Assembly (NCBI GenBank): GCA_948433085.1 | Contig: CAOJDP010000007.1 | Span: forward strand, 1 to 37,108 | Reading direction: 5' to 3' | DNA: 37,108 nucleotides | Source: an uncultured Caryophanales bacterium | GTDB taxonomy: Bacteria; Bacillota_I; Bacilli_A; RF39; UBA660 | Shown: positions 1 to 37,108 of the stretch, one piece after another | Layout of the letters: every line of letters starts with the position of its first letter | How positions within the stretch are numbered: the stretch's first letter is position 1 | Translations under genes and position numbers: made by a program | Notes under the pieces: model-generated | The model's input: only the letters and a program-made list of their open reading frames with translations | Databases searched by the model: none | Told to the model about the DNA's origin: nothing

Positions 1-945
1 CATGTAATGACAATCGATGATGAGGGAAATTTATGGGGCTTGGGAAGCAATAAATTTGGTCAATTGGGTGATGGAACAATGACGAGTAAAACTTCTCCAG
101 TACAAATAATGAAAGAAACCAAGTTTGTAAGTGTGTCGTCTGGTGCGTATTATACCATGGCAATCGATAGTGAAGGAACTCTTTGGGCTTGGGGCGATAA
201 TGAGTATTCTCAATTAGGAGATGGAACAAGCAATAATAGTACAATGCCGATAAGGATAATGGAAGAAATCAAGTTTAAGAGTGTATCGGCAGCAGATTAT
301 TTTACTGCGGCAATCGATAGTGAAGGAAACTTGTGGGCCTGGGGAAGAGGTTTTAGCGGCCTAATATCAGCAGCAACTCCAACAAGAATAATAGAAGGAA
401 CCAAGTTTAAGAGTGTTTCTTCAACGGATAGTTATATTATGGCAATTGATGTGGATGGAAACCTCTGGGGCTGGGGAAGTAATAGTTCTGGTCAATTAGG
501 CGATGGGACAACAAATAATAGTACGACTCCGATAAGGATAATGGAAGGAACCAAGTTTAAGAGTGTCTCAGCAAGAGGTTATCAGACCACTATGGCAATT
601 GATGTGGATGGAAACCTCTGGGGCTGGGGAAGTAATAGTTCTGGTCAATTAGGCGATGGGACAACAAATAATAGTACGACTCCGATAAGGATAATGGAAG
701 GAACGAAATTTAAAAGTGTATCAACAGGATCATATCATGTCATGGCAATTGATGTGGATGGAAATCTCTGGGGCTGGGGAAAAAATAATCAAGGTCAATT
801 AGGGGATGGAACAACAAATGATAGTACAACTCCAATAAGGATAATGGAAGGAACGAAATTTAAAGATATATCATGTTATGCTTATGTTAGTGGAGCTATT
901 GATTTGAGAAATAATATCTATAATTGGGGAAATTTCGGTTTCTAA
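1..945 (+). CDS. RCC1-repeat protein, 5'-truncated by the window edge
   Basis: The reading frame is open to base 1. The first codons (H-V-M) match the H-V-M of a later repeat, so the true start lies outside the window. The visible 314 residues consist of about six repeats of roughly 50 residues. Each has the core A-I-D-x-x-G-N-L-W-x-W-G, then G-Q-L-G-D-G-T, and ends in K-F-K-S-V-S. This is the RCC1 (regulator of chromosome condensation) blade signature, so a seven-bladed beta-propeller is expected. Bacterial RCC1 proteins are usually secreted or surface proteins used for binding, and no enzyme domain is seen here. The last blade is degenerate and ends N-W-G-N-F-G-F. Two adjacent blades are identical in DNA sequence. 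Any signal peptide or anchor would be upstream of the window. The family call is firm; the ligand is unknown. Confidence 0.9.
   Translation, partial: HVMTIDDEGNLWGLGSNKFGQLGDGTMTSKTSPVQIMKETKFVSVSSGAYYTMAIDSEGTLWAWGDNEYSQLGDGTSNNSTMPIRIMEEIKFKSVSAADYFTAAIDSEGNLWAWGRGFSGLISAATPTRIIEGTKFKSVSSTDSYIMAIDVDGNLWGWGSNSSGQLGDGTTNNSTTPIRIMEGTKFKSVSARGYQTTMAIDVDGNLWGWGSNSSGQLGDGTTNNSTTPIRIMEGTKFKSVSTGSYHVMAIDVDGNLWGWGKNNQGQLGDGTTNDSTTPIRIMEGTKFKDISCYAYVSGAIDLRNNIYNWGNFGF
439..704 (+). repeat. Tandem RCC1 repeat units, 113 bp identical at a 153-bp period
   Basis: Bases 439-551 and 592-704 are identical over 113 bp, including third codon positions, with an offset of exactly 153 bp (51 codons). The other repeat units in the gene differ at many synonymous sites. 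This indicates a recent unequal exchange, slippage or conversion event within the propeller array. Confidence 0.9.
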
Positions 946-1037
946 GATTATTTTTAAATAGGTTATTCTTGATGTAATAAAGATAGATTGAAAAGAATAA
1001 ATCACAATAAAATTTTATAAAGTTAAATAAAAACGTT

Positions 1038-1063
1038 AAAGATTGTATTCCAATCTTTTTTTA
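1038..1063 (+). terminator. Rho-independent terminator after the RCC1 gene
   Basis: A perfect 8-bp stem (AAAGATTG at 1038-1045 and CAATCTTT at 1051-1058) has a 5-nt loop and runs into a T tract ending at 1063. It lies 93 bp beyond the RCC1 stop. Confidence 0.75.
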
Positions 1064-1090
1064 TTTCATATATTAAATTAGGTGATGTTT

Positions 1091-1381
1091 TTGTTTGATA
1101 TGGAAAACCAACAAATATTTTTAGATTATGCATATGAAATGGTAGACAGTGAAAACGTTTATACGTACGAAATTAGAAAAAAAGAAGATGCAATTTGTCG
1201 AATACTTTGCGCCAACTATCATTTTTCAATTTTAGGAGAAAAAACAGTTGAGAAATTAAGAGGAAGAGGGTATCTTTCTATGGAAGAAATCTATCAAAAA
1301 TATGGAGTAGTAGAAGTACCAATAATAGAGCAATCAAAAAAAAAAGGCTTAGTAAAAACTTTCCTCAAGAAACAACATTAG
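1091..1381 (+). CDS. Small hypothetical protein
   Basis: About 96 residues, soluble and basic toward the C-terminus (K-K-K-G-L-V-K-T-F-L-K-K). I do not recognise the family; no signal peptide, membrane segment or metal motif is visible. The frame is open from a GTG at 1082, but the local ribosome-binding pattern is AGGTGAT 5-8 nt before the start, and here AGGTG occupies 1080-1084. That places the start best at TTG 1091; ATG 1085 is too close and ATG 1100 is the remaining alternative. The gene follows a terminator, so it has its own promoter or reads through. Its 3' end overlaps the convergent radical SAM gene by 17 bp. Confidence 0.6.
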   Translation: MFDMENQQIFLDYAYEMVDSENVYTYEIRKKEDAICRILCANYHFSILGEKTVEKLRGRGYLSMEEIYQKYGVVEVPIIEQSKKKGLVKTFLKKQH

Positions 1382-1392
1382 TCTTTTTTTTT
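1336..1392. terminator. Candidate bidirectional terminator in the convergent overlap
   Basis: An A-run followed by GGCT (from 1336) can pair with AGTC plus a nine-T run (1380-1392), giving about 13 bp with one G-T wobble around a loop of about 30 nt. T tracts occur on both strands at the outer edges, so it could serve both convergent genes. The long loop makes this tentative. Confidence 0.4.
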
Positions 1393-2321
1393 GTATAAAT
1401 TCCTTGATAAGTATTTCTTTTAACCAACTCTTTATCAATTTCATTTAATACACAAAATTTTTTAAATAACCAATCAGGCGTAATTAATAAAGAAGCATCA
1501 GGATCTCCAGTAACTCTATGAACTACAATTTCGGGCCGTAATCTCTCTAACTGGTCACATACAATATCTACATATTCTTCCCTAGAAAGTATTGGAAATG
1601 GCTCTTGTTGGTAAAGCAGACCTAACCTTGTATTTTTCAAAACATGGAGCATATGTATTTTAATGCCCTGAATATCAAATTGATTTAAATATTTTGTTGT
1701 TTCTAACATCATCTCTTTTGTTTCATAAGGAAGTCCATTTATGATATGAACAACTACATTGATTTTTCGTTTGCATAATTCTTTTACGCAATTTTCAAAG
1801 CACTCCAATGTATGACATCTATTTATAAATTTTGAAGTTTTTTCATGTATAGTTTGTAACCCTAACTCTATCACTAAATAAGTCTTTTTTGATAATTCCT
1901 CCAAATAGTTCATGCATTCTTCTGTAATCGCATCTGGTCTTGTTGCAATAGAAAGACCAATTACATTCTCTAAAGCTAAAATTGTTTCATATTTTTCTTT
2001 CAAAACAGAAAGTGGAGCATATGTATTGGTATGGGCTTGAAAGTATCCAATATATTTTCCATTAGGCCATTTCTTTTCCATCATATTTTTAATAGAATGA
2101 AATTGTTTTACAAGATCGTCTTTTTCATTACCTGCAAAATCTCCACTTCCTAAATTGGAACAATAAATACAGCCACCTGTTCCTACTTTTCCATCAATAT
2201 TAGGACAAGTAAAACCAGCATTTAAACTGATTTTGAATACCTTAGAATGAAATTTTTCTTTATAAAAATAATCTAAAGTATGGTATCTCTTATTTGAATT
2301 TGAGTATAGAAATTTATTCAT
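1365..2321 (-). CDS. YtqA/YhcC-type radical SAM protein (TIGR01212 family)
   Basis: A radical SAM enzyme of about 318 residues. The N-terminal region carries the family's cluster motif C-P-N-I-D-G-K-V-G-T-G-G-C-I-Y-C, i.e. C-x12-C-x2-C with wide spacing, as in B. subtilis YtqA and E. coli YhcC, rather than the classic CxxxCxxC. Downstream, G-Y-F-Q-A-H-T-N-T-Y-A and G-L-S-I-A-T-R-P-D continue the partial TIM barrel, and Y-L-V-I-E-L-G-L-Q-T is also typical. It is expected to bind 4Fe-4S and cleave SAM; the biological substrate is not established. The open frame reaches a TTG at 2336, but ATG 2321 is preceded by GGATGTGAT at a normal distance and is preferred. It is the only minus-strand gene in the window. 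Confidence 0.9.
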   Translation of the reverse strand: MNKFLYSNSNKRYHTLDYFYKEKFHSKVFKISLNAGFTCPNIDGKVGTGGCIYCSNLGSGDFAGNEKDDLVKQFHSIKNMMEKKWPNGKYIGYFQAHTNTYAPLSVLKEKYETILALENVIGLSIATRPDAITEECMNYLEELSKKTYLVIELGLQTIHEKTSKFINRCHTLECFENCVKELCKRKINVVVHIINGLPYETKEMMLETTKYLNQFDIQGIKIHMLHVLKNTRLGLLYQQEPFPILSREEYVDIVCDQLERLRPEIVVHRVTGDPDASLLITPDWLFKKFCVLNEIDKELVKRNTYQGIYTKKKTNVVS

Positions 2322-2427
2322 AGAAATCACATCCAACTTTTATTATAATAGAAAATTGTCAATTTTTGTGAAAAATGTATGAATTTTAACAAAAAATGTA
2401 AAAATTGTTTTTATTATTAAGTGAATT

Positions 2428-2436
2428 TGTTATAAT
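2428..2436 (+). promoter_or_regulatory. Extended -10 promoter for the YfcC-like gene
   Basis: TG-T-TATAAT gives a perfect -10 at 2431-2436 with the extended TGn element. Only a weak T-rich -35 (around 2405-2412) is visible. A strong GGAGG ribosome-binding site follows before ATG 2455. Confidence 0.6.
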
Positions 2437-2454
2437 GGTTACGGAGGTAATAAG

Positions 2455-3867
2455 ATGAAAAAAAATAATTTATGGAAGGCAATTGGAATATGTTTTATTG
2501 CATATGTAATTTTAACATGGATAATTCCAGTTGGATCATTTTCTAGTAGTACATTATCAAAAGGAACAACAGAGCCATTAGGATTTATTGATATGATTAG
2601 ATATCCATTGCTTACAGGGTCTACTTCTTTATTTGTACTTATCGGCATTGTTATGCTATTGATTGGAGGATTTTATGGTGTACTCAATCAAACAGGTGTT
2701 TACGCAAATGTAGTAAACAAAATTGCAAAAAAATACAAAGAAAAGAAAAATGTATTTGTAGTAATTTCTATTTTAGTATTTGCAGTATTGTCATCTTTGA
2801 CTGCGCTTACAATACCATTATTTATTATGGTTCCATTCTTTGTTGCAGTGATTCTTTCATTAGGATATAGTAAAATAGTAGCAATGCTTTCAACAGTAGG
2901 GGCAATTTTAGTAGGAAATATGGCTTCTACATATGGATTCAATATAAATGGGTACCTTTCTTATTTCTTTGGGACAAATATACATGATACGATTCTTACA
3001 CGCTTCTTATTTTTAGCAGTTGCAACAGGAGCATTCATTTATTTTACAGTACATATTTGTGCTAAGAAAAATGATACAAAAAATGAAAGCAAAGTAGAAA
3101 TTCCATTGTATCAAAATCATGTAGATAAAAAGAAAAGTGCAGTACCAATGGTTGTTATTGCAATCGTCATGATGCTCCTTATTTTAGTGGGAATGTATAA
3201 TTGGGAAATCGGTTTAAATATAGAGTTTTTTAACAATATACATAGTGCAATCATGGACTTTAAAATTGCAGGATATCCACTATTCAAAAACATCATTGGA
3301 GAAATGGATCCTATGGGATATTGGACAAATTATGAATTTGCAATTATAATCTTCTTAGTTACATTGTTAATTGCATGGATTTATAATATAAAAGGAAAAG
3401 AAAAATGGAAAGCATTTGTAGATGGTGCAAAAGAAATGGTGCCTGTTGCACTTTATGCAATTATTGCAAATATAATTTTCTTACTGATGAACAGCAGTTC
3501 AGCAGGAGCGACAATTTTTAATACAATTGCAAATTTCTTTATGACATTAACCAAAGGATTCAATGTATTCTCATTTGGTGTATTGTCAGCAATTGGAGGT
3601 ATTTTCTATAATGATTTTCCATTTATGATTAATTCATTATATAATCCAATTACATCATTATATAAAGATTTTACTTTTATTAGTATGTTAACGCAAATGA
3701 TTCATGGTTTTGTAATGTTAATAGTGCCTACAAGTGTTCTTTTAGTAGCAGGACTACGTTACTTTAATATTTCTTATACAGAATGGTTAAAAAACATATG
3801 GAAATACTTAATACTAGCTTTTGTAGCAATTGCAATATTTATTGTCTTATTGTTATTACTTGCATAA
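2455..3867 (+). CDS. YfcC/DcuC-like integral membrane transporter
   Basis: A 470-residue polytopic membrane protein with about 11-12 hydrophobic segments. The first begins near residue 7 and contains L-T-W-I-I-P-V-G-S-F, the hallmark opening helix of the YfcC branch of the C4-dicarboxylate anaerobic carrier (DcuC) family, within the ion transporter superfamily. Two halves, each with a G/S/T/N-rich re-entrant-like stretch (S-S-L-T-A-L-T-I-P-L near 112 and M-N-S-S-S-A-G-A near 345), are separated by a hydrophilic loop near 200-225. Family members are secondary transporters of carboxylates, amino acids or short-chain acids; the substrate cannot be read from sequence. It is a single-gene unit with an extended -10 promoter in front and a terminator behind. 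Confidence 0.8.
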   Translation: MKKNNLWKAIGICFIAYVILTWIIPVGSFSSSTLSKGTTEPLGFIDMIRYPLLTGSTSLFVLIGIVMLLIGGFYGVLNQTGVYANVVNKIAKKYKEKKNVFVVISILVFAVLSSLTALTIPLFIMVPFFVAVILSLGYSKIVAMLSTVGAILVGNMASTYGFNINGYLSYFFGTNIHDTILTRFLFLAVATGAFIYFTVHICAKKNDTKNESKVEIPLYQNHVDKKKSAVPMVVIAIVMMLLILVGMYNWEIGLNIEFFNNIHSAIMDFKIAGYPLFKNIIGEMDPMGYWTNYEFAIIIFLVTLLIAWIYNIKGKEKWKAFVDGAKEMVPVALYAIIANIIFLLMNSSSAGATIFNTIANFFMTLTKGFNVFSFGVLSAIGGIFYNDFPFMINSLYNPITSLYKDFTFISMLTQMIHGFVMLIVPTSVLLVAGLRYFNISYTEWLKNIWKYLILAFVAIAIFIVLLLLLA

Positions 3868-3930
3868 AAGAATAGATTTATGAAACCAAAATGAACAGAA
3901 ATCAAGTAGTAAGTTTATATTTACTGAATT

Positions 3931-3960
3931 AAAAGGTATGTTGAAAGACATATTTTTTAA
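3931..3960 (+). terminator. Rho-independent terminator after the YfcC-like gene
   Basis: An 11-bp stem with two G-T wobbles (AAAAGGTATGT at 3931-3941, ACATATTTTTT at 3948-3958) and a 6-nt loop, with the T tract forming the 3' arm. Confidence 0.7.
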
Positions 3961-4168
3961 TGCAATTATATAAAAAATTATTATTGTCTAAAAATAGAAG
4001 ACACTTTATTAAAAAGAAATTATCTTTATAGATTGTTTCCTAATAAAGCCTAAAATACATTTAAGAAATTAGTAGAAGTATAATTTTCATTCGTATTTTT
4101 TTAATTTCTAGGAATCAAATCAAAACCATCAGATTTTATAAAATCAATGCAAAAGTTTTCTTTTATTA

Positions 4169-4177
4169 TGCTATAAT
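4169..4177 (+). promoter_or_regulatory. Extended -10 promoter for the 4195-6289 operon
   Basis: TG-C-TATAAT, with -10 at 4172-4177 and no good -35. AGAGGT follows as ribosome-binding site before ATG 4195. Confidence 0.55.
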
Positions 4178-4194
4178 GTATAAGAGGTACCTAT

Positions 4195-4824
4195 ATGAAC
4201 TATAAAATAAATGGAATAGAATATCCAGTTGAAATTATTCGAAAAAATAATAAAAATACTTATATTCGGATAAAAAATGACAAAATAGAAATATCTACAA
4301 ATGGTTGGACTACAAAAAAACAAATTTTAAACATTCTTAAACAAAATGAGAAATCCATTCAAAAAATGATTGTAAAATGTCAACAAAAAAAAGAAAAACA
4401 AACAAAGTTTTTCTATTTAGGTAAGAGTTATGATATAATTATAATACCAACAGATTCTGTAGAAATCATAGGTTGTACAATTTATACAGAAAGTGAAGGG
4501 CAATTAAAAAAATGGTATCAACAACAAATAAAAAAAATAATAGAAGAACAATATCAAATATGTTACCAAAGATTTGAAGAAGATATCCCATTTTATCGTT
4601 TAAGATTTCGACAAATGAAAACTAGGTGGGGAGTATGTAACAGAAAAAGCAAAACCATTACATTAAATACAGAACTGTTACATTATACAATAGATGCAAT
4701 TGACTATGTAATTATCCATGAAATTTCTCATTTGGTCTATTTCAATCATTCTGAATATTTTTGGAAACTAGTATCCAAATATTGTCCAAATTATAAACAA
4801 TTAAGAAAAGAACTAAAAGAGTAG
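4195..4824 (+). CDS. YgjP-type M48-like zinc metallopeptidase
   Basis: 209 residues, the usual length of the YgjP/DUF45 (WLM-related) family. The C-terminal half shows the family signature: R-L-R-F-R-Q-M-K-T-R-W-G-V-C, then T-I-T-L-N-T-E-L-L, then the zinc motif H-E-I-S-H followed by N-H-S-E-Y-F-W, with the third ligand expected in N-H-S. No signal peptide, so it is cytoplasmic. Physiological substrates of this family are not established. It is the first gene of an operon: the secreted M23 gene begins 11 bp downstream. Lys- and Ile-rich composition matches its neighbours. Confidence 0.9.
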   Translation: MNYKINGIEYPVEIIRKNNKNTYIRIKNDKIEISTNGWTTKKQILNILKQNEKSIQKMIVKCQQKKEKQTKFFYLGKSYDIIIIPTDSVEIIGCTIYTESEGQLKKWYQQQIKKIIEEQYQICYQRFEEDIPFYRLRFRQMKTRWGVCNRKSKTITLNTELLHYTIDAIDYVIIHEISHLVYFNHSEYFWKLVSKYCPNYKQLRKELKE

Positions 4825-4835
4825 CGAGGTGTGAT

Positions 4836-6059
4836 ATGAAAAAAATAGTTCAAATTATTTGTATTTTGGGATTGTTAATTCCATATATTTATATACCAGA
4901 TATGAAAGTAAAAGCAAAAACATTAGGCGATTTATTAAAAGAATTAGAGCAACAAAAAGCAGAATTAGAACAAAATAAACAACAAAAAGCAGAAACAGAA
5001 CAAGAAATAAAAGATGCACAGGCAGGAATTACACGTGCCAAAAATCAAATTGAAAAAATTTATAAAGATTTAATGGATTTGAATACTGAAATTGAACTAT
5101 TAAATGAAAGTATCGCAAAAAAAGAACAAGAAATGAAAGATATTATTAACTTCGTGCAAGTATCTAATGGAGAATCAGCTTATATGGAATATGCCTTTGG
5201 TGCCAAAGACTTTACCGATTTCATATACCGTATGGCAGTTTCAGAACAATTAACCAACTATAATGAACAACTCATTGAACAATTTAATCAAGATATAGAA
5301 GAATCCAAAAGAAAACAAGAAGAACTTAAGAAAAAACAAGCAGATTTAGCAGAACAACAAAAAGAATTAGAATCCAAAGCTGCACTCTTAGGCGAAGAAT
5401 TAAAAAACATAGAAGCAGTTGCAGTCGATTTAGAAGATATGCTAGACTATCAAAAAGAGATTATTCAAGTATATATTGACAAAGGTTGTAAAGAAAATGA
5501 AGATATAAAAACCTGTGGACGTGCATTGTTACCACCAGGGACATCCTTTTATAGACCAACAGAAACAGGCAGAATTACAAGTGAATGGGGCCCAAGGGAT
5601 TTCGCAGGAAGAAATTGGCATGAAGGAATCGATGTTGGAGTAGCAGAAGGAACACCTGTTTATGCAGTTGCGAATGGATTAGTATCACTCATTATGTATC
5701 AATATAAATGTGGTGGAAATATGGTTGTTGTACACCATAATATTAATGGAAAAACATATACCACAGTATATGCACATTTACTTTCAATCAGTGTAAGATC
5801 AGGGGATACAGTCAATCGGAATACATTAATCGGCTATTCAGGAGGTTATTCAACCTCAGCATATTATTCTGGTAGTTATGACCAATGCTCTTACGGAGCA
5901 CATCTTCATCTTACAGTAGCAACAGGATTATTTGGAAAAGGATTTGACTATGACAATTGGACATATGAATTAAACTATAAATATTCCATTAATCCAAGAG
6001 GTGTCATTAATTTTCCAGGGATGTATACTTATTGGTATGATCGCTTAACCGCATTTTAA
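4836..6059 (+). CDS. Secreted coiled-coil M23 peptidase, EnvC/PcsB-like murein hydrolase
   Basis: 407 residues. Residues 1-28 form a signal peptide (M-K-K, a hydrophobic core, then V-K-A-K-A... type end). Residues about 30-210 are E/K/Q-rich with heptads in two blocks, a long coiled coil like that of EnvC and PcsB family cell-separation hydrolases. The M23 (LytM) domain spans about 245-365 with zinc ligands H262 and D266 (W-H-E-G-I-D-V-G) and H358 of A-H-L-H-L; H356 is the expected catalytic histidine. All ligands are present, so it is probably active rather than a degenerate activator. It likely cuts peptide crosslinks in peptidoglycan at division or elongation sites. Insertion of a Ser/Tyr-rich stretch before the H-x-H is unusual. 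RBS GAGGTGTGAT precedes ATG 4836. Operon with YgjP upstream and a small ORF downstream. Confidence 0.9.
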   Translation: MKKIVQIICILGLLIPYIYIPDMKVKAKTLGDLLKELEQQKAELEQNKQQKAETEQEIKDAQAGITRAKNQIEKIYKDLMDLNTEIELLNESIAKKEQEMKDIINFVQVSNGESAYMEYAFGAKDFTDFIYRMAVSEQLTNYNEQLIEQFNQDIEESKRKQEELKKKQADLAEQQKELESKAALLGEELKNIEAVAVDLEDMLDYQKEIIQVYIDKGCKENEDIKTCGRALLPPGTSFYRPTETGRITSEWGPRDFAGRNWHEGIDVGVAEGTPVYAVANGLVSLIMYQYKCGGNMVVVHHNINGKTYTTVYAHLLSISVRSGDTVNRNTLIGYSGGYSTSAYYSGSYDQCSYGAHLHLTVATGLFGKGFDYDNWTYELNYKYSINPRGVINFPGMYTYWYDRLTAF

Positions 6060-6073
6060 AATAAAGGAGTAGT

Positions 6074-6289
6074 ATGGAGCATAAAATCATAGAGGATTAT
6101 GGGGAACATATCCTTTCCGAAGTTGAGTCATTTATAAAAGAGACACAAACAAATATAGAAAAGAGTAAAGGAACAGTTACAAACGAACAACTGAGTATTT
6201 TAAACCAAGCCCAAGATTTATATTTAAAAAAGTTAGAAACCTATAGTGATTTATATGAGGAACTAGAGCAGGAAAAGAATTTACAATAA
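6074..6289 (+). CDS. Small acidic coiled-coil hypothetical protein
   Basis: 71 residues, hydrophilic, rich in Glu and Lys, predicted to be entirely helical or coiled coil (I-L-S-E-V-E-S-F-I-K-E and L-Y-L-K-K-L-E-T-Y-S). Family not recognised. AAAGGAG sits at a good distance before ATG 6074 and the gap to the M23 gene is 14 bp, so it is very probably the third gene of that operon. The promoter of the next gene lies across its last codons. Confidence 0.7.
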   Translation: MEHKIIEDYGEHILSEVESFIKETQTNIEKSKGTVTNEQLSILNQAQDLYLKKLETYSDLYEELEQEKNLQ

Positions 6290-6308
6290 TTCTTTTTTTC
6301 GCTATAAT
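6280..6308 (+). promoter_or_regulatory. Sigma-A promoter for the flippase gene
   Basis: TTTACA (6280-6285), a 17-bp spacer, then TATAAT (6303-6308). It overlaps the stop codon of the preceding small gene and lies 24 bp before ATG 6332. Confidence 0.75.
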
Positions 6309-6331
6309 GGTAATATAGAAAGCGTGGTCAA

Positions 6332-7876
6332 ATGGAAACTTCAAGAACAAAGAATTCAATACGAAATTCAACAGTATCCCTTATCACACAAATACTTACA
6401 GTGGTAATTAATTTTATTGTAAAAACTGTTTTTATCCATACATTAGGCTCGGAATATTTAGGTGTAAATGGTTTGTTTTCTAATATTATTACTATGCTTT
6501 CTTTAGCAGACCTAGGCATTGGTGTCGCAATTCCTTATAGCTTATATAAACCACTTGCTGAGCATGATACCAACAAAATTAATATTTTCATGAAATTTTA
6601 TGCAAAAGTATACAATATGATAGGAATTATAGTATTGACATTTGGACTTTTACTCACACCATTTTTAAGTTTCCTAATTAAAGATATGCCCGAAATCTCC
6701 AATTTAAAATTTATATATGCATTATTCGTCATCCATTCAGCATCTAGTTATTTCTTTGTATATAAAAGATTTTTAATAGAATCCGACCAAAAAGGATTTA
6801 TTACTTCCATGATTGTATTTATTTTTTCTACCATTCTTTCAGTATTACAAATTATCATCTTGTTGCTTACAAAAAATTATATATTGTTTCTATTATCTAG
6901 TATTGTAATTGTAATTTTACAAAATATCTATATATCCCATAAAGCAATGCAATTATATCCCTTCCTAAAGAAAAAAAATGTAGGCAAAATGAAAAAAGAA
7001 GATATTCAAGATATTACAAAAAATGTATCTTCATTACTCATTTATCGTGTGGGAAACGTGGTTACAAATGGTACTGATAATATTATTATTTCTAAATTTA
7101 TTGGACTGATAGTGGTAGGCCTTTATTCTAACTATTTATTAATCATTAACTCATTAAATTTAGTATTGACACAAATCTTTAATGCAATTACTGCAAGTAT
7201 TGGAAATCTAGTTGTAACTACAAATGGTAAAAGAAGTTCTAATATTTATGAAAAATTAAATTTATTTAACTTTTGGCTATATGCATTATGTGGAAGTTGT
7301 CTATTATCCTTACTGAATCCATTTATTGAACTATGGATTGGAAAAGAATATTTATTGTCCTTTTCAGTTGTATTTTTATTGGTATTAAACTTTTATATCA
7401 CAGGGATGCAAGCAGTTACAACAGCATTTCGAAATGCTTATGGACTTTTTTATAAAGCAAAATATAGACCGCTTGTGATGATTGCAATTAATATTGTAGT
7501 TTCAATTATTTTAGTACATTTTATGGGAATTACAGGTGTTGTATTAGGAACAATTACGAGTCGTATTTTAACAGTCGCATGGTTAGATCCTTGTATTGTA
7601 TATCGTTATGGCTTTCGAAAACAACCCAAACGCTATTTTATTAAATATATATTATTTTTCTTACTTTTTTTAGGAACATCATTTATTGCTTACCTGACTG
7701 TAAATCTTATTCCAAATGGTAATTTCTTATGGTTTATTTTAAAAGCAATGATTTGTTTCCTTCTAACAAATGGTATTTTTTATCTTATATTTAAAGATAC
7801 AGACGATTTCAAATATTTCTATCAAAAATTTTATAACCTAATAGGATCTAAAATCGCTAAAATTCTCCATATATAA
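6332..7876 (+). CDS. Wzx-like polysaccharide flippase (MOP superfamily)
   Basis: 514 residues with about 12-14 hydrophobic segments. The N-terminus N-S-I-R-N-S-T-V-S-L-I-T-Q then F-I-H-T-L-G-S-E-Y-L-G-V-N-G-L-F and S-L-A-D-L-G-I-G-V-A is the typical start of lipopolysaccharide/teichoic or capsule flippases of the MATE/MOP superfamily (polysaccharide biosynthesis protein family). It should move an undecaprenyl-linked glycan across the cytoplasmic membrane. No glycosyltransferase or polymerase genes adjoin it, so the glycan is not identifiable; it is not MurJ-like in its opening motif. Its ribosome-binding site is weak (GTGGT). Own promoter; no terminator is evident before the Cse60-like gene 26 bp later, so they may be co-transcribed. 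Confidence 0.85.
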   Translation: METSRTKNSIRNSTVSLITQILTVVINFIVKTVFIHTLGSEYLGVNGLFSNIITMLSLADLGIGVAIPYSLYKPLAEHDTNKINIFMKFYAKVYNMIGIIVLTFGLLLTPFLSFLIKDMPEISNLKFIYALFVIHSASSYFFVYKRFLIESDQKGFITSMIVFIFSTILSVLQIIILLLTKNYILFLLSSIVIVILQNIYISHKAMQLYPFLKKKNVGKMKKEDIQDITKNVSSLLIYRVGNVVTNGTDNIIISKFIGLIVVGLYSNYLLIINSLNLVLTQIFNAITASIGNLVVTTNGKRSSNIYEKLNLFNFWLYALCGSCLLSLLNPFIELWIGKEYLLSFSVVFLLVLNFYITGMQAVTTAFRNAYGLFYKAKYRPLVMIAINIVVSIILVHFMGITGVVLGTITSRILTVAWLDPCIVYRYGFRKQPKRYFIKYILFFLLFLGTSFIAYLTVNLIPNGNFLWFILKAMICFLLTNGIFYLIFKDTDDFKYFYQKFYNLIGSKIAKILHI

Positions 7877-7902
7877 GTTTTATACTCAGTCTAGGTGATG
7901 AT

Positions 7903-8076
7903 ATGAAAGTAAAACTATTTGATGAAGGTCATGAAAAAGATTTAGAAGCAGCAATCAATGAATTTTTAAGCGAAGAAAAAGTAGAAGTAATTGATATCAA
8001 ATATCAAGTAGCAGTCAGTGTTTTTTCAGAAGAACAGGTTTTCTGTTTTTCCGCAATGATTGTCTATCAAAAGTAG
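7903..8076 (+). CDS. Cse60-like small sporulation protein
   Basis: A 57-residue gene beginning M-K-V-K-L-F-D-E-G-H-E-K-D-L-E and ending C-F-S-A-M-I-V-Y-Q-K. The start, the I-D-I-K-Y-Q-V core and the C-F-S-A-M-I end match what I know of the Cse60 family (about 60 residues; sigma-E-controlled in B. subtilis, function unknown). The start ATG is preceded by AGGTGAT at ideal spacing. A strong terminator follows about 45 bp downstream. It fits with spoIID in this window as a trace of sporulation ability. The family call is from memory of the motif, not a search. Confidence 0.75.
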   Translation: MKVKLFDEGHEKDLEAAINEFLSEEKVEVIDIKYQVAVSVFSEEQVFCFSAMIVYQK

Positions 8077-8119
8077 GTAAGAAGTAGAGATTGCAGTACT
8101 AAAATATTATACCTATATT

Positions 8120-8150
8120 ATGTAGTTAATTTTTTACTACATTTTTTTTA
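8120..8150 (+). terminator. Rho-independent terminator after the Cse60-like gene
   Basis: A 7-bp perfect stem (ATGTAGT at 8120-8126, ACTACAT at 8136-8142), a 9-nt loop and a run of T. The remaining bases to 8330 are AT-rich; I found no clear promoter, CtsR heptamer pair or CIRCE element there. Confidence 0.75.
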
Positions 8151-8330
8151 TTATTTTTTCGTTTATTGACTTTAAAAATTTTTCCAATTCCCAAGAATAA
8201 AAAAGAAACGACAGAATCCTTCTATTTTGTATGATATTTTAAAAAAGATAAAAAAATGAATAAATTGTTGTTTAAAAATTAACTTATCTTAACATTATAT
8301 ACATAGAATAAATAGAGGAGATGGTATCGA

Positions 8331-10649
8331 ATGTATGGAAATTTTACAGAAGAAGCAAGAAAAGTATTAGTAGAAGCAAAAAAAGAAATGTATGAATTAA
8401 AGCACCCATATGTAGGGAGTGAACACCTATTACTTGCAATTTTGAATGGAGATAATAGCGTATCCCACAAACTAAAAGAATATGGACTAGATTATCTAAA
8501 ACTAAAAGAAGAAATTATAGCAATCATAGGAACAGGAAGTGAATCCAATCACTATTTCCTACGAACACCCCTTTTAAAAAGAATCATTGAAAATGCGATT
8601 ATAGATAGCAAAGAAAATAACAATGGAGAAGTTACCATTGAACACCTGTTTTCTAGTATGTTAGAAGAAGGAGAAGGCGTAGCAATCCGAATTTTGCTAG
8701 GGATGAATATAGATATTGATCAATTATACTCTGAATTTGTTTGTCCAGTAAGTACTCCTAAAAAACGAAAAAAAGGAAAAAAACTACTATTAGAAGAATT
8801 AGGAATTGACTTAACCGCCAAAGCGCAAAACGGAGAATTAGATCCAGTCATTGGTAGAGAGGAAGAAATTAAAAGAGTATTAGAAGTACTTGCACGTAGA
8901 ACGAAAAATAATCCCATTTTAATTGGGGAAGCAGGTGTTGGAAAAACTGCCATTGTAGAAGAATTATCTCGTTTAATTGTCAGTGGAGAAGTTCCTATGC
9001 AGTTAAAAAATAAACGAATTATTAGTTTGGATATGGCCAGTGCTGTTGCAGGAACAAAATATCGAGGTGAGTTTGAAGAACGTATACATAAAATATTAAA
9101 GGAAATAGAGGATAATGATGATATTATTTTATTCATTGATGAAATTCATACATTAGTAGGCGCAGGTGGAGCGGAAGGCGCAATCGATGCTTCTAATATT
9201 TTTAAACCAGCGCTTGCACGCAATAAACTAAGGTGCATTGGTGCAACTACAACTGCAGAATATAAAAAATACATTGAGAAAGATAGTGCTTTAGAACGTA
9301 GATTTCAAAAAATAATAGTGGATATTCCAAACAAAGAAAGTGTCAAAAAAATTTTGATGAAATTAAAAAGTATTTATGAGAAATATCATTTTGTAGAAAT
9401 CAGTGAAGAAATGATTGATTTGATGATTGATTTATCAGGAAAATATATATACGATCGAAATGAGCCAGATCGTTCTATTGACATTTTAGATGAAGTATGT
9501 GCGAAAGTAAGTTTAAAAGAAAACAAAGATATTAAAAAATATAATCAATTAAAAAAAGAGGTAGAAGAATTGATTATGCGTAAAAACAATGCTGTAATTG
9601 CGCATGATTTTGAAGCAGCATCCACATTAAAAGAAGAGGAAAATCGTTATTTAGATGCACTCAATCATTTGGAATTAAAATTATATCAAAGAAACCGCAA
9701 AGCAGTAACCAAAGAAGATATTGCACAAGTCATTCATTTAAAAACAAAAATACCTGTTTATGAATTATTGTCTAATAATGAAAAAGCAATTTCAGTACTT
9801 GAAAAAAATTTAAAAAATAAAATAGTAGGTCAAGATCATGCCTTAGAAGAAGTAATGCACATAGCCAAAAAAATAAAACTTGGATTTTATGATCAAGGGT
9901 GTTATTCCATGCTTTTTATGGGACCTAGTGGCGTTGGAAAAACAGAATTGTCAAGTATCTTTGGAGAAAATATGGTAGGGACTGAAAATGTTATTCGGTT
10001 AGATATGAGTGAATATGCGGAAGCGCATTCTATCAGTAAAATTGTAGGAGCACCTCCAGGATATGTTGGGTATGATGATTCCAAAAACGTATTAGAAGAG
10101 ATTCGCAATAAACCTTATTCCGTTTTAATTCTAGATGAAATTGAAAAAGCACATCCTAATATCATCAATCTATTTTTTCAAATTTTAGAAGAAGGAAAAA
10201 TAAAAGCTTCCAGTGGAACAATTGTAAGATTTGATCATGTGATTATTTTAATGACTTCTAATATTGGGTTTACAGATATTCATGTTGGATTCCATGAAGA
10301 AAATCAAGATACCATTTTAAGTAAATTAAAAGAAAACTTTAGTGTTGCGTTTGTAAATAGAATTGATAATATAATTGTATTTCATAAGCTTACAAAAGAA
10401 AATATTACAGAAATTATTCATACAAAAATGAAACAATTAAAGGCAAAATATGCGAAAAAAAATATCATCGTTCAAATCAAACCATCTATCATAGAAGAAA
10501 TGTGTACACTATCTAGTTATGCAGAATATGGTGCTAGAAAAATTGATAAAATTATGAAAGATCAAATAGAAAATCAAATTATTGATGCAATCATCGCAAA
10601 TAAGAAAACAATTGAAATTGCAACAATTATGAAAGAGAAAGTAAGATAA
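8331..10649 (+). CDS. clpC: ClpC-type AAA+ unfoldase of the Clp protease
   Basis: 772 residues. Residues 1-140 are a double Clp-N domain ([24 protein letters not shown]). The first AAA+ module has Walker A G-E-A-G-V-G-K-T at 199-206 and Walker [13 protein letters not shown]-like middle motif (about 415-445, [14 protein letters not shown]) marks ClpC rather than ClpA or ClpB. The second AAA+ has Walker A G-P-S-G-V-G-K-T at 531-538 and [15 protein letters not shown] after the S-N-I-G-F stretch is the likely ClpP-docking tripeptide. It unfolds substrates into ClpP. In Bacilli clpC normally sits in a ctsR-mcsA-mcsB-clpC operon; here it stands alone between terminators. GAGGAGATGG provides the RBS. 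Confidence 0.95.
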
Positions 10650-10870
10650 TCTTTCTTTAAGGCTGTTGACAAAGTCGATTTTTCAAATCGGCTTTGTCAC
10701 AGCCTTTTATATTTCTCCCACAAAAGTATAAAAAAAGAGCAAATTTAGGGATTAAACACCTAATATTTACTCTTATTTATACCTTTTTACCCACTTTGAA
10801 TTTATTAAAAAGTTAAATTTTTCAAAATAGGTAGTTTGTCAACAATCTGAAAGTAAGATAATCTTTCTTT
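10637..10870. mobile_element. MITE-like insertion with 22-bp flanking direct repeats
   Basis: An identical 22-bp sequence occurs at 10637-10658 and 10849-10870, bracketing 190 bp. The bracketed segment begins AGGCTGTTGACAAA (10660-10673) and ends with its near-perfect complement (10835-10848; 12 of 14 positions match, including a perfect 10-bp core). It has no ORF. The left end forms a long hairpin and the middle another imperfect one. The left direct repeat covers the last codons and stop of clpC. The repeat itself contains G-A-A-A-G / C-T-T-T-C plus T-run, the presumed original clpC terminator. It looks like a non-autonomous element that inserted in the terminator; the parent family is not certain. 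Confidence 0.65.
10660..10710 (+). terminator. Strong hairpin at the left end of the MITE-like element, acting as terminator of clpC
   Basis: AGGCTGT..GACAAAG..CGATTT at the left pairs with AAATCGG..CTTTGTC..ACAGCCT on the right around a tiny loop, giving about 20 bp with small mismatches, then TTTT. It begins 11 bp after the clpC stop. Confidence 0.7.
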
Positions 10871-10873
10871 TTT

Positions 10874-10900
10874 CATAATTTTTTAAAATAAAGTCATATT
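10874..10900 (+). promoter_or_regulatory. Weak sigma-E-like promoter candidate for spoIID
   Basis: TCATAAT (around 10873-10879), a spacer of 15 bp and CATATTAAT (from 10895) loosely resemble the mother-cell sigma-E consensus (-35 like kmATATT, -10 like CATACAnT), which drives spoIID in B. subtilis. The region is AT-rich, so a chance match is quite possible. Confidence 0.25.
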
Positions 10901-10915
10901 AATACTGGTGATACT

Positions 10916-12202
10916 ATGATAGAATCGTTTGAAATTAAAAATCAAAATGGAGAAGAAATATTATATGTATATGTATCTTATCAATATGAATTTGGAAAAG
11001 AATTATTTGCCTCATTCAAAGAAAAAGGTGTAAAAAAACAAATCCAAGACTGGGTAGAAAAAAATAATATTACATTTCATGGAAAAAAAGTCATGGTGTT
11101 TACCAGTGGGATTTTGCTTGCTTCTTTTCTATTACAAAGTGGAAATATGAAGCCAATCCCAAATTCAATTTCTTATATGTCTCCATCTATTGTATCAGAA
11201 ATAACACAAGTGGATATGCCAATACAAGACACTGCATTAGAAACGCAAGAAAAACTAGTAACAGAAGAGATAACACCTATCAAAGAGATAGAAGATAAAG
11301 AAGTGATACAGGCGAACACAAAAGAGGATATAAAGAAGCCTACTTCCATTCCAAATGAGGAATCACAGCCAATCATAGAAAATGAACAGATAGAAGAATC
11401 AATAGAAGCATCGATTTTAAACCCAATTACCATTTATCGCAATGGGGTACCTTTTACACTTTCTTTAGAAGATTATGTGGTAGGTGTAGTTGCAGCAGAA
11501 ATGCCTGCTTCTTTTCCAATAGAAGCATTAAAAGCACAAGCTGTATTAGCACGTACCTATGCATTGAAACTTACACAAGAAGGAAAAAAATTAACTGATA
11601 GCACAGATACTCAAGTCTATTATGATGCATCTCAGTTACAATCTATGTGGGGAAGCAGTTATGAAACTTATTACAATAAAATAAAAAAAGCGGTTGCCAA
11701 TACCAATGGGCAAACTTTAACCTATCAAGGAAACTATATAGATGCAGTATATCATTCTACTAGTAATGGAAAAACAGAAGCTGCAAGGAATGTATGGGGC
11801 TATGAAATTCCTTATTTACAAAGTGTTGATTCCCATTGGGATAACCAAACAACTTTCTATCATGGAGAAGTATACAAAGAAAGGGATCAATTGTTAAGTA
11901 TCTTTGGAATTACCAATTTAGAGGATGGCGATGTAGAGGTGATGAGTCGAAATGAAAGTGGAAGAGTAAAAGAAGTGAGAGTTCAAAGCCAAATTTATCA
12001 GGGGGTAGATTTAAGAGCTTTACTCGGTTTAAAATCGTCAGATTTCGATATTGTCATGGAGAACGGAAATCTTGTCATTACAACACGTGGTTGGGGGCAT
12101 GGTGTTGGGATGAGCCAATATGGTGCCTTAGGCATGGCGAATGAAGGATATTCTTACCAACAAATATTAACGCATTACTATCCAGGGACCAATTTAAATT
12201 GA
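10916..12202 (+). CDS. spoIID: Stage II sporulation protein D, peptidoglycan lytic transglycosylase
   Basis: 428 residues. Residues 1-57 look cytoplasmic, one membrane segment lies at about 60-72, then an acidic, low-complexity linker runs to about 165, and the SpoIID domain fills the rest. Signature motifs are V-A-A-E-M-P-A-S-F-P-I-E-A-L-K-A-Q-A-V with candidate catalytic E195, Y-H-S-T-S-N-G-K-T-E, and the C-terminal R-G-W-G-H-G-V-G-M-S-Q-Y-G-A. SpoIID cleaves glycan strands during engulfment of the forespore with SpoIIP and SpoIIM; those partners are not in this window. It is longer than B. subtilis SpoIID (about 340 residues) because of the N-terminal extension and linker. GGTGAT precedes ATG 10916. 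A related SpoIID/LytB-domain protein with another role is the alternative. Confidence 0.88.
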   Translation: MIESFEIKNQNGEEILYVYVSYQYEFGKELFASFKEKGVKKQIQDWVEKNNITFHGKKVMVFTSGILLASFLLQSGNMKPIPNSISYMSPSIVSEITQVDMPIQDTALETQEKLVTEEITPIKEIEDKEVIQANTKEDIKKPTSIPNEESQPIIENEQIEESIEASILNPITIYRNGVPFTLSLEDYVVGVVAAEMPASFPIEALKAQAVLARTYALKLTQEGKKLTDSTDTQVYYDASQLQSMWGSSYETYYNKIKKAVANTNGQTLTYQGNYIDAVYHSTSNGKTEAARNVWGYEIPYLQSVDSHWDNQTTFYHGEVYKERDQLLSIFGITNLEDGDVEVMSRNESGRVKEVRVQSQIYQGVDLRALLGLKSSDFDIVMENGNLVITTRGWGHGVGMSQYGALGMANEGYSYQQILTHYYPGTNLN

Positions 12203-12289
12203 TATACGTTTATGATACATAGTTAACTTAGCTTATAGTGCACTTCATAATTGGATTAATTAAGGGTATCCTAAATAATAGGTGATAGC

Positions 12290-12568
12290 ATGGTAGAAAT
12301 TGACGCAAAATATGTTAAAAAGGTATTTGGTAAAAATGTAAAATATTATAGATTTCTAAAGAAATATACACAAGAAAAATTAGCAGAGATTATCAATGTA
12401 GATGTTACTTCTATTAGTGATATTGAATGTGGTTGTAGAGGAGTACAATTTGAAACGATTGCAAAACTTGCGAATGCACTTGAAGTCAAAGTTGGACAAT
12501 TGTTTGATGATACAATCAATGAAAAGGAACTTCCAAATGATATTCGAGATTTTTATGTGAATCAATAA
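12290..12568 (+). CDS. Small XRE-family HTH transcriptional regulator
   Basis: 92 residues with one Cro/CI-type helix-turn-helix at about 10-72: V-K-Y-Y-R-F-L-K-K-Y-T-Q-E-K-L-A, then I-S-D-I-E-C-G, then I-A-K-L-A-N-A-L-E-V. The short acidic tail has no known domain. AGGTGAT is placed ideally before the start. The target is unknown; such stand-alone HTH proteins often follow sporulation or cell-wall genes in this kind of genome. No terminator separates it clearly from spoIID, so co-transcription is possible. Confidence 0.88.
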   Translation: MVEIDAKYVKKVFGKNVKYYRFLKKYTQEKLAEIINVDVTSISDIECGCRGVQFETIAKLANALEVKVGQLFDDTINEKELPNDIRDFYVNQ

Positions 12569-13067
12569 CTAAATTTTTTATATCATTATAGTACAGTAAG
12601 AACAAAAAAGCAATTAAGACAATTGTATAAAATTTTAGAAAAGGGATGGCTTTAAAAGGTTAAATTTTCAATGTTTTAACATTCAAAAGAATCATAGGAA
12701 AGTTTTTTCTATACTCTCAAGATATCTCATAGAAAAATCTAAAGAACTAAAGACAATCTTTCTGATAATTGCTAAGTTATCCATGGAGATTCTTTTTTTA
12801 TTGGTAAAGTGTTTCTCATCTAGAAAAACAACTAATTTTTAATATAAGAATTACAGTTTACTGAACTGTTATTGTTAGGGATATAATTCCTCATCTGCTC
12901 TACAGTGAGGATACTTTATTAGAAATAGGACAATTATATAAAAATTTGTCTTCAAAGAAAGCCCTGTTGATATGGAAAAAATTTATTAGATATTTGGTAA
13001 ATCAAAATGATTAATTGAAAATTTGCGATTTATTTATCAAAAATTAAATAAAAAGTCATTGAATTCA
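12569..13067. other. AT-rich intergenic stretch with no recognisable gene
   Basis: About 500 bp without an intact ORF. It holds one terminator-like hairpin (12755-12799). Around 12900-13010 a short frame reads T-L-L-E-I-G-Q-L-Y-K-N-L-S-S-K-K-A-L, which looks coding-like but has no start context and ends quickly; it may be the relic of a decayed gene. Nothing else is supported. Confidence 0.5.
12755..12799 (+). terminator. Terminator-like hairpin with internal loop
   Basis: AATCT (12755-12759) pairs with AGATT (12787-12791), an inner GATAA/TTATC stem follows, and a run of seven T ends the structure. The internal loop of 4-5 nt weakens it. Confidence 0.35.
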
Positions 13068-13097
13068 TTGACAAAATCATATACTCTTATATATAAT
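13068..13097 (+). promoter_or_regulatory. Sigma-A promoter of the T-box transcription unit
   Basis: Consensus TTGACA (13068-13073), an 18-bp spacer and TATAAT (13092-13097). Transcription should begin near 13104, directly in front of the T-box leader. Confidence 0.8.
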
Positions 13098-13103
13098 AAT
13101 GTA

Positions 13104-13320
13104 AATGCTTTGAACAAGAGGAGTATAATGGGATTTTTGGTAGAGAGCCTGTGGAAGGTGTGAACAGGTAAAAAGAACATTAGAAGGTAGCTTGGGAGCT
13201 GAATATTTGAATCATAGTAGAATATTTCGTAAATATGCGTTAAATAAATAAGATAACATAAGTTATAAATTAAGGTGGTACCACGTAATCACGTCCTTAG
13301 CGCAGGATGTGATTTTTTTA
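13104..13320 (+). promoter_or_regulatory. T-box riboswitch, most likely tRNA-Val responsive
   Basis: The leader has the stem I hallmarks AGAGAG (13143-13148), CCTGT paired with ACAGG, and GGTGTGAA between them. The T-box proper AAGGTGGTACCACG lies at 13272-13285. The terminator follows: ATCACGTCCT (13288-13297) pairs with AGGATGTGAT (13304-13313) with one wobble, then seven T. Binding of uncharged tRNA would favour the antiterminator. The specifier loop reads G-A-A-G-G-T-A. Immediate spacing after GAA suggests GGT (13186-13188), but GTA (13187-13189) codes Val. The acceptor-binding bulge TGGT requires discriminator A, as in tRNA-Val, whereas bacterial tRNA-Gly normally has U. The valS sequences downstream support Val. 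Confidence 0.92.
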
Positions 13321-13342
13321 ACAATTAGAAAGAGGGAATGTT

Positions 13343-13837
13343 ATGGAAACAATTATTATTGGAAAAGAAGAAATCCAAAATGCGAAATTAAAAGTTTATA
13401 AAAAGAAAATAATTTGCTATAACGAAAAAAGGGAAATTCTAATATATGAAAAAGAGAATAAAATTCATATTCCAACGTTATATGTTATGAATTTAAAAAA
13501 TAAACAATTACAAAGAAAATTTAAAGTTCAGATACAAGAAGATAAATTAGAAGATCTTGTTCAAATCATAACTTGTAACTTTCGTTTTTCAAATAATAAT
13601 AATAAATTAGTAAAAAATTATTTGAAATATATTAAAGAATATTATACTTATCTTGTTGATTTTCATTCTATACGGGATCAACTGAAATCCTTTGCTGCAC
13701 AAGATGGAGCTTTTAAACCTCAAATTCTGCCAATCGAAGACGTTATGCAATTGGATAATCAATTTTACACAGTTACAAGAGAACAAGAACTTGCTTTTCA
13801 AAGCTTTCAGCATAAAAGGAAAAGAAAAAGTTTATAA
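13343..13837 (+). CDS. Unknown basic protein, first ORF behind the T-box
   Basis: 164 residues, rich in Lys, Ile and Asn. I recognise no family. There is no signal peptide or membrane helix. The visible segments are an N-terminal beta-rich part (M-E-T-I-I-I-G-K-E-E-I), a helical middle (K-L-V-K-N-Y-L-K-Y-I-K-E-Y-Y) and a basic end (H-K-R-K-R-K-S-L). GAGGGAATGTT precedes ATG 13343, so translation is plausible. It sits between the T-box terminator and the decayed valS, exactly where an aminoacyl-tRNA synthetase gene is expected, yet it does not look like one. The end overlaps another open frame, and a late frameshift in an otherwise longer protein cannot be excluded. Confidence 0.55.
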   Translation: METIIIGKEEIQNAKLKVYKKKIICYNEKREILIYEKENKIHIPTLYVMNLKNKQLQRKFKVQIQEDKLEDLVQIITCNFRFSNNNNKLVKNYLKYIKEYYTYLVDFHSIRDQLKSFAAQDGAFKPQILPIEDVMQLDNQFYTVTREQELAFQSFQHKRKRKSL

Positions 13838-14042
13838 AAAAATTCAAATTGTATATCTCATTAAATTGTATGAAAATAATTTAAAAATATAGAAAAAGAA
13901 CAAAATGAAAAAGATGAGTTTTAGAGAAGTTAGATATTTTGATAAAATAAATAATTTTAAATAAAATGAATCGATTCATAGATAGAAATAATTCTGAAAT
14001 TGAAAAATAAAAAAGTAATCATAAATATAGAGAGAAGAAAAG

Positions 14043-14750
14043 ATGTTAGAAACAAAGTATAATCATAAAGAAGTTGAGAAAAATAAATATGAAATCTGAA
14101 AAGAAAGAGACTATTTTAGAGTAGAAAATCAAAATATATACAACCTTATAAAGTATTTTAATTTATTGTAAAAGATGGGTAAGTAGATGTGTTGTGATGC
14201 CAGGAATGAAGGTGTATAAAAAAGAACATGCAATCCGTTTAAAGAACAAGAGATGAATGGTTAAAAATTGTGTGGAATTCGAAAGAATATACATAGACAA
14301 TGGAAAAATTAGGACTTAAACTATGATAAAAAGTGATTCATGTATAGAGTTGTTTGTATAAAAAAACGTTTGAAGACTTGTATAAGAAAGGTCTCAACTA
14401 TCTGAAGAAATGTTGTATGAATTGGAATGTAGAAGCAAAATTATCAAACAAAGAGGTTAGTTATAAAGGTATAGAAATTGCTTTTATCATTTAAAATACT
14501 ATTTGGAAGATCGTAAAGACTATTTTAAAGTCAAAACTGTAAAAATGAAACTTTGGAGATATCGTAATTTTCTGTCGATCCTGAAGACAAGGAGTGCAAA
14601 CACCACATTAGAAATTACCAATTGTAAAATAATTCCAAATGTTAGAGACTATCACATAAATGATATTGTAAAAATTACACCCAGTTTCACAACTCTTTAT
14701 TTATAAAAATTTGGAAAGCATCATTAGGAATTGCCAAGCAATATTTTTGG
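14043..14750 (+). pseudogene. valS: Decayed bacterial-type valyl-tRNA synthetase, N-terminal third
   Basis: Piecing frames together gives a ValRS N-terminus in the correct order. ATG 14043 starts M-L-E-T-K-Y-N-H-K-E-V-E-K-N-K-Y-E-I and then hits TGA where Trp is expected. The P-G-M of the bacterial W-L-P-G-M-D-H motif is at about 14200; M-E-K-L-G-L at 14300; D-L-Y-K-K-G-L at 14375; N-W-N-V-E-A-K at 14420; F-Y-H-L-K-Y-Y-L-E-D at 14482; D-P-E-D-K-E-C-K-H-H-I near 14580-14620; V-K-I-T-P near 14675; K-F-G-K-H-H at 14706. These use all three + frames with many stops. The P-P-P-N-V-T-G-K-L-H-L-G-H region is deleted. The remaining two thirds of the protein are absent. This is established by motif order, not by a search. 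Confidence 0.85.
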
Positions 14751-14772
14751 TAGAAGGAAAGGAAAATGAAAG

Positions 14773-17205
14773 ATGTTAGATAAAAAATATAATGCACAAG
14801 AAAAAGAAACAAAATGGTTAGATTACTGGAAGGAAAATAAAATTTATGAATTTAAACCAGATCAAAGAGAAGTATTTTCAATTGACACACCACCGCCAAC
14901 TGTAAATGGAAAAATTCATATAGGGCATATATTTTCGTATTCACAAACGGAAATGATAGCAAGATATAAAAGATTAAGAGGATTTAATATTTTCTATCCA
15001 TTTGGGTTTGATGATAATGGTTTACCAAGTGAAAGATTAGTAGAAAAAGAACAAGGTAAAAAAGCACATGAGATTGGTAGAGAAGAATTTTCAAAATTGT
15101 GTTATGAAACAACGGATAAATATGAAGCAGAATTTCAAGAATTATTTAGTAAAATGGGTGTTAGTACAGATTGGGATATCCATTATAAAACAGTTAGTCC
15201 ATCAACAATTAAAATTAGTCAAGCATCATTTTTAGATTTAATTCATAAAGGACATTGCTATCATAAGGAAAGTCCAGCACTTTGGTGTAATGAATGTTTA
15301 ACCTCTATTGCACAAGCAGAACTAGAAACAAAAACAATGAAGACTACATTTAATTATATTCGATTTAAAACTGTCGAAGATGGCCAAGAATTTACAATAG
15401 CGACAACAAGACCAGAATTATTACCAGCAATCGTTTGTGTTTTTGTAAATCCTAATGATGAAGAACACAAATCTTTAATTGGAAAAACAGCACATATTCC
15501 AGTAATAGATGTAGAAGTACCAATTATGGCAGATGAAAAAGTTGCAATAGATAAAGGGACAGGAGTAGTTATGTGTTGTACTTTTGGAGACCAAACCGAT
15601 ATAGAATGGTGGAAGAAATATAATTTACCACTTAAATATATTTTTACAGATGATGGAAGAATTATACACGAAGTTCCAAATTATGGTGGATTAAAAATTA
15701 AAGAAGCGAGAAAACAAATCATAGAAGATTTAACAGCTGGTGGATTTGTAGTTAAAATCGAGGAATTAGAACATGAAGTACAAACACATGAAAGATGTGG
15801 CAAAGAAGTGGAATACTCTGTAATGAAACAATGGTTTATAGATATTATGAATCATAAAGAGGACTTCTTGAAAATTGGATCTGATATTAAATGGTATCCA
15901 GAACACATGAAAAGCAGATATAATGAATGGGTGGAGAATATCATGTGGGATTGGTGTATCTCAAGACAAAGATATTTTGGTGTACCATTTCCCGTTTGGT
16001 ATTGTAAAGAATGTGGTAACCCAATATTTGCGAGGTTAGAAGATTTACCAGTGAATCCATTGGTAGATAAGCCTCATATGGATGCTTGTAAATGTGGATG
16101 CTCTGCTTTTATACCAGAAACCGATGTCATGGATACATGGGCAACCTCTTCTGTAACACCATTAATCAATATGAGATACGGGGAAAAAGATAATTATGAA
16201 TCATTTTTAAAACCAATGAGCATTCGAACAAATGCTTCAGATATAATTAGAACATGGGATTTTTATACTATAGTGAAAAGCTTCTATCATTTTGGAATTC
16301 GTCCTTGGGATAATGTGATGATTTCAGGATTTGTAATGGCCAATAAAGGGGAAAAAATAAGCAAAAGTAAAGGAAATACCAAATTAGAACCAATGGATTT
16401 AATTCATCAATATTCGGCCGATGTCATTCGTTATTGGGCTGGTTCTGGAAGACTTGGTACAGATATAGCGTTTAGTGAAGAAACACTTCTTAGAGGACGT
16501 AAATTAGTAAATAAACTATGGAATGTCGCAAAATTTATAGAAATGCATCTAGCTGATTATGAAGAGAAAGCGTTTCATAATTATGAATATATAGATAAAT
16601 GGATATTAGGTAAATATCAAGATATGGAATCAGGATTTATAAAATATCTTGAGGAATATGAAGTAGGACTTGCATTAAATTATTTAGAAAAATTCTTCTG
16701 GAATTTCTGTGATAATTATATTGAAATTGTTAAACATAGATTATATAGACCTGAAGAATTTGGGGAAATTCCAAGATACTCAGGACAAAAGACAGTCTAT
16801 ACACTACTTTATAAATTGCTTCAAAATTTTAGTATTTTCTTTCCATTCATTACTGAAGAAATTTATCAAGAATTATATCATAATATGAAATCCATTCATT
16901 TAACACAAATAGAATTATTCAAATTTGATTTCACAAATGAAATGAAAAATGGAGACATAATAATGGATATTATTCGTCAAGCAAGAGGAGAAAAAACACT
17001 CAATAATGTATCCCTTAAAACACCTATCAAAAATTTTGAATTAAGTGTAAATAAAGAATTAGAGGATGCAATAAATAAGTCTATCAAAGACTTTAAAGCA
17101 ACATTGACGATTCAAAATTTAAAATTAAATCATATGAATGAAGGTTATAAGATAAATGATATAGAATTAGAAATAGAAAATCCAAACGAAAATGCCATCG
17201 CCTAA
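14773..17205 (+). CDS. valS: Valyl-tRNA synthetase, archaeal/Rickettsia-type
   Basis: 810 residues, class Ia synthetase that charges tRNA-Val. The HIGH motif is H49-I-G-H52 inside T-P-P-P-T-V-N-G-K-I-H-I-G-H; the KMSKS loop is K528-I-S-K-S532. The editing domain (about 190-350) has A-T-T-R-P-E-L-L-P and G-T-G-V-V-M-C-C-T-F-G-D-Q-T-D. F-G-F-D-D-N-G-L-P-S-E-R replaces the bacterial P-G-M-D-H-A-G-I-A-T-Q. W-D-W-C-I-S-R-Q-R-Y-F-G-V is followed by a CxxC-type zinc knuckle. These features match archaeal and Rickettsia ValRS, not the roughly 880-residue bacterial form, and the bacterial C-terminal coiled coil is missing. AAGGAAAGG lies before ATG 14773. No promoter is obvious, so it probably depends on the T-box promoter 1.7 kb upstream. 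Confidence 0.93.
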   Translation: MLDKKYNAQEKETKWLDYWKENKIYEFKPDQREVFSIDTPPPTVNGKIHIGHIFSYSQTEMIARYKRLRGFNIFYPFGFDDNGLPSERLVEKEQGKKAHEIGREEFSKLCYETTDKYEAEFQELFSKMGVSTDWDIHYKTVSPSTIKISQASFLDLIHKGHCYHKESPALWCNECLTSIAQAELETKTMKTTFNYIRFKTVEDGQEFTIATTRPELLPAIVCVFVNPNDEEHKSLIGKTAHIPVIDVEVPIMADEKVAIDKGTGVVMCCTFGDQTDIEWWKKYNLPLKYIFTDDGRIIHEVPNYGGLKIKEARKQIIEDLTAGGFVVKIEELEHEVQTHERCGKEVEYSVMKQWFIDIMNHKEDFLKIGSDIKWYPEHMKSRYNEWVENIMWDWCISRQRYFGVPFPVWYCKECGNPIFARLEDLPVNPLVDKPHMDACKCGCSAFIPETDVMDTWATSSVTPLINMRYGEKDNYESFLKPMSIRTNASDIIRTWDFYTIVKSFYHFGIRPWDNVMISGFVMANKGEKISKSKGNTKLEPMDLIHQYSADVIRYWAGSGRLGTDIAFSEETLLRGRKLVNKLWNVAKFIEMHLADYEEKAFHNYEYIDKWILGKYQDMESGFIKYLEEYEVGLALNYLEKFFWNFCDNYIEIVKHRLYRPEEFGEIPRYSGQKTVYTLLYKLLQNFSIFFPFITEEIYQELYHNMKSIHLTQIELFKFDFTNEMKNGDIIMDIIRQARGEKTLNNVSLKTPIKNFELSVNKELEDAINKSIKDFKATLTIQNLKLNHMNEGYKINDIELEIENPNENAIA

Positions 17206-17639
17206 ATTCTATACATTTCAATTTATAGTGACATTTGTTATATTGGAAAGTTAAATTATAAGAAGATAAAAAAGAGAGGGAATCCTGATTATTAAAAAAA
17301 GAAGTGATTGCCTTTTTGACACGAATTTCAAAAATATATTTTAAAAAATTATTCATTTGATAAAAAAGGAAAATAAAATATTTAGAAAAATTGACATGTA
17401 ATATAAAAGAGAATGAATTTGCAACTTATTTTATTGAATGAAATACAAAAGCCTTAAAAGAAAGAAAAATTAAAATAGACATTGGAATACGTGAAAGAAA
17501 TAAAAGGGAAGATAGTATATTCTCTTTTTTTCTTGCTCATACTATAAATGGAAATATGAAATGGATGATTAAATAAAAATTTAATATACCTAAAAAATAT
17601 TTCATATTGTAAATTTCAGAAGTAAAGGAGGAAAATGCC
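17206..17639. other. AT-rich spacer between valS and the pilin genes
   Basis: 434 bp without an intact gene. No clear terminator follows valS. At 17409-17516 one frame reads A-L-K-E-R-K-I-K-I-D-I-G-I-R-E-R-N-K-R after an internal stop, vaguely like the C-terminal anticodon-binding domain of class II synthetases; possibly a relic. A TTGACA at 17391-17396 has no convincing -10. AGGAGG (about 17627) serves the next gene. Confidence 0.45.
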
Positions 17640-18149
17640 ATGCAGAGCAAAAAAGGTTTTACCTTAATCGAATTACTAGCTGTAATCGTAATATTAGCAA
17701 TTATCGCTTTAATTGCAACCCCAATGATTATGGATGTAATTGATAAAGCAAGAAAAGGAGCTGTTGAAAATAGTGCCTTAGGATATGTAGAAGGTATTGA
17801 AAAATACGCCGTATATGGAATGATTGAACAGGGTGGCCAAATTAGTTTTAATGAAGGTGTATATGATGTAAAAGACGCTGCCTTAACAGGAATTGAATAC
17901 AAAGGCGATATGCCAAGTTCTGGTTGGGTTGCTGTAGATGCCAAAGGAAATGTAAAAGCAGCATATTTAAAATTTGCTAGTTATGGAGGATATGTTGGGT
18001 ATACCAATAAAGACCATGCACAAGCCATTTTAACAGACACTACATTTAGTAGTGAAACAATCAAAGAAACAGATGGAAATCCAGCAACTATAACAGTTAG
18101 TAATGCAGAATCTAAAGTTTCAACTGCTTTAGCAGCTGCGAGAACTTAA
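17640..18149 (+). CDS. Type IV pilin-like protein 1 (prepilin-type N-terminal domain)
   Basis: 169 residues. A six-residue leader (M-Q-S-K-K-G) is followed by F-T-L-I-E-L-L, the class III prepilin cleavage/methylation motif with Glu at +5; the hydrophobic alpha-1N helix runs to about residue 30. The middle (D-K-A-R-K-G-A-V-E-N-S-A-L) and the alpha-1C part are almost identical in the next two genes. The C-terminal beta-domain diverges (Q-G-G-Q-I-S-F-N-E-G-V) but keeps Y-K-G-D-M-P, G-W-V-A-V-D and the V-G-Y-T/D-H-A-Q-A end. No cysteine pair. Secreted via a prepilin peptidase and assembled into a pilus or pseudopilus; the assembly ATPase, platform and peptidase genes are not in the window. The upstream region differs from that of copies 2 and 3. 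Confidence 0.9.
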   Translation: MQSKKGFTLIELLAVIVILAIIALIATPMIMDVIDKARKGAVENSALGYVEGIEKYAVYGMIEQGGQISFNEGVYDVKDAALTGIEYKGDMPSSGWVAVDAKGNVKAAYLKFASYGGYVGYTNKDHAQAILTDTTFSSETIKETDGNPATITVSNAESKVSTALAAART

Positions 18150-18167
18150 GCGAAGAATCGCTTTTTC
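18148..18167 (+). terminator. Terminator overlapping the stop of pilin 1
   Basis: AAGCGA (18148-18153), 4-nt loop, TCGCTT (18158-18163), then T run. The stem begins within the TAA stop codon. Confidence 0.8.
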
Positions 18168-18223
18168 TTTACAACAATCTTTGACATATCCATACATAAA
18201 TATGTAAAGTTCGACAAAATAGA

Positions 18224-18253
18224 TTGACTACTATTCGAAAAATGTAGTATAGT
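18224..18253 (+). promoter_or_regulatory. Promoter of pilin 2
   Basis: TTGACT (18224-18229), 18 bp, TATAGT (18248-18253). A CGACAAAAT block lies just upstream of the -35. The same layout and the same leader (GTAGAAAGTAGAGGAGAATA) precede pilin 3. Confidence 0.75.
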
Positions 18254-18282
18254 GTAATTGTAGAAAGTAGAGGAGAATAAAT

Positions 18283-18801
18283 ATGAAGAACAAAAAAGGT
18301 TTTACCTTAATTGAATTACTAGCAGTAATCGTAATATTAGCAATCATTGCTTTAATTGCAACACCAATGATTATGGATGTTATCGATAAAGCAAGAAAAG
18401 GAGCTGTTGAAAATAGTGCCTTAGGATATGTAGAAGGTGTTGAAAAATACGCTGTATATGGAATGATTGATAATGGAGGATATGTATCAGTAAACGCAGG
18501 TGTTTATTTTGTAGGAGATCCAAATATCAATGCAGGAGAAACAGGTGGACCATACACAAATATTTTAAATGAAGTGGAATACAAAGGAGATCTTCCAGAA
18601 GCTGGTTGGGTTGCAATCGATGAAAAAGGAAATGTAACTGCAGCATTCTTAAAATTTAAAAGCTATGCTTCATATATAGGTTATACAAATTCAAAACATG
18701 CACAAGCAATTTTTAGTAAAGCAGACTATGATTCAGTAAGTGTTACGAAAACTACAGATGTGAATGAACTTGAAGAAACTATGAATGGAAAATTAAAATA
18801 A
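18283..18801 (+). CDS. Type IV pilin-like protein 2
   Basis: 172 residues: leader M-K-N-K-K-G, cleavage before F-T-L-I-E-L-L, Glu at +5, and one hydrophobic helix. The first 65 or so residues are nearly identical to copies 1 and 3, and 147 bp (18349-18495) are identical in DNA to copy 3. The C-terminal domain has a longer insertion than copy 1 (N-I-N-A-G-E-T-G-G-P-Y-T-N-I-L-N) and its own tail (T-T-D-V-N-E-L-E-E-T-M). Own promoter and own terminator, so the three genes can be expressed independently. AGAGGAG before the start is a strong RBS. Confidence 0.9.
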   Translation: MKNKKGFTLIELLAVIVILAIIALIATPMIMDVIDKARKGAVENSALGYVEGVEKYAVYGMIDNGGYVSVNAGVYFVGDPNINAGETGGPYTNILNEVEYKGDLPEAGWVAIDEKGNVTAAFLKFKSYASYIGYTNSKHAQAIFSKADYDSVSVTKTTDVNELEETMNGKLK

Positions 18802-18817
18802 TAGATTGCGGTAATTC

Positions 18818-18843
18818 AAAAATTGACATTTGTCAATTTTTTA
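18818..18843 (+). terminator. Terminator after pilin 2
   Basis: A perfect 10-bp stem AAAAATTGAC/GTCAATTTTT (18818-18827 and 18832-18841) with a 4-nt loop and T tract; the A/T ends make it partly bidirectional. Confidence 0.8.
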
Positions 18844-19013
18844 TTATGTAGTAAATGAAAATAAGCTTTTGCTTATCTATATTATTCTTCACATTTACTA
18901 ATGTTATGAGCTTTATAATTAAGAAACTTATATAAAAAAACGCATCAAAGCAGTGAAAGAAATTGAACGTATCGTATAAAAATGTAAAATTTAAACAAAA
19001 ATCGACAAAATTA

Positions 19014-19043
19014 TTGACTATTGTTTTTGCAATATGGTACAGT
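19014..19043 (+). promoter_or_regulatory. Promoter of pilin 3
   Basis: TTGACT (19014-19019), 18 bp, TACAGT (19038-19043), again with TCGACAAAAT directly upstream; a copy of the pilin 2 promoter. The bases between (18844-19005) hold a small hairpin (ATAAGC/GCTTAT at 18861-18876) and nothing else I can name. Confidence 0.7.
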
Positions 19044-19072
19044 ATAAATGTAGAAAGTAGAGGAGAATAAAT

Positions 19073-19594
19073 ATGAAGAACAAAAAAGGTTTTACCTTAA
19101 TCGAATTACTTGCGGTAATCGTAATATTAGCAATCATCGCTTTAATTGCAACACCAATGATTATGGATGTTATCGATAAAGCAAGAAAAGGAGCTGTTGA
19201 AAATAGTGCCTTAGGATATGTAGAAGGTGTTGAAAAATACGCTGTATATGGAATGATTGATAATGGAGGATATGTATCAGTAAACCCAGGTGTTTATGTT
19301 GTAGGTGAAGCAGATGTTACAACAGGATCTGATTTATACACAAATATTTTAAATCACGTTGAATACAAAGGAGACCTTCCTAGATCTGGATGGGTAGCTG
19401 TAGATGACAAAGGAAATGTAGTTGCTGCGTATTTAGAATTTGCAAGTTACAAAGGATTTATAGCATACACAGTTGCAGATCATGCAAAAGCAGATGCAAA
19501 ATATAAACAAGATTCAATCGCAGCTATGACAAAAGATAGCACAATCGAAGAAGCAAAAGCAGCAGTTGTTGGATTATTACATCCAACTGCATAA
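19073..19594 (+). CDS. Type IV pilin-like protein 3
   Basis: 173 residues, same plan: leader M-K-N-K-K-G, F-T-L-I-E-L-L with Glu +5, and a hydrophobic helix. The N-terminal module is identical to copy 2 down to synonymous sites for 147 bp (19139-19285). The C-terminal part diverges (E-A-D-V-T-T-G-S-D-L-Y) but keeps H-V-E-Y-K-G-D-L-P, S-G-W-V-A-V-D-D-K-G and an A-Y-T-V-A-D-H-A-K end. The tail is Ala/Lys-rich. It most likely arose by duplication of the copy 2 cassette together with its promoter. Confidence 0.9.
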   Translation: MKNKKGFTLIELLAVIVILAIIALIATPMIMDVIDKARKGAVENSALGYVEGVEKYAVYGMIDNGGYVSVNPGVYVVGEADVTTGSDLYTNILNHVEYKGDLPRSGWVAVDDKGNVVAAYLEFASYKGFIAYTVADHAKADAKYKQDSIAAMTKDSTIEEAKAAVVGLLHPTA

Positions 19595-19601
19595 TGAGAA
19601 T

Positions 19602-19625
19602 AAACTGACAAACGTCAGTTTTTTC
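19602..19625 (+). terminator. Terminator after pilin 3
   Basis: AAACTGAC (19602-19609), 4-nt loop, GTCAGTTT (19614-19621), then T. The -35 of the next promoter abuts it. Confidence 0.8.
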
Positions 19626-19654
19626 TTGTCAGAAAAGTATGGGTATGTTATAAT
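19626..19654 (+). promoter_or_regulatory. Promoter of the DUF2207 gene
   Basis: TTGTCA (19626-19631), 17 bp, TATAAT (19649-19654), with an extended TGT immediately before the -10. Confidence 0.8.
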
Positions 19655-19681
19655 CTAATGTAGAATAAAAAGGTGAGCTAT

Positions 19682-21355
19682 ATGAAAAAAAGTATGCAAA
19701 TGTTTGTTTTGTTTTGTTTGTTATTGGTTCCATTCAATATTTATGCAAAAGATTATGAAATTGATCGCTACAAAATAACAATTGATTTAGAAAAAAATCA
19801 TAGTATTATAGTAGAAGAAGAATACACAATTTATGCAAATACATTATTGAAAAATGTAGAAAGAAATTTAAAAACTATCTATTCTGGGGAAACCACAACC
19901 CAACGATCATCAATAAAAAATATAAATGTAGATAATATAGAATCTACGATTTATGTAAAAAATAATGAAAAAACAATTAAAATGAATACCAATGTAAACC
20001 CTGAAGAAATACTTGATATTCATTTAAACTATCAAAGAAATCTAGAAACAAAAGATGAATTGTTTATACCAATTATGGATGGTACTTTTGATACAACCAT
20101 CAATAATATACAATTTCAAATTCACCTACAAAAATCAATTACAGAAAATGATATTCAATTCTATATAGATGGAGAGCGAACCAATCAGGTATATTATCAA
20201 TTAAAAGACAACACAATCTTAGGTGATTATAGTTTTTTAGAAAAAGGTCAAACACTTTCCGTTGCTCTTATTTTAACCGATTATTTTGATCCAATTTATC
20301 TAACTACAGAATCTATTTATATTGTAACCTTGTTCATTCCAATCATTGGATTACTATATGGAATATATGTATGGATTCGTTATGGCCATAAAAGAAAATT
20401 CACAAAAGAAGAAACAATTTTTCCACCCAATCAATTTGATCCAGCAGAAGTATCTTTCTTATACAATGGATACACAAAAAAATTAGATTTAATTTCAATT
20501 TTACTTTTCCTTGCAACACATGGTTATCTTAAGATCATTCAATCCCCAACAGAAACTACAATAAAAAAAATAAAGCCATACGAAGGCAAAAATGCTTTAC
20601 AAAAAACAATGTTTGATGAAATTTTCCATGAAAAAGATATCATAACATATGAAGAACTCAAAGCGTATTTTTTTAACAATACTGAAAAATTAAAAAATAT
20701 CTTAGATAACAAAGAACACCAAAGCCAAATTTTTCAGAAAAAATATAAAAAAGTTACTAGAAAAATTTATTTACTATTACTGTTAGGGGCAATAAGTACT
20801 ATAGGATTCTCTATGTATCATGTTTTCCAACAATACTTAATTCCAATGATTATGGTATTATTGTTCTATTTAGGAATCATTTTATTCATTGTCAAAAAAG
20901 GAAAATTATTCATTCCATTCATAGGGTTTCTTTTCCTACTATTCACAATAAGTAGTACTGTATACTATCTTTATATAGATATAACCTATTTGATTCTATT
21001 TCTAATAAGTATAGCTTTCTTATTTATAGTTGCCCTTATTCTAAGAAATTTGTCACCAAGAACTTCCTATGGAAGTGAAATGTGGGAAAAAGTAAACGGA
21101 TTTCGTAATATCTTATATTATATGAGTATTCCAAAATTAAAAGAGATTAATGATGACGCAAAAGACTATTTTTATGAAATGTTACCATATGCCTATGCCC
21201 TTGGATTCTATGATAAATGGATTATGAGTGGGTATCAAATAATAGCAGAGTTACCAACATGGTATATCGGTGCAACTACAAAAGAGTTAAAAGGATTTCG
21301 ACAATCTTTACAAGGATTTTTAAAAGAATTAGAACAAGAACCAAGAAAAAAATAG
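19682..21355 (+). CDS. DUF2207-domain membrane protein
   Basis: 557 residues. Signal peptide at 1-22 (M-K-K-S-M-Q-M-F-V..., ending Y-A-K). An extracellular beta-rich domain follows (I-D-R-Y-K-I-T-I-D-L, then a predicted Ig-like region to about 205). A membrane helix lies at about 211-233, then a cytoplasmic part with P-A-E-V-S-F-L-Y-N-G and H-G-Y-L-K-I, the DUF2207 signature, then four more hydrophobic segments at about 361-455, and a soluble tail with F-Y-D-K-W. DUF2207 proteins are widespread in Gram-positive bacteria and have no established function. GTG 19673 is in frame, but AGGTGAG around it is the RBS, so ATG 19682 is the start. Adjacency to pilins may be coincidental since it has its own promoter. 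Confidence 0.85.
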   Translation: MKKSMQMFVLFCLLLVPFNIYAKDYEIDRYKITIDLEKNHSIIVEEEYTIYANTLLKNVERNLKTIYSGETTTQRSSIKNINVDNIESTIYVKNNEKTIKMNTNVNPEEILDIHLNYQRNLETKDELFIPIMDGTFDTTINNIQFQIHLQKSITENDIQFYIDGERTNQVYYQLKDNTILGDYSFLEKGQTLSVALILTDYFDPIYLTTESIYIVTLFIPIIGLLYGIYVWIRYGHKRKFTKEETIFPPNQFDPAEVSFLYNGYTKKLDLISILLFLATHGYLKIIQSPTETTIKKIKPYEGKNALQKTMFDEIFHEKDIITYEELKAYFFNNTEKLKNILDNKEHQSQIFQKKYKKVTRKIYLLLLLGAISTIGFSMYHVFQQYLIPMIMVLLFYLGIILFIVKKGKLFIPFIGFLFLLFTISSTVYYLYIDITYLILFLISIAFLFIVALILRNLSPRTSYGSEMWEKVNGFRNILYYMSIPKLKEINDDAKDYFYEMLPYAYALGFYDKWIMSGYQIIAELPTWYIGATTKELKGFRQSLQGFLKELEQEPRKK

Positions 21356-21380
21356 AAAATCAAAGTGTTTTCTTTTTTTC
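21354..21380 (+). terminator. Terminator after the DUF2207 gene
   Basis: AGAAAA (21354-21359), 8-nt loop, TTTTCT (21368-21373), followed by six further T. The stem starts in the stop codon. Confidence 0.65.
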
Positions 21381-21421
21381 TATTCTAAATTATGATACAC
21401 TAGTGATAATGAGGTGATTTC

Positions 21422-22690
21422 ATGCATGATGTCTTACCTGCAGATACTTATATTGTATTGAATAAAACTATATTAGGAGACTTTGATCGTAAATTATTAA
21501 TATTATTGTATCAACCTATTATTGGAAGTATTGCAATTAGTCTTTACTTTACATTATGGTCTTATTTAGACCAAGCAGAAACGAGTTCTACTGAATGGAC
21601 GCATCATCAATTGATGACAAGTATGCGGATGAAATTAAAAGAAATTATACAAGCACGAGAAAAATTAGAAGCAATAGGACTTATGAAAACGTATCAAAAA
21701 AAAGATAATGTCAATCATTATATTTATGAATTATTTTCCCCTTTAACTCCTTCAGAATTTGTGAACAATCCCATTTTAAGCACGACATTATATAGAAATA
21801 TTGGGGATTCAACTTATAAAAAAACAATAGAATATTTTAAAATTGCAAATGTAAATCAAAGAGAGTATGAAGAGATAACAAGATCTTTTAAAGATATATT
21901 TGAATCGACAAATCTTTCCTATATAGAACAATTAGAAATTGAAGTAAAAACGAAAAAAAGTAATACAATTGAAGTAGAAATCTTAGATTTAGAAACTATT
22001 TTTTCCATGATACCAGAAGATTTATTTTCTAAGAAAACACTGACAAAAGAAACACGTAATTTATTACAAAAACTTGGTTTTATTTATCAGTTTAACGAAG
22101 AACAAATGTGTGAATTAATCCGTAACTCTATTAATGAAAGAAAGAGTATTGATAAACAATTACTGAAAAATAATTGTCGTAAATATTTTCAATTTGAAAA
22201 CAATGGAAAGTTACCAAGTTTAATTTTTAGAAATCAACCAGAATATTTAAGAAAACCAGTTGGAGATCAATCAAAAAAAGCAAAAATAATCTATCAATTT
22301 GAAACGACTTCCCCATATGACTTTTTGTGTAGTAAATATAATGGAACTAGACCTCCTAGGAGTGATTTAAATTTATTGGAATATCTATTATTAGACATGG
22401 ATTTAAAACCAGGTGTTGTAAATGTATTAATCGATTACGTACTTAAAATCAATCAAAACAAGTTGACTAAAAATTTTGTAGAAACAATCGCATCTCAGTG
22501 GGCTAAAAGTAAAGTAGAAACCGTTGAAAATGCAATGAATTTAGCAGAAAAGGAATATAAATCAAGAAAAAATTATACCAAAAAGAAAGAGGCAATAAAA
22601 CCAGATTGGTTTGATAAAGAAATTGAAGCAAAAGAAGCAAGCATAGAAAAGAAAAAAGAAATGGAACAAATGTTAAAAGTATTTAAGTAG
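21422..22690 (+). CDS. dnaB: DnaB-type replication initiation and membrane attachment protein (Gram-positive DnaB)
   Basis: 422 residues. Two DnaB/DnaD-type domains: an N-terminal winged-helix region (L-L-I-L-L-Y-Q-P-I-I-G at about 26-36, typical of the family) and a C-terminal DDBH2 domain around 300-380 (Y-L-L-L-D-M-D-L-K-P-G-V-V-N-V-L-I-D-Y). The tail is Lys/Glu-rich. This is not the replicative helicase of E. coli nomenclature but the Bacillus-type helicase-loading co-factor that works with DnaD and DnaI at oriC and restart sites. It is followed after 8 bp by dnaI, the usual Gram-positive order. GAGGTGATTTC precedes ATG 21422. A weak TATGAT (21391-21396) may be its -10. Confidence 0.92.
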   Translation: MHDVLPADTYIVLNKTILGDFDRKLLILLYQPIIGSIAISLYFTLWSYLDQAETSSTEWTHHQLMTSMRMKLKEIIQAREKLEAIGLMKTYQKKDNVNHYIYELFSPLTPSEFVNNPILSTTLYRNIGDSTYKKTIEYFKIANVNQREYEEITRSFKDIFESTNLSYIEQLEIEVKTKKSNTIEVEILDLETIFSMIPEDLFSKKTLTKETRNLLQKLGFIYQFNEEQMCELIRNSINERKSIDKQLLKNNCRKYFQFENNGKLPSLIFRNQPEYLRKPVGDQSKKAKIIYQFETTSPYDFLCSKYNGTRPPRSDLNLLEYLLLDMDLKPGVVNVLIDYVLKINQNKLTKNFVETIASQWAKSKVETVENAMNLAEKEYKSRKNYTKKKEAIKPDWFDKEIEAKEASIEKKKEMEQMLKVFK

Positions 22691-22698
22691 GTGAGTAT

Positions 22699-23616
22699 AT
22701 GAAAGAATTAAATAAAGCATTAAATCCCTATCAAAAGAACAATATAAAAGATATTTTAATGAAAAACTTTTTAGATGCAAAAGAACAAGAAATATTTCAG
22801 CAATTGATCAATGAAATTCCACTTCCAAATGAAATCTTATGTCATTATACTTCTATACTAGAAGAATGCGCAGTAGAATGGAATCATTGCAAACATTGTA
22901 AAGGACTTATGGACTGTAAAAATAAAGTAAATGGTTATGCTTATTTACCACATGTTAAAAAAGAACATCTAGAATTTGAATACCAAGCTTGTAAATATCA
23001 GTTGCATAACTTAGAAGAAGAACGTCATTTATTCTATATGACATGTTATGAAATTCCTTATGAAATTAAGCAGGCAAAAATGAAAAACATTTATACAAAT
23101 GACGAAAACCGATTTGAGGCCATTAAAGCTATCCATCGCTTTTTAAACGAATATCCAGCTTGTAAAGGCATTTATTTATATGGGAGCTTTGGAAGCGGAA
23201 AAACCTATTTATTATCTGCATTGTTTCGAGAATTTGCGAATAAAAAAATAAAAAGTGCGATTGTATTTTGGCCAAAATATTTACAAGATTTAAAAAGCGC
23301 TTTGAATGGAGAAAAAGATGAATTTAGAAATAAGTTAAATGCAGTGATGAAAGTTCCATTGTTACTGATTGATGATATAGGTGCTGAAAATACAACCGTA
23401 TGGGGAAGAGATGAAATATTCTGTCCAATTATGCAGTATAGAATGCAAGAACATTTGCCGACATTTTTCACCTCTAACTTAGATTTAAAAACGTTAGAAC
23501 AACATTTTAGTGTAACCAAGAGTGGAGTAGACGTGATAAAAGCAGGAAGAATCATTGAACGGATCAAACAAATGACAGAACCTGTAGAATTGATCAGTAA
23601 AAATTTGAGAAAATAA
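22699..23616 (+). CDS. dnaI: Primosomal helicase loader DnaI
   Basis: 305 residues. The N-terminal domain has a zinc cluster (C-x6-H-C-x2-C-x5-C with another Cys near 100) that contacts the replicative helicase. The C-terminal AAA+ domain (about 130-305) has Walker A G-S-F-G-S-G-K-T and Walker B L-L-L-I-D-D-I-G, plus sensor I F-F-T-S-N-L-D. It loads the hexameric helicase with DnaB and DnaD. AGGTGAG lies before ATG 22699 and it is co-transcribed with dnaB. No terminator is evident between it and the topA promoter. Confidence 0.93.
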   Translation: MKELNKALNPYQKNNIKDILMKNFLDAKEQEIFQQLINEIPLPNEILCHYTSILEECAVEWNHCKHCKGLMDCKNKVNGYAYLPHVKKEHLEFEYQACKYQLHNLEEERHLFYMTCYEIPYEIKQAKMKNIYTNDENRFEAIKAIHRFLNEYPACKGIYLYGSFGSGKTYLLSALFREFANKKIKSAIVFWPKYLQDLKSALNGEKDEFRNKLNAVMKVPLLLIDDIGAENTTVWGRDEIFCPIMQYRMQEHLPTFFTSNLDLKTLEQHFSVTKSGVDVIKAGRIIERIKQMTEPVELISKNLRK

Positions 23617-23617
23617 T

Positions 23618-23646
23618 TTGACTTTTTAAAATAAATCGTGTATAAA
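23618..23646 (+). promoter_or_regulatory. Promoter of topA
   Basis: TTGACT (23618-23623), 17-bp spacer, TATAAA (23641-23646), 22 bp before ATG 23669. It begins right after the dnaI stop. Confidence 0.75.
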
Positions 23647-23668
23647 GATTAGGAATAGGAAGTGACAT

Positions 23669-25696
23669 ATGTCAAAGAAATTAGTGATAGTGGAGTCGCC
23701 TGCTAAGGTAAAACCCATTGGAAAATATTTAGGAAGTGATTATCTTGTAACTTCTTCTAAGGGGCATATTAGAGATTTATCAACAAAAGGAAAATATGGA
23801 CTTGGAGTGGATATTGAAAATCATTTTGCACCCAATTATACAACTATTAAGGGTAAAAAAAGTGTAATTGATGAACTCAAAAAAGATGTGAAGAAAACAA
23901 ATTTTGTTTATTTAGCAACAGATCCAGACCGTGAAGGAGAGGCCATTAGTTGGCATTTATATGATGTATTGGGTTTAAATGAAAAGAATTCAGAACGTAT
24001 TGTATTTAATGAAATTACAAAAAACGCTGTCATTGAATCATTAAAGCATGCACGAAAAATTGATCAAAATTTAGTAAATTCACAAGAAACGAGAAGAATT
24101 TTAGATCGTATTATTGGCTTTCGTTTAAGTAAATTGATGCAGTCCAAAACAAGTGGATCTTCAGCAGGTCGTGTGCAAAGTGTTGCTTTAAAATTGATTG
24201 TAGATAGAGAAAGAGAAATTGAAGCATTCCAAAAAGAAGAATATTGGACGATAACAGCCCATTTTAAAGAAATGGATGCCGATTTATATGAGTACAATCA
24301 TAAAAAGTTAGAGATTAAAACGGAAAATGAATGTAATGAAATTTTAGAACGATTAAGTAACGCATTTCAAATTGAAAGTGTTGATAAAAAAGAGAAAGCG
24401 AAAAGTAGCCCTATGCCATTCATTACAAGTACATTGCAACAAGTCGCATCTTCTAGACTTGGTATGCGTACTAAAAAAACAATGATGCTTGCACAAAAAT
24501 TATATGAAGGAATTGAACTAGCAGATGAAACAGTAGGTTTAATCACTTATATGCGTACCGATTCTACCCGCCTTTCGTCTGATTTTATTAATGAGACATT
24601 TCACTATATTGAAGGTAAATATGGAAAAGAATATATAGGCTCTGTTAAAAAAAGTAAAAAAACAGAAAATGTTCAAGATGCCCATGAAGCAATTCGTCCA
24701 ACCAGTATTGAAAGAGATCCAATATCTGTAAAGCCTTATTTATCAGATGATGAATATAAGCTATATAGACTCATCTACTATAGGACTTTAGCAAACCTAA
24801 TGAGTCCAGCAAAAACAGATAATACAACAGTTATTTTAGACAATAACAATTATCAATTTAAAGCAACAGGTCAAGTGATTACTTTTGATGGTTATTTAAA
24901 AGTATATGCTGATTATGAAGATACAACCGAAAAAACATTGCCACCATTAGATGATTATAAATCCAATGTACTTGTATCGAATGAAATAGAAAAAGAACAA
25001 CACTTTACACAGCCTCCAGCACGATATACAGAGGCAAAATTAGTCCATGCAATGGAAGAATTAGGAATCGGAAGACCAAGTACTTATTCCAAAACAATGG
25101 AAACAATTCAAGCACGGGGCTATGCAAATTTAGTCGAGAAGAAGTTTGTACCGACTGATATCGGAACTGAAGTAACTGATAAGTTGCAAGAATGTTTTAG
25201 CCATATCATTAATGTAAAATATACAGCTGATATGGAAGATGATTTGGATAAAATTGCAGAAGGAAATCAAATTTGGTATGAGACATTAGATAAGTTTTAC
25301 CAGGATTTCGAACCTGCATTAAAAGATGCTTTTGATAAAATGGAGAAAAAAGAACCTGAAAAAACAGGTGAAGATTGTCCAAATTGTGGGAATCCATTGG
25401 TGATTCGTAAAGGGAGATATGGGGCTTTTACAGCTTGTAGCAATTATCCAGAATGCAAATATATTAAAGCAGATCCAAAACAAGTGGTTGAAATATGTGA
25501 CTGTCCTGTTTGTGATGGGAAAATTGTAGAAAAGAAGAGTAAAAAAGGTAAAGTTTTTTATGGATGTAACAATTATCCAGATTGTAAAACAGCATATTGG
25601 GATAAACCAACAGGCGAAAAATGTCCAGAATGTGGCAGTATGTTAACAGAAAAAAGAAACAAAATTAAGTGTAGTAGTTGTGATTATGAAAAATAA
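23669..25696 (+). CDS. topA: DNA topoisomerase I (type IA)
   Basis: 675 residues. Toprim domain at 1-120: L-V-I-V-E-S-P-A-K (catalytic Glu) and A-T-D-P-D-R-E-G-E-A (metal-binding DxD). The active-site tyrosine is Y294 in G-L-I-T-Y-M-R-T-D-S-T. Strand-passage core to about 560, then three C-terminal zinc-ribbon modules (C-P-N-C, C-P-V-C and C-P-E-C types, the last one short). It relaxes negative supercoils behind transcription and replication. The residues after the first motif read V-K-P-I rather than the common A-K-T-I, a minor variation. Own promoter and strong terminator, so it is monocistronic. Synteny topA-...-xerC is typical of Firmicutes; the usual trmFO between them is replaced here by an unknown gene. 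Confidence 0.97.
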   Translation: MSKKLVIVESPAKVKPIGKYLGSDYLVTSSKGHIRDLSTKGKYGLGVDIENHFAPNYTTIKGKKSVIDELKKDVKKTNFVYLATDPDREGEAISWHLYDVLGLNEKNSERIVFNEITKNAVIESLKHARKIDQNLVNSQETRRILDRIIGFRLSKLMQSKTSGSSAGRVQSVALKLIVDREREIEAFQKEEYWTITAHFKEMDADLYEYNHKKLEIKTENECNEILERLSNAFQIESVDKKEKAKSSPMPFITSTLQQVASSRLGMRTKKTMMLAQKLYEGIELADETVGLITYMRTDSTRLSSDFINETFHYIEGKYGKEYIGSVKKSKKTENVQDAHEAIRPTSIERDPISVKPYLSDDEYKLYRLIYYRTLANLMSPAKTDNTTVILDNNNYQFKATGQVITFDGYLKVYADYEDTTEKTLPPLDDYKSNVLVSNEIEKEQHFTQPPARYTEAKLVHAMEELGIGRPSTYSKTMETIQARGYANLVEKKFVPTDIGTEVTDKLQECFSHIINVKYTADMEDDLDKIAEGNQIWYETLDKFYQDFEPALKDAFDKMEKKEPEKTGEDCPNCGNPLVIRKGRYGAFTACSNYPECKYIKADPKQVVEICDCPVCDGKIVEKKSKKGKVFYGCNNYPDCKTAYWDKPTGEKCPECGSMLTEKRNKIKCSSCDYEK

Positions 25697-25733
25697 TCTG
25701 TAGAAATAATCCATTGGATAAACTTAGTAAAAG

Positions 25734-25772
25734 CAATCTATGATTCTATCTTCCAATGATGGAAATAGATTG
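25734..25772 (+). other. Stem-loop between topA and its terminator
   Basis: CAATCTAT (25734-25741) pairs with ATAGATTG (25765-25772), and an inner TTCCA-ATGA-TGGAA hairpin (25751-25764) abuts it, leaving a one-sided 9-nt bulge. No T run follows. It may stabilise the topA mRNA 3' end. Confidence 0.45.
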
Positions 25773-25784
25773 TATAGTCTATTT

Positions 25785-25812
25785 TGATCTTCGATAAGAA
25801 GGTCATTTTTTT
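25785..25812 (+). terminator. Terminator of topA
   Basis: TGATCTTC (25785-25792), loop GATAA, GAAGGTCA (25798-25805) with one wobble, then seven T. The bases from here to the next promoter (25813-25961) show nothing recognisable. Confidence 0.85.
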
Positions 25813-25961
25813 ACATATACAAAAAAGATCACAGCTATTAACTTACTATCTCATGAAGAAATTATCTATTTCGGGTAAAATAATATATGTAAATAAAACA
25901 AAATGGATCATAACCATAGAAAAACTTTAAATAATTCTGTTTCAAAAGATAATATTCTCAA

Positions 25962-25990
25962 TTTACATTTTAAAATAGAAATGCTATACT
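25962..25990 (+). promoter_or_regulatory. Promoter of the 26008-27643 operon
   Basis: TTTACA (25962-25967), 17 bp, TATACT (25985-25990), with TGC before the -10 (extended). The -10 ends only 17 bp before ATG 26008. Confidence 0.75.
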
Positions 25991-26007
25991 GATGTTAGGG
26001 TGATGAT

Positions 26008-26760
26008 ATGGCAAAATATAGTTTATGGATAACAGATGCGCATAGGAATACATTTATAGTTCCACTTCAAAGAAATGGTCAAAAAACAAAAGAAAAGGTG
26101 CACTTATACGAAATAGATTTGCTTACTGTATCATTAGGAAAAACGCAATTTGTTCAATGTTTAAAACAAAGCAAAATACCACCTTCTCAGTTTGATTGGT
26201 CAACTGCCATTGGTTATATTCAATATAAAGTGCAAGGAGAAAATAAATATTTACCACTTTTATTTGAAAGAGATGTTCTATTGATGCAATTTTTAAACTT
26301 TCAAAATCAATACCATTACCATAAAAATATGACAGAAATACAAATGCGAGGCCGCATGTTAAGTAAGAATGCAACAACAGATTTAAAAGATATGTTAGCA
26401 AAACTAGGAACTTATTCTGATTTTTTAATCGAAAGTGTTTGTAAATATCAGTTTGATTATTTGAATAGTCAATTACCAAAAAAAATAAAAAGGAAATTAT
26501 ACTGTTATATGCATTCTACAAATTTAGAAGAGCAAATTGAATATCGAAACGATCTAGTAAGAGAATTCATATCTTATCTAAATTTTAGAAAAGTAAAAAT
26601 AGTTGAATTTAATAAACAAATAGGAGAAAAATTAGAAACATTCCCTATATCTGATACGATGGAAGAAAATGAAAATGAAGAATTTTTAACTGAAGAAGAA
26701 AAAAAGATGATGTATGGAATGGAAGAGAGCGAAAAAGTATATGGAAAAACTTATCACTAA
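26008..26760 (+). CDS. Unknown protein translationally coupled to XerC
   Basis: 250 residues, soluble, no signal peptide. I do not recognise the family. The N-terminus is probably beta-rich (M-A-K-Y-S-L-W-I-T-D-A-H), the centre charged and helical (M-R-G-R-M-L-S-K-N-A-T-T-D-L-K-D-M-L), and the tail very acidic (E-E-N-E-N-E-E-F-L-T-E-E-E-K-K). No metal or nucleotide motif. GGTGAT precedes the ATG. Its last 20 bp overlap the start of the recombinase gene, so the two are almost certainly translated from one message. It occupies the slot where trmFO lies in B. subtilis (topA-trmFO-xerC) but has no FAD motif. Confidence 0.7.
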   Translation: MAKYSLWITDAHRNTFIVPLQRNGQKTKEKVHLYEIDLLTVSLGKTQFVQCLKQSKIPPSQFDWSTAIGYIQYKVQGENKYLPLLFERDVLLMQFLNFQNQYHYHKNMTEIQMRGRMLSKNATTDLKDMLAKLGTYSDFLIESVCKYQFDYLNSQLPKKIKRKLYCYMHSTNLEEQIEYRNDLVREFISYLNFRKVKIVEFNKQIGEKLETFPISDTMEENENEEFLTEEEKKMMYGMEESEKVYGKTYH

Positions 26761-27643
26761 TTTTTTGAAAATGTTAGAACAAAAAAATCTATCAAATTAT
26801 ACAATTATATCTTATCAAAATGATTTAGTAGACTTTAATCAATTTTTAAAATGTGAATTGATTGCAATACAAGAAACAGATTATAAAGTAATTCGTAGTT
26901 ATCTTGCTTATTTATATTCCAAAAATTATGCGAAAAGAACCATTGCGAGACATATCAGTTGTTTAAGAAGTTTTTATAAATATTTAATGAAAGAAAAAAT
27001 TATTTCAAAAAATCCAATGAAATTAATCTCCAATCCTAAGCTAGATCAAAAATTGCCAAAATTTTTATATAGAAATGAATTAGAAAAATTGCTTTCCATC
27101 CCAGATGAAACAACGCCATTAGGGATGCGTGATACAGTTTTATTAGAAATGATGTATTCTACAGGAGTTCGTGTAAGTGAACTTGTTACAATCAAGATAC
27201 AAGATGTTTATTTTCACGAACGAAAAATTAAAGTATATGGAAAAGGCAACAAAGAACGAATTGTGTTATATGGCTCTAAATTAGAAAAATTATTAGAAAC
27301 TTATCTCCAGGAAAAGCGAATTCAGCTATTAAAAAATAAAAGCAATGATTATTTATTATTAAATCATTTAGGAAACCCTTTAACCACCTCTGGCGTAAGG
27401 ACGATTTTAAATAAAGTGATTCAAAAAGGTGCTTTAAAATTTCATATTAGTCCCCATGTTTTGAGACATACATTTGCAACACATATGTTGAATGAAGGTG
27501 CGGATTTAAAAAGTGTACAGGAATTGCTTGGACATGAAAATTTATCTACTACACAAATTTATACACACGTATCCAACGAACATTTGAGACAGGTTTACCT
27601 CCATTCCCATCCAAGAGCAAACAAAGGTGTAAAAAACAATTGA
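26741..27643 (+). CDS. xerC: Tyrosine recombinase, XerC type
   Basis: 300 residues, the standard Xer length. The N-terminal SAM-like core-binding domain spans about 1-90 and the catalytic domain about 105-290. Catalytic residues are R144 (G-V-R-V-S-E-L), H239 and R242 (H-V-L-R-H-T-F), H265 (L-G-H-E) and nucleophile Y274 (T-T-Q-I-Y-T-H-V), all intact. It resolves chromosome dimers at dif together with its partner. The C-terminal H-P-R-A plus a basic tail and the position near topA favour XerC over XerD, but this is inference. The open frame extends to ATG 26714, but ATG 26741 has GGAAGAGAG upstream and gives the normal N-terminus. Overlaps the unknown gene. Confidence 0.88.
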   Translation: MEKLITNFLKMLEQKNLSNYTIISYQNDLVDFNQFLKCELIAIQETDYKVIRSYLAYLYSKNYAKRTIARHISCLRSFYKYLMKEKIISKNPMKLISNPKLDQKLPKFLYRNELEKLLSIPDETTPLGMRDTVLLEMMYSTGVRVSELVTIKIQDVYFHERKIKVYGKGNKERIVLYGSKLEKLLETYLQEKRIQLLKNKSNDYLLLNHLGNPLTTSGVRTILNKVIQKGALKFHISPHVLRHTFATHMLNEGADLKSVQELLGHENLSTTQIYTHVSNEHLRQVYLHSHPRANKGVKNN

Positions 27644-27668
27644 ATAAGGAAAATAGTTTTGTTATAAT
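27640..27668 (+). promoter_or_regulatory. Promoter of ppdK
   Basis: TTGAAT (27640-27645), 17 bp, TATAAT (27663-27668) with an extended TGT. The -35 overlaps the xerC stop codon. Confidence 0.75.
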
Positions 27669-27693
27669 AATGATGTCAAGATAGGAGGAAAAT

Positions 27694-30324
27694 ATGGCAA
27701 AATATGTATACTTATTTCGTGAAGGAAATAAAGACATGCGAAATTTACTTGGAGGTAAAGGAGCCAATTTAGCAGAAATGACAAATATTGGATTACCAGT
27801 TCCAAGTGGTTTTACAGTTACAACAGAAGCTTGTAACCAATATTATGCAGATGGAAAACAAATTAGTGAAGAAATTCAAAACCAAATTTTTGAAAAAGTA
27901 TCTGAATTAGAAACAATGGCAGGAAAAGAATTTGGCAATCCCACTAATCCATTATTAGTATCTGTACGTAGTGGTGCCCGTGCAAGTATGCCTGGAATGA
28001 TGGATACGATTTTAAATTTAGGTTTAACAGATGAAGTAGCAGAAGGATTTGCACAAAAAACAGGCAATAGACGTTTTGTTTATGATTCATATCGTCGTTT
28101 TATTAGTATGTTTGCAGACGTTGTAAAAGGATTTGACAAAAATAAATTTGAACGCATTTTAGAAACGCAAAAAGAAAAAAAGAATGTGAAATTTGATACC
28201 GATTTAACTGACGAAGATTTATATGAAGTTACACAAGAATTTAAAAAATTGTATGAACAATTAGATGGAAACCCCTTTCCACAAGATCCAAAAGTTCAAT
28301 TATTAGAAGCTGTACTTGCTGTATTCCGTTCATGGGACAATGAAAGAGCAAAAGTATACCGCAAAATGAATGAAATACCAGATAGTTGGGGAACAGCTGT
28401 TAATGTGCAAGAAATGGTATATGGAAATAGTGGTGAAACTTCTGGAACAGGCGTAGCATTTACGCGTAATCCTGCAACAGGAGAAAAGAAGTTATATGGA
28501 GAGTACTTAATCAATGCCCAAGGAGAAGATGTAGTTGCGGGAATTCGAACTCCACAAAGTATTGAAACTTTAAAGGAAGTAATGCCAGATGTTTATCAAC
28601 AATTTGCAAGTATTGCACAATCTTTAGAGAAACATTATAAAGATATGCAAGATATGGAATTTACAATTGAAAATGGAAAACTATTCATGCTACAAACACG
28701 TAATGGTAAACGAACAGCAAGTGCAGGGTTAAAAGTAGCATTAGATTTATTAAATGAAGGTATGATTACAGAAGAAGAAGCTGTATTACGTGTTAGTCCA
28801 AATGATTTGGATCAATTATTGCATCCAACATTTGATGTTGTAGCACTAAAAAATGGAAAAGTAATTGCCCAAGGATTAGCAGCATCCCCAGGCGCAGGAA
28901 CAGGTAAAATTTATTTTCATGCAAAAGATGTTATGGATGCAAGTGCAAGAGGAGAAGAGACGTTGTTAGTGCGTTTAGAAACCTCACCAGAAGATATTTC
29001 AGGAATGGCAAAATCGAAAGGGATTTTAACTGTTCGTGGAGGAATGACCTCTCATGCAGCAGTTGTAGCTCGTGGTATGGGAAGATGCTGTGTTTGTGGG
29101 TGCAGTTCTCTTGTAGTAGATGAGGAAAAGAAAACATTAACAACATCAGATGGAACTGTTTATCATGAAGGTGATTATCTATCAATTGATGGTAGTACAG
29201 GAATGGTGTATGGTGAAAAAATTCCAACAGTTGAAGCTAGTATTAGTGGCGATTTTGAAACATTTATGAATATGGCAGATCAATATCGTAAATTAAAAGT
29301 AAAAGTAAATGCGGATACGCCAGCAGATGCAATGCAAGCTATGAAATTTGGGGCTCAAGGCATTGGATTGTGTAGAACGGAACACATGTTCTTTAGTGAA
29401 GAGAGAATTTTTCAAGTACGTCGTATGATTACAGCAGAGACAAAAGAAAAGAGAATTGAAGCTTTAAATGAATTATTAGAAATGCAACGTGCTGATTTTG
29501 TGGAACTCTTTAGAACGATGAAGGGATTACCAGTAACCATTCGTTATTTAGATCCACCATTACATGAGTTCTTACCACATACAAATGAAGAAATCAAGGT
29601 ATTAGCAAGTTCACTGAATATGACTTTTGAAGCATTAAAAGAGAGAGTGGATTCTTTAAAAGAGTTTAATCCAATGATGGGGCATAGAGGGTGCAGATTA
29701 GATGTTACATATCCTGAGATTGCTGTTATGCAAACTAGGGCAGTGTTAGAGGCTGCAATTCTTGTAATTCGTGAAGGAATTGAAGTAAAACCACAAATTA
29801 TGATCCCACTTATAACGGATTTAACAGAATTAGAGTATGTGAAAGGGTTAGTAACAGAAACAGCAGAACAAGTTTTAACCGTAAACCAAATAAAAGTAGA
29901 TTATCAAATTGGTACGATGATAGAAACACCAAGAGCTTGTATGTTAGCAGATGAACTTGCGAAAGAAGCAGAATTCTTTAGTTTTGGAACAAATGATTTA
30001 ACACAACTTACATTTGGTTTTTCAAGAGATGATGCTTCTAAATTCTTAAATGATTATTATGAAAAGAAGATATTTGAAAATGATCCATTTGCAAAAATTG
30101 ATCAGCATGGTGTTGGATTGTTAATGGAATATGCAATTAAGAGTGGTAGAAAAACAAGACCAGAAATTGAACTTGGTATATGCGGAGAACACGCAGGAGA
30201 ACCTAGTAGTGTTGCTTTCTGTGATTTAATTGGATTAGACTATGTTTCATGTTCACCGTATCGTGTACCCGTTGCTCGTTTAGCGGCTGCACAAGCGAGT
30301 ATACGCGAAAAGGCTAACAAATAG
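27694..30324 (+). CDS. ppdK: Pyruvate, phosphate dikinase
   Basis: 876 residues, full family length. The N-terminal ATP-grasp domain (about 1-340) has K-G-A-N-L-A-E-M and S-V-R-S-G-A-R-A-S-M-P-G-M-M-D-T. The swivelling phosphohistidine domain carries H454 in G-G-M-T-S-H-A-A-V-V-A-R-G. The C-terminal PEP/pyruvate barrel (about 520-876) has G-L-C-R-T-E-H-M-F, G-T-N-D-L-T-Q and catalytic C830 (G-I-C-G-E-H-A-G). It interconverts pyruvate, ATP and Pi with PEP, AMP and PPi; in anaerobic Firmicutes it can run toward pyruvate as a PPi-dependent glycolytic step or toward PEP. The usual regulatory kinase/phosphatase gene (PPDK regulatory protein) is not adjacent. AGGAGG gives a strong RBS. Monocistronic. 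Confidence 0.97.
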   Translation: MAKYVYLFREGNKDMRNLLGGKGANLAEMTNIGLPVPSGFTVTTEACNQYYADGKQISEEIQNQIFEKVSELETMAGKEFGNPTNPLLVSVRSGARASMPGMMDTILNLGLTDEVAEGFAQKTGNRRFVYDSYRRFISMFADVVKGFDKNKFERILETQKEKKNVKFDTDLTDEDLYEVTQEFKKLYEQLDGNPFPQDPKVQLLEAVLAVFRSWDNERAKVYRKMNEIPDSWGTAVNVQEMVYGNSGETSGTGVAFTRNPATGEKKLYGEYLINAQGEDVVAGIRTPQSIETLKEVMPDVYQQFASIAQSLEKHYKDMQDMEFTIENGKLFMLQTRNGKRTASAGLKVALDLLNEGMITEEEAVLRVSPNDLDQLLHPTFDVVALKNGKVIAQGLAASPGAGTGKIYFHAKDVMDASARGEETLLVRLETSPEDISGMAKSKGILTVRGGMTSHAAVVARGMGRCCVCGCSSLVVDEEKKTLTTSDGTVYHEGDYLSIDGSTGMVYGEKIPTVEASISGDFETFMNMADQYRKLKVKVNADTPADAMQAMKFGAQGIGLCRTEHMFFSEERIFQVRRMITAETKEKRIEALNELLEMQRADFVELFRTMKGLPVTIRYLDPPLHEFLPHTNEEIKVLASSLNMTFEALKERVDSLKEFNPMMGHRGCRLDVTYPEIAVMQTRAVLEAAILVIREGIEVKPQIMIPLITDLTELEYVKGLVTETAEQVLTVNQIKVDYQIGTMIETPRACMLADELAKEAEFFSFGTNDLTQLTFGFSRDDASKFLNDYYEKKIFENDPFAKIDQHGVGLLMEYAIKSGRKTRPEIELGICGEHAGEPSSVAFCDLIGLDYVSCSPYRVPVARLAAAQASIREKANK

Positions 30325-30459
30325 AAAATGATATTGAGTTTTTTCTAGCCCGCATAATCATTACAAAAGATGATATTTTAAGATATTCAGATGTAATACC
30401 TGAATGTAAAAATGTGAGGTTAAAGAAACCTATCATTATTGATATTTATATATAATTTA

Positions 30460-30489
30460 GACTAGGATAGAAATATCTTGGTCTTTTTT
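30460..30489 (+). terminator. Terminator of ppdK
   Basis: A 10-bp stem with two wobbles (GACTAGGATA at 30460-30469, TATCTTGGTC at 30474-30483), GAAA tetraloop and six T. It lies 135 bp after the stop; the intervening bases hold only a small GGTT/AACC hairpin. Confidence 0.8.
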
Positions 30490-30537
30490 GTGTGAAAAGA
30501 TAAGATTTTTTGCGACAGGAAAAAGGAGGTGAAAAAA

Positions 30538-30916
30538 TGCGATTAATGTATTTAAAACCAAGGTTAAAAGATTTATCACAAGATTCTAGAATTGCCTTTG
30601 CAAGACAATTTAGAAGGCTTACTCAAGATGAAGTCTCAGAAAATTAGGATTATCTGGAGAAAGTAAGAGAATAAATATGACGAGATATGAGAAAGGGGAA
30701 AGAACACCGAAAGAAGATAGAACATTTGAGATTGCTAAAATATTAAATGTAAATATGAATTCTATTAGAAAGTATGAATATAAAGAGCCAATAGACATAG
30801 TTTATACTTTGATGTGGTTAGAAGAATTAATACCAAATTATTATATAGATTTATCAAATGTTCCTAATATAAATGAAAAAAGTATTTTAATAATTAAACT
30901 GGATTGGTTACAATAA
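30538..30916 (+). pseudogene. Frameshifted XRE-family HTH regulator
   Basis: A very strong RBS (AAAGGAGGTG) precedes ATG 30538. The frame reads M-R-L-M-Y-L-K-P-R-L ... F-R-R-L-T-Q-D-E-V-S-E-N then TAG. Moving one base restores K-L-G-L-S-G-E-S-K-R-I-N-M-T-R-Y-E-K-G-E-R, the second half of a Cro/CI helix-turn-helix, and continues to L-D-W-L-Q-TAA at 30916. A single A missing from an A run near 30642 (GAAAATTA where GAAAAATTA would read through) explains the break. The 79-residue downstream piece alone lacks the first HTH helices. The stop codon is partly inside the target duplication of the adjacent IS element. Probably a non-functional regulator, unless the base is a sequencing error. Confidence 0.7.
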
Positions 30917-30974
30917 ATTAGACAAAAAAGAAAAGGACAGATTATAATAAAAAGAAAAGAAAGAAGTTGAAAAA

Positions 30975-31265
30975 ATGGAGAATAACCGAAGAGAAAAAAG
31001 ACAGTATACAGAAGAATTTAAAACACAAATCGTAAATTTATATAACAATGGAAAAAAGCATTGTGAGCTTATTAGAGAATATGAACTAACTCCCTCCGCA
31101 TTAAATAACTGGATAAAGCAGTATAATACAAGTGGTTTGTTTAAAGCAAAAGACAATCGAACAGAAGAAGAAAATCGCCTTATAGAATTAGAAAAAGAAA
31201 ATAAGCAGTTAAGAATGGAAAATGATATTTTAAAGCAAGCAGCGCTGATAATGGGACGAAAATAA
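30975..31265 (+). CDS. IS3-family OrfA (HTH, leucine zipper)
   Basis: 96 residues. The IS3/IS911-type helix-turn-helix is at about 8-55 (Y-T-E-E-F-K-T-Q-I-V-N-L-Y, L-T-P-S-A-L-N-N-W-I-K-Q-Y), followed by a leucine-zipper-like helix (L-I-E-L-E-K-E-N-K-Q-L-R-M-E-N-D) and I-L-K-Q-A-A. It binds the IS ends and supplies the N-terminus of the OrfAB transposase. Its last sense codon is AAA directly before TAA (31260-31265), preceded by an A. Lys-tRNA could slip one base back there into the orfB frame. Confidence 0.9.
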   Translation: MENNRREKRQYTEEFKTQIVNLYNNGKKHCELIREYELTPSALNNWIKQYNTSGLFKAKDNRTEEENRLIELEKENKQLRMENDILKQAALIMGRK

Positions 31266-31306
31266 AAGTAATAAAAACAAATCAAGACAAGTATAGTATC
31301 AGTGCT

Positions 31307-32104
31307 ATGTGTAAAACTTTAAAAGTGTCCAGAGCTCTTGTCTATTATGAAAGAAAAAATAAACGAGAAGATAAAGAACTAGAAGAATTAATTATAAAAC
31401 TATTTAAGGAAAGTAGGAACAATTATGGGTCAAGAAAAATCAAAGTAAAGCTACAAGAATTAGGATACCAAGTAAGCCTCCGAAGAATAAGAAGGATTAT
31501 GAACTTGAATGGATTAGTAAGTAATTATACAGTAAAACAATTTAAAGTCCATAAAACAAGTTGCAATGAAGAAAAAGTAGAAAATCTGTTAAATCGAGAA
31601 TTTAATCGTGAAAACCAACTAGATGTAGTAGTAAGTGATTTAACCTATGTGAATGTTGCAGGGAAATGGAATTATATTTGTCTAATACTTGACTTGTGGA
31701 ATCGAGAAATCATAGGTTATGCAGCAGGAGTACATAAGAATGCAGAACTAGTTTATCACGCATTTAGAAAAATCCCTTATGACTTAAGCAGAATCAATAT
31801 ATTCCATACCGACCGAGGAAATGAATTTAAAAATAAAATAATAGAAGAATTAATAGAAGAATTAATAGAAGCATTTGGAATAAAGAGAAGCTTATCTAAA
31901 AAAGGGTGTCCGTATGACAATGCAGTAGCAGAAGCAACTTATAAAATTATAAAAACAGAGTTTGCATATAACAGAAGATTTTCCTCATTTGAGGAGTTAG
32001 AGTGCGAGTTATTTGATTATGTAAACTGGTATAATAATATTCGTATTCATGGCTCCTTAGATTATAAAACTCCTGTTGTTTACAGACAGCAAATGTCCTT
32101 ATAA
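31307..32104 (+). CDS. IS3-family OrfB transposase, DDE integrase domain
   Basis: 265 residues from ATG 31307, but the frame is open upstream to the orfA end and reads N-Q-D-K-Y-S-I-S-A-M-C, the usual OrfB beginning. The functional product is therefore probably an OrfAB fusion made by -1 frameshifting near 31260. An HTH_21-like region lies at about 25-75 (N-Y-G-S-R-K-I-K-V-K-L). The rve core has the DDE triad: D in V-V-S-D-L-T-Y-V, D in F-H-T-D-R-G-N-E-F, and E in Y-D-N-A-V-A-E-A. The stop lies within the right inverted repeat. All catalytic residues are present. Confidence 0.9.
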   Translation: MCKTLKVSRALVYYERKNKREDKELEELIIKLFKESRNNYGSRKIKVKLQELGYQVSLRRIRRIMNLNGLVSNYTVKQFKVHKTSCNEEKVENLLNREFNRENQLDVVVSDLTYVNVAGKWNYICLILDLWNREIIGYAAGVHKNAELVYHAFRKIPYDLSRINIFHTDRGNEFKNKIIEELIEELIEAFGIKRSLSKKGCPYDNAVAEATYKIIKTEFAYNRRFSSFEELECELFDYVNWYNNIRIHGSLDYKTPVVYRQQMSL

Positions 32105-32122
32105 AAATTGTCTAATAAAGTG

Positions 32123-32152
32123 TTGACAATCCATAGAAGATTACTATATAAA
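32123..32152 (+). promoter_or_regulatory. Promoter-like sequence just outside the IS right end
   Basis: TTGACA (32123-32128) with TATATA (32145-32150, spacer 16) or TATAAA (32147-32152, spacer 18). It begins 8 bp beyond the IS, so flanking expression could be altered by the insertion. Confidence 0.5.
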
Positions 32153-32739
32153 TAAAATATATAAATCAAATGCAAATATTCTTCAAGAAAGTAATACCAA
32201 GGATGAAGCTGTTCTTATTCAAACAATTTATTCTAAATATAATGGGGGGAAAGTATAGCATTTCGACAAGTGATACTTATGAATTTCTAACACTTTATTA
32301 TGAAGTGAATGGACAAAAGGTTGAGAATGAAGAATTAATAAAATTGCAAGAGTTAGAAAAAATCGGAATGATCAAAAATAATTTTTTTACCTATTTAGAG
32401 AAAAATGAGTCAATGATCACAAGAATAAGTGAATATCAAAGCGATAATATGAATTATTCAAAGATTAGAATTTTTCTTCCTACAAATGATTTTAGTATCG
32501 CTTTTATGTCTTTTGAAGTAGAACATAAAACAGGGAAAATTATTGCTTTAAAAGTTCCAAAAGAATATGTTAATATCCAATCAGACGTAATGAAAGACTA
32601 TGTAAGTTATTTAGGATTTTTTGAAAATGATTGGATCTATGAAACAAACTCTATTCATTCAATAACGAATAGGTTAGAAATAAAAGTAGAAGATATAAAC
32701 AATGTTATTTCTATAAGTAGGGCACCTTATAATGGATAA
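32127..32739 (+). pseudogene. Unknown gene, N-terminally truncated and frameshifted at a G run
   Basis: The long frame from 32242 to 32739 reads G-G-K-Y-S-I-S-T-S-D-T-Y-E-F-L and ends S-R-A-P-Y-N-G. An ATG at 32170 is in frame but has no RBS, and its first residues (M-Q-I-F-F-K-K-V-I-P-R-M) look artificial. The natural upstream sequence lies in another frame: S-N-A-N-I-L-Q-E-S-N-T-K-D-E-A-V-L then I-Q-T-I-Y-S-K-Y-N-G-G, from 32127 to 32249. The two join if the six-G run (32244-32249) had five G. That upstream frame lacks a start codon and opens right after a TGA near the IS. Family not recognised. The alternative is a real 189-residue gene from 32170. Confidence 0.5.
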
Positions 32740-32745
32740 ATGCAA

Positions 32746-32774
32746 TTGACAATAGGATTGATATCTGATATAGT
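32746..32774 (+). promoter_or_regulatory. Promoter of the zinc-ribbon gene
   Basis: TTGACA (32746-32751), 17 bp, TATAGT (32769-32774), with an extended TGA before the -10. Confidence 0.75.
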
Positions 32775-32843
32775 TCTATAAAGTTACTTATGAAGCTTTG
32801 AGTCAATTTTTATTAATGCAAAAGTATGAAAGGAGTTTGAGCT

Positions 32844-33203
32844 ATGGCCAGAGTATTAAAAAATAAAAAATTAGTAAATACCCGATTAGCAACAAATTAT
32901 GGTGGATGGATGTACTGTGATCAGTGCAATGAAAATATAGGGTATCTATGCTATTCGACCTATGATCATTTAGAATTAAATTATCAGTGTAATTGTGGGA
33001 GTAAGGGTAGTATATTATTGAATTTTGAAGATAGTAAAATAGGGCAAATTTGTAATGATGAACTTATTTTGAAAAAAAACAGATTCTGTTGTCCAAAGGA
33101 TAATGAACCATTAATCACCATACTAGATGCGAAAGTAGCAAGTTATGAAATGAAAATTACATGTAAATCATGTGAAAGTATTTATACGAAAAAGACAAAT
33201 TGA
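32844..33203 (+). CDS. Cysteine-rich zinc-ribbon-like hypothetical protein
   Basis: 119 residues with eight or more cysteines. The pairs are C-D-Q-C near 25-28, C-N-C near 49-51, C-C near 79-80 and C-K-S-C near 110-113, so one or two structural zinc ribbons are likely. No signal peptide. I do not recognise the family. AAAGGAG precedes ATG 32844, and it has its own strong promoter and terminator. Lying between an IS-damaged patch and ruvA, it may be accessory. Confidence 0.75.
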   Translation: MARVLKNKKLVNTRLATNYGGWMYCDQCNENIGYLCYSTYDHLELNYQCNCGSKGSILLNFEDSKIGQICNDELILKKNRFCCPKDNEPLITILDAKVASYEMKITCKSCESIYTKKTN

Positions 33204-33227
33204 ATTTTAAAAACTGGATAATTTCAG

Positions 33228-33265
33228 AGAATTGTACTTGTTATAAACAAAAGACAGTTCTTTTT
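33228..33265 (+). terminator. Terminator after the zinc-ribbon gene
   Basis: AGAATTGT (33228-33235) pairs with ACAGTTCT (33254-33261, one wobble), with an inner TTGTT/AACAA stem and a T tract. Confidence 0.8.
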
Positions 33266-33323
33266 ATTTTGATGCGATTAAATTTCGTCAAAGAATATTT
33301 TTTTTAGAAAACGAACAAAATTA

Positions 33324-33332
33324 TGGTATAAT
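33324..33332 (+). promoter_or_regulatory. Extended -10 promoter of the ruvAB-queA-miaA operon
   Basis: TG-G-TATAAT with -10 at 33327-33332; a weak TTTAGA (33303-33308) is the best -35. AGGTGAT (33340-33346) follows as RBS. Confidence 0.6.
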
Positions 33333-33349
33333 GAATGCAAGGTGATGTT

Positions 33350-33904
33350 ATGTATGAATATATAAAAGGAATCGTTACAGAAGTAGAAAGTAACTATATT
33401 GTACTAGAACAAAATGGAGTAGGTTATTTAATTTATACAGGCAATCCCTATGCATTTCATATAAATGAAACCTATCAAATTTATATTTATCAATATATAC
33501 GAGAAGATGAAATCTCATTGTATGGCTTTGCCAATAAAGACGAAAAAGATTTATTTTTAAAACTCATTAACGTGAAGGGTCTAGGATGCAAAATGGCTTT
33601 ACCAATGCTTGCAACAGGTTCAATCGAAGGAATTATAGATGCAATTGAAAGAGAAAATATTTTATATTTAAAAAAATTTCCAAAAATCGGAGATAAAGTC
33701 GCAAGACAAATTATTTTAGATTTAAAAGGAAAATTAGTGAGTACTGAAGTGGCACAAACCACAACATCCAATGAAGAATTGATAGAAACATTAAAAGCAT
33801 TAGGGTATAAACATGGAGATATTCAAAAAGTAGTAGCAAAAATAGACTCAGCTTTAAAAATAGAAGAACAAGTAAAAGAAGCACTAAAATTGCTATTAAA
33901 GTAA
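33350..33904 (+). CDS. ruvA: Holliday junction branch migration protein RuvA
   Basis: 184 residues. Domain I is an OB fold (Y-E-Y-I-K-G-I-V-T-E-V, N-G-V-G-Y-L-I-Y). Domain II has tandem helix-hairpin-helix motifs (L-I-N-V-K-G-L-G-C-K-M-A and F-P-K-I-G-D-K-V-A-R-Q-I). C-terminal domain III is E-E-L-I-E-T-L-K-A-L-G-Y. It binds four-way junctions as a tetramer and recruits RuvB, which is encoded 12 bp downstream. The frame extends to ATG 33335, but AGGTGAT sits between the two candidates and fixes the start at ATG 33350. Confidence 0.95.
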   Translation: MYEYIKGIVTEVESNYIVLEQNGVGYLIYTGNPYAFHINETYQIYIYQYIREDEISLYGFANKDEKDLFLKLINVKGLGCKMALPMLATGSIEGIIDAIERENILYLKKFPKIGDKVARQIILDLKGKLVSTEVAQTTTSNEELIETLKALGYKHGDIQKVVAKIDSALKIEEQVKEALKLLLK

Positions 33905-33916
33905 AGGAGAAAATAT

Positions 33917-34921
33917 ATGGAAGATAGAGTCCTTACCAATGAAGAATTAAAAGAGGATTGCTTTGAAGAAAATATTCGTCCTAGCAGTTTAGAAGAATAT
34001 GTAGGTCAAAAAGAGGTAAAAGAAAATTTAAATATCTTTATTAAAGCTGCCAAAATGAGAGAAGAACCACTAGACCATGTTCTTTTATATGGACCTCCAG
34101 GGTTAGGAAAAACAACCCTTGCTTATATCATTGCGAATGCCTTAGAAAGTAACATAAAAACTGCAAGTGGACCTTCTATTGAAAAAAGTGGCGATTTAGC
34201 AGCTGTTTTATCTTCATTAGAACCAGGTGATGTTTTATTCATTGATGAAATACATAGAATGCCAAGATATATAGAGGAAATTTTATATTCTGCTATGGAA
34301 GATTTTGTATTAGACATTGTAATTGGAAGTGATTCTAGTTCTAAAAATATTCGCATTGATTTGCCTCCTTTTACCCTTGTTGGTGCAACCACACGTGCAG
34401 GCGATTTGTCAAGTCCTTTAAGAGATCGCTTTGGAATTGTTTCCAAACTACAATACTATACAGTTGAAGAACTCACAAAGATTGTAAAGCGAACAAGTCG
34501 TGTATTAGAAGTAGAAATGGATAAAGATGCTGCAATTGAACTAGCAAGACGCAGTAGAGGAACTCCTAGAATAGCAAATAGATTGTTAAAACGAGTTAGA
34601 GATTTTGCACAAGTAATAGGAGATGGAACAATTACACTTGACATTACAAAAATGGCTTTAGATAAATTAAAAGTAGATGCAATTGGCTTAGATGATACAG
34701 ATTATCATCTGTTAAAATCCATTATTGAAAAATTCAATGGAGGACCTGTTGGTATTGAAGCAATTGCGTCTTCCATTGGTGAAGAACAAACGACAATCGA
34801 AGATGTATATGAACCCTATTTATTACAAATTGGATTTTTAAAAAGAACAAATAGAGGTCGTATTGTAACACAATTAGCCTATGAACACTTAAAAATCAAC
34901 TATCAAGAAGGTATGTTGTGA
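33917..34921 (+). CDS. ruvB: Holliday junction helicase subunit RuvB
   Basis: 334 residues. AAA+ ATPase: [11 protein letters not shown] near the N-terminus, Walker A G-P-P-G-L-G-K-T at about 60, Walker B L-F-I-D-E-I-H-R, sensor I G-A-T-T-R-A-G, arginine finger in S-P-L-R-D-R-F-G, and a C-terminal winged helix ([10 protein letters not shown]). It drives branch migration with RuvA. RuvC is not adjacent, as is usual for Firmicutes, which use RecU. AAGGAG precedes ATG 33917. Confidence 0.97.
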
Positions 34922-34968
34922 TAACTTATTATGTGTCAATAAATACACAAATATAGGAGATGAACAAA

Positions 34969-35994
34969 ATGAAAACAGATGATTTTGATTATGAATTACC
35001 TGAATCCTTAATTGCTCAAATTCCTTTAAAACAAAGGGATTATTCCAAGATGATGGTACTAGATAAAAAGAGTGGTGAAATTCTTCATAAATATTTTTAT
35101 AATATTTTAGACGAACTAAAAAGTGGAGATGTGTTAGTTTTGAATAATACACAAGTAATCCCTGCTAGACTATATGGAGTAAAAGAAGAGACAAAAGCTA
35201 TGGTTGAACTTTTACTGTTAAAAGAAAAAGAAAATGATACATGGGAATGTCTTGCAAAACCAGCCAAAAGGATAAAAGTAGGGACAGAACTCTCTTTTGG
35301 AAATGGAATTTTAAAAGCAGTCTGTACAAAAATTGGAGAAGAAGGAATTCGCATTTTTAAATTACAATATGAAGGGATTCTTTACGAACTTTTAGACAGC
35401 CTTGGAGAGATGCCATTGCCACCTTATATACATGAAAAGTTAGAAAATAAAGATCGTTATCAGACTGTGTATGCGAAAAATGCAGGAAGTGCAGCAGCCC
35501 CTACTGCAGGTTTACATTTTACAAAAGAATTATTAGACAAACTCTATGAAAAGGGTGTACAAATTCAGTATGTCACTTTACATGTAGGGCTTGGAACATT
35601 TCGACCTGTAACTGTGGAAGATGTGACAACCCATAAAATGCATAGTGAATTTTATCAAATGGATGCGGATGTCGCAAAAGTTTTGAATCAAGCAAAACAA
35701 GAAGGAAGAAGAATTATAGCAGTAGGAACAACAACGACTAGAGTATTAGAAACGATTATCAAATCCTACCATACATTTCAAGCATGTAGTGGATGGACAG
35801 ATATTTTTATCTATCCAGGGTATTCATTTGAAGCAATCGATGCATTGATTACAAATTTTCATTTACCAAAATCAACATTGCTAATGCTAGTAAGTGCGTT
35901 TGCTGGTAAAGAACATATTATGCATGCTTATCATGAAGCAGTAGCGCAGAAATATCGTTTTTTTTCATTTGGTGATAGTATGTTTATAAAGTGA
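34969..35994 (+). CDS. queA: S-adenosylmethionine:tRNA ribosyltransferase-isomerase QueA
   Basis: 341 residues, normal length. Begins [14 protein letters not shown], with [13 protein letters not shown], then [10 protein letters not shown] and [10 protein letters not shown], the classic QueA motifs. It transfers and isomerises the ribosyl of SAM onto preQ1 at position 34 of tRNA, making epoxyqueuosine. ruvA-ruvB-queA is a conserved Firmicutes order. ATG 34960 is in frame, but AGGAGA lies only 2 nt before it and 9-10 nt before ATG 34969, so the latter is chosen. Confidence 0.96.
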
Positions 35995-36065
35995 AAAATA
36001 CAAATTATGGATCTTAAGCAATTACTAAAAAGCGTCTTTGCAAATATATAAAAGAAGGTAAATTT

Positions 36066-36947
36066 ATGGATAAAATTATATGTATTGTAGGCCCAACAGG
36101 TGTAGGAAAAACAAAGTTAAGCATTGAACTTGCTAAGAGGTATAATGGTGAAATTATCAATGCCGATAGTACGCAAGTATATAAAGAACTGAATATTGCT
36201 ACCGCTAAAGTGACCGAAGAAGAAAAAGAAAATATCCCCCACCATTTATTAGATATCAAAGAAGTAGATGAAAGTTATACTGTATATGATTATCAGCGAG
36301 ATTGTAGACAAAAAATAGTAGAGATTCAAAACAGAGGAAAAACACCTATTCTAGTAGGGGGAACAGGTTTGTATATCAAGGCAGCTTTGTATGATTATGA
36401 ATTAGAAGAGGAAAATATAAGTACAATTCCATATACAGAAACAACAGAAGTGTTGTATCAAAAATTATTAAAAATAGATAGTAAAACGAGTATTCACTTT
36501 AATAATCGTAAAAGAATTGAACGTGCTTTAAGATATTATGAAGCAACAGGAAAAATATTAAGCGAAAAGAAAAAAGCAGATAAATTGTTATATGATACAG
36601 TGATGATTGGACTTACATTAGATAGAGAAATCCTATATGAACGAATTAATCGAAGAGTAGATATTATGATGGAACAAGGGTTGTTAGAAGAAGCCAAACG
36701 ATTATATAACCGGTCATTACACACCAAAGCAATCATGACACCAATTGGCTATAAAGAATTATTTCAATACTTTGCGGGAATAGAATCTTTAGAAAGTGCA
36801 TTAGAAAAAGTGAAGCAACATAGTCGTAATTATGCAAAAAGACAATATACATGGTTTCGTCATCAAATGCCAGTAACTTGGATATCAGTTGATTTAGAAC
36901 ATTTTGAAAATACAATTCTACTTGCTTGTAAAACCATTGAAAAATGA
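36066..36947 (+). CDS. miaA: tRNA dimethylallyltransferase MiaA
   Basis: 293 residues. P-loop G-P-T-G-V-G-K-T at about 9-16, then I-I-N-A-D-S-T-Q-V-Y-K, H-H-L-L-D-I, L-V-G-G-T-G-L-Y-I and the C-terminal R-N-Y-A-K-R-Q-Y-T-W-F-R. It adds dimethylallyl to A37 of tRNAs that read UNN codons. The family usually has D-S-M-Q-V-Y; here Thr replaces Met. Last gene of the ruvA-ruvB-queA-miaA group, with 71 bp to queA and AGAAGGT as RBS. Confidence 0.97.
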   Translation: MDKIICIVGPTGVGKTKLSIELAKRYNGEIINADSTQVYKELNIATAKVTEEEKENIPHHLLDIKEVDESYTVYDYQRDCRQKIVEIQNRGKTPILVGGTGLYIKAALYDYELEEENISTIPYTETTEVLYQKLLKIDSKTSIHFNNRKRIERALRYYEATGKILSEKKKADKLLYDTVMIGLTLDREILYERINRRVDIMMEQGLLEEAKRLYNRSLHTKAIMTPIGYKELFQYFAGIESLESALEKVKQHSRNYAKRQYTWFRHQMPVTWISVDLEHFENTILLACKTIEK

Positions 36948-36948
36948 G

Positions 36949-36977
36949 TTGCAAAAGCATAATAATATTGTTATACT
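36949..36977 (+). promoter_or_regulatory. Promoter downstream of miaA
   Basis: TTGCAA (36949-36954), 17 bp, TATACT (36972-36977), with TGT before the -10 (extended). Transcription would start near 36984. Confidence 0.7.
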
Positions 36978-36983
36978 AAATAT

Positions 36984-37074
36984 GGTAGATGAACATACAA
37001 TCATAAAATAGTTTGCAGAGTAAAAATACATATTTAACTATTTGCAAACGGGGGGGGGGTATACCCCTTTTTTT
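36984..37074 (+). ncRNA. Candidate short leader or small RNA between promoter and terminator
   Basis: About 90 nt lie between a good promoter and a terminator, with no credible ORF (only a nine-codon frame from 36982). Two mutually exclusive helices can form: AAATAGTT (37006-37013) with AACTATTT (37036-37043), or GTTTGCA (37011-37017) with TGCAAAC (37043-37049), which abuts the terminator. It could be an sRNA or an attenuator of a gene beyond the window. Confidence 0.3.
37050..37074 (+). terminator. Terminator with a ten-G run
   Basis: Ten G (37050-37059), loop TATA, CCCC (37064-37067), seven T (37068-37074). Only four of the ten G can pair. Such a G run is exceptional in DNA this AT-rich. 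It ends the miaA operon or the short transcript before it. Confidence 0.75.
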
Positions 37075-37108
37075 AAGATTGAAAAAAGAAATAATGTATA
37101 GTATACTA

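Follow-up and report, generated by a model that had tools for sequence, protein, structure and literature searches.

The window analysed here, a stretch of 37,108 nucleotides of DNA from an uncultured member of the Bacillota family UBA660, carries a valine–tRNA ligase (ValRS) locus with the following features, all on one strand:

13101..13301, plus strand: Val-type T-box leader that belonged to the original valS operon and now precedes the replacement gene (RF00230)
13343..13837, plus strand: 164-aa open reading frame (ORF) between the T-box and the fossil, an ancestral operon member (homology to congener ORFs)
14043..14685, plus strand: fossil of bacterial valS, residues 1–274, with frameshifts and stops (collinear tblastn matches in three frames)
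14668..14673, plus strand: putative insertion site, the V-K codons of VVKITP (aligned to the left junctions of loci L194, L195, L233, L214, L236 and L244)
14674..14772, plus strand: probable degenerate left end of an integrative element, with the ribosome-binding site GAAAGGAAAATG (global alignment, spacing)
14773..17205, plus strand: archaeal-type valine–tRNA ligase of 810 aa, sole ValRS detected in the genome (PRK13208)

The 810-aa protein scored 985 bits against PRK13208 (NF009687), passing the cut-off of 738, and 539 bits against the bacterial model PRK05729, which is under the cut-off of 704. The bacterial ValRS of a congener showed the reverse pattern, with 622 bits for PRK13208 and 1135 bits for PRK05729. 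The C-terminal tRNA-binding arm PF10458 was detected by Pfam in the congener's bacterial enzyme and was absent from the window protein. For scale, 4 of 14 control genomes also exceeded the PRK13208 cut-off; four archaea are among the 14, and the passing genomes are not individually named. Judged by these profiles, the intact gene is an archaeal-type ValRS without the bacterial C-terminal tail, as the initial annotation of the window had proposed on both counts. The genome, at 91% completeness, yielded no further ValRS.

Upstream, an Rfam search placed the T-box at 131 bits for RF00230, against a gathering cut-off of 93. The candidate specifier is GTA (Val) at positions 13187–13189, within the block GAAGGTAGCTTGGGAGCT, and this block with its GTA triplet is nearly identical in the T-boxes that precede the bacterial valS of congeners. 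Homologous T-boxes were found 5′ of bacterial valS both in congeners and in the wider family, and the suggestion that the old regulator now stands ahead of the replacement gene holds. The 164-aa ORF, which the initial annotation did not include, has 26–31% identity to 165-aa ORFs situated between an HD-domain gene and bacterial valS, immediately 5′ of the latter, in two congeners (G118 and G119); NCBIfam and Pfam profile searches of the window proteins gave no family match for it.

Between this ORF and the intact gene lies the fossil. Using ValRS queries from the same family, tblastn placed residues 1–31 of the bacterial enzyme at 14043–14135, residues 106–196 at 14249–14485 and residues 196–274 at 14482–14685. 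With congeners' ValRS as queries the collinear chain reached 147 bits, compared with a maximum of 119 for shuffled sequence (n = 200), and the wreck can be read as bacterial valS in ValRS order over three frames, as first described. None of the three outcomes that the initial annotation named as refuting it came about: the fossil does match bacterial ValRS, the intact protein is archaeal-type by its profiles, and the search for another valS in the genome found none. The remains cover no more than the initial third of the bacterial gene; bacterial ValRS residues beyond ~275 left no trace, including in the 3 kb searched downstream of the intact gene. The fossil is just the portion 5′ of the insertion site listed above, a point that, like a mobile element as its cause, was not part of the original description.

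Comparison of the locus in close relatives was decisive for the claim that an essential enzyme has been displaced in place. In all four other species of the genus the syntenic position is occupied by an intact bacterial valS and the archaeal type is missing, so the displacement took place inside the genus. Where contigs reach, the order in congeners is a clpC-like gene, spoIID, the T-box, the HD-domain gene, bacterial valS and pilin genes, with dnaB/dnaI-like genes further downstream. The window matches this order except that the HD gene has been lost and valS replaced: it has the clpC-like gene and spoIID upstream, and pilins, a DUF2207 gene and dnaB/dnaI-like genes downstream. This synteny dates the switch, on comparative grounds, to after the formation of the genus. 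It also bears on the suspicion that two genomes were united by faulty assembly or binning. The genome is a fragmented MAG of 102 contigs, which leaves room for such an error, but with both flanks syntenic with congeners, the arrangement recurring in independent assemblies and no other ValRS in the genome, we regard an artefact as extremely improbable.

The archaeal type is widespread in the family. When one genome from each of 117 genera was queried with both ValRS types, the archaeal type was found in ~26 genera and the bacterial type in ~80; identities of the family's archaeal ValRS to that of the window are mostly 68–90%, with one at 49%. A reference tree of 60 genera, built from a concatenation of 25 genes from the ribosomal-protein region, shows the two types intermingled as if at random: 20 Fitch changes are needed, where shuffled labels lead one to expect 19.4, and collapsing the weak branches still leaves 21 separate archaeal-type clades. 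The archaeal ValRS tree is itself discordant with the ribosomal tree. Archaeal ValRS identity exceeds ribosomal-protein identity in 210 of 210 pairs (medians of 82% and 66%), and bacterial ValRS and ribosomal proteins both stand at 65%. Close relatives of the archaeal type occur in 5 of 392 genomes of the phylum, three of them in UBA660 and the remaining two, at 78% and 51% identity, in two other families of the class. Taken together, the trees and identities show that members of the family switched to the archaeal-type enzyme many times, about 20 in all.

A likely vehicle for these switches was found by scanning GTDB genomes with an alignment of the family's archaeal ValRS. At three loci, in Ca. 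Onthousia faecipullorum (L194), Ca. Ventrenecus avicola (L195) and a chicken Bacilli MAG (L233), an open, host-specific 5′ part of bacterial valS leads directly into a near-identical element. DNA identity among the three is 74–79% in the host valS 5′ part and 97.7–99.8% in the element, and the jump falls between GT(A/T)AAG and ACTACACCC, that is, between the codons VVK and ITP, at one point in three chicken-gut genera. The valS site targeted is GGTGTTGTTAAAATTACTCC. On this comparison one and the same element occupies a single target site in distinct hosts, and the boundary between host and element DNA is sharp. The first gene of the element is the archaeal valS, its ATG lying 93 bp past the junction ACACC and 107 bp past GTAAAG, and it is followed by genes for an HTH_36 protein, a PemK/MazF-like protein, a CAP-domain protein and transporters. 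In a further genome (G006) the same left end closes one contig and TGTACCATTGGGTGTAG with the valS 3′ part opens another; the element ends within valS are 17-bp inverted repeats, with CTACACCCAATGGTACA at both ends.

Related elements occupy the same valS site in MAGs labelled as Clostridia (L236, L244 and L228). The L236 genome (G502) encodes a large serine recombinase of 553 aa (Resolvase, Recombinase and Zn ribbon domains), and just 2 bp separate the end of its gene from the ORF that follows, which is the valS 3′ part. This link between recombinase and valS comes from one genome, across two contigs of a single MAG; no close homologue of the protein was found in other insertion carriers, and its relatives elsewhere in the family occupy other loci. 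No relaxase, conjugation or secretion genes were recognised in the partial element ORFs or in eight scanned proteins, from contigs that end inside the element. IMG/VR yielded only a relative at 33% identity and public phage and plasmid records hold only distant ValRS (<60% identity), so no circular or plasmid form was found.

The bacterial 5′ part, the archaeal valS and the bacterial 3′ part lie on a single contig in two cases (G505/L214 and G503/L244). Overall, pieces of bacterial valS adjoin the archaeal gene at 13 loci (the window, L194, L195, L233, L236, L244, L228, L246, L214, L198, L203, G056 and G062), and 7 of the 13 have the same 5′ piece, or its decayed rest, at the same distance from the archaeal gene. 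This recurrence bears directly on the idea of two unrelated events, in which the archaeal-type valS was acquired elsewhere in the genome, the bacterial gene decayed and the archaeal gene later moved beside it. The varied neighbourhoods of the archaeal-type gene across the family would suit such a history, but it accounts poorly for bacterial valS pieces directly beside the archaeal gene at no fewer than 13 loci and for a junction repeated at seven of them, and we consider it very improbable.

Three other readings of the loci were tried and rejected. Bacterial valS ends broken at residue ~283 are not assembly breaks, as the G006 contig ends consist of non-valS sequence with inverted repeats, which proved to belong to the element. 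Matches of ~3.3 kb that resembled inserts inside the archaeal gene proved to have bacterial valS 5′ parts upstream. An AlbA-like ORF lies downstream in two genomes and is not a general companion of the gene.

How does the window relate to these insertions? Its fossil ends at the same VVK–ITP codons as the intact ones. The distance from ACACC to the archaeal ATG is 91 bp; six intact insertions have 92–93 bp here. L194, L195 and L233 also have a ribosome-binding stretch identical to the one noted above. A global alignment of the window's 107-bp stretch with the left end of L195 scored 57, against a shuffle maximum of 35. Taken alone, the middle 65 bp of the window left end has no significant similarity to intact left ends, and in competitive alignment this middle part favoured neither element ends nor native valS; the case for arrival of the window gene through such an insertion is, for that reason, good but not proven. 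The window has no recombinase, no element right end and no remnant of the bacterial valS 3′ part. Since the next gene downstream of valS is the ancestral pilin gene, with no further element genes, the window is at most a relic. We put the probability that it holds the remains of an integrative element inserted into host valS at VVK–ITP at roughly 0.78.

The sequence of events would be as follows. An integrative element whose first gene, ~0.1 kb in from the left end, is an archaeal-type valS inserts into bacterial valS at the VVK–ITP codons, around residue 271. The insertion would kill the host ValRS and at once supply a substitute transcribed from the host T-box operon; because the archaeal valS is the element's first gene, the host promoter and T-box would now drive its expression. 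Later deletion in the window's genome would have taken away everything else in the element, together with the 3′ two thirds of bacterial valS, and the remaining 5′ third would have decayed into the fossil.

The main competitor is displacement in situ, in which the archaeal-type valS entered by homologous or illegitimate recombination with a relative's DNA, for example through natural transformation, and no mobile element was involved in this lineage. Most archaeal-type loci in the family appear cleanly swapped, with no fossil, and three (L210, L216 and L242) carry both valS types complete and in tandem. The HD-domain gene often ends at the start of valS in both kinds of carrier. Furthermore, the first 21 bases of archaeal-type and bacterial valS are nearly identical, which would favour recombination there, and the clean swaps perhaps arose by exchange across this stretch. 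For the window itself, recombination at random would not be expected to retain the bacterial 5′ third and to break exactly at the codons used by intact elements, and we judge this explanation unlikely. Element insertion remains the preferred reading, and within it the window could have obtained the arrangement indirectly, through ordinary recombination with a relative already in possession of it.

Three relatives have a peptide cassette beside the archaeal valS. At these loci (G062, L198 and L214) the stretch from the archaeal valS to the 3′ part of bacterial valS contains a SagB–YcaO fusion with maturase domains of the TOMM type, preceded in L198 by one extra gene after valS, and a 35–38-aa precursor-like peptide, CACVTGGGGCACDDGT. 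In the family sample the fusion occurs only in G062; the only other hit in the family is a distant YcaO ~5.7 kb 5′ of the interrupted valS in G006, and peptide-modifying genes are absent near the window valS. This cassette hints that the archaeal ValRS may guard against a peptide that hits bacterial ValRS, as a form of self-immunity. A bolder proposal casts the element as a poison-and-antidote gene drive. A thiazole/oxazole peptide made by some copies would block bacterial ValRS, and the archaeal ValRS would serve as the immune version; by inserting into valS the element would eliminate the susceptible enzyme and, in the same step, become something that the host cannot do without. We offer this tentatively, as a possible but doubtful scheme. 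If true, it would account for the element's repeated sweep through the family, and a peptide cassette that targets ValRS would represent a new class of antibiotic target for which a natural resistant enzyme is available. A review of RiPPs that target translation names AspRS as a target, and ValRS is absent from its text (PMC7136475).

Displacement of core translation genes is generally regarded as a rare, chance event. In this single family of uncultured gut Bacillota, one such gene was displaced ~20 times. The likely vehicle and a target site can be named, and the loci capture one stage after another of the process, from intact insertions and decaying flanks to clean swaps and tandem pairs. 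By interrupting an essential gene while bringing the substitute, an element would be fixed in its host on arrival, a strategy for which we found no report. Our literature search found no element that targets valS for insertion or brings along a complete replacement synthetase, with subscription papers mostly outside its coverage, so that this is weak evidence. The new part is the mechanism, a mobile element that interrupts valS and brings its replacement.

Several known systems are comparable. Among them are the T-box-controlled valS operons of Bacillota: the window has the leader and specifier seen with the family's bacterial valS, but its T-box now precedes an archaeal-type enzyme. In staphylococci, resistant synthetases of the MupA/IleS2 type likewise spread horizontally as divergent aminoacyl-tRNA synthetases on mobile DNA, in that case plasmids, but MupA is added beside the resident enzyme, whereas here the resident gene is destroyed. 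We know of no ValRS inhibitor that drives valS replacement. Ordinary xenologous displacement in situ also has a distant homologue take over the locus and regulator of the resident gene; the valS case differs in its recurrence, ~20-fold in one family, and in having a vehicle and a fixed breakpoint. A further parallel is with Tn4451/Tn5397-type IMEs and ICEs, which also insert site-specifically inside a protein-coding gene, with a large serine recombinase at one end and a short core common to the element ends and the target (PMC5704250). Serine-recombinase IMEs disrupt genes that are dispensable to the host, and other IMEs preserve an end of the target gene (PMC5704250). In contrast to the Tn4451/Tn5397 type, the target described here, valS, is essential, and the element makes good its loss with a complete, distantly related enzyme.

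In three relatives a complete bacterial valS lies 21–45 bp behind a complete archaeal-type valS (loci L210, L216 and L242). Locus L265 carries tandem archaeal-type ValRS genes of two different lineages (5188–7539 and 8001–10406), which share 51% and 81% identity with the archaeal-type ValRS of the window.

Peptide-modifying genes are also found beside valS. In three relatives a gene for a SagB-YcaO fusion (a TOMM-type maturase), accompanied by one for a small Cys/Gly-rich peptide, is flanked by archaeal valS and a broken bacterial valS:

L039 (genome G062), 6443–8575, minus strand: SagB-YcaO fusion
L198, 12432–14549: SagB-YcaO fusion
L214, 11053–13185: SagB-YcaO fusion

It is possible that the product of this cassette is a RiPP directed against ValRS. 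A different YcaO cluster, which includes one radical-SAM and one nucleotidyltransferase-like protein, lies ~4–9 kb upstream of the bacterial valS interrupted by the putative mobile element in relative G006 (G006:C21, L086).

In the window, valS is followed directly by a tandem array of three type IV pilin-like genes whose N-termini are nearly identical (17640–19594), and such genes follow valS in congeners too. An apparent IS3-family transposase gene pair, judged by eye, occupies 30975–32104.

IleRS is 929 aa in the window's genome (G000:C70, L179) but 1035–1053 aa in congeners (L157, L158 and L156), and is possibly a second synthetase swap. ProRS, adjoining valS, has two lengths, ~475 and 566 aa, depending on genus within the family (L049, L056, L058, L067 and L073 compared with L054, L061 and L068).

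The ValRS encoded at 11938–14502 of Streptomyces plasmid NZ_CP109170.1 (L330) is nearer the archaeal type, which it matches at 35% identity and 509 bits, and its neighbours are radical-SAM, arginine-deiminase-family and hydrolase genes; this ValRS may be a self-resistance copy.
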